DNA of 64,000 bases. Source: Paracamarosporium sp. OC-R06-R3. Taxonomy: Eukaryota; Ascomycota; Dothideomycetes; Pleosporales; Didymosphaeriaceae. Below the pieces are notes generated by a model that searched no databases, was not told the DNA's origin, and saw nothing but the letters and a program-made list of their open reading frames with translations. A program made the position numbers and the translations under genes. The stretch is taken from positions 248,001 to 312,000 of the forward strand of contig JACVRA010000063.1 in assembly GCA_019828545.1 (NCBI GenBank), read 5' to 3'. Shown here piece by piece: positions 1 to 64,000 of the stretch; the stretch's first letter is position 1, and each line of letters begins with the position of its first letter.

Positions 1-947
1 GTCAAAGCTTGACTGAGGATTGAGGATATGACGCTACATCAAGGTTAGTCCGTGCGATACATGCTAGGGGTGTCCGCTTTGACTATGGAATTTGCACGCC
101 ACGAACAAGCCTCCAGGCATCGAAGACTAGTTGTCTAGCATACATATAGGCATCGTAGCGAAAGCGGCAAAGCGACAAATCAATTTATGAGTAGAGTTGC
201 ATATCGATGGGGATCGCTAGGCTCAGAATCAGGTACGCGTACCTTGCCACTCAACCAGAGATACTTTTAATCTTGTTTGAGGGTCTGAAAAGCGAGATTG
301 GGTCTGCCTTCAGATAGAGGCGTAGACAGCTACCAGACAAGGTGCGCGGAACGACGTGCGAAACTTCCGTCACTTCTAGACCATGCGAGAGCCCGACAAA
401 GAAGGTAGCTCGGGGAGCCCGCACTTGGCCCACAATGCGCTTGACCGTGAATGTCTGCTCTCCGGACACGGGAGCTCCCGTACCTATTACGCTACCTTAG
501 TTCCCGCAGAACCAGAGGTACCCACCTTGAACTCGCTTCGGTGTTTCTAAGCTATCGCACGAGAGTTCGGGTCATTCGAAGAGCGAACTGTTCGGTTACA
601 ACTTGCAACCGTATAAGCCCGGGATTGTTGCACCGTGGCGCGTTCGAGAGCTCTGACTTGCTGGGCGAACATGGGCTGATCGCGGGACAAAGATTGCCAG
701 CAAGTTTGCGAGCGTAGCGCGTCCGGCGCGGCTAACCTTTTTCCTATATAGTCCTCGGTCAGACGATTTCACCCCTGCAGATGGGTCGCACTCTACTGCT
801 TAATTTGTCGAACGATGGTTCCCCGTGCCGTGCCGTCTTGCGCCATGAACTCCTACGGTGTTGGTCAATTGGTCGAGCAGATTTATAATACTGTGCAAGT
901 ATCGTGATTGGCTGGAGCAACAACAGATTACATTACGGACAAGCCTA
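1..947. other. No gene recognised
   Basis: Short open frames exist on both strands, but none has a recognisable domain, plausible splice structure or protein-like composition. I see no repeat or RNA gene here. A gene running in from the left edge cannot be excluded. Confidence 0.4.
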
Positions 948-2268
948 CTAAGCTCGCTCCGAGGCAGTGATTGTGGCGTTTTTCCTGACCAGCCTCTCCT
1001 CAGAAATTGTCACCAGGTCGGTTTCGTTATCAGCACCGCGAATCGTACCATCATTCACAGTGTCTGCGATAGAGTGGAGCGGGTACGAAACCTCGTGCAG
1101 ACGCCGGAATCTCCGCTTGTCGTTCTGGGACGACCAACCGCTCCCTCCGATTGTGACCAAGCCAGATGGTGCGTCGCTCGATTTCTTGGTCTCCGGCGCG
1201 GCTATGCAGAATATTCTCCGCAAAGCAGGGAGCATGAGCGGCAGGCAAGCGTTGATTATACCGAGCTGTGGTTCAAGGATGCTCCACGTCTGCACTTGCG
1301 CTGCTGTATACGTAAAGTTGGTGAAGTCGAGCCTCCTGATAGCGAGAAGACGGAGAACGGTGACGATGCAGATGCTGGAGAAGGTGTCATTGTCAGTGCA
1401 AGCGCGAAAAAAACTTGGGTCGGCGCTTACAAGATTCCTATGCTTAACATGAACATGATGCCAAACTTCTTGAGAAGAGGAAGTTGTAAACTCCAGAGTA
1501 TGGGGAGCGGAAGGGCAATGATGGCGACGTCCAACGCCAGGTTGATCAAGCCGGCCGAAAAATAAGCTGTGTGAATATCTGCGCAGTATCCGCCGACGAT
1601 GGTCTTGTCCCAGTTGAAAGCGAATGGGCGACACAATAGGAAGGTCTCGAGTATAATAACGGTGCAATAGCAGAGGGTGAGTATCGCTATCACTTGGACG
1701 ATTCGTTTGAAAGTGTTGAATTGCGGACTGGGAAATAATTTGGTGTAGAAATGCAGCATTGAAAGCTTTACGGACGAGTTTGCCAGCGCCCAGAACAATG
1801 CGCCCGGAATGAAGAGCTGAGAAGATTCAGAACATGTACTGGTTGGCCATTGCGAATACTGACCTTCTGAAGCGCTATGATATCCTCATGCGACACATCA
1901 TCCATGTGACGACCCGCAGCGCCTAAGACGACCGCTAGAAAAGCTCGTTAATGGCACCCTTGGATAGACGGGCGGTGTCGTACACATTACGGCGCATGCT
2001 CCTATGGCGGAAGTCCAGCACTATAGATTGTGAGAAATGTGTCCTGTTCGGAGTGTTGCCTTGCATAGCATACCCAAGCAGACAAGATAAAGTAATCATG
2101 GATAGCGAGCCGCGCGCCGGCAATGCTTCGAGCCCATAGCCTCAGGGCGCATGAGATGGTGATCAGAACCTGGAAGACGGCGAAAACAGCGATTTGGGCC
2201 ACGCCCAAGGTATTTCCTGCAACTTTGCTCATCGCAGGGGGGTTCCGGAGAAAAACGGTTCCAGGCAA
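948..2268 (-). CDS. PTH11-like integral membrane protein (fungal rhodopsin domain)
   Basis: Multi-pass plasma-membrane protein of the fungal rhodopsin-domain family, which includes PTH11-type receptors; ligand unknown. Best model has four exons (2268-2022, 1934-1864, 1816-1431, 1374-948; 376 residues). Exon 1 holds TM1 and the start of TM2 (HDYFILSAW). Exon 2 carries the family motif GRHMDD. Exon 3 has the ALFWALANSSVKLSMLHFY helix, and exon 4 contains LGIINACLPLMLPALRR, the diagnostic last-helix segment. Introns 2 and 3 are canonical. The donor of intron 1 (GTGCTG, 2021) is weak; it was chosen because it is the only solution I found that keeps frame, so that junction is uncertain or the gene may be slightly damaged. 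It is divergent from the UbiA gene at 2716. Family assignment is firm; receptor function is inferred. Confidence 0.75.
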
Positions 2269-2715
2269 AAGCTGTACTTATTATCCACTACACGTGCGCG
2301 TGTGGAGAAAGCGAGTCGAATGGACCGGGAACGAGGTCTCGATCCAACAGTTGCCCGGAGGTGAAGGGAAGAGGAGGGGTATAAGCTTTGAAAGCGTGGG
2401 AGATGGAGTGCCCGTGCCCCAATATTATTGCACCGGGTGGCTTACCGGGGTTGTGTGCCCAGCCTATGCTGCATGAAATACAAGGCCGCGACACTCCGCC
2501 TGTACCGGTACTATACAGATACCTCAATCAAGCATCTGCAAGGTCACATTCCCGATCTGAAATGTACACTTCGGAATGTGGGTGGTACATTTTGCGAGAT
2601 GGCCAAGATTTCTGCCGGTATTATCGCGGCGTAGTGACCGTTGAATACTTATCATCGAGGTGCACTGCAGGATGATTCTGCTAAGTGAAAAATATCCACA
2701 AAGTCTCCTTTCAAC

Positions 2716-3648
2716 ATGGAAACGTCTATTCCAGACTCTTTTTGTATTCAGAAGCCATGGAACAATATCGCATATCATACCTACACTATCTGGCTCTTTA
2801 CGTTCTCTGATTTGAAGACTATCATTATTCCTACCAGCACATTTGGTTTGATTGGAGCATTCTCTGGCATACCTCTGCTGTCTGGGTCACTTCCTCCGGA
2901 GTCCATAATTGCCCGAGCGCCGCATGTACTTTTTTGGACATGGTCAACTCTTTTGCCATTCGCAATCAACAATCAAAGCAGCGAATCCGCTATTCTGGAA
3001 GACTCTCTCAACAAGCCATGGAGACCGTTACCATCGCGTCGAATATCAGTCAAATCAGCAAATATATACATGCTGATTCTTTATTGTGTAAACATGGCGA
3101 TCTCTTTCAAGATGGGTGCCCGTCGGCAGGCTCTGGCAATGGTGTTCCTCGGAACATGGTACAATCGCCTAGGAGGAGCTGATCGGAGCTGCGTGGAAAA
3201 AAACTTTATCAACGCTGCTGGATACATATCTTTTATAACTGGAGCCCTCAGCGTTGCAGCCAATACTAGAGTCACTGGCATATCATTCGGTTCAATGGCA
3301 GTACCATGGTTCATCTTCATCGGTCTCGTCATCTTCACAACAGTACACGCCCAAGACTTCGAGGATATGGACGGCGACGCAGCTCGACAAAGAAAAACCG
3401 TTCCTCTAGTCATTGGCGAAAATGCCGCAAGGTGGCTTATCACGCTCGCCATTCCACTCTGGTCAATGCTCATTCCATGGTATTTTCGGAGTCACGTGCT
3501 AGGGTATCTAGGGCCAGCTCTTCTAGCAGTTGTTGTAGCCTATCGGTTCTTTATGAAGCGAAGCAAAGATGACGACAAGAAATCCTTCCGGTTCTGGAAT
3601 CTGTGGATCGTCTCTTTGTATATAATTCCTTTCCATGTAAGTGGGTAG
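2716..3648 (+). CDS. UbiA-superfamily membrane prenyltransferase or terpene cyclase
   Basis: Polytopic UbiA-fold enzyme of about 310 residues. Members of this superfamily ionise prenyl diphosphates and either transfer the prenyl group or, in the fungal Fma-TC type, cyclise it. Motif 1 lies at about residues 85-110 as the fungal variant ending EDSLNKPWRPLPSRR; motif 2 is DFEDMDGDAARQRKTVPL at about residue 214. LGGADRSCVEKNFINAAGY in between is also typical of the fungal subgroup. Several hydrophobic helices are visible. The frame is open from ATG to TAG at 3648, but a good donor (GTAAGT, 3636) sits just before the stop, so a short final exon downstream is possible. No terpene or polyketide biosynthetic gene adjoins it, so the substrate cannot be inferred. 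Confidence 0.8.
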   Translation: METSIPDSFCIQKPWNNIAYHTYTIWLFTFSDLKTIIIPTSTFGLIGAFSGIPLLSGSLPPESIIARAPHVLFWTWSTLLPFAINNQSSESAILEDSLNKPWRPLPSRRISVKSANIYMLILYCVNMAISFKMGARRQALAMVFLGTWYNRLGGADRSCVEKNFINAAGYISFITGALSVAANTRVTGISFGSMAVPWFIFIGLVIFTTVHAQDFEDMDGDAARQRKTVPLVIGENAARWLITLAIPLWSMLIPWYFRSHVLGYLGPALLAVVVAYRFFMKRSKDDDKKSFRFWNLWIVSLYIIPFHVSG

Positions 3649-5336
3649 AGGTGTCAAAGGATAAACCGCAATGGTTAACATGTTTATTCAAAAACACATA
3701 TTGGTAGAGGAAATTCCTTGAGAACCTGTCCACTGAAGCAAACTTGACGATAGTGTGCGACACACTTGAATGTACCTCTCCTATCATATTTCAGACAATG
3801 ATGAGAAGTGAGTTATCATTTAGAGAGGTACTGATTGTACCAGAACAAGCCAACTTTTGTGTGTTGCAAGCATCCAACTTCGCGAGGATGTCAATACCCA
3901 ATCACAATTTGTTGTCGCCATGTAACCCTTCGCTTAGTGGTCCAGTGGGAAGAAGGGTGTCACTCGGCCCGACCGCACCAACAACAACAGATATGAGGAG
4001 TGCGTTGGACAGGGATTAGGATATCATGTTTGAGCGTAACAAGGGTGAGATTACATGCAGGGGTTTGTAAGACTGCTTACGCCGTGGGCAACATCTTCGC
4101 GAAACTTAATCTTGAACGGAATACGACCTTCCATTATGGAAGGCTGTACGAGAACGAAATTTTCTTTTCTCGCTAAAAAGTTCTAGATGTACCTATGTCA
4201 TGAATCTTGTTTTGCTGCCTGCCCCGAAGTCCGACTGCTAGTTGATCAAGGTCTTGTCAGCTTCGACACTAAGTATTCGCACGAAACAAACCGCGTTGCA
4301 GTAAACGGTAGACACAATATTTCATGAACAGGGATTTGGCATCTAGTTGGCCGACATTAAGTGCCGAGGCAGAGACTTATTTTGTGAGCCAGTACCTAGC
4401 CGGACCCTACCACCCCATCTAACAAACCAACCTGTTGTGTCTTCATGCACCTCTTGGCACACTTTATGTTCCACCAAACACAGGCATGAGTGTAGCCAAA
4501 TTTAGTTTGCCGTTCAAAGTATATGGTCAATGTCAATGATCGTCGTGCTCTTAACTACCGAACGGAATACGACGCTTCCCGGCGGCGTATCATCACTTGG
4601 CTTACGGAACACGTCAATCTGTTTGCCATCAGAAGTACCCGCGGTCAAAAGGCCTGCAGTGTTATTCTCGCTCTGCCAACAAATTCCTTACTGATCGTCA
4701 TGCCGAGTTCAGTGACCAGATTCCTAAATCTGGCGTACTCAATGTTTGAAAGAGGTGCATGTGCGATGAATAATTTCAAATTGTGCGGAGAGCATGAGTC
4801 TTGGCGAATAGATGGTTTGCAAGCGATAGTTTTCATTCTCCAATGTACTTTCTTCGAGATTTATTGCCAGACTTGCCACTCTACTGCATCACAAGGCCTT
4901 TGTTATATACAACAAGACTGCTTCTCGCTCATAATGAATCTTCTATCTCTACTCCTCGCTACCATTAGTTTCAGAAAGTTTGTTCACTTTGCATCGCCCA
5001 CCGCAAGACTAATAATTTTCAATCTCAATACTATGCGAAGAGCTCGAATACAATTGCGCTGATACTAATGGTAGCGCTATTATCTGAGGCGCATTCTTGT
5101 TAAGTAATGAGCGCATTTGAGACAACTTGGTATTGTGTCAGAGCCCTCGAAACTTCGGTTTGTGCTATCGTCGTGTAAAGTGGGTGGCACATTGTGATCT
5201 TACAAAGTACCTCTGCCAAGTCGGTGAAAACGTGTTATCATTGAATAAGTATAATTCATTAAGTGGCACACGGAGGAAATTAATATACTTAGCTTAACTC
5301 AGGTCAATACCGCTCGTAACCACTCTCCGGATCTTC
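3649..5336. other. Intergenic, no gene supported
   Basis: About 1.7 kb between the UbiA gene and the kinase-like gene. A 179-codon open frame (4523-5062) is what chance would give in a window this size and resembles no family. A 14-nt direct repeat (4114-4127 and 4560-4573) is the only structure I noticed. Confidence 0.5.
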
Positions 5337-6344
5337 ATGATGTTTCAACCTACTTCCCAATCCGCTTCCGATGTTGCCATTGACACTCAAGGCAAGTACG
5401 TAGGAGTGAGCCATGCAGGAAGTGGTTGCACCGCCAAGGTCTGGTTTGCCATTCCACAAGAGATCTTGAAGCACACTGTACATCCCTTAGATGTCCATGC
5501 CTTACGTTCCCAAATCTGCGCGGTGAAGGTATATAGGGAATTATCGTCCCGCGTATACTTCGACAAGGAACTTCCTGTAATGAAGCAACTTCAAACAGTT
5601 CCTAACAACCTGCGCGCTCGGTTCGCCGAGCCTCTTGACTTTTCTCAGAAGGCCGAGGATGATAGTGCAAGCACATCTTGGTATGCCATGAAAGCTATCC
5701 ATGGGTGTACATTGGCGCAGTTGCGCATGGTAGCTAGAGCTAACAACCGTGTCATTCCGTCAGAATTGGTGTTTCATGCTTACATCCAACTCAACGAAGC
5801 GATTCAATTCCTACTTCAGTCTAATCCACCAATGATCAAAGGAGACTGGAACACCTGCAATGTAATGGTAGATCCAACTACCCAGGAGACTCCCGGGTTC
5901 CCTAACTTTGTGTTGATCGATTTTGGCGGCAGCGTAGTCGGAGATTCTATCTCAGAACTCGTGCGTCAAAGCGAACGATTTTGGTTCTACAGAATGATTT
6001 ACGATCTAGCTTTGCTAAATCATGGCTGTAGACATCCCAACTTCTTACTCAAGAAGGACAATGGCGTAGATCAGCCTGGTTGTGTTCACGAAATCGAGTT
6101 CACTGACTTTGTGGATACGCTTGGAAGCCGCCTCGACGTTCACGCGCACCTGAACCCACCGAACCAGCAGCTAGAGATTGATCTCCAAGATAGAATCCCC
6201 AAGATCTTAGCGATCAAGCGTGACTACGCTTCGCAAGAGACTCTTCAGGCGATCGGTTCCTTTGTTCAAGAAGGCCTCACGATCAGCGATGTGAAATTTC
6301 CAGCCGAAGAGCAGATCTCGAACGCATTGTTGGGGTGGACGTAA
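5337..6344 (+). CDS. Protein-kinase-like fold protein, atypical catalytic loop
   Basis: Single-exon, 335 residues. A glycine-loop-like segment (residues 22-31) is followed by AVKVY with the presumed ATP-binding Lys64, a helix-C glutamate candidate near residue 78 and a hinge-like segment around 115-125. The catalytic loop reads KGDWNTCNVMV (Asp170, Asn175) instead of HRDLKxxN, and the metal-binding motif is IDFGG (Asp195). Catalytic Asp, Asn and DFG are present while the HRD His/Arg pair is not, as in fungal orphan and phosphotransferase-like kinases. After residue 200 the sequence diverges from ordinary kinase C-lobes. Activity is therefore possible but unproven, and the substrate is unknown. 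Two tandem ATGs at 5337 and 5340 could both serve as start. It sits alone, facing the mitochondrial carrier convergently. Confidence 0.65.
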   Translation: MMFQPTSQSASDVAIDTQGKYVGVSHAGSGCTAKVWFAIPQEILKHTVHPLDVHALRSQICAVKVYRELSSRVYFDKELPVMKQLQTVPNNLRARFAEPLDFSQKAEDDSASTSWYAMKAIHGCTLAQLRMVARANNRVIPSELVFHAYIQLNEAIQFLLQSNPPMIKGDWNTCNVMVDPTTQETPGFPNFVLIDFGGSVVGDSISELVRQSERFWFYRMIYDLALLNHGCRHPNFLLKKDNGVDQPGCVHEIEFTDFVDTLGSRLDVHAHLNPPNQQLEIDLQDRIPKILAIKRDYASQETLQAIGSFVQEGLTISDVKFPAEEQISNALLGWT

Positions 6345-6624
6345 AGCGGCATCTCTTAGTCAAGCAAAGTCATAAGTTTTGAGACAATATAAAATTTCCC
6401 AAACTAACGCAGGTAGTCTGGATCAACTTTACCAAAGCTTTATTTCTTCATTGACCGTTCTTCTCATCTATCGACCATTGTTCATGTCTCCCGATGTAAT
6501 GTACTACACGCGCTTCTTGCTACCAGTTTTATCCTCCCAACTAAAGTTCGTATCAAGTTAGCCCGGGCTCCCATGATTGAAAAGGAACCGAAGCATGTAT
6601 TCGGACCCTCGAAAAGTTGCAGAC

Positions 6625-7812
6625 TTACATATTGAGGAACAGTTTCCAGAGGATAGAGAATAGAATGCCCTGCAGTCCGTTTGCCAATATACGGGTCTTC
6701 AGGCCGCGTCCAAATAAACCCAGCTTCCCATCTTGACGAATGACTCGTCTTGCAGCCTCCGCTACAGGTATGTCAGCCAGTATCAACACATCAAACATAG
6801 ATGCACTGCACATACAGTATGAAACCTTCGTGTCATTGACCTGGCGGTAAGTCTTGATGACACGAAGAGAATTCGAAATCGAATCAGAAACAATAGATGC
6901 GCAAAAACCAATAAATGCTGCTCGAAGCAGCCATAGAAACAATTGATGGCTCTTAGACGGCTCGGTGATTGCTTCTGAAAGCCAGTTATACTGCAAGTAT
7001 ACGTCAACACGAGTCATAGTAGTTCAAGGAATAAGTCTTACTGTAGCAAACCAAGGATAATGTCCGACAAAGGTCGCAGCAGCCGTGGCAAATGCCCCCC
7101 ACCAAAGACTTCCTACCCCATCTGTTCGAATACGCTGCCTAAGCAAGGCAGTCCCACCCGCGCCTTGGGCTTGCAGAGTTGTCTTGAGCGTGTCGATCGG
7201 AGTCAGGATCATCCGGAAAGCAGCAGCGCAGGCAGACGCAAAGATCGTCTTGATAGGCGAAGGTAATCTTGCCAGATAGCCATTAGAGCTTAACAATGCA
7301 AGAATTCCAGCATTGGCAGCAGTGTCTCCGAATCTTGCCACTGGACCTTGGACAAGCGCAGCAGTAAGACCTTGGTAGTACCGCCGCAACCCCCCGTCTT
7401 CATACAAAGTTTGTGTGGCCACCCTAAGAGAGGTGCCGTGTCGATATTGGTAGTTCATTATTGTTCTTATTGGCATTAATAAGAGAACCTGGAGAACCAT
7501 GGCTGCAGCACCACTCAAGCCGCCACCTAGCGCGCGCTTCAACGCGGCACCAAGATCAAAGTCGACATCGTCCGCCTCTATCCAACCTATGATAAAAAGT
7601 GCAACGAGGGCTTCAACGAGCACAATTGCCAAAGCCCACCAAAGATATCGATATCTGCTGGGGGCCTCTTCGGACTGCGATTTTAAAGACGATGTATCGT
7701 CCGATGTATTGGTCGGTGAATCATCCTGTTGGACGGGTACCGGCTCAACGGCGAGCAGAGGGGATCGCTCGTCTGAACCACGACCAGGTTCCAGGCCGCG
7801 GGAAGAAACCAT
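6625..7812 (-). CDS. Mitochondrial carrier family protein
   Basis: Solute carrier of the SLC25 type, expected in a mitochondrial or other organelle membrane; substrate not predictable. Exons 7812-7042, 6990-6816 and 6761-6625 give 360 residues. A long hydrophilic Ser/Glu-rich N-terminus precedes a first helix, then three carrier modules. The middle module keeps the signature (LTPIDTLKTTLQAQ), while the first (LLMPIRTIMNY) and third (SDSISNSLRVIKTY) are degenerate. The C-terminus LFGRGLKTRILANGLQGILF is characteristic. Intron 2 (6815-6762) is 54 nt and contains no in-frame stop, so its retention would insert 18 residues without a frameshift. I chose ATG 7812 over 7911 because the upstream extension looks like leader sequence. 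Confidence 0.85.
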
Positions 7813-8636
7813 CACTTCAATGTGATGGGTAGTGAATGTGATGAGGAAGAATAATTTCAACGATTGAAGGTGGTTGGGAGGGTTGCCGATTGGTAATCCT
7901 CTAGTTGGCACATCCGTAGGCGAATGACGCGATCTTGGCGCTATGCGTGGATCCGGAGATAAGAAAGTAGATAATCCACTACGTCTTCGACATCTTCATA
8001 AAGTGCTCATCCAACGCGTAATCGTCGTACCTCATCGTCGATGATAGTACTATGGCTGCTTCTTGACCTCATAAATCAAAATGTTAGCTGACAATTCATG
8101 ATGCGTCGAAACAACAGTAAGATCAACAACTCTATCAATCGTTCTGGAAGGTAGAATGCGGCACGTCTTGAGACATCATACATTTAACCAGGACATATTA
8201 CTCTCATAGTAACCAACCTCGAGGAGCAGCTGCAGCGGGGCCGGACTGCGCTGCTTTAATCTTGACCGTGTTCCAACATTGCGGGCTATTGACTAGAACT
8301 AAGGGAGTATTAGACCGTCGTCGAGAATATCAATTACCTGTGGGCACGGTGTTTTATTCGCTGTCTGTTTTCAGACTGACAACTTAGTTGTTCGATCGTC
8401 CATACTGTATGCTACACTGCTCTCTATTTTGCTGTTTGCCGTAACTTCCCAGTCCAAGGTTTTATTGTGGGCCGTTGTCAAATACTCGACAATATCGTAT
8501 AAGAGCGTGCATCTTCTTCTATCGGTAAGTTACGTAGGCCTGTACCGAATCAGTCATCCACCAGCCTCCAACCCTTTTCACCAGTTCTGAGCATATACCA
8601 TTCAGGCCTCGTGTCACGAGTCTCGGCGAAGGGTTC
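7813..8636. other. Intergenic, no gene supported
   Basis: Upstream region of the carrier gene and downstream region of the small gene that follows. No open frame with coding character, RNA gene or repeat was recognised. Confidence 0.5.
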
Positions 8637-9015
8637 TTATCGAGAGGTCACCGGTGTCAGAACCACGAAGCCCTTCTCGCTCTTCTCGAAACCCACAAAC
8701 CGAACCATCACCTGCTTTCCGTTAACCTCGCCTTGCCAAAGCAACAGTCCCACCATTGGCTTCTTGTCCATCTGCCAGCGCTCTGCTGCACTGGTCTGGT
8801 CCAGAAGCATCGAGCTCCATTGGGTTGTTGTTTTGGTCTGGTGCATCCAGACATGGAATATGGAGAGCGGACCGTCGCCGGGATCGTTGATGAGTGAGGC
8901 TGCTTGCTTTTAGAGTTTTGGATGAATGAATGTTTCTGCAGTACTTACGGTCGAACTTATACAATACGGTATCGCCCCGCTTGTCGATGTAGCGATAGAC
9001 CTCGCGTGATGACAT
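8637..9015 (-). CDS. Small conserved-looking protein, function unknown
   Basis: Two exons (9015-8949 and 8899-8637) separated by a 49-nt intron with GTAAGT donor and AGCAAGCAG acceptor give a 109-residue protein. Splicing joins KFD to PSLINDPGDGPLSIFHVW in one frame. The product is soluble, with no signal peptide or membrane helix; the C-terminal half alternates short hydrophobic strands (VGLLLWQGEVNG, VMVRFVGFEKSEKGFVVL), suggesting a small beta-rich fold. I do not recognise the family. Perfect phase continuity across the intron and strand-like periodicity are the reasons for calling it a gene. Confidence 0.6.
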
Positions 9016-9538
9016 TATACCACGGACAATTTGGGACAGAGCGGTATGTTATCGAGGTAGGTCACAGACAAGAGGCTCTTGTTGAGCGCTGAAGAGTCGT
9101 TCTGAGATCCGAAAGCTGTTTGAAGTTGAGAGCGGATCGAAAGTGATGGGTTGCTATGAGGTAATGGGGGGCGTTTGCATCAATGCGGTTGACCGCGTCT
9201 CTGCGGCAACCCGCATATAGAAGGATATCTCACCGCGCATGTTTACTCCGAACATTCAAGAAAAGAGAAAGAGGCTACACGTGTGGGTCGGTAATAACAG
9301 CAAATGGCCTAGTTTACGCCAATATCAGTCGAACGCGGCTCCTTTAATAGTGGAGAGGTATATTCACGTAACGGAATACGCATATTGTCCTGGCGCTTTC
9401 CTTGTCAAAAAGAAATAGGAACTTCCAGATTCTAGATGTGCACCTCATTGACTTAAGCTGCATGTTGCGGCTACCTATTCCATATAAGCGCTTTCATTTT
9501 ATTGAACCTGAAATATAACCTATCAAACCGACAACCTG
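9016..9538. other. Intergenic, no gene supported
   Basis: Between the start of the small gene and the 3' end of the hydrolase gene. Nothing recognised. Confidence 0.5.
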
Positions 9539-10543
9539 TCAAATCTCTTCTAGTGCCTTTTCGCTCTCCAGGAACGCCCCGACAAACTGCATATACCGCT
9601 CCCTCTCCTCAAAATGTCCCATATGACTAGACTTTTCGAGATGTAGCCATTTCACCTTTGGAATGTGATGGAACCAAGGAGCCACGGCCAAATCTTGCAC
9701 CTCGTCGTACCGCCCATTGATCAACAAGACCTCAGATCGAATCAAGTGGGCTGTAGAATAACCCTCCCAATCTTTCAATGAGCCTATCGCTAAGATCTCA
9801 GAAGGGCCCAGCCTGATAACATGTAATGTAAGCTTCTACAGCAAGGTTAAGCATTGGGATAGGGGTATTCACATTGTCTTATACACGGTTGGATCCTCGT
9901 CCAAATGCTCCAACGAGTCCGTCAAATCTGAAGGAAATGGATCCAATCGACAGAGGTGCTTTTTGTAGAACACCAAGCATGCGTTCTTGTACTTTTCGCT
10001 CTCGAAGTCCTCATCGCGGGTACATTCCTCGAGATCCTTTTGCACATCCTCAGGGAGGGACTTGACAAGCTCTTGCACGCCTTTCATCATGAGCGGGACA
10101 CTGGCCGGTGGATTTGCAAGGATGACTTTCCGTAGCCCAACAGGGTTCCGCGCTGCATATACACCACCCAGCATGCCTCCCCAACTTTGGCCTAGGAAGT
10201 CGTATCCGCGCTCGCGTAGGTCCAAGTGGTCCACAAGATTATTTAGCTCGTCAACGAAGAGGTCGATTGTCCAGAAGGATTCGTCGCCGTCTTTTTCGCG
10301 CAGTCTAGTGGAGCGTCCGCAGCCTACCTGATCGTAGAAAATAATAGGGATCCCGTACTTTTCGTGAAGATCGGTGAATGGGAGCATGTACTCATGGCCG
10401 GCTCCGGGACCGCCGTGGACTGTTACGAGGGGGGTCACTCCGCTTTTGAGATTGCCAATGATCTTGTACCAAGTCTCGCATGGCTTCCCGGCATTGGGAA
10501 TGTGGAAAGCAACCTTCCCTTCGATGGCCTTCATGGCTGTCAT
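9539..10543 (-). CDS. Proline iminopeptidase-type alpha/beta hydrolase (peptidase S33)
   Basis: Serine hydrolase of the S33 family, which removes N-terminal proline or hydrolyses amino-acid amides; probably cytosolic, since no signal peptide is seen. Exons 10543-9873 and 9812-9539 give 314 residues, the usual length. Oxyanion-hole motif HGGPG at residues 43-47, DQVGCGRS at 71-78, nucleophile elbow GQSWGG with Ser120. Exon 2 supplies the catalytic Asp (GRYDEV) and His (SSHMGHFEE). The intron (GTGAAT donor, TATCAG acceptor) splits an ATG codon and restores the frame as KTMLGPSEIL. Substrate preference between peptides and amides cannot be told from sequence. Confidence 0.88.
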
Positions 10544-11106
10544 GGTGGACTCCGGGTTCGCTGTATCGTTGAAGAACGAAGGTGTAATGATACTCCACTT
10601 TGAGCGGGGTCAGAAGGCAATTTAAACACTCAAACAGAGTTAACGTCGGCTTTTTGTCACCATAAGCGCTCCATTAGGAAATGATGAAAGTTGTGTAACA
10701 ATGGCAGCCAATCACTGGAAATAACCACGCCATGAATGTGGCACGGAAGGCGATAAAGAGACTTTCGATATATGGGACAAACGGGTCGGAAAAGAAGAGA
10801 AACATAAAGAAGAGGATTATAGGCTGTGCCGCGATAGTTGTTTATTTATCATGATTTGATGTTCACCATTTGACCATGTTCTGGTCTTGTTCCATGCCCC
10901 TCTTTTCAACCACGGGAAGGGTTGGCAACGGTATCGTCGTCAGCCCAAGAAGTCCTGGGGCCTACGCGTTCTTATTCCCCCGAAGGTCTATTCTCTGCTT
11001 CTCTGAGATCGCCTCATTCATATCTGCCTCGGCGTACCCTGCATGCGTTGTCTTGTTGTTCCAAAACATCTTTAGATACCGTGTATTTAAAACCAGTGTT
11101 GCAGCC
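10544..11106. other. Intergenic, no gene supported
   Basis: Upstream of the hydrolase and downstream of NOP16. Open frames here on the plus strand are antisense to the NOP16 3' region and have no domain. Confidence 0.5.
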
Positions 11107-11881
11107 TCATGTCCAAACCTTACGCTCCTTTCCTTTGGAGTCGTTCCACTTCTTGACACGCTTTTTGATATCCGCTGCGGTCTGCTGCATCGGATTGAGC
11201 TTCATGTCCCGGCTCATTCTGCCATAATCATCCCCATACTTCTCTACTAACCGCTCGATCCACTCCGCTTCACGTTGGCTCTGGCTTCTTGGTGCTTTCC
11301 TTGCACCATTGCGTGCTGCATCTTCAAGCTGCCTGATGACAGGATTGTCGCTCCGCTCTTTCGGCACCATTGCAAAGCCGTTCCATTCTTCCATATCTTC
11401 GTCCTTAGCCAAAATTTCGTTTAGCGGATCATTAAGTGGGTTATCGTTTGCCTTATCCTCGCCTAAAACACGTAGAATCGCACCTGTTTCGGGGTCGCGC
11501 TCTACTTCGATTTCCTCGACTTCTGCGGTTTGGGGCTTTGAGCTTACGACGTTGAACGCATCAGCGGTGCTGTTGTGGGCGGCATCGGCGCGTGAGGATT
11601 TGGCGTCATTGAGGCCGAGGGTACGGATTGTTTTTTCGGTGCCGCCTGTGGCGTGGTTGAGGCGCGCGGTGAGACCGAGACGGGCGTAGTTCTGGGAGAG
11701 TGTTTCTTTCTGGTTCCTACGGATACTGCATCAGCACGAGGCACAGAAAGAATATGAGGGGCGCAATGTACCAGTTCGCTGCTATGATGGGGTTCTGCAG
11801 GATCTTCTTCTTAGAGGGCTGCTTGTGGCGCAGTTTTGGGATTGAGGACCTGTTCTTCTTTTTTTGCAGTTCGCGACCCAT
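11107..11881 (-). CDS. NOP16: Nucleolar protein 16, 60S ribosome biogenesis factor
   Basis: Nop16 associates with pre-60S particles in the nucleolus. Exons 11881-11772 and 11716-11107 encode 239 residues, normal for the family. The Lys-rich N-terminus (MGRELQKKKNRSS) and the C-terminal block SRDMKLNPMQQTAADIKKRV are diagnostic. The 55-nt intron begins GTACAT, ends CCGTAG and splits the Trp codon in ANWNQKE. A central acidic region (EVEEIEVERDPETG) precedes the conserved C-terminal domain. It is divergent from the zinc transporter start at 12197, leaving about 315 bp of shared promoter. Confidence 0.93.
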
Positions 11882-12196
11882 TGTGGTGTATAATGTGGGG
11901 TGTCAGTGTAGAGCAGTGCTGGTGTGGATGTTGTCGTCGCTGAGAGTACTCTGCGGTAGACCGTTCTCCGCCAAAATTTCCAACGTTTTTCCGGCGCCGG
12001 CCCCACCAGGGTTATGTTATCTCCGCACATCTTATCAGATCTTTCTGTCATCTCCCATCTTATCAGATCATCTCCGACATCCTCCAGCGTCCGACCTTGT
12101 GCCAGTTCGGCCCTGTACGCGCGGGCCCCTGAAACGTCACCGCACGCGTCAAACACAGCAACCTTCCCCATTTCGACCAGACACCACGCGTCCATC

Positions 12197-13597
12197 ATGG
12201 TGTCGCGCCGCAACAGAACCCTCGCATCCCTGTCACTGTTCCTGGCTGTATGGGCTTGGAATGCATCGGCGGCAGCCGTGAAGGGTGAAACTGGCCGTGT
12301 TGACGTGGGTGCGCTGGGTGCCCCGCAGATTGAGGAGCAGTTGCAGGTAATTGATTAAGGTCGCGTGCCCAACGCAAGCACATGCTGACATTGATCGGAT
12401 TAGAACTGCTCTCTCGTCCAGGCTCTCAATGCTCACAAAGTAGCCACGAATCCGACCAGCTCGAGCCTGACGACTAGGATCTTCGGTTTCCTCTTCCCTG
12501 GCAGCCCTGCCGTCAACGCCCTCCTAGCTACACTCTACATTTCTGGTCCGCCCAATTTCCTCCTCGCATTATGTCCGCCCAACATCGATCCTTCGTCACT
12601 GTCTGTCATGGTAGCTTTTGCTGTCGGCGGTTTGCTAGGTGATACACTGTTCCACCTTCTGCCTGAGATCTTTCTTGGTGAAGACGAGCATGACAAGGTC
12701 AAGTTCGTCATGGTAGAACCCAACAAAAATCTGCTGCTTGGCGTGGCCATCATGGTCGGCTTTGTAACGTTTGTGGCAATGGACAAGGGCCTAAGGATAG
12801 CGACAGGCGGCGAGGGTGGCCATGACCATTCTCACAGCCATGCTCATGAGAAGATTGAGTCGACCGCCACTACAACAGGAAGCGATTCGAATGGTATGTC
12901 ATTTGTTCGTGCACATGAATCGCTCTAATATTTGGTAGGCTCAAAAGATGGTGTCCGGGCTCGCAAGCCTGCCACAAATAGCGCTACTACGTCAAACAGC
13001 CCCCAGGAGGAGCAAGAGAAAGAGATCAATCCGAGTGTAAAACTTGGTGGCTATCTCAATCTCATCGCTGACTTCACTCACAACATCACTGACGGCTTAG
13101 CGATGAGCTCTTCATTCTACGCCTCCCCTACCATTGGTGCAACCACAACCGTAGCTGTTTTCTTCCATGAGATACCCCATGAGGTTGGCGACTTTGCGCT
13201 CCTTATTCAATCCGGCTTTAGCAAGCGAGCTGCTATGGGTGCACAGTTCGTTACAGCCTTAGGTGCGCTCCTTGGGACCTGTATCGGTATTGCTGTGCAG
13301 GAGCTTGGTGGTAGCGCTGCATCTGAAAATTTCGAAGGGCCAGGTTTGTTTGGCACGAGTCTGAGATGGGGAGATATGCTACTCCCGTTTACGGCTGGTA
13401 CCTTCCTTTACGTAGGCACGGTAGCAGTCATCCCTGAACTTCTAGAAACAGGTCCTGAGAAGGGTAAAGAGCTCAGGAAAACGATTACCCAGTTTGCTGC
13501 TATGTTTACTGGAGCTGGCATCATGCTTGCGTAAGTATTCCTTAACCTGTATTGCACAAATCACGTCGCTAACAAGTATAGGATATCTTGGTCTTGA
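12197..13597 (+). CDS. ZIP-family zinc transporter, ZIP7/KE4 (yeast Yke4) type
   Basis: Zinc transporter expected in the ER or another endomembrane. Exons 12197-12346, 12404-12893, 12939-13530 and 13582-13597 give 415 residues. An N-terminal signal-like helix is followed by TM helices including GGLLGDTLFHLLPEIF, a short His-rich loop (DHSHSHAHE), the metal-site helix FTHNITDGLAM, and FFHEIPHEVGDFALLIQSG, the HEXPHEXGD signature of the LIV-1/KE4 subfamily. The last exon contributes only ISWS and the stop. The first three donors are GTAATT, GTATGT and GTAAGT. Transport direction, out of the ER lumen to the cytosol, is family knowledge rather than something visible here. Confidence 0.93.
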
Positions 13598-14949
13598 GCC
13601 ATTGCTCTGCAGCTTCGACTTCGCCGGCCGCATCTTGCATAGATCATTTCCAGCCATATACTCATCAAAGCATCTCCAACCCTGGAGCAACTCCATTGCA
13701 GGCGTATTATCAACATTTGGCAATCGAACGATAGACTAGATCACCCGTAATCCAGAATATTATCCGAACATTTTCCTCAAGTCAGGCAATTTTTCGAATT
13801 GACTAGCAAACACTAACTTGTTCCTTCGTCCTTGCCAGTGCGGAGAAATACGTCAAGGAAGATCCTTCGACGCGTCTTTCATTACTCGCAAATTACTACC
13901 TGTCGTCGATCAGGCTTCCTTCGACGATGGCATCAGCGGGAATCTCTGGGCTGAAGTGACCGACAAGGGCTCGAGTTGGCGCGATGGATGCGGACATTTT
14001 AGCCCTATAGAAGAAAGGGAAAGGCGCGGGTACCTTATTCACCGAGGGGCTTGGTTATAAAAACGCCTACTTACCGTTTTGGGCGCGGCTTGGTAATGCC
14101 ATCTTGCCTGAGCAGGCCTGCTCTTCTTTTCTTCATCACGACACTAGCATTTCATTGTGCGAATTCTCTGTACTTCTAGCTGTTGCAGCGCCGTTCAAGT
14201 TTTCTTACGATGAATGATAAAGCCGTGGAGAGCTTTGCGCATTTCACATTTGTATGCACAAGCCGGGTGCATCGGCTTATAAAAATCCAGGATGAGAGTG
14301 GATCGACGACTGTAATGATGCACGCGGCAGTTTGTGTTCCGGGACACGCTTGAAACGTGCAAAAATAGGTCGCATCATGAATCTTGGCCCCCATTGCTCT
14401 TGGCAAGAAGCCGCACTGTGACCAATGGGCGAAGCCGTGGAGGGCAAGGCATGCGAGCAGGCCAATGACAGCCCACGAGGCATGTCTGTTGTGAGGTGCT
14501 TTCCGCTGACGGCGATCGCTCCGCAACGATGCCCTGTCTGTGAGCAGGCTGAAGGATGCATGGTCGTTGGGACGGAGTGTGGCGCGGGACAGCTATACGA
14601 TGGCCATGACAGAAGGCACAGTATGCGTATAAGCTGACGGTTGGAACGTTGCTTGCTTCAGCCTTCTCGTAGTCTTCACTACGTTTCGGTACCATTTCAA
14701 CAATACTTCGAAGACGTCTGGACTTGTGGACTGAGGTGGGCCTTGTCCACATCCCCGCATTACGCACGTACGATCTCGTTGCCATAGCCAGTCTGCCAGC
14801 CGAACAACCGCGCGGAGCTTCGTTCACCCTTAAACCATCTCCATTCACATCGCTCATTGAGCTGTGAATTCTCATCATCGCCAGTTTAGTCACAAAGATC
14901 ACATATACATCGATTTGAAGAGTTAGCTTTGGCACGCATTGTACTGGGA
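13598..14949. other. Intergenic, no gene supported
   Basis: About 1.35 kb with several overlapping open frames on both strands (longest 186 codons, minus strand) but no domain, splice pattern or signal peptide. No repeat recognised. Confidence 0.45.
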
Positions 14950-15348
14950 ATGAAGACCTCTACTTTGACAACGCCCATCTCGACCATGCTTCGCTCGCCA
15001 CGAACACACGTCACCGCATTTCTCGTTGCACTTGGCCTCCTCGCTTTATGCTACAACCTCCTCGCAACCTTTCCAACCCTTACTTCAAACATTCGATCCA
15101 CGCTTCAACACGCCTTACCCAAAGACAACTACTGTACCAAGGATGTTGGAGAAGGGGTGTGCTGCGACCTCTTCATGGCCGCAGAGCCATGTGTAGAAGC
15201 ATGTAGGGAAGAGAATCTGGACAGGGAGACATTTGCACTGACGCAAGACTTTGAAGTTTGCGAGGAGAAGTGTTTGGCGGCGTATACAAAGCAATGCGCT
15301 GATGATGGGGCGCGAGAGGGCACCGCGGGTGACGACACAAAGCCTTGA
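14950..15348 (+). CDS. Small cysteine-rich, membrane-anchored protein
   Basis: 132 residues from ATG 14950 (a second in-frame ATG at 14989 is possible). One hydrophobic helix (VTAFLVALGLLALCYNLLATF) near the N-terminus is followed by a lumenal or extracellular domain with eight cysteines: CTKD, VCCDLF, PCVEACREE, EVCEEKC and QC. Even spacing and number suggest four disulphides. The helix could be an uncleaved signal anchor (type II) or a signal peptide. I do not recognise a named family. The C-terminus is short, acidic and disordered. No intron. Confidence 0.6.
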   Translation: MKTSTLTTPISTMLRSPRTHVTAFLVALGLLALCYNLLATFPTLTSNIRSTLQHALPKDNYCTKDVGEGVCCDLFMAAEPCVEACREENLDRETFALTQDFEVCEEKCLAAYTKQCADDGAREGTAGDDTKP

Positions 15349-17899
15349 TCGACACATTGTCAGAGACGACGAAGACTATCAACCATCACTATGCTACTGA
15401 AGGACCACAACCGTCTTTGCCATACACCTCGACTTCGCCCATGATGGGCATGCAATTCGGGGGTGAGACGTGTGGCTGTGCCGATATCCGGAGGGGAGGG
15501 CTTGGCTCGGGGTCTACGGACGGGTATCGGCACGGGGCTTAGTGCACTTCGACACGGAGATACAAACATCGAAGGATGCCTTGTCGGCCGGGAGACAAGA
15601 CGAAACATTGCTGTATGCGCGTGCTTAACAGCATTCGTGCGGAAGACGACGGGACATCACTGCGATACGTACGGACAGCTGTTTTGCGCAAAGTACCCAG
15701 CTTTGCCACTAACCATCTAAAAGGGGCGGGAACGAAGATCAACTAGCTTGAGACCCTTTCTTTTGAGGGGTTCGGAACTTAACTCTCGCCGAATAACCCA
15801 TGTAGTCGTTGGGGGACGAGATATCTAGGACAAGGAACATGAGGAAGGACGCAGCTGTACATTATCATTGATACCCACCACTCTCCTACAAACGACGAAA
15901 TACTATGTTAAATCAAGCTTGCAAAGACATGTTTGTTCCTTGATTCAAAATTGTGCCCCCTGAAGTCCACTGCAAGTGCAACCCTATGTAAAATCTATAA
16001 AACTCGTCAGATGTCATCTGTCCCCACTACTCGTTCCCGTCTTCGATCTCAACGTCAACAAGGTAGGCCGATATCATCATTTGCCCCACTCCCAACTTTT
16101 GTCATGATAATTCCGTCTAAGGTCGCAATCTTTCTTCATGGGAAACTAACATGATCCCTCAGCCTCGTTCCGCTCATCGTAATATTATGTACGAAGTTAA
16201 AATCCACATCATTCGCCGAAATGCCGATCTTGCAAAAGTTTTTTGCCGCGAAGGAGCTCCATTACTCGAGCGCCTCAAGCGAGAGGCATCATATTTCCTT
16301 GAGGCGATCGTGGTGATCATTAGTCGTCGATCTCTCTCGGAAATGGACTGAGCACCGAAAGATGCCGCTGTTGGTATGGCCTACATAGGTGTTGCTTCCC
16401 GTTCAGCAGATGTAGATGATGTGAAGGCTGGAGAATTTCCACAGCGAATGGGTTCGGCAAAGCTCCAGAGAAACATCATAAAGGATAAATGTCTCCTTGA
16501 TATGGTAAAGGCTTTACAAAAGGGTAAACTGGCTTCTAAAAAAGACAAACTGCTAACGTTTGTGCTGATACATCGACTGTGAGCGCACATACTCAGACTA
16601 TACATAACTCATGACTTATTATCCCGCGGTACAACACTGCACTCGCGAAGTGTCCTCTTAGCAAAGACCATTTTCAGACAGGGGCGATTGTGATCATCAT
16701 GTCGCCAGCTCAGACGCATTCCTTTCGCAAAGCTGCAGCCGCCTTGGAGAGAGGCAGAAAGCTGCACCGGTGACATACAAAATCATGTTCTGGCAGCCGA
16801 TCATGTTGGCAACCCGCCTTTGCTCCAAGTCATACGATTTCATACGATCTACATCAGCGGACGTAGTTCAGTTAGATTTTCTTGTTCTCATATGGCTATC
16901 TTCTGCGGTTGAAACACAACTGTCCAGTAGAGCAGCAAGAACACTGAGCGTGGTAAGAGAAGAACAATAATGTGAGATGATGAGGGCAGTGATAAGCTCA
17001 CTATTACAAAGTGGGACCGGGGTCTACCAGATCTACGTCGACTTGTCCCGAGCGCGTCGGAACGATGCCTGCTTTCGTTGTGAATGCATCGACAAAGGTT
17101 AGATCAATGTGGATCATTAGCAGCCCTGCCAAGATGAACCGATCCGTCACGAAGTCTGTGTGTTTTGGGGAATCACCCTTGTGTAAGGATTTCACATACT
17201 GTCTCGTCAGGAGGAACGTTACTCTTAATATGTGATTCCCATCGTACGCCGAATTTTGGTCAAACCATCACCCCAGAGATGCGATTCCCATTAGGCTCAT
17301 GTCAGCTCTGTATATCGACTAGCCGAAGCTATGTTTGTTCTACCACGGAATTTGTATACTGGAGTACAGACATGTTTGTGCCGCAATTCTTGAAGTCACG
17401 AAACATAATCTGTAGAATTCATGCAGGAATCCTTGATGCAGGGACCACGTTACACATAGAAACTCCGTGCTGCATGGGTAGTAACTTGAGTTTAAGATAG
17501 TATCGCAAAGTAATAGTGCGCCGTATCTAATGGTACGCCATCGACGTGCTAGTCACTTCCTCAACTACGCAGTCGTGATGAATCTGACGAACGAAACGAG
17601 TGCGGGGATACCGATGGCATGTTGTTTGGTACACATGCCTAAATCATGCCACTGCGGATGCACCGTGATTTAAATTGAACGGCGGGTTTTAACAGTTGGG
17701 GGCGGTATTGGCTGGAATACTAGCGCCGAGACCCAGTAATCTCGCTACGCCGCTCCGCCGCCTCCTGCGTATTGCTGCCTGAAGAACAACTCCTCTCATC
17801 GTCGCCAATCCCTTCCTCTTTGTCCACTTTTTCAGTCCCTCGTTTTCTTCGTTTTTCTGCGCACTTTTGCGCGTCCACTCGCTCTGTATATACGTAATA
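15349..17899. other. Gene-poor region
   Basis: About 2.5 kb between the Cys-rich gene and the four-helix membrane protein. Apart from the doubtful interrupted frame at 16151-16582, listed separately, I found no supported gene, RNA or repeat. Confidence 0.45.
16151..16582 (+). pseudogene. Possible decayed reading frame interrupted by TGA
   Basis: Two open stretches, 16151-16351 and 16376-16582, lie in the same frame and are separated by a single TGA (after SLSEMD) plus seven open codons before the next ATG. Together they would encode about 143 residues of charged, helix-like sequence (KIHIIRRNADLAKVF, MVKALQKGKLASKKDKL). A canonical-looking intron (GTAGGC, CTAAC, CCTCAG) ends at about 16162 but joins out of frame. 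I recognise no family. It may equally be chance. Confidence 0.2.
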
Positions 17900-19156
17900 A
17901 TGTCGTCGCAACCGACATCGGACGAAGCGCCGCCTGCGCTGCCTCCGCGCTCAGTCAACCGCGACTCGATCCACCGCAACTCTCGAGGGTCATCCCAGAT
18001 CTCGCCCGTGCAGCCGTCGCATCCTGTCATCGCCGAATCCTCTTCAAAGCCGCCAGTGCAGCCGCAGGAAGCCGGAAAGACGGCGCAATCGCCCCTACCC
18101 GCGCTGCCAACGGAAGCGCAACAAGTGCAAAGCCTCTTCCCCACGTCGGTGCCTGTCGAGACGATCAAGACAAAGCGCCAGGAGCTGGCAGAGGGCGACG
18201 CGCACTGGCAGTGGAAGGTCGGCTTCCGTGTTATCAGCATCATTGTGGGGCTCATCGGCATCGGATGTGCAGCATGGATTGTGGCCCACTTTACCGACAG
18301 CGACTCTGACGGGTATCTCTACTACTACTTCGACGACGGCTGGTGCATTCCTTGGACCCTAATCACTTTTACTCTGTCTGTCATCTGGAGCGCCGTTTGC
18401 GTAATTGTCTTCTTCGCGCGCCGTCCTAATGCCCCTGTCCACCCTGGAGCCCAAGTTGGCGTCGACCTCATTCTCTGGCTGGGTTTCCTTACTACCGGCT
18501 TGTTTGCTGTCCTCGGCACCATCAGCGTCACCAGCTGGGGCAGTGACGGCAGACTTGGTTGGTCTGGCTCGGGCAGCGGTTACTATACAATGGGTGATAA
18601 TGGCATATGGACCTGGTACTCCACCGAGTACAGCTCATACTACGGCGAGGACCGCAGCTGCAACCAAACGGGCAGCTACCAGAGCAGATACGGCAGCAGT
18701 AGCTCCATGTTCTCATCATGCGAGCAGCAAGATGCTTACGTCAACGCTATATGGAAGGCGAAAAATGTGCGGTACAATGTCGATCTGACGGCTACTGTAT
18801 GCCAATTCATCTCCCTCACGCTACACTTGATGCTCTTCATTTGGGCATGTGTCGACACGCACTATAGGAACAGCCGTGGTGTATCCAAGGATGCCGAGAA
18901 GCTGGCTGCAGACATCGTCATGAACATGGTGAAGAACGGCGCTATCATTCCTGCGCCGGGCCAAGCACACTTCCCTCCTATGGCACAACAGGGCGCTCCC
19001 ATGGGATTCGTGTACCCGCAGCAGCAATACCAACCATATCCACAGCAATATCCGGGTCAGTACCCTACTTCGCGGTCGCAAGAGAAGGCTCCAGTACCGC
19101 AACCTGCAGTCGCCTCGAGTAGTAATGAAAAAAGTGCGGGCCCGCGGTACGCATGA
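17900..19156 (+). CDS. Four-TM membrane protein with Pro-rich N- and Q/Y/P-rich C-terminal tails
   Basis: Intronless, 418 residues from ATG 17900; an upstream in-frame ATG at 17867 adds eleven unlikely residues. The first 95 residues are Pro/Ser-rich and disordered. Four helices follow: VISIIVGLIGIGCAAWIVAHF, PWTLITFTLSVIWSAVCVIVFF, LILWLGFLTTGLFAVLGTISV and, after a Gly/Tyr/Ser-rich extracellular loop containing two cysteines, VCQFISLTLHLMLFIWACV. The topology resembles MARVEL-type proteins, but I see no decisive motif. The cytosolic tail has QQQYQPYPQQYPGQYP repeats. Function unknown; a scaffold at the plasma membrane or in vesicles is one possibility. Confidence 0.75.
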   Translation: MSSQPTSDEAPPALPPRSVNRDSIHRNSRGSSQISPVQPSHPVIAESSSKPPVQPQEAGKTAQSPLPALPTEAQQVQSLFPTSVPVETIKTKRQELAEGDAHWQWKVGFRVISIIVGLIGIGCAAWIVAHFTDSDSDGYLYYYFDDGWCIPWTLITFTLSVIWSAVCVIVFFARRPNAPVHPGAQVGVDLILWLGFLTTGLFAVLGTISVTSWGSDGRLGWSGSGSGYYTMGDNGIWTWYSTEYSSYYGEDRSCNQTGSYQSRYGSSSSMFSSCEQQDAYVNAIWKAKNVRYNVDLTATVCQFISLTLHLMLFIWACVDTHYRNSRGVSKDAEKLAADIVMNMVKNGAIIPAPGQAHFPPMAQQGAPMGFVYPQQQYQPYPQQYPGQYPTSRSQEKAPVPQPAVASSSNEKSAGPRYA

Positions 19157-19506
19157 TGAGAGGGAAGGAAATTTGGCACAAGTTTGGATTGCACGTCTTA
19201 TTTAGCGATGATACCCCTCGCATACATAATCTTAATGCCCCATACACAATGTAAAAAGTTGACTTAACTTCTCCTCGCTTGAAATTCCTGCTTGACTTTT
19301 CCGACATGTCTCGTGCTAGGTGGAAGACGAGGGAACGACCAGTAGTCAACCTTCGAGATCAAACCCAACCGCACTTTGCAACCGATCACAAAGGTGAATC
19401 CTTCACTCTTTGCAAATGAGGCTGGTGGCTCCGCACCTCGAATGCAGTCCAGCTTTTTTATACTAAATGCGTTCTTCGTCACTACCTAGTGTAAGCCATC
19501 CCTCCC

Positions 19507-20801
19507 TCACCCTTTCATCCAGGCCCGATACCACGTCACAATGCTGAACGGCAGTATACTTGCGCTCCCCTGCGCCGACTGCCTGTATGCTTGGGGATAA
19601 AGCCAAGCAGGACCGGACCATGCCATGAAAGCCGCGACCCAGGCGTATCCTACGAGCCTCCACCCTAAACTAGGCCTTTCATGCCTTTCTCCCTTATCAG
19701 TTCCTCGCCAGCTTCGATATAACGAGACAACAGATTGTTCTAGGAGCAGTCCAAGAGCTTGTGTACAAAAGAAGCGGAAGACCCCGAGCTCAGAAAGAGG
19801 CATCCCGCTCGAGATGCCAGCAATTGTGTGCAGCGCTCCGGACAGCGCAAAGCTGCCGACTACAGTAAGCGCCCCCGCACCCGCAGTCTTCCTCGGAAGC
19901 TTCACCACATCGTGAATAACAGCCGAAGAGATGTTCGAAAGTGGTTTGCGGAGGAGCTGGTGCCAGAACTTTCTGCAACCTGATATTAGATCAAGGTGTC
20001 GGCACAACAGGAAAGACCAACTTACCCCCATACATTCTTTAGACTATACGCGTCTGCCACCGACCCGAATGCAGGTCGCCAATTCCGAACATCAGAAAGC
20101 CCGAGCCCAACTGCGATGGTCGCTGCAACGGACGTGAAGCCTTGAATAATACTGTAAAAGGTGACGGCGAATCCCGCGATTGAGAGGACCCTGAGCTTGA
20201 CCTGCGGTGCAGTGACATTGTCCAATCTAGCGAAAAATGGAACAAGGTCCGGGTTGAAGAACTCCTGCGGATTGCTCGGTGGTTTTCGCTGTGCGAGAAG
20301 ATCGAGAATTAGGTAACATGTTGCAGTGACAAGAGCTTGCTGGACAACAAACTTCGGTCGCGAGGGAATATAATTGGGATCGTTGTTGGAGAAAAGCGGC
20401 ACGGTTTTTGCTTCCTCGGGTGTGCGGACACGACGGAAGGACCACATTGAGTTCCATCCAAACTTTAGTCTTTCCCATAGTGTTACGCTTGAGGATTTTG
20501 ATTCATCTGGTCTACGAGAACAGCCTCCGGGATAGCTGCGCTTGGTGACTATAGCTAGGTCGATATATTGGAGTAACAGAGTGAAGCTGAAGCCGCCTAG
20601 AAGAGAGGCCCAGCGTGCCCGCATGTATTGGGGAGATGTGCCTACTATTGAGTATACACATGCGCCTAGCAAAGGGATGGCTGCTGGGCGGGCGATTGAG
20701 GTTGGCGGTGTGAGACCAATGGCGGCAGAGCTGACAATGAGTTCAAAAAGGAGAAGGTGAGGAGGCGGCAATGCCGCTTTCCCAACCAGTTGAGAGGCCA
20801 T
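19507..20801 (-). CDS. MBOAT/wax-synthase-domain acyltransferase (Tri7-like)
   Basis: Membrane-bound O-acyltransferase of the fungal wax-synthase-domain group, which includes acetyltransferases of secondary metabolism; acceptor unknown. Exons 20801-20026 and 19972-19507 encode 413 residues. Family marks: WGKFWHQLLRKPLSN (the R-x-FWH motif lies across the splice junction), GSFALSGALHTIAG with the presumed active His, and YVWAAFMAWS-like final helices. Many TM helices span the protein. The 53-nt intron starts GTAAGT; an upstream CAG (19980) would put exon 2 out of frame, so TTGCAG is the acceptor. No biosynthetic backbone gene is next to it, so a role in a metabolite pathway is not supported by context. 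Confidence 0.82.
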
Positions 20802-21095
20802 GCGATATGTTGTTTCTACATAAAATGTATGTGAAGACGTTTCTACAGATTTTGGCCTTGAAGAGGACAGACCATGTAAGCTTCCTAGAATCCCGCTGAT
20901 GCACGTGAACGGTAACATTCCAGGGTTTGGGCCGCCTGGAGGAGCGCGGCTAGCCTTTGTGGTCGTAGCCGTAGCGTATTAATCCACAGATCTAACGATC
21001 AATTACTCAAAGTAGTTACCGTCGCCGCACCAGCCCCCGATCCGAGGATTGATGAACATCGCCAGGATGTTTACCTACCCCAGGGTTCCCATATA

Positions 21096-22356
21096 TTACT
21101 CTTCAGACAAGAGTTGCCCTCTAAATTCCGGTTTCTCATATCCACTAAACATATACATGTTCGTTTCTTGCATGAGTACTCTGTCGGGTACCCTTAACTC
21201 ACACCTCGACTCTCCAACATCCACATTTAGGGGGCGATCTGGGAAGGGCAACACAACGATGAATCTTTTCGCCGCCCGAATTCTGCTCACACACTCTCCC
21301 AATTGTGCCTCCAAGGGCTCCCAGTCCCACCGAATCGCCTCTCCGTCCCTACATTGGAATCTTATTAATAACTCATTTAGCCCTTGCAGAGTAGCTAGGA
21401 ACTGCCAGCACTCCTTCCACCAGCGGTTGGTTTCACTTGCGATACCGATATGTGTTTCAATCGCGGGAGACAAGTTCCAGTGAATGTAGAGACGACGCAG
21501 TTGGTTAAGTCGTTGAGGCAGGATGAAGTACGGAAAGTAAAGAAGAGTTGGTTTCCGCTGATCATGCACTCTTTCCTCGTGCGGTCCGATAGCCAGCACG
21601 AAAGTCTGGGACTCGTATATCGAGCCTACGGCTTCCAAGTAGCTGTGGCAAGGTAAGATAAGTTACTAGCGCAATACTTGAAACGGATTGACGTATGTGA
21701 AGGATCTTATGCAGGGTTGGTCAGACTTACATCTGCCGACATGTGCAAAGCAGGTTGATAGCAGCTCTGCGCTGTCTCCTCTTTATTGCCTTTTTGTGCT
21801 CTTCTGGCGGATAACTGAACGACTTCCAACCGCCATCAATATGCTTTTTCCAGGGACCATTATCAGCCCAAAAATTCCTCGTCCACCCATTGCACCGCCA
21901 CACATCTAGCCATGAACATTCCACTTCGAGCCTGAGCATCTCATCACCGAGTGCAAAGTCGTATATGCGGCGACGTATTTCAAGTGGAAATTTTGTAAAG
22001 AACGGACTGTTCTGTAGTATGGTGTTCCACTTATCCTGAGGCTTGGATATCAACGCATCCGGAGGTGGTGTTATCGGCCGTTTCCTCTTATCAAGCCAAG
22101 CTGGGCCATCGTTTTGCGGCCGAACTCTTCTTACGATAAAACCGCTTTCTTGAGCAGCCCTGTTTGCTTCTTTCCTCGCTCGCCTTGTCATTCTGCTTTT
22201 CAGACTCCACCACCTTGTCTTTATATAATGCGGGAGCTTACACAAACAACACGGTATTGTGCAGGGGTAACACGGGACGCATAAGCAGCAACAAATGGCG
22301 AAAACCCAAGTTGGAATATATATCAATGGCCCGTGGCGGTACTTTTTCTTTTTCAT
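21096..22356 (-). CDS. DUF7730-type protein
   Basis: Two exons (22356-21731 and 21642-21096) encode 390 residues. An N-terminal Cys-rich hydrophobic segment (FAICCCLCVPCYPC) probably acts as a membrane anchor or palmitoylation site. It is followed by a basic linker and the family core: SPFFTKFPLEIRRRIYDFAL, CRQIYLEAVGSIYESQTF (joined across the intron) and a leucine-rich LRRLYIHWNL segment. This F-box-like fungal family has many members per genome and no settled function. The start is ATG 22356; the longer frame to 22512 adds an implausible leader. Confidence 0.7.
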
Positions 22357-23337
22357 TAATGTAAAGAGGAACACACAATGAGGATGCCTATAAGTGTGGA
22401 CGATGGTGTTGATGGACTGTAGCTGAAGCTTGAAAAGGAGAGTAATTGAAGGATTGTGGCGCAGGCCTGGTGCGTGCTCTCGTGCGTGCGCTCGGCTGCG
22501 GCAGTGCTCCAATAGGGGATTCTGAGCGTATTAGGCTAACTGGGAGATTGCTAACAGCGAATAATAAGAGGACATACATGTAAATGTACACGACATATCT
22601 GCAGCATTAGTGCTGCAGTATTTTGATATTCTCATTGCCAATCCGCTGGCGGCTATGCGAGCAGAAAGAGCGATCTTGACACAGAACGCGGGCTTATAGT
22701 CGGAGCTGAGCTGGTTCGAAAAGCCGTACTCTTTGCCAGTCGTCGTTGTTAAGACATCTATATTGTTTCTCAACGAACCGAGCGGTGGGGTAGGACGTCC
22801 GACTTCTGGAGAACCTACCCGCCTTCTTTCGTCGATTCTCACTTCTAGGCAACGGAGCACAACCCTTTGTAGGAAACAATCGCAATCGCGCTTTCGCATC
22901 GACTGATGCTGAAAGTAAGACTACGCAGCTATGGAGAAGTCATAGTGTATAGGGACTATTGGCAGCGACCCAATAACTACGGACGGTAACTAACCGAAAA
23001 TAGACAAGCGCAGTTTCTCCTCTCCCTATACACATCGTCATGGCATCGTCAAACCACCGTCAACGTTTATTTTGGCGAGTAATCGTGTCCACGTGAGGCC
23101 ATTACGCATCGATTCCAGCAAATCAGATTGCAGGTCAATAAATATGTCAGCCAAGAGCATCCACTCTCATACACTACACACACCAAATGAGCGTGTCATT
23201 GCGACGCAGTTGTGGGAAAGCACAAATAAATAAATGGCATCCCTATGAGCTTTCATATTTTCCCTTTTAAAGCTTTCAAGCATTAACAAGCACAGCATCG
23301 TTCAGTCACTCCCTGTCGAATAAACACATTGGGTACC
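22357..23337. other. Intergenic, no gene supported
   Basis: About 1 kb upstream of the DUF7730 gene and of the oxidoreductase pseudogene. A 122-codon minus-strand frame (22531-22899) has no recognisable domain. Confidence 0.45.
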
Positions 23338-24660
23338 ATGGCTGATCCTCAGCAATTCATGCGGACGTCTGGCGAGACCGACGCAGTTTAGATTCATACT
23401 GACCCCTACTCGAATCGCCCCAAGTTCTCAAAGCTCGATCGTGATCTGGAAACCGATGTGTGCATCATCGGCTCTGGCATCTCTGGCATCTCCATCGCTT
23501 ACGAACTTGTGACCCGTGGCATCAATGTTGTCATGATCAAAGCACGCGAGGTTCTTTCCGGAGAGTCTGGTCGCAAAGTGGTCACCTTGCAAATGGTTTG
23601 GATGATGGATATACCGAGATTGCGAAGAAACACGGCGACGATAGCGCAAGGGCTGCGGCTGATTTACATACTTGGGCTTTGAAACGTGTGGGGGAGATAG
23701 CCCAACAGCTCGGCATTAAGTGCGAATATCGTAAATTACCTGGATACGACATCTCTCAATATCTAAGGAGTACCAGGGAGCATAATGATGACATGCAGCA
23801 GATCTTGGTTGACGGGAAAAAGACAAATGAGCTCGGTATTCAGGCGGAGTATGAGGAAGGCTTTGCAGTAAAAGGCTGGACTTGCGCAATTGATCAGAGA
23901 GATGCAGTCATTTACGCTGACCAGGCTACGTTTCATCCCACTAAGTACCTTGTGGGTATATTGAAATTCCTCCAGAACCAGACCAATTTCTCATGCTACA
24001 CCTACACACGAGCTATAGACTTAGAAGAGAATGGTGTGGAGCTCTTCGGCATGGGCCACAAGAACGTCTACGTCAAAACCTTAGACGGCCACACCATAAA
24101 ATGTCAAGACGCAGTCGAAGCAACCTTTCATTGGCAAGAACCAGGGCAAGAAACACACATACATCGTGACCGGTGACAGTGGCAATGGTCTTACGCACGG
24201 TGTTCTTGCAGGTAAACTCATCGCTGACGAGATCACAAACACACCAAACCCATGGTCAAAGGCCTACAACCCCTCTCGCCTCGCCTCGATTGCCAAATCA
24301 CTTCCCTCAATGCTGCAACACGATGTGCAAATAAATGCACAGTATAAGCGTTTCCTCGAAACAGACATAAACGACATTGAGGATCTTATCCCTGGTGACG
24401 GTGGTGTCTTGAACTTGAAGACGAAGAAACCAATTGCCTGCTACAAGGACGATAACGGACAGGTGCGCAGGTTCAGTGCTCTCTGTCCGCATTTACAAGG
24501 CGTTGTGTGCTGGAATAGCGCGGAGAAGAGTTGGGACTGTCCGATACATGGAAGCAGGTTCAGCAAGGATGGCGTACAGATCATGGGGCCGGCGAAGGCG
24601 GGGTTGTCGCCTGAGGATGAGAGTGGAAAGCAACTGCAGAAAAGGGCAATTGAGGTTTAG
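23338..24660 (+). pseudogene. FAD-dependent oxidoreductase with C-terminal Rieske domain, inactivated
   Basis: Remnant of a DAO-type flavoenzyme fused to a Rieske [2Fe-2S] domain. The frame starts MADPQQFMRTSGETDAV and meets TAG at 23389-23391, where a Trp codon would fit. The dinucleotide-binding motif IIGSGISGISIAYEL (about 23464) is intact. Near 23573-23578 a one-base loss shifts the frame from SGR to the following SGHLANGLDDGYTEIAKKHG. After CQDAVEAT (about 24127) roughly 100 residues expected of the FAD domain are missing and the frame shifts again into FIGKNQGKKHTYIVTGDSGNG. The Rieske part keeps both metal-ligand boxes (CPHLQG and CPIHGS). I am reconstructing breaks only from family knowledge; no single open frame exists. 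Confidence 0.85.
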
Positions 24661-25287
24661 TATGACAACAGATGTGCCGTAGAACAAAAGGCTGTGGCAT
24701 TATCCAGATGTGTAATTTTGCATAGGCTCAAATAATAACGAATCTCCAACAAATAACCTTTAGCAATGTTGCTGGTAGGATTGTTTTTGTAGTTGAGTCC
24801 CCAAACTACGTTACCTTTCCTGGTCCCATCATATTATGTGAAATGCACTCAGACAGAATGCTGGGTTGCGAGTAGTTTTCATTAAGTATCTCTATGTGCA
24901 AAAACCTCAGCCAAGACCAGCTCACTCCTATCTCCGCCCGCCAAGAGCTCCGCCTCCCGCCGGCTCCACCCCATACCATGGTTCGAATCCATTGACATGT
25001 ATACCTTCGTACGACTTGGCGAAAGGCCAAGCACACTGCAGTCTCGATCTGACTAAACATCTGCCAAGTCGTCTCGAATCGTAGTAATCATCTCTTTCAA
25101 TGCGTCTTTACACAGCTCCATGTTTCCATAATCATGCATCACTGTGAAAGGAGAGGAGTGCAGAACCAACGTATAAAGTCCGTCTCAAGGAGCTCAACGA
25201 CTTCATTCTACAGATTCAACATCCAATTCTATTGCAAATTCCTAGAAGAGTCTCATTACCATACAGTTCATCTCCTCAACCGTCACA
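24661..25287. other. Intergenic, no gene supported
   Basis: Between the pseudogene and the RidA gene. A tRNA B-box-like GGTTCGAATCC at 24980-24990 has no matching acceptor stem (see rejected items). Confidence 0.5.
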
Positions 25288-25809
25288 ATGTCCCACCTGC
25301 AATACTTTGACTACCCCAACTTCGGGACCCGTACAAAGCAAGACCTCAACTCCTCTCAAGCTGTTCGTATCGGCAACTCCATCGAAATATCCGGACAAGG
25401 CGGCTGGGACCCAAAAACTGAAGAATTCCCGGTCGCCCTGTCCGATGAGATCGATCAAGCATTCTCTAACGTTTCCCTCGCTTTGCAAACCGCCGGTGGA
25501 AAGGTAAGCTCACAAACCACCACGACCTACTCGACTTCACTGAACAGAAGCTATAGGGGTGGGAAGGCGTCTATAAGATTCGGATATACATCAACGTGAG
25601 AGGAGACGATGGGTGGCCGGAGTATGCACAAAACGTAGTCAGAAACCTCAAAAAGTGGTGTCCAGTCAGTAAAGAAGATATTTGGTCCATGTGTAAGGCC
25701 AAACTGATATTTTGAGCAGAACCATGGGCCGCTTCTGACGGTTGTAGAAGTGAAGGGTTTGTTCAAGGATATGCGGATCGAGATAGAAGCGACTGAGCAT
25801 GTGGCATAA
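25288..25809 (+). CDS. RidA/YjgF-YER057c-UK114 family protein
   Basis: Small trimeric enamine/imine deaminase family, cytosolic or mitochondrial; some members detoxify reactive 2-aminoacrylate. Exons 25288-25503, 25557-25664 and 25720-25809 encode 137 residues. Both joins are phase 0 and produce family sequence: TAGGK|GWEGVYKIRIY and LKKWCP|NHGPLLTVVEVKGL. GNSIEISGQGGWDP near residue 30 and the C-terminal EIEATEHVA complete the fold. The usual bacterial catalytic Arg-containing R-x-C/A-V segment is not obvious, and this variant resembles the fungal subgroup with a longer KKWCP loop, so exact activity is uncertain. Confidence 0.85.
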
Positions 25810-26150
25810 GGAATCAAAGGGATTGCCTGATAACACATGATGGATTCGAGTAGCACATAGCATGTATTGGGCGTTTAAGATTGCAGAGTTTGGGATGCAA
25901 TAATTTGAACATTTTGTATCATGAGTAACACTATATGATGAAAAGTGGACACTAAACAAACAATTTCTGTGAATAGCTCGGAATAATGCACATACCAGTG
26001 CAGCCTCTAGGTCGCATGTGCCCAGAAAAGTGCATGATCTCATCGAAACCGTAATAGACGCCGTGACGAGATTCGCAATGGAGTGACAGAGACCAGATGA
26101 ACCCATAAAGATGCCTCGTTCGTACATCCTACATCACCAATACTCAGACT

Positions 26151-29100
26151 CTATGGTCTTAGACCGAAAGATCCCGCACCCGCCAGTCTCTTCTTTGGCG
26201 GCTCTTCATGATCATCATCCTTCTTATTCTTTCTCTTCAAGCTTCGCTTTGGCTTAGTCTCGTTGTGATTGTATCCATCATGGTGATGTACCCATTTACA
26301 TTTCGAGTCTGAGCAGTTGTCGAAATTCTCACATGCGGGGCGTTGGCAAGGCTTTCCTCCATATCGGCAATTGAGGCAGCCGCTTGGGTCATCGTCGCAC
26401 CAAGTGTTCCACCACTGACCGTGGCAATTAAAGCACGCAACACCGCGGTATCCGCCATCGGGTACACCTTTAGGATCTATGCTTCGAGACGTGCCCCGAG
26501 CGCTTGCTTGGGCCAGAGAAGGTGACGGGGATTGTGCCTCAACGGGCCTTGAGACTCGAGAGAGGGCTTGATTTTGTTGTGAGGAATGGAATTGGGTACC
26601 TAACATTATGAGCTTGAGTTTCTATAACGACAGTGAAAATCACATACCATAGTTATGAAGTTGAGGAAAATAGATTTTGCCAGAGTAGTTGTTCTGAAGC
26701 TGGCCGTTGCTGTTGCTGTTGCTGTTGCTGTTGTGCTGAAGCTGGTTGTTCATGTCACTCTGGGGTTGGCGAGCCAAGCTGCTCTGGAACTGGTCACTTC
26801 CATTCTGGGAAGAAGCCGCCATGTCTTGGGAAAGAGAAACAGAGCCCACAATCTCTAAGTCGTCATCAATGAACTGATAGCCTTGTTTGTTGTTGGGCTG
26901 CTGAAATGTTCCGTTTCGACTCGGTTGCGGGAATGTAGGTATCGTTCCTTGGAATAGATCTGTTTGGCTTATGGGCGACGTCCAATTGTCGTCAGGAATC
27001 GTCTTCTGCGGCAGGCGTGGTACAGGGAAACTGTTTGCTTTCAGCCCCTGCCTCATGACGTCTAAGTATACAATTAGCGATTGAAACATAGATAGACGAC
27101 TCTAGGTGCCTTACTCATATCTCTAAGGGCATTAATTGCATCCTGTGAGAAGCTTGCTACTGCTGGACGCTCAATCGGGTTGGGGGCTTGAGCTGCATTG
27201 GGTAAGTTATTCGGAATCGTCGCCAGCTTCGAAGCTTGGAGTCTAGGTGAACGTCGTGGACTTGTATAGTTGTTCGTATTACTTTCAGGTAGAGCTTGCA
27301 AGGCCGGAGTAATACGTTCCTGAAGTGTCTCATCCTTAAGGTCATTGGTCTGCGAACTGATTTGGGTATTGGTCCACATATCAGGCACATCGCTAGAGGG
27401 TGTGGCTGTTTGTTTGTGATGCTGCATCAATTGCCGAAGATACCTTCTCTTCAGTTCATCTCCATTAACCCGAAGCGTTTGGTTGAAGGCCGCGTTAGTA
27501 GCTGTTTCCCTCGTTTTCTTATTGCTATCTAGCAACAAAGCATCTTGGGGTGTTTCAGCTTTATTCTGGCGGCGCCGTCGGGCGGACTGTACGAGATTTA
27601 GAACAACCCATTTCTGGAATCCCTGGACTTGCTGGGTCGTCATCTGTACTGGTTCTTGTAAAGGGTCAAGTGTCTTGGCTGTGGGTGCAGAAGTCTGCCG
27701 GCGGATTTGCTGTGATGGATCTGCAGTAGACGCTGTGGGAGGAGCACTATATAAACATTTAGTAAAAGACAAAACTCCTGTATAAAGTATTCAGACTCAA
27801 ATCCAAGCATTTTCTATAATCACTCAACAACCCGTACTAATAGCACCAATTGTTTCCCCTTTGCCTGTACTTGACTTACCTTGGAAGGTTCCCGATTTGG
27901 ATCGGCGAAGCGTAGCTGCTATTCGAGCGGGAAAATTGCCTCGAAGCTGGTCGCTCAGTAGTCAAGGAAGGAAAGGTATCTTGTAGACTCATAGAGGGAG
28001 TTGCGGTACCCGCACGAATCTGTTGAGCATTGAGTGCAGTGCCGAATGATGAGGTCTGGCGCACAGAATTGCCTTGGTGTTGTGGAGTTGCAGGAGGAAG
28101 CATCATGGTCGAGCAATCTTTGGACGGCGTATTTGGATGATTCGTTGTATTTCCACGACTTAGAGACGGTGCTGCAGTAGCCGGAAGAATCTGATTTACA
28201 TCTCTCAAAATACTGCCTCGGCCGGATGATGAAATGCCATTATGCGACAGACCAATCGATGTCGCGATGCCGTTGCCAGCAGAGATTAAGTCTTCATCCT
28301 GCATTGCAGATGTTGACGGCGTACGTGGGGTGGATGCGCCATTGCGTCTAGTCGGCGTCTGCAGGTGAGGGCCCCTGGCTGAAGGTGAAGCCCCAACCAT
28401 ATTCCTCAAATAAATGTTAATCAATGCCAAATTTGATGTTGAGATGATACTTACTTATTTGATGAGCGGTTTGGAGTAGCCCTGTGCTGGGACAAGGGTG
28501 TGGTAGGCGGTTGCTTATCAAGGAGGTCAAGGAGGTCCTTCCTGGGGCTCATCGCTTGTCTGTGTTCTTCTGCGCGCTTCTCCATTTCTTTCTTCAACCA
28601 TGTAATCTGTTGGTCTTTGGTCTCGATCTGCTTGTGTAGTTGGGACATCAAGTTGTTCTTGTGTTTGTCGGCATCTTCTTTCTCCGCCTGCACCTTAGCC
28701 ATCTTGTTTAGGAGAAGCTCCTTGTGGCTCTTTTCGCTGTCCAGCTCAGCTTGTTTGGCTTGTAGCTGCGCGATAAGGCTCTCCTTCTCCTTATCAAATA
28801 CCTTCTGTAAATCGGCCGTCCTCTGCTGAAGTATAGCCTGAGACTCGTCGACTTTCTGGGAGACTAAAGTGGTGTGAGCATAACCGTACACTTCAACAGC
28901 GCACTATGCGCACACAACTTACTCTTTGCGTTGTGTTCCTCAAGCGAAATAGTATCCTCGGGCGCACCTCTGTAAGCCGCCTCTTGTTCAAGCCGCTGAA
29001 CCTTTCGCTCAGTCATTAACATATAGTTCTCAAACCTTGCGGTCTCTTGTTGGATGTAGTTCCGAAGCCGCTCGGATTCGCGAATTGCTTCATTTCTTTC

Positions 29101-29226
29101 CTGCCATCGTCGTTGCGAACGGCTGATGGCGCTGGCGCATGAAGAACAATTTGGGTCGCCCTGTACCAATAGCGAATTCGGAACGGAGCTCTTCGCGGCG
29201 CCACCCGCGGGACTTTGGTCAGGCAT
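26151..29226 (-). CDS. Large coiled-coil protein with Cys/His-rich C-terminus
   Basis: Six exons (29226-28923, 28863-28455, 28404-27880, 27746-27115, 27061-26648, 26599-26151) with consistent phase encode 910 residues. An N-terminal CxxC (NCSSCAS) precedes about 200 residues of coiled coil (QKVDESQAILQQRTADL onward). Long Ser/Thr/Gln/Asn-rich disordered tracts follow, including an Asn-Ser repeat. A C-terminal Cys/His cluster (CFNCHGQWWNTWC, CLNCRYGG, CQRPACENF, CSDSKCKWVHHH) is probably zinc binding. The end is strongly basic (KPKRSLKRKNKK), a likely nuclear signal. No named family recognised; the layout fits a nuclear or chromatin scaffold, but that is inference. The intron between exons 3 and 4 is unusually long here (133 nt). 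Confidence 0.75.
26706..26733 (+). repeat. GTTGCT hexanucleotide microsatellite in coding sequence
   Basis: About four and a half copies of GTTGCT, encoding alternating Asn-Ser on the minus strand in exon 5 of the coiled-coil protein gene. Length changes in units of six would stay in frame. Confidence 0.9.
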
Positions 29227-31164
29227 TCAAGGTATCTGTGAAGCTACTGCGAGCTTCGCGCGTCGCCAGCGGCGGTTGTAAATTCGAGTGTGCAAAGCAG
29301 ACAAAGGTGGCGGCTGTGCGTGTTGATAGGGTCGCGGTTGCGCGGAGGTCAAAGGTGATTGAGTCAAAGTCGCAATGGGTCGTGGGAAAAGTTGAAAGGG
29401 AAAGGGACTCTCACTGACGTGGCTGAGATATCGACGGTTGATTACGCGATTCAGCTACCAAGTGAAGGCATGCGAGTGAACAACGACCTCAATAGCTCGT
29501 TATTCGCGCAAGTCATGTGCTTTCGACTCGCCCTATTGTCTACATCACAAACTTTTCGTTACTATTGTATTTTTTCTTGTTTGGTCTACAACTGTTCAGT
29601 GTAAGTGTCATCGTTAGGAACCTCAACTGTGGTTGAAACGGCTCGCGCACCTCGCCTATCTAGAAATGTAGATTGCACGTTCCTTAATTTATAATATCGC
29701 ACTAAGGAGGGATATGGATTGGGGGTTTATTACATAGGATGCTACGTCGAAATTAGGTCAGACACCCATAGAACACACACCCGTACTCACCTGCCATCCA
29801 AAGGGCGATTTGGCACACACGCCCGCGGCTTCGCCCTGGAGCGATGCACTATTGTATGGCTACGATAAAGCTTGGGAGCAGAAGTATTAGGAGGCTACCA
29901 TATCAACAACAAGCCGTTTGTCATGACGATCTTGAAGCCTATCGTCACTTACCTATGCGCTTGTACAGTCAGATTCAAATCACAGGAAATCAACCCCGGC
30001 ATCTACGTCAACACAAGTTGTTGAAGATAACCTTAGGTTTAATCGACGACATTTTAAAAGTTCAGGTTACGGTGTAAGATCACGTGTCCTTGTTATTGAA
30101 AACTCAATACTCTGTTAAGAGCAGCCAAAGGAAAATTCCTGGAAAAACTTTAGTAACAACCAAGCATGGATTACAATACCATCTAAACCTAGATACAAGA
30201 AACTTACACGGTCTACTTTGCTTATTTGCGTTGTGTACGCAGGTTCACGGTGTGAAATCGGCTTGTTGAAATACATTTTCCTATTCCTATCACTGCAGAG
30301 TGGAAAGTAAATCAGCCGTCAATGATCAAATTTATGAAAAGTTTATATAGTCAACGCATTTTGCGATTATAATTAGAAAGGTCGGAGTTTTCCTGAGTGC
30401 AGGCAGATGCCACCGCTATTCACGGTCGTGGTAAGGCAATGCCGTTTCGTCTTACTACAATTGCCAGTGTACTTTTCGTTGGAACTAGGTGTTGATCTCC
30501 ATTATTAAACTCAATTCCTTGATTTTTACCAGTTACTTCTTGCGCAATGATCCCTTATCATTGCTTAAGATAATGTTATTCACAGCAATACGTTCCGCCT
30601 TCTTCCGACAATACTACCGCATGTGGTCACAATCCAAAAGCCAATGCGCCATTCTCAGCGTTACAGTTGAAACAATAGGAGTGTGTATCACGGAATGGCA
30701 GGCGGATTAAGAAGATTTATTGTTCAGAGTTAGTCAGCCGTGAAGTAATACAAACACTTCTTGGGGGGTTTTGCGGCTTTATGCAGACCTCAAGTATCTT
30801 ATTTCTCTTTCGGAGTGGAGACATTTTCCTTCGTCTTTGCTGAAGAACGTTGAGGATCAAGGGAGTGTCCTACGGAATATACTCTTTTGAGTAGTTAATT
30901 TGATGGTCTGGCTGTCATGAGTAGTGAGTGTTGTAAGAGGAAGATCAGAAGATTTGAATATGACGTCATAAAACCCGGCCTATCGATAAGTGCACTATCA
31001 CCACACGATTGAGAAGCTGCATCTCTCTGCAAACTAGAAAAACCACATGCAAGACGGTTTCATTTCATGTTCACAGCTTTCAGAGAAAATGATGATTCAG
31101 ATGCTAATCGTTATATTTACATTATGCTTTACCAATTTTACGAGAAATTGCCTTCGATGTAGCC
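29227..31164. other. Gene-free AT-leaning region
   Basis: Nearly 2 kb without any open frame of coding quality; base composition looks more AT-rich than in flanking genes. I found no terminal repeats or transposase remnants by eye. It could hold a heavily decayed element or simply be long intergenic DNA. Confidence 0.45.
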
Positions 31165-31703
31165 TCACGCGACACCCGTCACCTCAGTAGGCGTGACATC
31201 GAACTCCTGCAGCGGTGCAACGAACTGATTGTAGACGGTCTCGTGCGACCCAGTGAAGTTATATGCGGGCCTTTAAGTTGTCAGCGACCGGCCTCCTTCG
31301 GATTTGAAGAGTTCTGATTTACTCACCTCTCCTCATAAGCGCCCAATTCGAAGCTGAGCAGTATTTCCTGCGGCGGCGTTCCATCATCTGACTCTCTCTC
31401 GCTGAGCTTGGCAGCGACGCCATTGTTTACACCTTCGAGGATCCGGCAGTTCGCATACCAATTGCCCTGGCGGTACCAGCCGTTTTCGCTTCCGCTGCAA
31501 TAGGCCTTGACACCGCCGATTTTTCCTTCAACGGTGGGGACGGTAACATTGAAGTCATAGTAGCAACCCGAACGCGCGCAGCCTGCCGACCAGCCGGAGA
31601 CATGCCATGTCCAGTTTCCAGGAATATCTATCTGACGGGTTTGTAGGACGGGAGTAGCTAGTGCGCTAGCCGAAAGGGCAAGGAGAGTCGTGAAGGAGAC
31701 CAT
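31165..31703 (-). CDS. Small secreted cysteine-containing protein
   Basis: Exons 31703-31327 and 31270-31165 (intron GTGAGT ... TTAAAG, 56 nt) encode 160 residues. A clear signal peptide (MVSFTTLLALSASALATP) is followed by a short pro-like segment (VLQTRQ) and a mature part of about 135 residues. The mature part has four cysteines (GCARSGC, AYCSG, ANCRI) and several N-glycosylation sequons (NWT, NVT, NFT). The arrangement resembles the beta-barrel small secreted proteins found in many plant-associated ascomycetes, but I cannot name the family. A role in host interaction is conjecture. It is the outermost minus-strand gene before the catabolic cluster; I found no CGG-N7-CCG site near it. Confidence 0.72.
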
Positions 31704-32412
31704 GTTGAATCAATCTGGGAAGCTCGTTTGCAGACGACTAAAGTAGAGGAATGCAGAGATATATTAAGCTGAATTAGAGTCGTGTGTTGGTAGCGACAGT
31801 TTGGTCAAACACATGTTGCCCTTTCGCAACGTTTAAATCGCGCTTTATAAAAGGGCCGACTATATGTTGTACAATATTGAAATTGAAGTGGACGTCATAA
31901 ATCAAGGCCCGGGAGTCTTGGTCGACTTCATGTGGAGTTGATCTGCCCAAAGAACATCAAATGCAGGGTGGCAACCTAAGCGAGCCCCACCAGACTTACC
32001 CTGCATAGCCAGCTCCCGCTGCGTTGTGGGCATTATCCCGATCATCCGCTCTGGGTCCTGTACTCCGGGCCTTCCACGCGCTTCTTCACGCACGGAAAAG
32101 GCGGCACATTGACGGTATCGATGCTGCTACGTCACGTATGGGCGCATGACCTTCATCAAATGTAACATTCAGTACAATATTGAATTCATGCATCCAACCC
32201 CTATTATTGTTAAGAACAAGGGGGCGCTCCATTCTCGGCACCGAGGCATGAAACAAATGAAAATCACAAAAGAGGGACAGGGGTTCCTTGAAATATTGAG
32301 GTCAAGTTGTATAATACTCTAATATCGTCATTTGAATCTCTAATTCATTTCTAGTTTCTAACTTGTTTTCTTTACTCAGCTTGTTGCCTAGAAAGCTCTG
32401 TCTTTGTGAGGC
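31704..32412. other. Intergenic, no gene supported
   Basis: Promoter region of the secreted-protein gene and downstream region of the Dabb gene. Nothing else recognised. Confidence 0.5.
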
Positions 32413-32922
32413 TTAACCCTCTCTTGGTGTCGCCAACCCACCAGCACCAAGCATGCCCTTCACCATGAATTCACACATGTATTCATCCTCCTCCGCAACC
32501 TCAAAGTCAAATCTTGTCACATCTTCTTTGTAAGGCCATAGATACTGGCTCGTAACCCTGCTCATAGTCAGTTTCAACCACCAGCTTAGTCGGATGTAAG
32601 GGTCCTACCGATGGTGTTCATCACTTGCTTGATACTCCTCCAATGCCTTTCTATCTTTGTGGAAGCTGACAAGTGAGAATTCATATCCTTTGCTTCGTTC
32701 AATCGGATCCGTTATTGATGGGCCACCAACTAGAAGACGCCCGTTCAGTACACACGGGAGCGACTTTAAGGCCTTAAGTTGTGTGACGAAGGTTTGTTTG
32801 TGGGTGGCGGAGACAGTGGGAAGGAACTTGAAGAGTACTGGTGAATGTGAGACAGATTCGAAGGGTAGAGAGTACAAGGGTAATTTGGAGGGAGAGGTCT
32901 GACCAATGTGTACCACGGTCAT
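32413..32922 (-). CDS. Stress-response A/B-barrel (Dabb) domain protein
   Basis: Dimeric alpha-beta barrel domain, a fold found in stress proteins and in small enzymes acting on polyketides or hydroxy-acids. Exons 32922-32904, 32837-32609 and 32557-32413 encode 130 residues. Splicing the first intron (GTCAGA ... CACCAG, 66 nt) gives the canonical start MTVVHIVLFKFLPTVS; without it a stop-free 22-residue insertion interrupts the first strand. Later features are LVGGPSITDPIERSKGYEF and FHKDRKALEEYQASDEHHR, then YLWPYKEDVTRFDFEV at the barrel's last strand. The start lies 171 bp from a CGG-N7-CCG site shared with the cluster genes. Function in the cluster is unknown. Confidence 0.85.
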
Positions 32923-33092
32923 GGTTGACTTGACTTCGACAGGATCGATGAATGAGCGAATGGAGATTGATGGAGCACTGACGAAAAGACGAAACGTGAT
33001 AAAATGCAAAAGATTGTCTTGGACGAATGGTGAAGGGACTGTCTTGACTTATCAATGTGTGTTGCGACAGATGCTGGTTTTGTGGGTACTCA

Positions 33093-33105
33093 CGGAGAAT
33101 GTCCG
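33093..33105. promoter_or_regulatory. CGG-N7-CCG palindrome, candidate Zn2Cys6 site
   Basis: Sequence CGGAGAATGTCCG, 171 bp upstream of the Dabb ATG. It differs by one base from the site at 39019. An inverted CGG pair with fixed spacer is the usual binding pattern of dimeric Zn2Cys6 regulators. Confidence 0.55.
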
Positions 33106-33332
33106 CACTTCAGTAACGGAACGCTATCACGGCACGCTCGTCTACTTTTGTCTGCACCATAGTCTTGCAAATTCGCTTTGCTTTCCGAAATTCGGCTTCC
33201 AGTACTGATGCAGGTGGATGCGTTAAAGTCTTCCCTTTGATGATAAGAATCAGCCGCAGGGTGCGTGTATTTCGTGAACCATATTGTATGAGAGGATCAC
33301 CGTTGCTACATGGGTTTAAATTCAATTGTCTA

Positions 33333-34412
33333 CTACGACACCTCCTTTACGATCAAGGGCTTGGCTCCCACCTTGTGTGCCTCTGCATTCAGCGCATCTA
33401 TCTCTGCCTGCACCAAAGGTATGCCCGACCTCTCCCGGCGTTCCTGTTCAAGCTGTTCAAGCTCGCCCGGGAAGTAGATGCGATCTACCCCGGCAGCCTT
33501 TTCAGCGCCCACTGTCCTATCATATAGATACTGCATTCGCTCTCTGAAATCTTCCAAAGTCATGAACAGGTCCGGTTTGATAGCGACCAGAAAATGGCCT
33601 ACATCGGATGGCTTTGATGGGTCATAAGGTCCGGTAACATGGCCTGCAAATGCGGAGCCCGAGAGTACTCCAGAGAAAACATCCATCATAACAGCCAAAC
33701 CTGAGCCTTTCGGGCCGCCCATGGGCAGCATCACACCGCCATCAAGAGCCGCCGTGGGGTCATCAGTCGGGTTTCCGTCCTTGTCCAGTGCCCAGTCGAG
33801 CGGAATTTTCTCGCCCCGTCTCTTCGCTTTGTAAATCTTGCCGCGTGCAGCAATGGACGGAGCCATGTCGAGGATGAAGGGGTGCTCTTTACCTGGCGCG
33901 CCGCAAGCCAGTGGCGACACGCCAATAAGCTTGCTCTTTCCACCCCAAGGTGGCAATGCAGGACTAGAGTTGGTGAACACTAAGCTCATCATATCAGCGT
34001 CAAGAGCTTGCTGGATGATCCATGCGCTCATGCCAAAATGATTCGAGTGTGTGATGCTTGTCATTCCAATGCCGTAGATCTTCGCAGCTTCGATAGCAGC
34101 AGCCATGCCGGCATCTGCAGCGAGGAAGCCGAAACCATTTTGCGCATCCACATGCGATACCACTGGAGTGATTTGGGTGACTTTGGGTGTTGCGAGACCA
34201 TCCAGAACGCCTTGTCGTATTCGCTCCATGTAGGATGGTATCCGATTCATGCCATGTGTATCGACGCCTCGTAGGTCGGCAGCAATTAGACAGCGCGCAA
34301 CGATAACAGCATTTTCAGGGGTCACGCCGTTACCGACCAAGACTGCTTCCACAAAAGCTTTGGCGTTGTCTGCGTCAACATACTGTTTCTGTTCCGCAGT
34401 GGGTTCGGCCAT
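33333..34412 (-). CDS. Ldh2/malate-lactate dehydrogenase family oxidoreductase
   Basis: NAD(P)-dependent 2-keto/2-hydroxy acid oxidoreductase of the Ldh2 (YbiC/YiaK/AllD) superfamily, which acts on malate, lactate, ureidoglycolate, 2,3-diketogulonate or cyclic imino acids. Intronless, 359 residues. Landmarks: LRGVDTHGMNRIPSY near residue 47 with the conserved His, THSNHFGMSAW around 121-131, PWGGKSKLIGVSPLACGAP, and PMGGPKGSGLAVMMDVF. No signal peptide or obvious peroxisomal signal is visible. It is divergent from the Zn2Cys6 regulator with 268 bp between ATGs containing two CGG-N7-CCG sites. The substrate is probably a 2-keto (deoxy) acid produced by the neighbouring dehydratase; that is inference. 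Confidence 0.9.
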   Translation of the reverse strand: MAEPTAEQKQYVDADNAKAFVEAVLVGNGVTPENAVIVARCLIAADLRGVDTHGMNRIPSYMERIRQGVLDGLATPKVTQITPVVSHVDAQNGFGFLAADAGMAAAIEAAKIYGIGMTSITHSNHFGMSAWIIQQALDADMMSLVFTNSSPALPPWGGKSKLIGVSPLACGAPGKEHPFILDMAPSIAARGKIYKAKRRGEKIPLDWALDKDGNPTDDPTAALDGGVMLPMGGPKGSGLAVMMDVFSGVLSGSAFAGHVTGPYDPSKPSDVGHFLVAIKPDLFMTLEDFRERMQYLYDRTVGAEKAAGVDRIYFPGELEQLEQERRERSGIPLVQAEIDALNAEAHKVGAKPLIVKEVS

Positions 34413-34572
34413 GTTAGGATATTTCGTGGGTGATATAGGTACAGGAAATTAGCAGCAGCTGTGAATTTAGAGAGAGGAGAAATTCGATTTCAAAATATCT
34501 TCTCGATCTGAAATGTATAGCATTGTGATGGACAAGTTCAACGAATTGCCGCTCGTCGGGGTTTCGACCGCA

Positions 34573-34585
34573 CGGAATTTTCCCG
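34573..34585. promoter_or_regulatory. CGG-N7-CCG palindrome in Ldh2/regulator promoter
   Basis: CGGAATTTTCCCG, 161 bp upstream of the Ldh2 ATG and 96 bp upstream of the regulator's ATG at 34681. First of two such sites in this divergent promoter. Confidence 0.5.
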
Positions 34586-34615
34586 TAGCGCGCACCAGCT
34601 CTCCGCGACAAAAGA

Positions 34616-34628
34616 CGGACCTTCCCCG
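34616..34628. promoter_or_regulatory. CGG-N7-CCG palindrome in Ldh2/regulator promoter
   Basis: CGGACCTTCCCCG, 53 bp upstream of the regulator's ATG. Its closeness to that ATG suggests autoregulation. Together with the previous site it argues against the longer regulator start at 34513, which would place both sites inside the coding region. Confidence 0.5.
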
Positions 34629-34680
34629 TCGCCCTGGGTCCACTCTTCACAACTCTTTGCAATCCTTTGCACTGCTCTGC

Positions 34681-36854
34681 ATGGCCGGACGGGACTCGGG
34701 TCGTAATCCGCGTCTCAGACTCGCATGTGCGCGCTGTCAACGCCGGAAGATCCGCGTAAGTGGCGCGATCGAAGCAAACTAGACTGACGTAGGACACAGT
34801 GTGATGCTCAGCTCCCATCATGTACGAATTGCAGGAAAGCCCGCGCACAATGTACCGATGGAGAAAGCCTGCGACTGCAGAATGTTGCGGACGATCAGGT
34901 GGTATCGCATCTACGAAGACGTGTCACGTGGCTTGAATCAATCATTCGAGGAAGACTGCCCGATGTAGACTTGTCTGTGGAGGCGCCCCCTGAAACTTCC
35001 GAGCCGCCCGAGGAGACAATATCATCATTTGCCCAAGATGATCGACACGGTCCGTTGACAGAAAACTCGACTTCGGGTGCACAACAGAATGTCCTATCGC
35101 TACAAGCAGGTGTATTGTCGGATCAGCGCGCTCATGAGATCGGTCTCATCTCTGTGGGTGCGAATGACCAGCGTTATCTTGGTCCATCAAGCGGCTACTT
35201 CCTCGCTCGACTTTTGCTGAGCTGCTCTCCGCGAAGGCATGAACGACGTGAGCCGTTAAACAATGATGCCACGAATCTGGCGCAGTCGCTCATCGATCAA
35301 CTTGTGCAAACAACCTCTGGCCCATTACCTCTACCTGGGAGAGCGCAGGCAAATGAACTAGTCCGGATATACTTTGACACAGTACATCCTCAGTACCCGA
35401 TCCTGCACGAGCCTGCATTCGTGCAGGGTTTGGATCTTCTCTACGACGCGAATGTACAAACGCTCGAAACCGATGCTGTGGTTTCGTTCCAGGTGAATAT
35501 GGTTCTCGCTATCGCGTCAAGTGTTCTATCATCTCGGGTCAGATCACACGTCCCCGGCGAGTCTTACTGCCTATCTGCGTTGCAACATCTCGAACGGATC
35601 AATATCCAGAATTCTCTCCCTGGCCTACAATGCATCTTATTATTGCTTATTTTTACTATGCACAGTTCATATATGAGGATGAATGTGTGGTATCTGAACT
35701 ACCACTGCATTGCTGCTGTACTAGATCTGGGTCTACAAAGAGACGTTACAACGTTGTCTGGTATTTCTCTGTTGGATCAGGAGATGAGGACCCGCGTGTT
35801 TTGGACTGTTTTCTCATTGGACAGAACCATTGCAACTATGATGGGACGCCCTATTGGCCTGCGAGACGAAGCATGTGAGCTGCGGGTACGCTTGCTTGTG
35901 AAAACCCATGTTTACAACTTACTAACTCTTTTATAGTTGCCCCAAGATCTAGATGACCAAGTTCTAGATGGAACACTAGGTTCAGATGTCAACTCCACCG
36001 GCAACATGACTCTGTCCATCCACCTCTTCAAATTAGCGAAGATCAATTCCGAGATCAAATACGTTGCAAACAGTATTGTACGGGACGCGCCTTCATACGC
36101 CTATCCACCGGTATCCAACATACACGCCTGGCAGCAGGGTATGCTCGAACAGCTTAATCAATGGTATTCGACAATTCCGCAAGCTCATCATCGCCATGCT
36201 TATGTTCGCACCTTATGCGAGCTTCGCTACTATTCCATTAGGATCCTACTTTTAAGGCCTAGTCCTGCTATCCCAAAGCCTTCTAATGAATCGTTGATAG
36301 AATGCTACGGTCTTGCATGGCAGGCCATTCACCTGTACGACCAGCTTTACCGCCAGGACATGCTCGTGCATGACTGGCTAGCCTTACACGGCGTCATTTT
36401 TAGCACCATAACTGCTTTATACTGCATAAGAGCCGTTCCGGACCTCGCTCGACAGACGGAGCTTGATGAATTGATGAACGACCTCAGCTTGAGTCTGAGC
36501 CTTGTGAGTGTAGCAGGCGAGCATTGGTCTGGAGCGAAACGCAGTCGCCAAATTCTCGACGATATGGGAAGATCTACAGTCAAGTGGATTAAAGCTCTGA
36601 AAACAACGGTGAACCCTGAGATCCAAATGAACATCTCTGAATCAACGCCCCCAATGGGCACGACGCTGAGCGGTGTTTTCCCAGGGCTCACTCCGGCTGC
36701 CACGTTTCCGTCTGCAACACCATCAAATCTGAGCCTGGAAGATAGGTTTTGGGCGGATCCACCCCAGCAGTTCGCATTTGGTGACATAATGAATGTGGAT
36801 GATATCATACACAACTTGTTTGAGGATTTCATTCCGCAGATGAGTAATATATAA
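34681..36854 (+). CDS. Zn2Cys6 fungal transcription factor of the cluster
   Basis: Nuclear DNA-binding regulator. Exons 34681-34755, 34800-35885 and 35937-36854 encode 692 residues. The binuclear zinc cluster begins CARCQRRKIRC and continues CTNCRKARAQC, with perfect Cx2Cx6Cx6Cx2Cx6C spacing. The first intron falls inside it, splitting KIR from CDAQ. A short heptad helix (VVSHLRRRVTWLESII) provides the dimer interface. The fungal middle-homology domain follows (ELVRIYFDTVHPQYPILHEP, DLGLQRDV, FSLDRTIATMMGRP), joined by the third exon at CELR|LPQDLDD. The C-terminus is acidic and Phe-rich (DDIIHNLFEDF), like an activation domain. Its position between Ldh2 and the dehydratase, and the five CGG-N7-CCG sites nearby, suggest pathway-specific control. 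Confidence 0.9.
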
Positions 36855-36942
36855 GGTTAGGTCAAATGAAGTGCGAAGACCATCTTGAAGGGTTCTTGGC
36901 AAGATTATACAGTCGGAGAAACTGAGTCTACCGGTATGGGAC

Positions 36943-38849
36943 CTAGGGTCCAGCAGCGGTCAAGAAGTCAAAATCCGCTCCCTGATTGGCCTGGTTGACT
37001 GATCGCATATACAATCCACGATAGCCTCTGGTGTGCTCTTGAGCCGCCTTGCCAATGGCTTTGGATTCAGTTTTCCTTGCTTCAATCCTCTGTCTAATCA
37101 CCTCATCTGTTACATCGAGTTTCAGTAGTCTCTTCTCAACATCGCATTCAATGATGTCGCCACTTCTCACGATGCCAAAAACAGACTCCGGGTCCGCAGA
37201 CTCTGGCGATATGTGCAAGACGATTGTTCCACCAGCTGTACCACTCATTCTTCCATCTGAAAGCCGCAGCATATCCTGCACTCCCTGTTCCCCAAGTTTG
37301 CGTGGAATGGGTATCAGCCCAGCCTCAGGCATCCCTGGATTGCCTATCGGACCAATGTTTTGTAAAACTAGGACGCTTTCAGCATCGACATCCAACTCTG
37401 GATCATCAATTCGTTGCGCCATGTCTGCAGAGTTCGCAAACACAACAGCCTTCCCTTTGTGACTCAATAATTTTCGATTCTTGGAAGCACTAGCTTTCAT
37501 GACCGCGCCCCCAGGCGCCAAGTTACCCCTTAGGACGACGACAGATGATGAAGGGTAAAGTGGATCCTCCAGCGGATGAAGACAGTTTACAGGGCTGTTG
37601 CGGGGTACAGGAATCCGAGGTGCAGAAGCGATCTCCTCGCCGAGTGTCTTTCCTGATACGGTCCGGGCATTCAAATATAAGAGAGGTTTGAGCTCGTGTA
37701 GCAATGCTAGCATGCCACCACTGTTATGGAAATCCGTCATATAATTCTCTCCACTTGGTTTCAGATCGACCAATAGCGGTGTCTTTCGACCAATTTCGTC
37801 GAACGTGTCGAGGTCAATGGTTCCTGCGACTTCGGGATGGCGCCCCATGATGGCCATTAAATGGACCACGGCATTCGTGGAACCGCCGATCGCTTGAAGT
37901 ACCGTAATTGCATTAAGGAACGATTCCCTCGAAAGAACCTGCTGCGGCGTAAGTTTTGTCACAGCCGCTTGCACAGCAAGTTTGCCGGTTTCTTCAGCGA
38001 TCCTCAACCGGGCTGAAGACACAGCTGGGGCTGTCGCGCCTTTGATAGGCATCATTCCTAAAGCTACAAGAATGCAAGCCATAGTGCTCGCTGTGCCCAT
38101 CACACCGCATGTACCAGCCTAGATTTTGTCAGTCGACGATCCAGTCTCCTTAAACTGTGGCTTACTGTGGGTGCCAGTTCGTCGTTGATAGCCGAAATGT
38201 CTTCTAAATCAATCGCACCGGCGCGAAACTTGGCCCAGTTATTTCTGCAATCTGTACAAGCGCCTATTCGAACACCGCGATGGCTCCCTGGCATCATCGG
38301 ACCCGTTATCAGATGCACAATAGGCTTGTTTGCTGAAATACCACCCATCAACTGTGCGGGTGTCGTTTTATCGCAGCCTTCATCTTAAGTTAACATCGAC
38401 ACACATGCTGCTTCATTGAGAACCTCACCTCCAATCAAGACCACTGCATCACACGGCTGCGCCCTTACCATCTCCTCGGTGTCCATGCTCATTAAATTCC
38501 TCAGGAACATACTCGTCGGACTCGCAAAACTCTCATGCAAACTGATTGTCGGGAAATCAATAGCAAGACCGCCGCTTAATTGTATACCTCTTTTCGTAGC
38601 TTCTATCAGCTGGGGAATATTTGCGTGGCATGGATTGAAACTCGAGTATGTGTTGACGATACCGATGATAGGTCGCGACAATGCATCTTCGCTATAGCCG
38701 AGCGCCTTTATGAAGACCTTGCGGAGGAAGAGCGAAAAATGAGCGTCGCCGTATGATGTCAGACCTTGACGGAGACCCGGTGCATTGTTAGGAATAGGCG
38801 TGTTGAGATCATAGTCAACGTTCGGATGTTGTTGGTGTTGTTCTGCCAT
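36943..38849 (-). CDS. IlvD/Edd family dehydratase, sugar-acid (pentonate/hexonate) type
   Basis: Iron-sulphur dehydratase converting an aldonic acid to its 2-keto-3-deoxy acid (or 2,3-dihydroxy acids to 2-keto acids). Exons 38849-38429, 38377-38166 and 38118-36943 encode 602 residues. The three cluster cysteines are Cys74 (NPCHANIP), Cys142 (GGCDKTTPA) and Cys215 (AGTCGVMGTASTM). The C-terminal DGRMSGTAGGTIVLHISPE follows the pattern of arabonate/xylonate-type enzymes rather than the SGGSHG of dihydroxy-acid dehydratase in branched-chain amino acid synthesis. No mitochondrial targeting sequence is evident at the N-terminus, again against an Ilv3 role. It is divergent from the SDR with two CGG-N7-CCG sites between them. 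The exact aldonate is unknown. Confidence 0.88.
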
Positions 38850-38945
38850 GTTTGCTTGAGTTGGTCACTCAATTTTGGACGAGTAACGTGAGGCATATTA
38901 TGCTTATGGGACGGACGCGCGGGGTAGGGTTAGGCGTGGGCCAGA

Positions 38946-38958
38946 CGGACATACTCCG
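38946..38958. promoter_or_regulatory. CGG-N7-CCG palindrome in dehydratase/SDR promoter
   Basis: CGGACATACTCCG, 97 bp upstream of the dehydratase ATG and 253 bp upstream of the SDR ATG. Confidence 0.5.
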
Positions 38959-39018
38959 CAACGACGACATCGCTAGCTAAGCCCAAGATGGTAGACAATC
39001 AAGTGGGTACGCGACAGG

Positions 39019-39031
39019 CGGAGAATCTCCG
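39019..39031. promoter_or_regulatory. CGG-N7-CCG palindrome in dehydratase/SDR promoter
   Basis: CGGAGAATCTCCG, a near-perfect palindrome midway between the two starts (170 bp from the dehydratase ATG, 180 bp from the SDR ATG). Twelve of 13 bases match the site at 33093. Confidence 0.55.
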
Positions 39032-39210
39032 ACGACACCAGAGTTAGATCTGAACACGACCATTAGGTACGAACCCCCAAACCCAATTCTTTTTTCGTAT
39101 CAGTCTCAACTCCAGCTATCCTTTCATTTTTGTAACGACCGGCACTGCAAACTTTTTTAAACTCACTTGTGAGCGAGAAGCTAGACTTTGCGGGAATTCG
39201 AACCATCGTC

Positions 39211-40014
39211 ATGCTAGACCTCAAAGGAAAGGTCGCTCTCATCATTGGACTCGGTCAAACGGGAACCGAAGGATGGGGTATCGGAGCTGCTTGCGCGGTA
39301 CTCTTCGCTCGTCAAGGAGCTATAATCTACGGCGGAAACCGCACCCTAGCATCAACCGCAAAGACGACACAAACAATACGCGATGAAGGTGGGGTATGCG
39401 ACATCATTCCAACGGATGCGACAGACTCTTCCTCCATGAAAGCGCTCGTTGATGCTTGTTTAACAAAACACGGTCGCATTGATATTCTTGTCTGTAATGT
39501 CGGCCAATCGCAACCCGGAAACGCCGCAACAATGGAAGAAGAGATATGGGATGCGCAGATGGACATCAATATGAAGAGCGTATATCTGGCTTGCCACCAT
39601 GTCTTGCCCGTCATGGAAAAGCAACCCGCCGGTGGGGCAATCGTATGTGTTTCCAGCATCGCAGGAATGCGGTACATTGGCAAGCCGCAGATCGCCTATA
39701 ACACTGCCAAAGCCGCGATCCTCCAGTTCGTCAAGACAACAGCGGTGGTGTATGCAGACAAGAATGTCCGATTAAACACTGTGGTTCCTGGGCTGATGGA
39801 TACGCCATATACTAAGCATCTTGCGGAGCGGTATGGGAAGGATTACCAAGAATTTAGGGAAGAGAGGGAGCGACAGGTGCCGATGGGAAGGATGGGAGAT
39901 GCATGGGATGTTGCTAATGCGGCGTTATTTCTGGTGAGTGATGAGAGTAGGTATATTACCGGGCAAAAGATTGTAGTTGATGGAGGGATTACGGGGAGCA
40001 CTGGGAAGGCTTGA
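39211..40014 (+). CDS. Short-chain dehydrogenase/reductase
   Basis: NAD(P)-dependent SDR of 267 residues, no intron. Cofactor loop GLGQTGTEGWGIG (residues 13-25), NVG at 96-98, catalytic Ser148/149 (VSSIAG), Tyr163 and Lys167 (YNTAK), and the usual C-terminal GQKIVVDGG. The expanded glycine loop, with four extra residues compared with TGxxxGxG, is the variant seen in some fungal sugar-acid and diketo-acid SDRs. The start is ATG 39211, because upstream in-frame codons lack ATG. It is convergent with the broken transporter. In the cluster it could oxidise the sugar or lactone before dehydration, or a 2-keto-3-deoxy acid after it. Confidence 0.92.
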   Translation: MLDLKGKVALIIGLGQTGTEGWGIGAACAVLFARQGAIIYGGNRTLASTAKTTQTIRDEGGVCDIIPTDATDSSSMKALVDACLTKHGRIDILVCNVGQSQPGNAATMEEEIWDAQMDINMKSVYLACHHVLPVMEKQPAGGAIVCVSSIAGMRYIGKPQIAYNTAKAAILQFVKTTAVVYADKNVRLNTVVPGLMDTPYTKHLAERYGKDYQEFREERERQVPMGRMGDAWDVANAALFLVSDESRYITGQKIVVDGGITGSTGKA

Positions 40015-40322
40015 TATCGATCATATCTCCCTAAAGTAATAACTTATGGCTCCCCTGCAGTTTATTCTTAACTCTCTGAATCATCGTTACCACCGGTTTT
40101 GGTGTCTTCAATGCTACTAGTCGTAGGTTTCATTCCAAACTCGACACCAATGACCTCAAGAGCGTGGGTAAATTGTTGGTCGAACCGGATATGATAAGAT
40201 TATTGGAGAATTAGCATAGCGCAACATCACACAGAGCAACAAAATCACATAGTTTCCAGTGGTTCTGTTCACAGGCACTTCATTCCATGCTCTATTGAAT
40301 ACTGCTCATACTTATTCCTAGA

Positions 40323-41650
40323 TCACTGCGCTCTGCGATTTGGCGGAATCTCATGGCCGGTTACTCCGTAGTTGGTCATAAGATGTCCGACGTCGTAGCC
40401 AGGCGCGCGCGAGTGCAAGCTAACGAAGCTGGGATTTGCTGCGGGACTTGCGGATACGATAGGCGATCCGCCAAATACTTGCACGTAGCCAGTAAATGAG
40501 CTGGGGTTCGTTAAGGCATTCTCCTTCTCGTTCCCTGGTGACGCGAACATTCACGCAGGCTCGCGCTTGGCCATCGGTGTGCTACCAGATCCGCCGATCA
40601 TCTACTCTTCGTGCACCGGAGCTTTCCTGCCGAGGTCGACTTGTCCATTGGTGAAACCCATCAAAGACACTGGAGAAGCATCGTAGTGTGTCCCGTCGAT
40701 TACAGGCGCATCCACACCCTGTAAGTATTGGTAGTAGATATACGTGCCCACGAAAAGACCGCCACCTAAGATGTTCTTGAGAGCTGCTGGAATCATGCCT
40801 TTCCATATGTAAAGACCGACACTCAAGTTCGGTGTGCCGACCCAGATCCCCATTGAAACGATGAACATATTTGCCACGACTAGGTTCTGATCAGTATACT
40901 TGTATATTCGCATGCACATAGTTTTTCTTACCGTGGTCAAACCCAAGGCTAATGAAGGCAAATGTGGGCCACCAAATCCCAACGATCTTACTCACATACT
41001 CTCGTCCGCTAAGACCTAAGAAGCAAGTAAGGTATACCAACTAATTCGCTCCAATGCCCTTTAGGAACACTTGATGCCATTGAGGTGTAACCTGCTTGGT
41101 TGTAACAAAGGCGCGAACTTCAGCAGCGTATGCAGGTGCATCAAAAACACCACCGTACCCTGCGATAATGCCTACGATGAACAACGACCCAGCAAGATTT
41201 CCCAAGAAAGTAAGAGCCCAGTGCATGAGCATCTTCGGGATTGAGAGCCGGCGATGGAGAACAGCAACGCTAGTAAACTAAGCTAATCAGTGCTAGTAGT
41301 GGATGGTTGAGAAATTGCAGTACGTACCAGGAACGATCCAGTGCAGAGATCTGACCCTGTCAAGACGATCATACATAGGCCGTATGGAAAGACAAGAGCA
41401 GCGATAGTTCTGATCAATCCTGGGGCATTCGTTTGGAACCAGGGAGCCGTATTTGTGCTTAAGACTATTACACAAGCGAAGGACAAGAGCATACCAGCCA
41501 TAACTCCAGACATGAACTATGATGATGCAACTAGATCCAGGAACTGCGTCTGGTGAAAATGTGATGTCACAGAAGGAAAGAATAATTACCATATGTCCTG
41601 ATCATGCCATTGATGTCGTGCTCTTCCGCAAAAGCGTGCACACTAAGCAT
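40323..41650 (-). pseudogene. Formate/nitrite transporter (FNT) family, broken by in-frame stops
   Basis: FNT channels carry formate, nitrite, lactate or acetate. Recognisable coding pieces are FMSGVMAGMLLSFACVIVLS (about 41516), GLCMIVLTGSDLCTGSFL, then FTSVAVLHRRLSIPK after an intron, HWALTFLGNLAGSLFIVG, and FDHVVANMFIVSMGIWVG after another intron. The second FNT signature, normally GANWLVCLA, reads GAN-stop-LVYLT (TAG at 41043-41041). Two further in-frame stops occur downstream: TAG after PVHEE and TGA after MAKREPA, between 40604 and 40551. The frame then stays open to 40323. A possible fourth TAG lies at 41519-41517 just before FMSG, depending on an unresolved splice site. No frameshift was seen. 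The likely first exon starts at ATG 41650. Confidence 0.8.
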
Positions 41651-42702
41651 TGCATGTGAATCATAAAAGTAATCAGTCATTGAACAGAAGTCATTGAACA
41701 GAATACGTCGATAGTCAATCTACCCGCCGAAGCAAAATGCTAGTGCATCTTATTATGCACACACAAGCTCGGTGGGGTGCAGATCGTCAGCAGGTAAATC
41801 TGACTCAAAGCAAAATCCGCATCTGCACCAGGCTCGCAGGAACTATCTAACCAGTCTTTGAGCTCGATACGCTCAATAATTGATATGTGGGGGTAGCTTG
41901 TACACAACAATTTGCTTTAAACTGATACATGCGACTGTTCGGAAGCTTATAAAGCCGCCGTCAACCTATGAACTATGCTATGGAATGACAGCGCTACTGA
42001 CTATATCTCAATTCCTGTCAAGGAGTTTTACCATAGGTATCTGTACCGTTGACGTGCTGAGATTGTCGATCATCACGTGGATACGAACACATCGTCATTT
42101 ATGCTTAATCATCAGGTTAACTTACTAGGCAGCAACACGAAGCGATGTTCAAAACCATGCCAACCGCACAATATTACGGGTATCATCTCCTTGATTCGAA
42201 CGCAAGAAACAAGCCTCTCATGAGATATGACTTGTTTCGATCCTTGAAAGCATGTACTGCCTCCAACATCCCAATCTATCGGCCGCTAGGTCATATATGA
42301 ATATGCTAGACTTGTGCAAATCCCCCAGTCGGACAAGGAATACGATTCTTCCCTCTAGAATGAGCCTCGAGCCCAAATTGGTTGCATCGATGAAACGTAT
42401 TTTCCTCACCTCGCCATACATACCGATTTTTTGATTCGGTCAGTGTTTAATATGTATTTTCAAAGGTGCGCATTGCTTGTTTGAGGGATTCCAGTATGCG
42501 TTAGGGATAAAGGAAGCGCCGAAAAACCATGGACGTGTTTCATCTAGGAATTTCGCGATGGTCGTTCAGAAGGTGGTGATCGGTAGCGAGTGGCTGAAGT
42601 GGCCCCCACAGCCTCGTGACCGCGTTCGCGACGCATCAATTAATCTCTGCCCTGTGGACACCCATATGCATCCACAGTGCGGCCGTACTCGATGCAGATA
42701 TA
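41651..42702. other. Intergenic, no gene supported
   Basis: About 1 kb upstream of the broken transporter and the large fusion gene. No CGG-N7-CCG site was noticed here, unlike the other cluster promoters. Confidence 0.45.
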
Positions 42703-45700
42703 ATGAGTCAGGAGTGTAAGATTCGGTTGAAGCAGGTTCAGTGTCCTGCAGCTGACACCTTTGCCAGCCACCTCAAGCGCGGGGAACCCACACGCACCGC
42801 CAGTTATCTCCATTACAGAGCCTCAGGACGACATCTTTGATACTGACACGCGAGGCTTCCTCCAGGACTGGGAAAATAAATACACCAATTCCGCATCGCC
42901 AGTGTCCCAGGCGGAATTCTTTGCGCCGGTGGATTTGCTGACCAGCCATGATGCGTCGCGTACGAACGACGCGCAAATTGAGGATGACAATATTCCTTTA
43001 CATCCATCAGCACCTCGTATCATCATCAGCGAACCAGATACAACCACGGTAGAACCTTCTTTTCTAGAAGAGCGACCAATCTTAAAAAAGGCTTCACGGC
43101 TGGACAAGAAAACGGTCTTTCTCGACAAAACAGACCACCCGGCCCAGGCTGCACCGAGATTACGTCAACAACGGAGACATAGCACTATCAGCCTTATACC
43201 TGAACCTAAAACCACCAACCATGGGCAATCACCAGCGAAGGATGCTCAGCCCCGTCCAACCCCTAGGCCATGGACAGTAACTGAGATTCATCCGAAGAAT
43301 GGGTGGAAGATGAAAATGCGATACGCTGCTGGTAGTGCAACAGTAGCTGCTGTCGATGTCGTAATGGTATACCTGTACAACTCCGCGACGAGCAATCAGC
43401 TGGATCGCGACGCGGATCTTGCTATGTTCAACCACTATATTCACCCCGAACCTCATGATAGAGAAACATCACCCACAAGGAAAATCCAGCGGGCACGGAC
43501 GGAACTTGGGAAGCAACCGAACTTGGATGTCCTGGATTATTCTACACCAAAACATTGGACACCACAAGTAGATGTACACAAAACACGACGTCAGCATGTA
43601 AATTTCCTGAAGGATGCCGATATGCTACCAAAGCAAATACCTGGTATGCGGCTTATGACAGTGGGCTACGATATTAAGGCGACCTTAGCAAGCAACCCTG
43701 ATTTTGAAACTGCTGCACGGCAACTATACGATTACCTCCAGCAACATCGAAACGAGCACACAAAGGCTCCTATGATTTTCCTAGGGCATACTTTAGGAGG
43801 GCTCTTCATAATTAAGGCTTTGTCAGAATATCAAGCCAAGTCTACGGCTAATGCTATGCTTTCGGACACAGCGGGCGTCTTTCTCTTCTCCAGTTATACA
43901 TCCTTTTCTCAAGATAGAATGCAGGTGCTCGCCAACCTATATGGAGCAAAGCCTACCGAAAAGATGTTCACTGAGCTTTCAAGGACTTCGGCCGCCCAGA
44001 AGGTTGGTAATGCTGCGAAGAGCCGATTGTTAGTTCAATATCCGCACGTTCAATTTTCAAATGTGGTACAGAAGGATCAAAAAGGATCTGCATCTGTCTC
44101 AATTGGCTTTCCAATATTCCAGGTGTTGGCGCGAGGCGAGGTTGATGATACCCGAGATGCATTTGGGATCTCGCTGAGCAGTTTTCTCAATACACCGGTG
44201 CGGACAATAACCGTGGATAAAGAGCCGGCAAACTCACTCAAGTTTTCAAGCTCGCAAGACTCAGATTTTCTCCACCTGTCGATGTTGATACAGTCTGCCT
44301 TACAAACTCATAAGCTTCTCCAAGCGGCGGCTTTAGGCCGGGTGGATGACGTCCACTCCATGATCCGTAGAGGTACAAACGTCAATTTGCGAGACCGATG
44401 GAGTCAAACAGCGTTGCAGATTGCCGTCCGGTTGAACCACGAGGAAGTTGTAATTAAACTTCTAGGTGCGAAAAACATTGATCCAAACGTACGTGACAAG
44501 TTGTCGAACACGCCTCTTCACTACGCGGTTCGGACAGGCAACGAGACCATTGTCAGAGCTCTTATCCATAATGGGGCTGACATCAGCCTCGAGAATCAGC
44601 GCAAGCGAACTCCCAGAGATCTTGCAGAGAAGCAAAGGTCTCGCAAGCATATTGCGAAACTATTGAAGAGCAGGTTGATGAGTGGACCGGATCAGAGTCC
44701 TTCTAGCAAGCTAATTGGATCAGGCAGGCCGCCAACGTCACGAGATGGTATCCTAGCATGCAAAAACTCCCAGATCACAATTACGGAAATCTATGCCACC
44801 AGGAATAGCGACAAACACTGGAGTGTTAGCGTCTCTGTGGAAGCACTACTTTACGGGACAAGCACCCTCGATGATATACTTGACCAAGTAAGGCCGCAAG
44901 CTGTGAAGGTAGAATCACCTATTTGCGTATGGATTCACGTTCCTGAGAACAACATGATCTGGGTGGAAGACTTGTTCGCCAAGCTTCGTCTCCATCCAGC
45001 AATATGGCAAGACAGAAGGCGATCGGTCACAGAATCGCTACGGAACCGTGCGATAACTCCGCATTTCAATTTTGGCGATATTCGATCGCTGTTCTTACCA
45101 TATCTAAGCTATGAAGCGAATTTTCGACAGACAAAGCGGACCGCGTACATCCAAACAGTTGATGCAACATACCAGCAGCAAAGGAGTACAGAACTTCCTT
45201 TCGCAACTAGTGCGCTTGCTGCTCTGGCAGAGGGGAGTAGCCGGGGAAACGCTGGTGAGCGAAGACCCTTACTACAGGTTCCAGAGGGAAAGAATCTAGA
45301 GAGCTACCCTTACCTTGATGAGGACTCTGATTCTGACTTTTCGGAGATAGCCGAGGCTGATGATCCGGACGACTTGGAAGAGGAAGAAAAGGCGTTAATT
45401 AATGCGTACTTATACAACCCTCCAGCTCTGCACATTCGAAGAACATTAGATCAGTATTACTACCATATGCTAGAAAGTACGCACGAGCGCGACATGGATC
45501 AAGTGGTGTCACGATGGGCTCACAATGTAAAATCTGAACCTCACCACAACCTTCTTATGGTAGACCAGCTCTGGCTATGGATGGCTCAAAGCGGTGGGAC
45601 TGTTACGCCTGGCGAGCTCGAGATGCAAAGATTGAGACGACGGGATGGTAGCGGCGATAGGATAAGAGGAAGATCGCCTGATAGGAGCTCGCTTCAGTGC

Positions 45701-46948
45701 ATCGTTTCATGTTTTCCTAATCGGATTGGGAGTGGCCAGCTTTCGCATCGCACTCTCGACGATCTCAGACTACGTGTTCTGGATCCGAACAGCCGCAAGC
45801 GGGATCCTATACGCCAGCCCGAAGATCTCTTATCACGAATTCTGGAAACCTGCTGCAGTACTTTCGATAGGATGCAAGACGTAGAGATGCTTCGCTTCTT
45901 TCAAATGTTCGAGGATTCGATTGGCATGATCGATGATAAAGAGAGCAGACTATTTCGTGACTTTCAACGAGGCTCCAACAAACTACTTGAGCTTGATAAC
46001 AGTAACAAGTATTACGACGAGAAGAAGAATGCCCTCCTGACAGACCTTCTTGACATCAGAGAAGAGATCTCTTTGTTGGTCGAAGTCAAAGACATCCGAG
46101 ACGAGATTAACATCGTTCTTACTGTGTTGAGCATACAACGAACACTCATCGACCAGATGAGTCAGGCAACGGAAGAAGAGGACGCCTTGTTACGCACTCC
46201 AGTCGTCAAGAACATAATCTTGGCAGATATCAATGATTTCACTAAACTCGACAGCCAAGCCAGGACAATCCAGGAAAAGCTAAACACGTTGATGGACCTC
46301 AAGCAAAAAGCTGCGAACGCCTGGGAGGCTAAGGAAGCTCGCGAAACCGCCGTAGCGACCGGCAAGCAAGGGAATACGGTATTAGTTTTTACTGTCGTAA
46401 CTATCATATTCCTCCCATTGTCGTTCATGTCGTCCTTCTTTGCCATTGGCATCGCCGCATTCCCACACAATGCTGAAAGTGGAGAGGTTGACTGGCCCCT
46501 GGGAACCGTTATGGGTCTCCTGTTCGGCGTCTCGCTCTGCGTATCGATTCCTCTAATCATCTTCGCTCTGAACATGGATTACTTCACTTCCGTATACAAG
46601 GAGCTACGGAACAACTATCTCGCCGGCATGGCTATTAGAGTGATACCTTTACTTCCACCACTCGGCTCGAATAAAAATTACACTGCATATCGCAGGCGCT
46701 GGACGGGATTACTCCAGCAGCGCCGCGAGGATTACATGAAGAACGACGACGTAGCAGTAACGAGTCCATGGATGGACCATGGCCAATCTGCTGATGTGAA
46801 GCCAGGTCCAAGCTTTCCGTCGACTGTTTCATCATATACATATGTAGAGGAAGATGAAGCAGCTTCTTTTCCGCACACCCGGAGAAGGCATCGACGCTTC
46901 CGCTCGCAACAAAAAGCTGTTGACGATGAAAGCTTGATCGGTATCTGA
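42703..46948 (+). CDS. Hydrolase-like / ankyrin / CorA-like membrane fusion protein
   Basis: 1397 residues from a 13-nt first coding exon (42703-42715, MSQE plus one base) and a 4181-nt second exon (42768-46948). N-terminal disordered Ser/Pro/Asp region to about residue 165; then an alpha/beta-hydrolase-like domain with elbow GHTLGG at 344-349 (Thr in place of the usual Ser); three or four ankyrin repeats around 521-630 (TALQIAVRLNHEEVVIKLL, TPLHYAVRTGNETIVRALI); an acidic linker near 855-885; and a C-terminal CorA-like helical domain. The two TM helices are at about 1209-1232 and 1250-1275. The usual GMN filter at the end of TM1 is replaced by AIG (SFFAIGIAAFP), so ion transport is doubtful. 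The layout resembles fungal immune-type receptors lacking an NTPase; function is inference. Confidence 0.8.
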
Positions 46949-47370
46949 TAAACTATGAAGATACATTTAAAAAATTATCACAGTTAATATCATTTACATT
47001 CCGCGGCTAAGTGAAAGTACGGCTGGGTGCTTGATCTTTCAGGGATGCATAGCGCACTGTTCCTTTCAAGGTCATAGGTTTTTCTTCCGGGTCCGCAGGT
47101 TGGACATTGAAAATATATGTGTACGCATTCGAGCATATTCCACTACACAACGTATCATTAGGTAATTTACCTACCATCTCACCCAATTTGTCGTTGTTGC
47201 ATAGTCAATGAAACAATGTAGAACCTCATTCAAATAAACAACTGTACATTATTACTGCACGACTTATCTCGGGAATTATCTTATATATATCCAGCACCAT
47301 CCTTTCTAAAATACCAAGCCAAGTGGTTGTCTTTTATAGAACGAGCAAACAACCTGAAGATCCCGACACT
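46949..47370. other. Intergenic, no gene supported
   Basis: 3' flank of the fusion gene and upstream region of the next gene; nothing recognised. Confidence 0.5.
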
Positions 47371-48039
47371 ATGTCTACATTCGATAATGATCTTGTAGTA
47401 GCCTATATAGACGGACATCCGATCTCCCCAGCCATAGCCTACGACGTACTCAAGTCCTGCCACGAAGCCATTAAGGTCATGTCCAGCATCAGCGCCCTTA
47501 TCGTTGCGTACCTGGATGCTCCGTGGTACTACTTCGTGGGTGCTCGCTCTCGTGAACACATCATGGTGACAAACTATGAGCTCTTTCGCAGGCTGGACCG
47601 GCTAAACACTAAGGTCCGCCATCTATATGAGGACCGCTCCTGGGTAGAGATAGTACGGGTATCTAAGACTGGTAAGCTCCCCACCAAGAGCATGCTTCCT
47701 CCCCGAATGCAGCCATACGGGCCATTTGATTTGCCTCTATGGGCTGACGAGATCCAGAAGTCGGCCACCAAGACGCGGCAGTATGCGTCTTGGTTGCGAA
47801 GCAGGAGCCAAACGGCTACAGCGACGCAATACGAGAAAGTGTACAATGATATGCTGGATACCTACGAGCTACACCGTCTCAATCTACAAGCTGTCGTAGG
47901 CACTATGGGAGGGCTCCTTGCTGCGCTCAAGGTCGGCGATAAGAAAGTCTGGAAATCGAACTCTCGCTTGAATAGGATGGCCCTATGTCGATGGTTACCA
48001 GATAGTTCGTGTCCGGTGAAGCCATTGAAACGGGTGTAA
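47371..48039 (+). CDS. Hypothetical protein, 222 residues
   Basis: Intronless frame from ATG 47371 (an upstream in-frame start at 47323 lacks support). No signal peptide or clear TM helix. Composition is that of a soluble, mostly helical protein (HPISPAIAYDVLKSCHEA, YEKVYNDMLDTYELHR), basic at the C-terminus. I recognise no family. It lies 0.4 kb downstream of and in the same direction as the ankyrin/CorA fusion, so functional linkage is possible but unsupported. Confidence 0.55.
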   Translation: MSTFDNDLVVAYIDGHPISPAIAYDVLKSCHEAIKVMSSISALIVAYLDAPWYYFVGARSREHIMVTNYELFRRLDRLNTKVRHLYEDRSWVEIVRVSKTGKLPTKSMLPPRMQPYGPFDLPLWADEIQKSATKTRQYASWLRSRSQTATATQYEKVYNDMLDTYELHRLNLQAVVGTMGGLLAALKVGDKKVWKSNSRLNRMALCRWLPDSSCPVKPLKRV

Positions 48040-48332
48040 GTGCGGAGATACATAGGCTTGGTTTTGCTCGTGTATATAAGTTAGAGGTCTGAGTTAATGA
48101 TAGGATCTTCCATAAGTCACTTATGTTTTACATGAACGGTATGGCTTTGTGAAGGCTTCCAACCAAGTCCTGGTAAATTCTAAGACTGGCAGCCAAGTTG
48201 CACTGATTTCCATTACTATACAATTATGCTCCTGATCCTGCCTTGTTTTGGGGTATCACTCCCTCAGCTAGCTCCCTCTATCCCACCAGTATTGTACAAT
48301 TCAGCTACATCTATCTTACATCTTTACATAAC

Positions 48333-49955
48333 TCACAAATCCACGCCCAACCTAGCCAAGCACTCTTCTCTACCTAAGATGATCATAACATCATAGATAC
48401 GCATACCCTCCTCCCTGTCCGTAAGCGCTTTCCTCAGGTAATGATAAACTTCCTTTGAGCCAGCCTTGCCCTCAGGCCTGGCATCGATGATTTCTTTAAT
48501 CTTAGCATTCAAATTATCCCTATCCCAGTCTTTCACATCTCTTAAAGCCTTTGCGTCCTGTGGGATGCCGTCGGCTGATGTTACCGATCTGGGATGTCGC
48601 AACAGCTGGAACATGAAGGAGTTACGGTACACAAATTCATTTGCATTGGTGTAGTTCTCCGGATCGGCTTGTATAACGCGTTTGACGTAATCGTCTGGAA
48701 GGAAAGACTTTCCTTTGAGGCTGCGCAAATCTTCGTACTTGTAGGTCGAGTCGGGCGCCGTAAGGAGGCGAACTACATTCTGTACCATCTCATCGAGTTT
48801 CTCGCCACCGTTCTTAGCCCGCAGCGCTGCGTGTTTGCGCTGCAAGAACTGCAGTTTGCCAAACGTAACGGTCGTATTGCCTTTAGTAAACTTGAGTGAG
48901 AAGTTCTTGACAAGGTCCTTCAGATCCATCACGTCGGATTTCTCTTGGTGCGACCAGCCGAGCAACGCAGCAAAATTCGTCAACGTCTCCGGGAAGATTT
49001 CCATCTCCTGAAACGCAGTGATGTCAGTATCGAAGTTACGCTTCGATAGCTTGTTGCCCTGTTCATCTACGAGAAGACCAACGTGCGCAAACTCCGGCGG
49101 TGCCCAACCAAATGCATTGTACATGGCAATGTGCTTGGGCGTGGACGGCATCCATTCCGACCCTCGTATTACGTGCGTAATTTTCATGTGGTGATCGTCT
49201 ACGACATTAGCCAGATGGTAGGTCGGAAGTCCATCGGATTTCAAGAGGATGGGGTCCTCATATGCGGTCTCGACGACGTGGCCGCGACGTTTGAGTGGCT
49301 TGAACGTGCCGTATACGAGGTCTTTGTAGGTGGGATATTGGTCTGGGACGCGGAGTCGTATTACGTGCGATTCACCTTTAGCCGCGCGATCCTCTGCTTC
49401 CTCCTTTGGTATATCAGCACAAGCACGATCGTAATCCGTCGCCATGCCCATCTTATGTCGTTGCTGCGCGAGAGTGTTCAATCGCTCCGTCGAGCAGAAG
49501 CAACGGTATGCGTGTCCGTTCCCCAACAGCTTGTGGGCATGCTGTTGATACAATTCGCTTCGCTCTGACTGTCTGTATGGCCCGTACGGACCGCCAACTT
49601 CTGGCCCTTCATCCCACTGCAGGCCTGCCCATCTTAGGTCCCGGTAGAGGCGCGATTCCGCGTCCGCTACAGTACGCTTCTGATCCGTGTCTTCGATCCG
49701 GAGGAGAAATTGGCCCCCTGTTGCTTTTGCAAGAAGATAGTTGAAGAGGGCTGTTCGGAGAGACCCCAGATGAAGATATCCGGTCGGAGAAGGAGCGAAT
49801 CGCGTACGAGCCGGTGAGGAGGGAAGGGCAAACGGCTTAGCCGCTAAGCCGGATTTCGTCGATTTTGCTCGCGTTGAGGGCCGCGAAAGGCGAGCCAGAC
49901 ATGACTTGCAGGTATAGAAAGGTAATTGAGGCCTCGACAGCAGGGAAAAGGACAT
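48333..49955 (-). CDS. MSE1: Mitochondrial glutamyl-tRNA synthetase
   Basis: Class I aminoacyl-tRNA synthetase charging mitochondrial tRNA-Glu. Intronless, 540 residues from ATG 49955. A basic, Ser/Arg-rich N-terminus (CLARLSRPSTRAKSTKSG) fits a mitochondrial presequence. HIGH-type motif SPTGYLHLGSLRTALF at residues 56-71 and KLSKR motif GNKLSKRNFDTD; LLRIEDTDQKRT is also diagnostic of GluRS. The frame stays open upstream to another ATG at 50081, which would add 42 residues of less targeting-like sequence and run towards the DnaJ leader exon. I prefer 49955. It is divergent from the DnaJ gene, with about 270 bp from ATG to the DnaJ leader exon end. Confidence 0.92.
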   Translation of the reverse strand: MSFSLLSRPQLPFYTCKSCLARLSRPSTRAKSTKSGLAAKPFALPSSPARTRFAPSPTGYLHLGSLRTALFNYLLAKATGGQFLLRIEDTDQKRTVADAESRLYRDLRWAGLQWDEGPEVGGPYGPYRQSERSELYQQHAHKLLGNGHAYRCFCSTERLNTLAQQRHKMGMATDYDRACADIPKEEAEDRAAKGESHVIRLRVPDQYPTYKDLVYGTFKPLKRRGHVVETAYEDPILLKSDGLPTYHLANVVDDHHMKITHVIRGSEWMPSTPKHIAMYNAFGWAPPEFAHVGLLVDEQGNKLSKRNFDTDITAFQEMEIFPETLTNFAALLGWSHQEKSDVMDLKDLVKNFSLKFTKGNTTVTFGKLQFLQRKHAALRAKNGGEKLDEMVQNVVRLLTAPDSTYKYEDLRSLKGKSFLPDDYVKRVIQADPENYTNANEFVYRNSFMFQLLRHPRSVTSADGIPQDAKALRDVKDWDRDNLNAKIKEIIDARPEGKAGSKEVYHYLRKALTDREEGMRIYDVMIILGREECLARLGVDL

Positions 49956-50227
49956 GGTGTGCGGGCGAATGAGACAAGCTCCAATGTCGCGTTGCATCGG
50001 AAATCCATGGCAGAAAACTTTCACCGCCTTCGGATAATCGTCGAGCCGACAACAGTTCCGAATTAGTGGGCTGCGATGCATGCCGTTGCCTCTCTGTGTC
50101 TAAGAAATTTTGTGTTTGGGAGCGCTTGTAGATACCCTTGCTTTTCTTTTTGTAGATATCGCTCCGCGTCTACTGGTATCTTTCTTGGCACGGCACATAG
50201 TCCATTCTACCTTCAGGCAGAGACAAT

Positions 50228-51756
50228 AGTAAGACATTCGTACGCGATCGGAAGCTCCGCTAACTTGTGTACAGTGGCTGACGTAGAAGAAATCGACCTC
50301 TACGGTAGGATTGCGTTAAGTGTTCCTTGATTGTTACTAATAGAAACAGAGGTGCTCTCGATATCAAAAGGAGCGACCAAGGCGGAAATCAAGAAGGCCT
50401 ACCACAAGGTTTGTACACTTTTTCTTGTACCCTGCTCCATTTTATGATCATCAAGTCGTTACGAAACACCATATTAACTCTCACAACAGGCCGCACTATC
50501 GCACCACCCCGATAAAGTCGCAGAATCTGAGCGTACCGAAGCCGAAGTCCGTTTCAAAGCTGCCAGCCAAGCCTACGAGATCCTCTACGATGACGAAAAG
50601 CGACACCTCTACGACACGCATGGAATGGCTGCCTTCGACCCTTCGCGAGGCGGTGGTATGGGCGATGGGCCCGATATCAACGACATCTTTGCGCAAATGT
50701 TCGGCGGTATGGGCTTCGGGGACGGGATGCCAGGCATGGGAGGTATGCCTGGTATGGGCGGTATGGGTGGCATGCCCGGTGGCAGGAGACAACCGCGCAA
50801 AGGGCAGAATGTAGAGCGGGAATACGAGGTCTCGCTGGAGGAGCTGTACAAGGGCAAGACCACCAGGTTTACCAACTCCAAGCAGGTGGTGTGCGAAAAG
50901 TGTAAAGGAAGCGGTGGCAAGGAGGGCGCAAAGGCGCATCAGTGTAGCCAGTGCAATGGGCAAGGTTCGCAAACACCATGCACTTCGACCATTGCATTTA
51001 CTAACTGTCGTAGGTCAGAAGGCCGTCCTACGCCAAGTAGGCCCTGGGCTCGTAACACAAGAAACGGTTCCCTGCGGGACCTGCTCTGGCACGGGAGAAA
51101 TTATACCCGAAAAGAATCGCTGCAAAAGGTGCAAAGGAAAGAAGGTCGTGGACGGTAAGAATGTCGTCGAACTCTACATTCCACGTGGCGCGAGACAAGG
51201 CGATCGGATAGTGATCGCGAACGAAGCAGACCAGAAACCAGACCAGGAACCTGGCGACGTGGTCTTTGTAATCGAGGAGACCCCGCATGATGTCTTTGAG
51301 CGAGCAGGCGCAGACTTGAAGGCCGATCTGCAGATCACCCTTGCAGAAGCACTGACCGGCTTCAACCGCGTTGTCCTCACACATTTGGATGGTCGTGGTA
51401 TCCAGTTGAATGTAAAGCAACCCCATGGAAAGGTCCTGCGGCCGGGTCAGATTCTCAAAGTTCCGGGTGAGGGTATGCCAATGAAGCGTAGCGACGCTAA
51501 GGGCGACCTGTACCTCGTAGTCGAAATCGAGTTCCCTGAAGACGGCTGGCTCAAGGATGACGCTGCCATCAAGAAGGTCCGCGATGTGCTACCGAAGTCG
51601 GATGCAGAGGAAGAAAAGCCAGAAGATACCGATGAGGTTGAGTTCGAATGGGACGCGGACGCGGAAGAGTTTGGCGCAGGTAGCGGCGATCCACGTGCAG
51701 GTGGTGAGTGGGAAGATGACGAGGATGAAGGTGGACCGCAATGCGCGACACAGTAG
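50228..51756 (+). CDS. Type I (class A) DnaJ co-chaperone, Ydj1/Mas5-like, farnesylated
   Basis: Hsp70 co-chaperone with J domain (HPD at residues 36-38), a G/M-rich linker (GMPGMGGMPGMGG, 109-127), zinc-finger region and C-terminal peptide-binding domains. It ends CATQ, a CaaX box as in Ydj1 (CASQ), predicting farnesylation and ER or cytosolic membrane association. Coding segments: 50228 (A only), 50275-50304, 50350-50408, 50490-50964, 51014-51756; 435 residues. The initiator ATG is formed by joining A at 50228 to TG at 50275 across a 46-nt intron (GTAAGA, CTAAC, TACAG). Without that splice the frame has only GTG there. Zinc boxes are CEKCKGSG, CSQCNGQG, CGTCSGTG and CKRCKGKK; the last intron interrupts box 2. 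Confidence 0.92.
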
Positions 51757-52277
51757 GCAACATTTAAAATTTTGCCAAAGGGCAACTGCATTTAATGGCG
51801 TTGATGGGCTTCCCAGACGATGGATCTTAGATCTATTGGGATACGACTTCTGTATTAGATCACGCGTAGATATCTCAACGTCTCATGTGGGCGTGTGTAA
51901 CGGAAATTCTTGGCACTGCAAGATTGTTCAGACGAATTTCAAGCTGATCAGATTGCTCCACTTGTGCTTCGGTATGCCACTTCTTTAATATCATGGATCA
52001 GAGGCTAATAACACAGGATGACCGTACTGTCGTTCATTGCTCATCAATGCCAATTTTCCCTGATTTTTAGCGGTGCTTGAGTAATGGTATATGCAACCCG
52101 CCTGCAAAGAGGTTGGTAAAGTGGCCTTAGCCTCCACACTACTATCCTCGCCTTCCCAGTATTCCGTTACACCTCGCTATGCTCGGGTATCTTATAGTGG
52201 TCTGCTGGCGTATTCGATCGCCATCGTCTCTCCTGGAGATCCGAGAATTGTGCTCTTAGAGAAGGGGTGCAGTGAGC
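51757..52277. other. Intergenic, no gene supported
   Basis: 3' flanks of the convergent DnaJ and LSM3 genes. Nothing recognised. Confidence 0.5.
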
Positions 52278-52716
52278 TCACTGCGTAACACCCTCTTGCG
52301 GCGCGATCAGCACTACCGAGTCGCCTGTACACTTGTAAGTCCATCTCTTTCAAAGGTCCAATCTAATGCATACCTCGCACGAACAGCATTTCTGACTGCT
52401 TTTTTACTGTCTGTCTGCCATCAGCTCAAGCTCAAATTTCTACGACACACCACTGACTCTCAAACGCGGCGGTTGGTCCTCGTCCTCTTCCTCAGCCACG
52501 TATATCGTTTCTTCAACATCTCCAAGGACAAGATTGCAATGGCTGTCGTATGCCTGATTTCTGTCAGATGACCATTTTCCGAGACTGCAAGCTCCGGCGT
52601 ACGTGTAGGCGGCCCTTCAATTCGCGGTCGCCGCGCAATTTCACAATGACGATCTCGTCGATGCAAAGGCGTACGAGGTCGAGCGGCTCGTTGCTGGCCT
52701 CCTCTCGTTCGTCCAT
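52278..52716 (-). CDS. LSM3: U6 snRNA-associated Sm-like protein LSm3
   Basis: Subunit of the LSm1-7 (mRNA decay) and LSm2-8 (U6 snRNP) rings. Four exons, 52716-52603, 52553-52458, 52410-52374 and 52324-52278, give 97 residues, the usual size. Sm1 motif: [20 protein letters not shown] and [20 protein letters not shown] (the second spans the first junction). Acidic loop [14 protein letters not shown]. Sm2 motif [13 protein letters not shown] spans the last junction. Exon 3 is only 37 nt. All joins keep phase. It is divergent from the Ybp1-like gene, with 262 bp between ATGs. Three introns in a 97-codon gene is dense but normal for ascomycete LSM genes. Confidence 0.93.
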
Positions 52717-52978
52717 GGTGGGCGGTTGTAGCGGTCTGCGACAGGGTTTCGAAGTCGAATGTTGTCCCGCTTCGCGCTCACGGTCGAGCTTGGTGCTGCG
52801 ATCGCCCAGTGGCTTGGCAAACGCGGGACGGCGTCTAGCCACATTTAGTCACTAGCGGTACGTCATTGCCTAGATCTTCATGTTACCACGTCCCAAACAA
52901 GTTCAACAGTGTACCCTGAGCTCTCCTGAAACGTCTCCTCTTAATCCACTATATCCGCGAGTCAGAACACTCACTACC

Positions 52979-55003
52979 ATGGCTGCGGAAACAAAGCAAG
53001 GCAACCCCCTGCTGGAAGCCCTTCCTCCGGCGACTGACTACCTCACGTATCTCACCCTCATTGAGCAGGTTCTTACAGAGGACAACTTGCCTACCTTGCA
53101 CCAAGTTCTGCAGGACACCGAGCTCACTGTCAACATTGGGTGGGATTTGGTTCACATCCTGCTTCCACTACTTCCGTCATCGGAAGAATGCCTGCAGGAT
53201 GTTGCTGCGAAAGGCAACCCGCGGGAGGTCATCTTGAAGGTTACAGAAGCCTTGAGGTTGCTGAAATTTGAAGAGAGGGAACCTGACTCGGATGAAGACG
53301 AGAACGATCAGCCAAGAACAGGATCATCGAGTAAAGCAGCAGTGATAGCAGTAGGAGAGTCGAGCATGTCGCCTGCGCTTCCAGATACCGTTCTGCCACC
53401 GTTACCAGTCCTGAAATTTGAAGTTTTGCTCGACCTACTAGCTACGCTGCACGGTCGCGTCAAAGCGAAGTATCCAAGTCGCTTTCTAGCAACTAGTCTT
53501 CAGGCCGTTCTCACTGCCTATAACCGTGCAATATCACACCGGGATGAGCTCACACTCTCTGCTATCAAGCTCGTCAAGACGCTCTCTGGGACGAAGCGAC
53601 CCCACCTGCCTCCGCGAACGCCTAGTGGCAATCTACTTCGCACCATCTCAAATCGAATGGAGCCCGACCCAGAAGCGCAAAAAGAGCCGCCTACCGCAGA
53701 TGAACGGACCCTCACCAATCGCCTACTACAGTCGTTCCTTACGCATGTCATGGAAGACTACATTCTTACGCTCGGCTCAGAGGACGATGTCCCAGGCTTT
53801 GCTTGGTCCAGTAGGCTCATGGAAAACTATGAACCCAGTCGGATAGTGCCCGGCAAGACCAAGTACGCCGACCGCTTTGCCAATGAAGACGCCCTAAAGT
53901 CACGGTCCGCCATCGTGGGACAGCTCGTCGCTTTGGCACAAGATTTGGGTCTCAAAACAGAAGAGTTGGTTTCAACAATCATGGACCCAGAATCAGAGAA
54001 ACAAGGCATACCAGGCGAAGAAGATGAGCCGCCAAATTCCGCCGAGGACATCCCATTGTCGAAGACCGGTGCCTTGCTACTATATACAGCGAGAACTGTA
54101 AAGCAAGAACTGTACGCGAATGTCAGTAGCGATGATGCGCCCTTTATCCACACCTTTCCAGACCACGCCACCATTCTACAAAATTATGTGGGCGTCTTCG
54201 GTCAGCAAACCGTTGGCCTGGAACCCGAAGCCCTCCTCGATGCTCTGCTCGCTCTCGGTCTGATAGCTATAGAGAAGAATTCTGTTGGTGAACCTGCTGA
54301 CGACGAGGCGTTTGCAAAATACCTCCAAACGACTTCACTGATATCAGCAAACACGCCGTCGCCGAGTCTAAGATATCATGCGCATTACATCACGTCCACA
54401 ATTCTACGCTCTCACCCATCCAGTATTGTAAGGCTGACATTTATACGTGACACGCTGGAACACTGCCCATATGAGAACCTGAAGGCGAGCGCAGTGACGT
54501 GGTTGAAGGGCGAGACGCTCGAGGCGAATCCGAACATCCCCTCAGCCTCATCGAAACATGTACACGAGCACGAAGATTCACATGATTCTGAGGATGCTTC
54601 TGTCTTCGCTACGCCCGTCGCACTGCATACTACAGCACCATACCTCTTCCCAGACCTGACGTCGACTTACGCCTCTACTATCGAAATATCAGATTCTTTC
54701 ATGCAGTTCAGGCAGGAGTTGGGATTCTATCTTGCGGCGTTGAACTTCTATTATCTTCTCTTATCGGCGAAACCTCTACACGACGCGCTCGACATTCAGG
54801 CTTTGCATAAGGAAAGTAGATTAGAGGAGCACTATCTTTCGCCGCTAAAGGAGGCTGTAAATCGGTTCAAAGAGGGTTTAGCTCAAGGTGGAGAGCTGGT
54901 GGGCGACGAGAGTGAAGACTGGGTTGGGCAGGCAAGAGGAGAAGTCGAGCTTTTGGGCCATGTAATCGGACGTGTCGAGACAGCGGGATCAGAGTTGGTT
55001 TAA
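52979..55003 (+). CDS. YAP1-binding protein (Ybp1/Ybp2) family
   Basis: Intronless, 674 residues from ATG 52979; an in-frame ATG at 52880 would add 33 residues of poor quality. The protein is an all-helical leucine-rich solenoid: YLTYLTLIEQVLTEDNLPTL, WDLVHILLPLLPSSEECLQD, YPSRFLATSLQAVLTAYNRA and LRYHAHYITSTILRSHPSSI. An acidic disordered insert (EREPDSDEDENDQ) and a His/Asp-rich loop (HVHEHEDSHDSEDAS) interrupt it. In yeast Ybp1 assists peroxide-dependent oxidation of the Yap1 transcription factor and Ybp2 acts at kinetochores. Which role applies here is unknown. Mostly cytosolic, since no targeting signal is visible. Confidence 0.82.
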   Translation: MAAETKQGNPLLEALPPATDYLTYLTLIEQVLTEDNLPTLHQVLQDTELTVNIGWDLVHILLPLLPSSEECLQDVAAKGNPREVILKVTEALRLLKFEEREPDSDEDENDQPRTGSSSKAAVIAVGESSMSPALPDTVLPPLPVLKFEVLLDLLATLHGRVKAKYPSRFLATSLQAVLTAYNRAISHRDELTLSAIKLVKTLSGTKRPHLPPRTPSGNLLRTISNRMEPDPEAQKEPPTADERTLTNRLLQSFLTHVMEDYILTLGSEDDVPGFAWSSRLMENYEPSRIVPGKTKYADRFANEDALKSRSAIVGQLVALAQDLGLKTEELVSTIMDPESEKQGIPGEEDEPPNSAEDIPLSKTGALLLYTARTVKQELYANVSSDDAPFIHTFPDHATILQNYVGVFGQQTVGLEPEALLDALLALGLIAIEKNSVGEPADDEAFAKYLQTTSLISANTPSPSLRYHAHYITSTILRSHPSSIVRLTFIRDTLEHCPYENLKASAVTWLKGETLEANPNIPSASSKHVHEHEDSHDSEDASVFATPVALHTTAPYLFPDLTSTYASTIEISDSFMQFRQELGFYLAALNFYYLLLSAKPLHDALDIQALHKESRLEEHYLSPLKEAVNRFKEGLAQGGELVGDESEDWVGQARGEVELLGHVIGRVETAGSELV

Positions 55004-55287
55004 ACGAGTTATGCCCCGTCAGGACAGGTCTCGGCCTGTTCAATAGAATTAATGCGGCTCGGACTTACCTTAATGGATCGTCAGGTGCTGGACTGGTGGT
55101 GTACGGTTTGAATGGTAGAGAAGCTTGTAAACAGACAAAAAGAGGCTCCATATAGGAGCTGAAATCATGAGCAGTGTTTTGTAACGATCGGGATGAATGC
55201 GGACGTTTGATATAGTTTGATATGTCATATTCATAGTAAATTTCAAGTTAAGCCATGCATTTTAAATACAAGAAATAACGGTGGTAT

Positions 55288-57622
55288 CTACAAGACAAGG
55301 AACCCCGCAGCGGTCAAGCTCAGCGCAATCGCAAATCCCACTGTAGTCGCCCTTGTCGCATCTCCGGTGGACTTCTTCTCTACCGTATTGCTCGCACCAC
55401 TGTCTCCCTTCACCCCGCCATTCCCGCCGGCTCCCCCTGCCTTCGTACTGTTCTCCGATAATTGCAATACCGGCAAATCCACTAAATGGATCTTCGCTCC
55501 GCCCAACGGCTCCAGCCTTACATCAACTACATCACCCACGCACTTCCTCTTGTCCCCTGTCGGCGGCGCATCAGGAACGCCCTTATATATTCCCCATTCA
55601 ATCTCGCACGCCTTTGCAGTCATCCATATCGGAGGTGCACCTGGCGCAAAAATCGGGTTCACTAGCCCGCTGTTATTGGAGCGGTGTACGACAAGCGTGT
55701 CAGGATCAATGGCGTAATTCCATGCTGAGGCATTGTGATACGAATAATCGAGAGCCTGGGCTGGAGCGTAGTCTTCAGGAAGCGGTTCATTTGAGCCGTA
55801 CTGTTTAGGACGGGCGGAGGAGTTTGTTGAAGGAACTGCGAGAGCGAAGACGAGGGCGCCGTGGTGGATCGCAACGGTATCGTTTGCGCGCTCTTCTTGG
55901 ATGATGGAAGGCTCGCTGAGGGTATATGTTACTTTCGTGGTACCAGATGGGATGGAAAGTTTGTGCAGGCCGGTTTGGGAGTCGGGCTCGACGGCGCTGG
56001 AGTCTGAGCCCGTGGATATGGTGGTCTTGGAGGCGTCGGCCCATGAGGGAACGCGCACGTGGAAGTCGAAGGCGGATTTGGCGGTGATGGTGTACGTGAG
56101 CGTATTGCTAAAGGGGTATTCGGTTTCGCAGTCAACCTTTGTGTCGCCGACTGTGGCGCTTCCGGGTCCTAGCAACGCATGTGCGATACCACCGTCTCCA
56201 ACTTCTACATACATTGCTGCAGCAAACTTAGGATAGCCCTGCGGATGATTGACAGTACAGCAAGGGAAATCAACCTCGAGTCCGTACGACTGACCCCATT
56301 GATTTACATTCCAGAAAGGAGTGTCGTCCAAGTGTTGTGCGTACGGCTGGTTGGGTTGCGAAACGTATTGTCTGGCCCACCAATCCGGTGTCAGCTGGAC
56401 AGGCAACGCATTGAACGCCGTCTTTTCACAGCGATCGGCGTACGAATTGTCGCCTAGAGCTTGGTACAAGTACGAAAGCGAGTACATCGTCTCGACCAGT
56501 GTACAAGTCTCTGATCCATAATATGGCGCCAGACCTGCAAGCCTTTCGTCTGCAAGAATGCCTCCTGAGGCAGCGCCATGGTATTGGAACGTCCAGTCTA
56601 CAGCATCTTTGCTCGTTTGTACAAGGCTGTCGTTGTGCGTGACGCGTCGGAAGACTGCGAGAGCTTTGAGGCCTTGTCCGACATTGACGCCGTGCTCGTA
56701 AGCAAAGAGCGGTTCGGTGATTTCGACAGGGAGCATGTTAAGGTCTTCTTTAATGTAGATTTGATCATTGTACCAGTCGGCCCAATTGTGTGAACCTTCA
56801 ATGAGAAGCTGCATATTTTCCATGACTTGTGAGGCGTTATGGTTGGAAGCATGCTCTTCGTAGAGCCATTGCAGGGTGATGAGCATGTCTTGGACGCGAA
56901 CACGACCCCTACGAAAGCGCAGTTAGAATCTACCTTTATCAAGCTTAAGGGGAGGCGAAACATACCACTGTTCATCACCTTGACCTACCGCGTCACCCTC
57001 ATGGAAATGGTAACCCGTAAAGTTATCTCTCAACATCTCATTCATGACGCCCATGAACTTCCACAACGAGTCTACGATCCTGCTTTCCCATTCTCCACCA
57101 CTTTCCGCCTCGGCTAACCCTTTTAATCCCAACAAAAATGGCATTCTTCCCCAGAAGTTTCTTTCCGTCCCATTTTCCGGTCCTATCCATCCATCTTCAT
57201 ATTGGTTTTTCAGGACATAATCAGCAGCCGAATGCACCTGGCCTAGAAGCCGTGAATCGTTGAGAGCGTAAGCCAGTGGGACGAGGCCGTTGAACCAGTA
57301 CGGGAACCCTTCTCTAAGAGCCGAGTATTCACTTGAGCCACCAAGCCATGTCGAGTGCGCAACAAAGTCATAAAAGTCGTGTTCGTGACCCGCGAGGCCG
57401 TTAGCTGAAAGAGTAAGTTGATCTTTCAGCCAACCATTGGGTTTGATGGATCCGAGAGGTAGAGGTTTAAATGTGAATGGAACCACTAAAAGTCATTAGC
57501 GTGTCTTCCGACTTTTGCTAATTCTAATACCTACAGCTCTCGTTACTCTGCGCAAGAACCGTACTCAGACCCAGGGCCAGTGCGGTTAGCCCCTGTGTCC
57601 TGTAGCCTGTATTCCAGCGCAT
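55288..57622 (-). CDS. Secreted GH127-type (DUF1680) glycosidase, probably GPI-anchored
   Basis: Exons 57622-57535, 57485-56966 and 56908-55288 encode 742 residues. The first exon supplies a signal peptide ([16 protein letters not shown]) that a single-exon reading misses. The alpha/alpha six-hairpin domain follows: [54 protein letters not shown] and [20 protein letters not shown]. Then come the cysteine pair in [14 protein letters not shown], near the Cys nucleophile region of GH127 beta-L-arabinofuranosidases, and beta-rich C-terminal domains. The Gly/Ser/Thr-rich tail ending in a hydrophobic helix ([17 protein letters not shown]) suggests a GPI anchor. Substrate, perhaps L-arabinofuranosides, is a family-level guess. 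Convergent with the Ybp1-like gene. Confidence 0.85.
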
Positions 57623-59362
57623 GTTCAACTGTAGTGAGCTTGGTGGGTTAGATTAGTAGGGAAGAGGCTTGGTTTATAGTCGGATCTGTCAGGGCCCGTA
57701 GTGATCGCCAACGCCACTGCGCCCCACGATCCTACATGCCCGAGTCACCTCGAGCGAAAGGCCCCTCATGCTAAACGCTTTGCGATCGCTCGTATAACCC
57801 AAAACGTCGATCTACTAAGCCTAATGTAGCAGCCCGTAAAACGGGTATGTTTCCCTACCACTTGCACATATGCTCTTACTGAGAAATGCGTTATTCAGAA
57901 CATGCATACCCATGCGCGACGCATGTTATGGTTTAGGTTTGTTCTTTTCGAACAATTCCGACAGAGAGGATTCGACCAAATCTTGTGAATGGAACGTTTG
58001 AAGTTTTCTGGTCGTGGCTGTAAAGGCGACCCGAAAGGGAAAATGACGTTGAGGTAAGCAGGAAGAGGGGGCTTGTTTCGAGGTCTTAGCCACACCACGG
58101 ACCCCAGAGTTTAGCATCGCGTCATTAAGTGGTCGGTAGCGTCCCCTTGATTCATTACGATCTGCTAAATTTGGCGACGTGGTGAATCCCTCTCCGGAAA
58201 TACATCCGCTGCGGAGCGCGAGTTATGGTGATCCTTGTACTTTGTACATCCGTGTGAGCGAAATGCGAGATCACGTTCCTGATCGAGCTGCACAGTTCTT
58301 TTTGCTCGCTCTAGGCATTGTCCAGATGTAGACCTCACTGGTCTGCAATCTATTTATGCAACCCATCATTCTGTAACGAGCTCTTCCTACCGCAGTCGAA
58401 AAGTATCCATACAGCCGCAGCAGCAAGCTTAGGCTTGACCTATTAACACATCCGAACAAAATCGAGAAGGAATTTTTGTAAGAAAAACTTCTCGTTGCTT
58501 AGGGTATCTCAAATACTAGCCTATTTGCTATACTTATTTTGTACGTCGTCGACAGAAGAACATTAACAGGTACCGTCCAAGTTCTGCACCCACACTTTGG
58601 TATCTTTTGTCATCACTTAGCTTCTTGTGGGGAATCTGCCGCTTATTGCATCCAGATACGTATACTTTAAATGCATACTTCTGTACGTCATACTTTGCAA
58701 GTTTCTGTAATGACTGCTTCTTTCAAAGTCGATATACTTTAGAATTTTCCATCCGTCTCGCCAGCTACAGAAATATAGTGATGATTCAATTGAACGAAGG
58801 GACCAAACAGATACTGTTTCCAGATTAACAGCACCTGCGTTCGTGATTCAACAATCAAGCTCAAATGCAGGCAGATATCAGCAGTAGCAAAGATATCGCT
58901 CGTTGATGGCGTCTTGATGCGCATTAACATCTAGAGAGATGGCTTCTAATAAACCCGGAAAGTCCATTAAGTTCGGAATGGCGAGAAATGGTATTCTCAC
59001 GCCGCTGTAAGGTAATCGCTCCACGAGCTTTGGCCCATTATATGTGCAGTCTGAACATGCCTCGAACATGTACTCAAGAAGAATGGTCGTGCAAATTAGA
59101 ATCGAGTTTGAGCTGAATAGCTTTCATTTCAAAATGAAGAATACTCTTACAGTACTTCATCCAATCATCCACCCCAACAGAAATGCTAGCATACGACATC
59201 GCTCAAAGGAGGCCAAACAACAACCTCGCAACAGAGTCCACCTCGCCAAACGCTCAAAAACAACCTCGCCAAAGCCTGTACAGCAAACGCATTGTCAACC
59301 CAAACAGACAAATCATACACCATCCGCTGATGCCTCAAACGCCTTACACAACCTAAACAACC
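57623..59362. other. Intergenic, no gene supported
   Basis: About 1.7 kb upstream of the glycosidase and downstream of the F-box-type gene. Only short open frames without domains; no repeat or RNA recognised. Confidence 0.45.
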
Positions 59363-61355
59363 TCACGGAAACCTCGCTTCAAACTCCGTGGTATCCATCC
59401 CCCAAATCTCAATCCAAGCCAAACTCTTCGGATCAACAAGTTCCACCCTCCGTATCGGGCCCCTCCTCAATTCAATCATCGACGTGCCCCCAAGCGGACT
59501 ACCTCGCTTCGCGTCCTCCTCGATCCCAGCCTTGCCTTTCCCCTTCGGCCACACGACTTCGCCCAGTTTAAACGCCTTGTTGCCCATGCCCACGTATTTT
59601 AGCTTGTTGTATTCCGGCCGCCACATCTCGGTTGCGATGGCGAATTTGTGCATCTCGATGTCCATTGCGTCGATGCGGGCTTGGAATGCCGAGCTTGGTG
59701 GGATTAACATGCGGATTGCCCAGAGGTTGGGTGTGAATGAGACCATGGTGCGGAGGGACTCTAGGGGTGGGACTGAGCATGCGAAGCCGAGTTGTTCGAG
59801 GCAGGGGAGCGTCTGGCAGAGTTTGAAAAGTGCGTTGTCGGAGAGAATCCAGTGGTCTGACAACAACAAGTGGCGCAGAGTGCGGTGGTTCGATTGGATC
59901 GCTGCTAGGTAGTCGCCTGCGATGCTCTTGCACTCGCCTTCAGTTTGTGGGCGCGGGGTGGAGGTTGAGCTGCATGCGTTGTACCCGTTTGTGTCCATGG
60001 TAGGGGTAGTGGTTGAAGAGGGCGAGGTGGGGGTCTGCGCTGTGCTGTTCGACTTTGAAGATATGGTTTTGCTGACGAGGTAAAAGCGCTCCAAGCCATG
60101 GAACTCGGTGAGCATAGTAACCTGTTCGGGTTGGATTGAGTCGCAGCGGAGCATCTTCAGATTCTCAGGAATCGGCCGATTGGGATTGAGGCGCCATGTA
60201 TCGTCGAGGAAAACAGTCATGGGATCTGATGAGCCCATGGAGTTCATAATGGTAATTTCTTCGATTGCTCTAGGGTTCGTTGTTTTCTCGAAGCCTTCGT
60301 CTTGATTTCGGCAATATAGATTGTAGAGTGCGAAGCGCTTCAGATTTATTGTGTGTCCGGCAGCTATGCTGCGTCCAAAGTAGGTGCTGAGTTGGATTGA
60401 CTCTTCACCCGTCTCGCGCATGCGTGGATTAAAATGCAGTTTCATGTCCTCAAGCTTCTTGGACATAAGAAGGAGGAGGGATATATTATCGGGAGATGAG
60501 AGGGGGTCTATGTCGTAGCAGATAAGCGATTTGAGGTTGGGGAGTGGCGGAACGACAGCCGTGGGCCGTGGTATTCGTCTGGCGGGAAAGCGGAGGACGA
60601 GGGAAGTCAGCGACGACTTTTGCATAAGGCCCTCGTAGACGGTCTGCAGTGGCTTCGTGTTCAGCTCCCAACTGCGTCTGTTAGCACCGAGTAAGGCCGC
60701 ACGGCAAACAACCCACGTACGCGAATGTCTTGATGTTCTTCATCTTATCCAGCGCAGCACGCATGGCAACCTGGAGCATCATGGCATTGTCCGGCACGCG
60801 CCCTTTGGAATAGTCGTCCACATCGTGTTCCCGCACATCTCCGATGACCCTGAAGGTTTGCACGTAGTCGGTGAAGTTCCGCGACACCAGTGTGTTCAGC
60901 CCCATGGCAAAGGGGCTCCCGCTCCCATAGCCCGCCGGTCTGCCATTGATATATCGTATATCCGAATAGGTCCGCAGCGTGACTTCTTGGTACAGACGGG
61001 GCAGGGTCATGTAATAAAAAAGGCGCGAGGTGCGCGTAACGCGTGCGAGGTCGCCCACATCGTCAAGCTGTAGTCGTGTTCGCTGTTAGTCATCGTTGTC
61101 ATGACGGCTGAAGGAACCGCGACATACATATTCCAATATCAAAAGTATCAAATGCAGCGGGAGCTCCTTGCCCTGCCCGGTCGCATGTGACCGCGCTGGA
61201 CTCGTAAACCACGAGTGCGACGGCACAGTGATGGGTGGCCCTCTCGACGTCTCGGTGAAGCGACTGTTCGCTGCCGCCTTCGCCTTTGGGGGTTTCGAAG
61301 TCACGGTCGTCGCGTTGGCCGGCGCAGGGCGGGGCGTGGGTGTAACCTCTGGCAT
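59363..61355 (-). CDS. F-box-like / leucine-rich fungal protein
   Basis: Exons 61355-61128, 61067-60721 and 60671-59363 encode 627 residues. The disordered Pro/Ala/Thr N-terminus runs into an F-box-like helix set, with LPLHLILLILEY joined by splicing to LDDVGDLARVTRTSRLFYYM and followed by LPRLYQEVTLRTYSDIRYI. Degenerate leucine-rich repeats fill the rest (KNIKTFAY, LTSLVLRFP, LPNLKSLICYDI, TLRHLLLSDHWIL, LEQLGFACSVPPL). A Ser/Thr/Pro-rich loop (TAQTPTSPSSTTTPTM) is inserted mid-repeat. F-box/LRR proteins are substrate adaptors of SCF ubiquitin ligases; the target is unknown. All three joins keep phase (TAT|CTT, GC|T). Confidence 0.78.
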
Positions 61356-61809
61356 TTAGGTGGCGTCCATGTAATGTCTTACGCAGGAGCTGCCCGCATA
61401 TCCGGCGGCGTGGAATAATACACAACGTGGGGAAGAGGCTTCCCAACTGCTGCCAGCGGGCGCGCAAGCCGACAAGCTTGCATGTGTAAGCCTAGAATTT
61501 CTTCGCTGCTCAAGACCTCCGACGCTCCGGCAGGTCCGCCGCATTTGTCCCCGAAAGTCCACGCTAGGGCTGATCTGCACTGGGGTTTTCGCGAACCCTT
61601 CCGGAGGACGTCATGGGCTGCTACATGTTGCATACGGTGCATACGGTGCATCCGGCTGTGTCCGACATAATCAAGGTTTCCTTTCTGGGGTATGGTATAG
61701 CTCGTATTTAGGAGAGATGCTCTCAATTGTCAACCGAATGTTACTCGTCCTCCCCGCTTCTCAGGTTAACACGGAAGAGTCAGCTTGGCGTGTGACCGCC
61801 TATTTTCCA
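61356..61809. other. Intergenic, no gene supported
   Basis: Between the F-box-type gene start and the TDP1 stop. A very short tandem (GCATACGGT, two copies and a partial third, about 61630-61655) is the only repeat. Confidence 0.5.
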
Positions 61810-63642
61810 CTATCCAACATCCTCGGGTTCATGGTCCATGAAAAACCAAGGTTTCTTTCCCTCGTACTTCTCCCCCGGACATTCGAACGGCACCTCCAGT
61901 GTCCCCTGGAATACACTCATCGGCGGAACCTTTCCGCTGTTCAAGCCTTGCAGCTTCTCTGTGGGCACAGGCACCACAACACCACACTCCCAATTGTTGA
62001 CTTTCAACACGCTCTCCTTCCCACTCTTCAAGATATTTTGTGAGCCCCATGCCGATTCTGTTGCATTCGCAGATCCCACGTAAGCCCAAGCAAAAGGCGT
62101 GCCATCCTTTTTGTGGCCCCGAGCTAAGAGAATCTTGTTGTGTGACAAGAGACCAGGTCGTGTTGATCTGTGGTTTCGGAGACATTTACGGGCGAACGAA
62201 GGAGCATTGTAGCTTCTCGAGTTCAGGGTAATGATTCCGCCGCAGTCTACACCTCCCGTGCTGCTGGTCACAGTGTCGTAGGTTGGAAAATAGACACGAA
62301 ATCGGTCAGACCAGTCTTCAGGAGCTTTACCGGTCAAGGGATGGAGTCCGCTAGCGGCCAAGTAGATCTTGTGAAGGAATTCCTCCTTCAGGCCACCTAA
62401 CGAAGACGACGCATAGTCCAATTCTAGGCGCTCAACGTTATCAAGTTTCAGTCGTCGTATAGCTGTCGCAAGACCCGCCAAACCAGTGTCGTTACGCCTT
62501 GGTCCATTCGAGTGACTTCCTGCTCTACGCTTTTGTCAGTCTGGTTGTTTGCTTTAATTGCCTCTATAAACTCACATTGAGTGAACAAATGCGAACCGGT
62601 GTGTTTCCGAGAAGTCGAACTTGCGTAGACCGTCAAGTACATTCTTGCCAACCTCTTGTGCTTCGAGGAATGAAACCAGGTCCTGCCCAAACGCGGTCTC
62701 GACCTTCCCAGCAATCGTTCCACCAGGACGGCGTGGCAAGTCAATCAAAAACAATGTGTTCTCGAGAACCGCTGGCTGCCACGACCCTGGCGTCTTTGGA
62801 TCCTGTCCAGTCTCTCCCCATTCCACTTTCATTAAGTTGGCTGTAGGAACCACGATCCTAAGGTGTGTGTCGTGGAAAAGCAACATTAATTTGCTGTGCA
62901 TAGTGGTTGTAGCACGCATTGGTGGAAAATGTGGCTTGAGATTCGGAATGCTGCATTCAGCAAGCTCTTGGAGTGTTTTCTGTCGCATTGCTTCTCCTTG
63001 AGCACCAATAATCCAGTAATGTTTGATCTTCTTTGGGTCCGCTTTATGGAAGATGAACTCGTGGTCCCATTGAAAGGAGCTCAAGACAGCTATATTGAGG
63101 GTCGAGGCTTGCAGAACCTCCTCAAGGCTGATATCATCGGTGCGAGGATGTTTGTAAGCCCAAGTACGCTTGATGGCACCTTCAGGATATTGGATTCCAG
63201 TTGAAATTGCAGAATTAGCTTGTTTAGCAACTTGTTTCGACGGTCTCTCGGGGGATGCGCTTCGCTTCCGTTTTCCCAGTCGCGCAAGCCGCTCTTGCTC
63301 CATGGCTTTTCTATCCAATAAGAACGCATTCCCACTTGTCGAAGGTTTAGAAGTCGGAGCAACTGAAGCTTCTACATGCCGTTGAGTTTTGTTCTTGCTT
63401 TCTGGAGTAGGCGCAGCGGCGTACTGTGAAAGACCAGTGCTGGGGGAGTTGACTCTCGTGGCCTCAGATCCTGGTCCAGTACTGGGCGTGTCGACTTTTG
63501 GTACTCCCTCGAGTGAGAGAGCAATGGCCAAGCGCATGTCCCTGTCGTAGTTGGACTCGTCGTCCGGAGACGAGGTCCTAGTGTCTTGCATAGAAAGCGC
63601 AATTGCTTGCCGAATTTCATCGTCATCATCGGAAGAAGCCAT
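61810..63642 (-). CDS. TDP1: Tyrosyl-DNA phosphodiesterase 1 with two N-terminal ubiquitin-interacting motifs
   Basis: Nuclear DNA-repair enzyme that releases topoisomerase I peptides from 3' DNA ends. Exons 63642-62576 and 62524-61810 encode 593 residues. Two UIM-like helices open the protein: DDDEIRQAIALSMQD (residues 6-20) and DRDMRLAIALSLEG (33-46). Then a disordered Ser/Thr/Pro region with a basic patch (LGKRKRSASPERPSK). The phospholipase-D fold has the first HKD at His249/Lys251 (TMHSKLMLLFHD) and the second at His484/Lys486 (LSHNKILLARG). Other Tdp1 landmarks are FVHSIAGSHS, restored only with acceptor GCGTAG at 62525, and WAYVGSANATESAWG. The nearer CAG would shift the frame. Confidence 0.92.
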
Positions 63643-64000
63643 TTGGCGAAAGGAAATGAAAGTTGTGTGGTGGTTGTTTGGACGTCGTTAGAAAGTGTTA
63701 CGAGTAGAGATGAGGCGAGCTTCGGCGCGCTGTCACGTGGGCACGTGCTATCCGAGATCCGCTTAGTAAGCTTGCATACCGTCGTACTCGGAATTTCGAC
63801 TCTGTCCATCTGTTCAGTATCGAACAGTACGTAGCACCATGTGTCTGTCAAGCTTTTAAACTAGGAGTAAATGTGCAGGTTTTGAATTGAGATCTCTTCA
63901 TTCTACGCTTCTATCTCGAGAATCTCAAGTCAAAACAACAACCCACGTACATGCCCAGTACACATGTGCACAGTATTACCGTCCACCCCTATCAAAAAAT
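63643..64000. other. TDP1 upstream region, no gene recognised
   Basis: Promoter side of TDP1 to the right edge of the window; an overlapping 159-codon minus-strand frame at 63372-63851 is a shadow of TDP1 exon 1. Nothing else recognised. Confidence 0.5.

What the first reader, a model, noticed from the sequence alone, without database searches (positions are those of the whole stretch)
33093..39031. Five CGG-N7-CCG palindromes in three promoters of one gene cluster: a candidate self-contained regulon
Seen: CGGAGAATGTCCG (33093), CGGAATTTTCCCG (34573), CGGACCTTCCCCG (34616), CGGACATACTCCG (38946) and CGGAGAATCTCCG (39019). All have spacer 7, all have A after the first CGG, and T or C before CCG. 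They fall only in the intergenic DNA in front of the Dabb gene, between Ldh2 and the Zn2Cys6 gene, and between the IlvD/Edd dehydratase and the SDR (about 1 kb in total). A random CGG-N7-CCG is expected about once per 4-5 kb at this base composition, so roughly 0.2 were expected. Known: Zn2Cys6 dimers bind CGG pairs with a fixed spacer. Inferred: the cluster's own factor binds here and autoregulates.
Basis: partly seen in the sequence, partly recalled or inferred. Interest (0 to 1): 0.78.

Follow-up and report, generated by a model that had tools for sequence, protein, structure and literature searches.

The report
Shared promoter switch of fungal cluster
A five-gene fungal gene cluster, probably for breaking down a sugar-like acid, carries the same kind of 13-letter palindrome in front of every one of its genes, most likely the docking site of the regulator the cluster itself encodes; this is a common kind of fungal gene switch, with an unusual spacing.

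Summary
In detail: five CGG-N7-CCG palindromes lie at the stated places, all within three intergenic stretches (1,040 bp) serving all five genes. Expected there: 0.17 at the genome-wide rate (6967 sites in 43.1 Mb). Spacer 7 accounts for 5 of 7 inverted CGG/CCG pairs with spacers 0-24; 0 of 20,000 shuffles reach five. Read in one orientation the sites share CGG-RRWANNT-CCG. Restricted close pairs exist at four places in the genome, two of them here. Gene content (Dabb, Ldh2, Zn2Cys6 factor, IlvD/Edd dehydratase, SDR) is confirmed. The genome is close to Didymosphaeriaceae. Factor and Ldh2 genes stay neighbours across several Pezizomycotina. Best reading: the cluster's own PPR1-like Zn2Cys6 homodimer binds these sites and controls the five genes, its own included. 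Binding, expression and site conservation in orthologous promoters could not be tested; no DNA of fungal relatives was reachable. 'Self-contained' is not established: 106 loose consensus matches exist genome-wide, and a second factor-amidohydrolase locus carries similar sites. New member of a known kind.

The parts
33093..33105 (+). Site 1 CGG-AGAATGT-CCG, 170 bp upstream of the inferred Dabb ATG
34573..34585 (-). Site 2, oriented CGG-GAAAATT-CCG, 160 bp from Ldh2 ATG and 95 bp from the factor's ATG
34616..34628 (-). Site 3, oriented CGG-GGAAGGT-CCG, 203 bp from Ldh2 ATG and 52 bp from the factor's ATG
38946..38958 (-). Site 4, oriented CGG-AGTATGT-CCG, 96 bp from IlvD/Edd ATG and 252 bp from SDR ATG
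39019..39031 (+). Site 5 CGG-AGAATCT-CCG, 169 bp from IlvD/Edd ATG and 179 bp from SDR ATG
32413..32922 (-). Dabb-domain gene (two exons, splice inferred by eye)
   Evidence: Pfam Dabb 34.9 bits against cut-off 25 with both exons; 22.8 with the first alone
33333..34412 (-). Ldh2-family oxidoreductase, single exon; the only match found in its genome
   Evidence: Pfam Ldh_2 E 1.8e-127
34681..36854 (+). Zn2Cys6 regulator, 692 aa, exons 34681-34755, 34800-35885, 35937-36854 (inferred)
   Evidence: Zn_clus and Fungal_trans; splicing; relatives
36943..38849 (-). IlvD/Edd dehydratase, 604 aa, three exons (inferred)
   Evidence: ILVD_EDD_N and ILV_EDD_C; splicing; full protein passes NCBIfam PRK06131 (719.5 against 539 bits), not L-arabinonate dehydratase (571.4 against 882)
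39211..40014 (+). SDR oxidoreductase
   Evidence: adh_short_C2; closest solved chain 5jc8 E 3e-65
34413..34680 (.). Divergent promoter region Ldh2 / factor with two sites
38850..39210 (.). Divergent promoter region IlvD/Edd / SDR with two sites
32925..33335 (.). Promoter region of Dabb gene, downstream of Ldh2, one site

Best explanation
The five palindromes are operator sites of the cluster-encoded Zn2Cys6 factor. The factor forms a homodimer through the helix behind its zinc cluster; each zinc cluster grips one CGG of an inverted pair held 7 bp apart, with some preference for the spacer RRWANNT. Bound at one site (Dabb) or two (each divergent promoter), it switches the catabolic genes Ldh2, IlvD/Edd, SDR and Dabb, and its own gene, together, probably as an activator when a sugar-like acid or an intermediate of it is present. 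Shown: sites, spacing, statistics, gene content, domain conservation. Inferred: binding, dimerisation, direction of regulation, inducer, autoregulation.
For: 5 sites in 1,040 bp against 0.17 expected; 5 of 7 inverted pairs with spacers 0-24 have spacer 7. Mean spacer similarity of the five is reached by 57 of 20,000 random quintets drawn from 93 other own-genome sites. Restricted close pairs CGGAN5YCCG-N30..60-CGGAN5YCCG occur at 4 places genome-wide, 2 here, 4.4 kb apart; the same with spacer 8: 1 place, with spacer 6: 0. Strict consensus CGGRGWAKSTCCG: 4 of 23 genome matches lie here. Looser CGGRRWANNTCCG: 5 of 106 lie here; among the 100 of 106 places listed, only one other pair lies within 3 kb (C306, 43 bp apart). 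Patterns and restriction were derived from these sites. Factor DBD closest to PPR1 among solved chains. Six cysteines invariant and an L..R..WLE stretch invariant or nearly so in 16 relatives chosen from the 120 listed. Factor and Ldh2 have consecutive locus tags in 6 of 6 assemblies that show the same tag prefix for both, and contigs of equal length occur 28 times between the two lists of 120. No CGG-N7-CCG from 39,032 to 44,200, which covers the neighbouring formate/nitrite-transporter gene.
Against: No binding or expression data; no orthologous promoter could be read. PPR1's own spacing is 6, not 7 (recalled). Look-elsewhere over spacer and arrangement: 28 of 20,000 shuffles. Two of five sites (34573, 34616) lack the full CGGA...TCCG palindrome. 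The count of four restricted pairs is in itself unremarkable: the reversed-pattern controls of the pair tests gave 1 (spacer 7), 8 (spacer 8) and 9 (spacer 6), and without the restriction there are 62 pairs genome-wide (reversed control 119). Of 11 loci (3.5-4.8 kb; two overlap) of weaker relatives of the factor in this genome, 8 hold at least one CGG-N7-CCG somewhere, so single sites near factor genes are common. Linker length varies among relatives.
Confidence: 0.78

Rival explanations
1. The sites are real operators but a different Zn2Cys6 factor encoded elsewhere binds them, and the cluster's factor is only one of their targets or a partner in a heterodimer.
For: The genome has many related factor genes (60 stretches match this factor, its own two included); a second locus with its own factor also has CGG-N7-CCG sites beside its divergent start (L024).
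Against: A factor is encoded in the very cluster that holds the sites, and the tight consensus spacer is rare elsewhere (4 of 23 matches here; pattern derived from these sites). The L024 sites have different spacers.
Confidence: 0.13
2. Chance: the palindromes arose by chance and nothing binds them.
For: A 5.9-kb stretch with five sites is not unique after genome-wide correction (Poisson 0.003 per stretch); L024 holds 9 sites in 10 kb (chosen for its pair).
Against: 0 of 20,000 composition-preserving shuffles; GC of the three stretches is 0.45-0.49, not raised; spacer similarity and pairing.
Confidence: 0.06
3. The regulon is wider (compatible with the best explanation): the same factor also controls genes elsewhere (transporter, lactonase, aldolase) and the cluster is only its densest part.
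For: No substrate transporter other than the neighbouring formate/nitrite one, and no lactonase or aldolase, among the frames scanned (not every frame was scanned); 101 loose consensus matches elsewhere; L024 carries an amidohydrolase, an MFS protein and a 2-hydroxyacid dehydrogenase near CGG-N7-CCG sites.
Against: 15 of the 19 strict matches outside the cluster lie in an open frame of 90 codons or more. L024 has its own factor and other spacers.
Confidence: 0.35

Closest known systems
PPR1 / UaY-type Zn2Cys6 regulators
   Same: Closest solved DNA-binding domain is PPR1 (1pyi, E 1.8e-6); several relatives are labelled 'positive regulator of purine utilization' by their sources; inverted CGG half-sites.
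   Different: Spacing 7 instead of 6 (6 recalled); no inverted N6 pair in the three promoters; the enzymes match no purine or pyrimidine family, apart from a below-cut-off ureidoglycolate dehydrogenase score of Ldh2.
Pathway-specific regulators of fungal sugar and sugar-acid catabolism (FUR1; GaaR and RhaR recalled)
   Same: Zn2Cys6 factor with sugar-acid type enzymes under joint control.
   Different: FUR1 is the closest XYR1 homologue of T. reesei and binds CCGACGG (PMC12370193: outline with abstract, and passages); no direct comparison with the present factor was run. GaaR and RhaR sites were not compared.
Gal4-like dimers in general
   Different: Spacer length 7; eight spellings of CGG-N7-CCG gave zero papers (one search asked for it together with 'Zn2Cys6'), which shows only that those spellings are absent from that library.

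Membership tests
Zn2Cys6 (Gal4-type) regulator | Six-cysteine binuclear zinc cluster | tested here: met
   Zn_clus 40.1 bits on the spliced N-terminus, cut-off 21; six cysteines invariant in 16 relatives
Zn2Cys6 (Gal4-type) regulator | Fungal_trans middle domain | tested here: met
   84.1 bits, cut-off 23
Zn2Cys6 (Gal4-type) regulator | Coiled-coil dimerisation helix after the linker | tested here: inconclusive
   L..R..WLE stretch conserved in sequence; no structure or coiled-coil prediction was run
Cluster-specific regulon with own factor | Same CGG-pair site in all promoters of the cluster | tested here: met
   5 of 5 genes have a site within about 250 bp of the inferred ATG
Cluster-specific regulon with own factor | Factor binds and controls these promoters | not testable with these tools
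   needs EMSA, ChIP, deletion
Cluster-specific regulon with own factor | Sites conserved in orthologous promoters | not testable with these tools
   no DNA of related fungi reachable; two scans of viral contigs found no relative; the metagenome collection was capped at 0
Cluster-specific regulon with own factor | Sites absent from promoters in the rest of the genome (self-contained) | tested here: inconclusive
   5 of 106 loose and 4 of 23 strict consensus matches lie here; of the 19 strict ones elsewhere 15 lie in an open frame of 90 codons or more and 4 do not; the 101 loose ones elsewhere were not placed as a set
PPR1/UaY-type | Inverted CGG with 6-bp spacer (recalled) | tested here: not met
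   0 inverted N6 pairs, 5 inverted N7 pairs in the three promoters
Non-phosphorylative sugar-acid pathway | IlvD/Edd-family sugar-acid dehydratase | tested here: inconclusive
   full protein passes the cut-off of PRK06131, named only 'dihydroxy-acid dehydratase', and stays below the L-arabinonate, ilvD, edd and D-xylonate models; best solved chains 8ej0 and L-arabinonate dehydratase 9evv (third exon); substrate unknown

The most novel reading that the evidence does not exclude
A PPR1-like Zn2Cys6 factor, conserved with its Ldh2 neighbour across several Pezizomycotina, reads an inverted CGG pair with a 7-bp, orientation-bearing spacer (RRWANNT), a spacing for which my searches of one open library found no paper, and runs an undescribed fungal catabolic pathway whose dehydratase and SDR have a linked bacterial counterpart.
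Probability: 0.4. Interest if true: 0.45.

Novelty: new member of a known kind. Interest (0 to 1): 0.36.

Why it matters
It gives a ready, testable DNA target for a group of fungal regulators (the 120 relatives listed are 40% or more identical over the aligned part), many of them labelled only 'hypothetical' or 'purine regulator', and a handle on an unassigned sugar-acid-type pathway. If spacing 7 holds, comparing its linker with PPR1 (6, recalled) and others would test how Zn2Cys6 linkers set spacing.

Tried and rejected
Tried without result: eight spellings of the motif in paper searches (no papers; together with 'Zn2Cys6'); paper searches on the enzyme combination, on Zn2Cys6 spacing and on sugar-acid clusters (none; some searches gave lists, of which I saw titles and abstract starts and none described this cluster there; only PMC12370193, outline with abstract and passages, and PMC5559640, passages, were opened). 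Fungal DNA from viral contigs with Ldh2 and with a factor alignment: no relative. FUR1 as orthologue: set aside (XYR1 homologue with another motif by its paper), not compared directly. Purine or L-fucose pathway: considered because of names and enzymes, nothing here points to either. Other genome matches of the strict consensus as regulon members: 20 frames scanned at 10 of the 19 strict places outside the cluster plus L024; no coherent set. L023/L018 (C306) pair: non-coding DNA with a further similar arm nearby, possibly a repeat; dropped. Not used: structure prediction, fold search, Rfam.

Circularity and bias: the consensus patterns and the A/Y restriction of the pair test were derived from the five sites. 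The unrestricted pair test gave 62 places genome-wide, against about 35 for uniform placement (my arithmetic), reversed control 119, so only the restricted test singles this cluster out. The background of the spacer test (93 sites) includes sites brought in by motif searches; whether they are coding was not sorted. The unselected sample includes loci brought in as relatives of the factor and of IlvD. The first NCBIfam scan of IlvD used the third exon only and understated its scores; one search used the whole protein.
Full report
What is there. The window belongs to a 43.1-Mb genome in 337 contigs. The best named relatives of its proteins are Didymosphaeriaceae (Pleosporales; lineage of one of them): the factor is 74-76% identical to Paraphaeosphaeria and Karstenula proteins, Ldh2 91% to P. 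sporulosa and 92% to an unnamed metagenome protein. All five reported palindromes are present. The gene calls hold: Ldh_2, Zn_clus plus Fungal_trans, ILVD_EDD and an SDR, and Dabb once its second exon is joined (34.9 bits, cut-off 25). The next gene to the right is a formate/nitrite transporter.

Is it more than chance. Genome-wide CGG-N7-CCG occurs 6967 times, one per 6.2 kb; the pattern read backwards occurs 10169 times. The three promoter stretches total 1,040 bp and hold five, against 0.17 expected; 0 of 20,000 dinucleotide shuffles reach five, and 28 of 20,000 reach five in any of 75 spacer-and-arrangement classes. Of all inverted CGG/CCG pairs with spacers 0-24 in these stretches, 5 of 7 have spacer 7 (one each at 8 and 23). 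DNA outside long open frames and not selected for the motif (26.7 kb) has 0.15 sites per kb, with no preference for spacer 7 (4 sites; the spacers 0-24 range from 0 to 8). Against: five sites in 5.9 kb has a Poisson probability of 0.003 per stretch, which some stretches of a 43-Mb genome will meet.

More than the triplets. With the centre base set to A, the five read AGAATGT, AGAATCT, AGTATGT, GGAAGGT, GAAAATT. Their mean pairwise similarity is matched by 57 of 20,000 random quintets from 93 other sites of this genome. Restricted close pairs occur at four places, two of them in this cluster, against 1 and 0 for spacers 8 and 6; the reversed-pattern controls gave 1, 8 and 9 for spacers 7, 8 and 6, so a total of four is nothing special and the point is that two of the four lie 4.4 kb apart in one cluster. 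Without the restriction, which was learnt from these sites, there are 62 pairs genome-wide. Strict consensus matches: 23 genome-wide, 4 here. Loose consensus: 106 genome-wide (reversed control 129), 5 here; among the 100 listed, only one other pair lies within 3 kb.

Who binds. The encoded factor has a complete Zn2Cys6 cluster and the fungal middle domain. Its nearest solved DNA-binding domain is PPR1, an inverted-CGG binder (spacer 6, recalled). Passages of PMC5559640 state that Zn2Cys6 proteins typically bind CGG pairs as homodimers through a coiled coil behind the cluster. Of the 120 relatives listed, 84 matched a six-cysteine pattern near the N-terminus; the distance from the last cysteine to a W-[LIVM]-E motif is 24 in 64, 25 in 5, another value in 7 and not found in 8; the window's own is 25 by my count. 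So linker length is mostly but not strictly fixed, a caution for assuming one spacing in all relatives. Factor and Ldh2 genes have consecutive locus tags in 6 of 6 assemblies showing the same tag prefix for both (Kalmusia, P. minitans, Fusarium oxysporum, F. sarcochroum, Fusarium sp. DS 682, Cosmosporella), and contigs of equal length appear 28 times between the two lists of 120; equal length was taken as same contig and not checked name by name.

Limits of the regulon. Of the 19 strict matches outside the cluster, 15 lie in an open frame of 90 codons or more and 4 do not. One other restricted pair, at C46:107775 (L024), sits between an amidohydrolase and another Zn2Cys6-type gene, in what looks like a second catabolic cluster with an MFS protein and a 2-hydroxyacid dehydrogenase and with different spacers; its second site may fall inside the factor's first exon. 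Whether it is chance, an independent regulon with the same spacing, or part of this one is open. The remaining pair (C306, L018/L023) is in non-coding DNA.

Pathway. The whole IlvD/Edd protein passes NCBIfam PRK06131 ('dihydroxy-acid dehydratase' subfamily, 719.5 against 539 bits); the next model, L-arabinonate dehydratase, is not passed (571.4 against 882). The genome holds two other IlvD relatives (38% and 35% identity). Ldh2 matches sulfolactate and ureidoglycolate dehydrogenase models below their cut-offs. In 1 of 80 bacterial loci kept (of 150 found) with the SDR, an IlvD/Edd relative (55% identity over 581 residues) lies beside it in the same divergent arrangement (L120); 7 of 80 hold a distant Ldh2 relative (27-30%) and none a Dabb match. 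L120 also carries TctA and TctB transporter proteins, an RraA-like protein and a cupin. This fits acid catabolism but names no substrate, and one locus of 80 is thin evidence.

Verdict. The new elements are the spacing and consensus, and the unassigned pathway.

Noticed in passing
L024 (C46:103000-112999), sites at 3608, 3629, 3643, 4662, 4776, 4830, 8474, 9280, 9728: Second locus rich in CGG-N7-CCG (9 in 10 kb) with an Amidohydro_2 gene, a divergent Fungal_trans factor gene, an MFS protein and a 2-hydroxyacid dehydrogenase.
   Followed up: partly
L023 4900-5200 (C306:619044-619099): Two full palindromes in non-coding DNA with a further similar arm about 30 bp on; may be a repeat rather than a promoter.
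   Followed up: no
L120 63-7307: Rhodospirillales MAG contig with IlvD/Edd (55% identical to the fungal protein) divergent from the SDR relative, as in the fungal cluster, plus TctA, TctB, RraA-like and cupin genes; possible transfer or shared ancestry of the gene pair.
   Followed up: partly
about 40323-41600 (-): Formate/nitrite transporter gene next to the cluster, without a CGG-N7-CCG site.
   Followed up: no
42731-46945 (+): 1405-residue open frame with ankyrin repeats, a CorA-like stretch and a weak hydrolase match.
   Followed up: no
25669-29226 (-): Run of medium-length minus-strand frames; the two tested gave no Pfam match.
   Followed up: no
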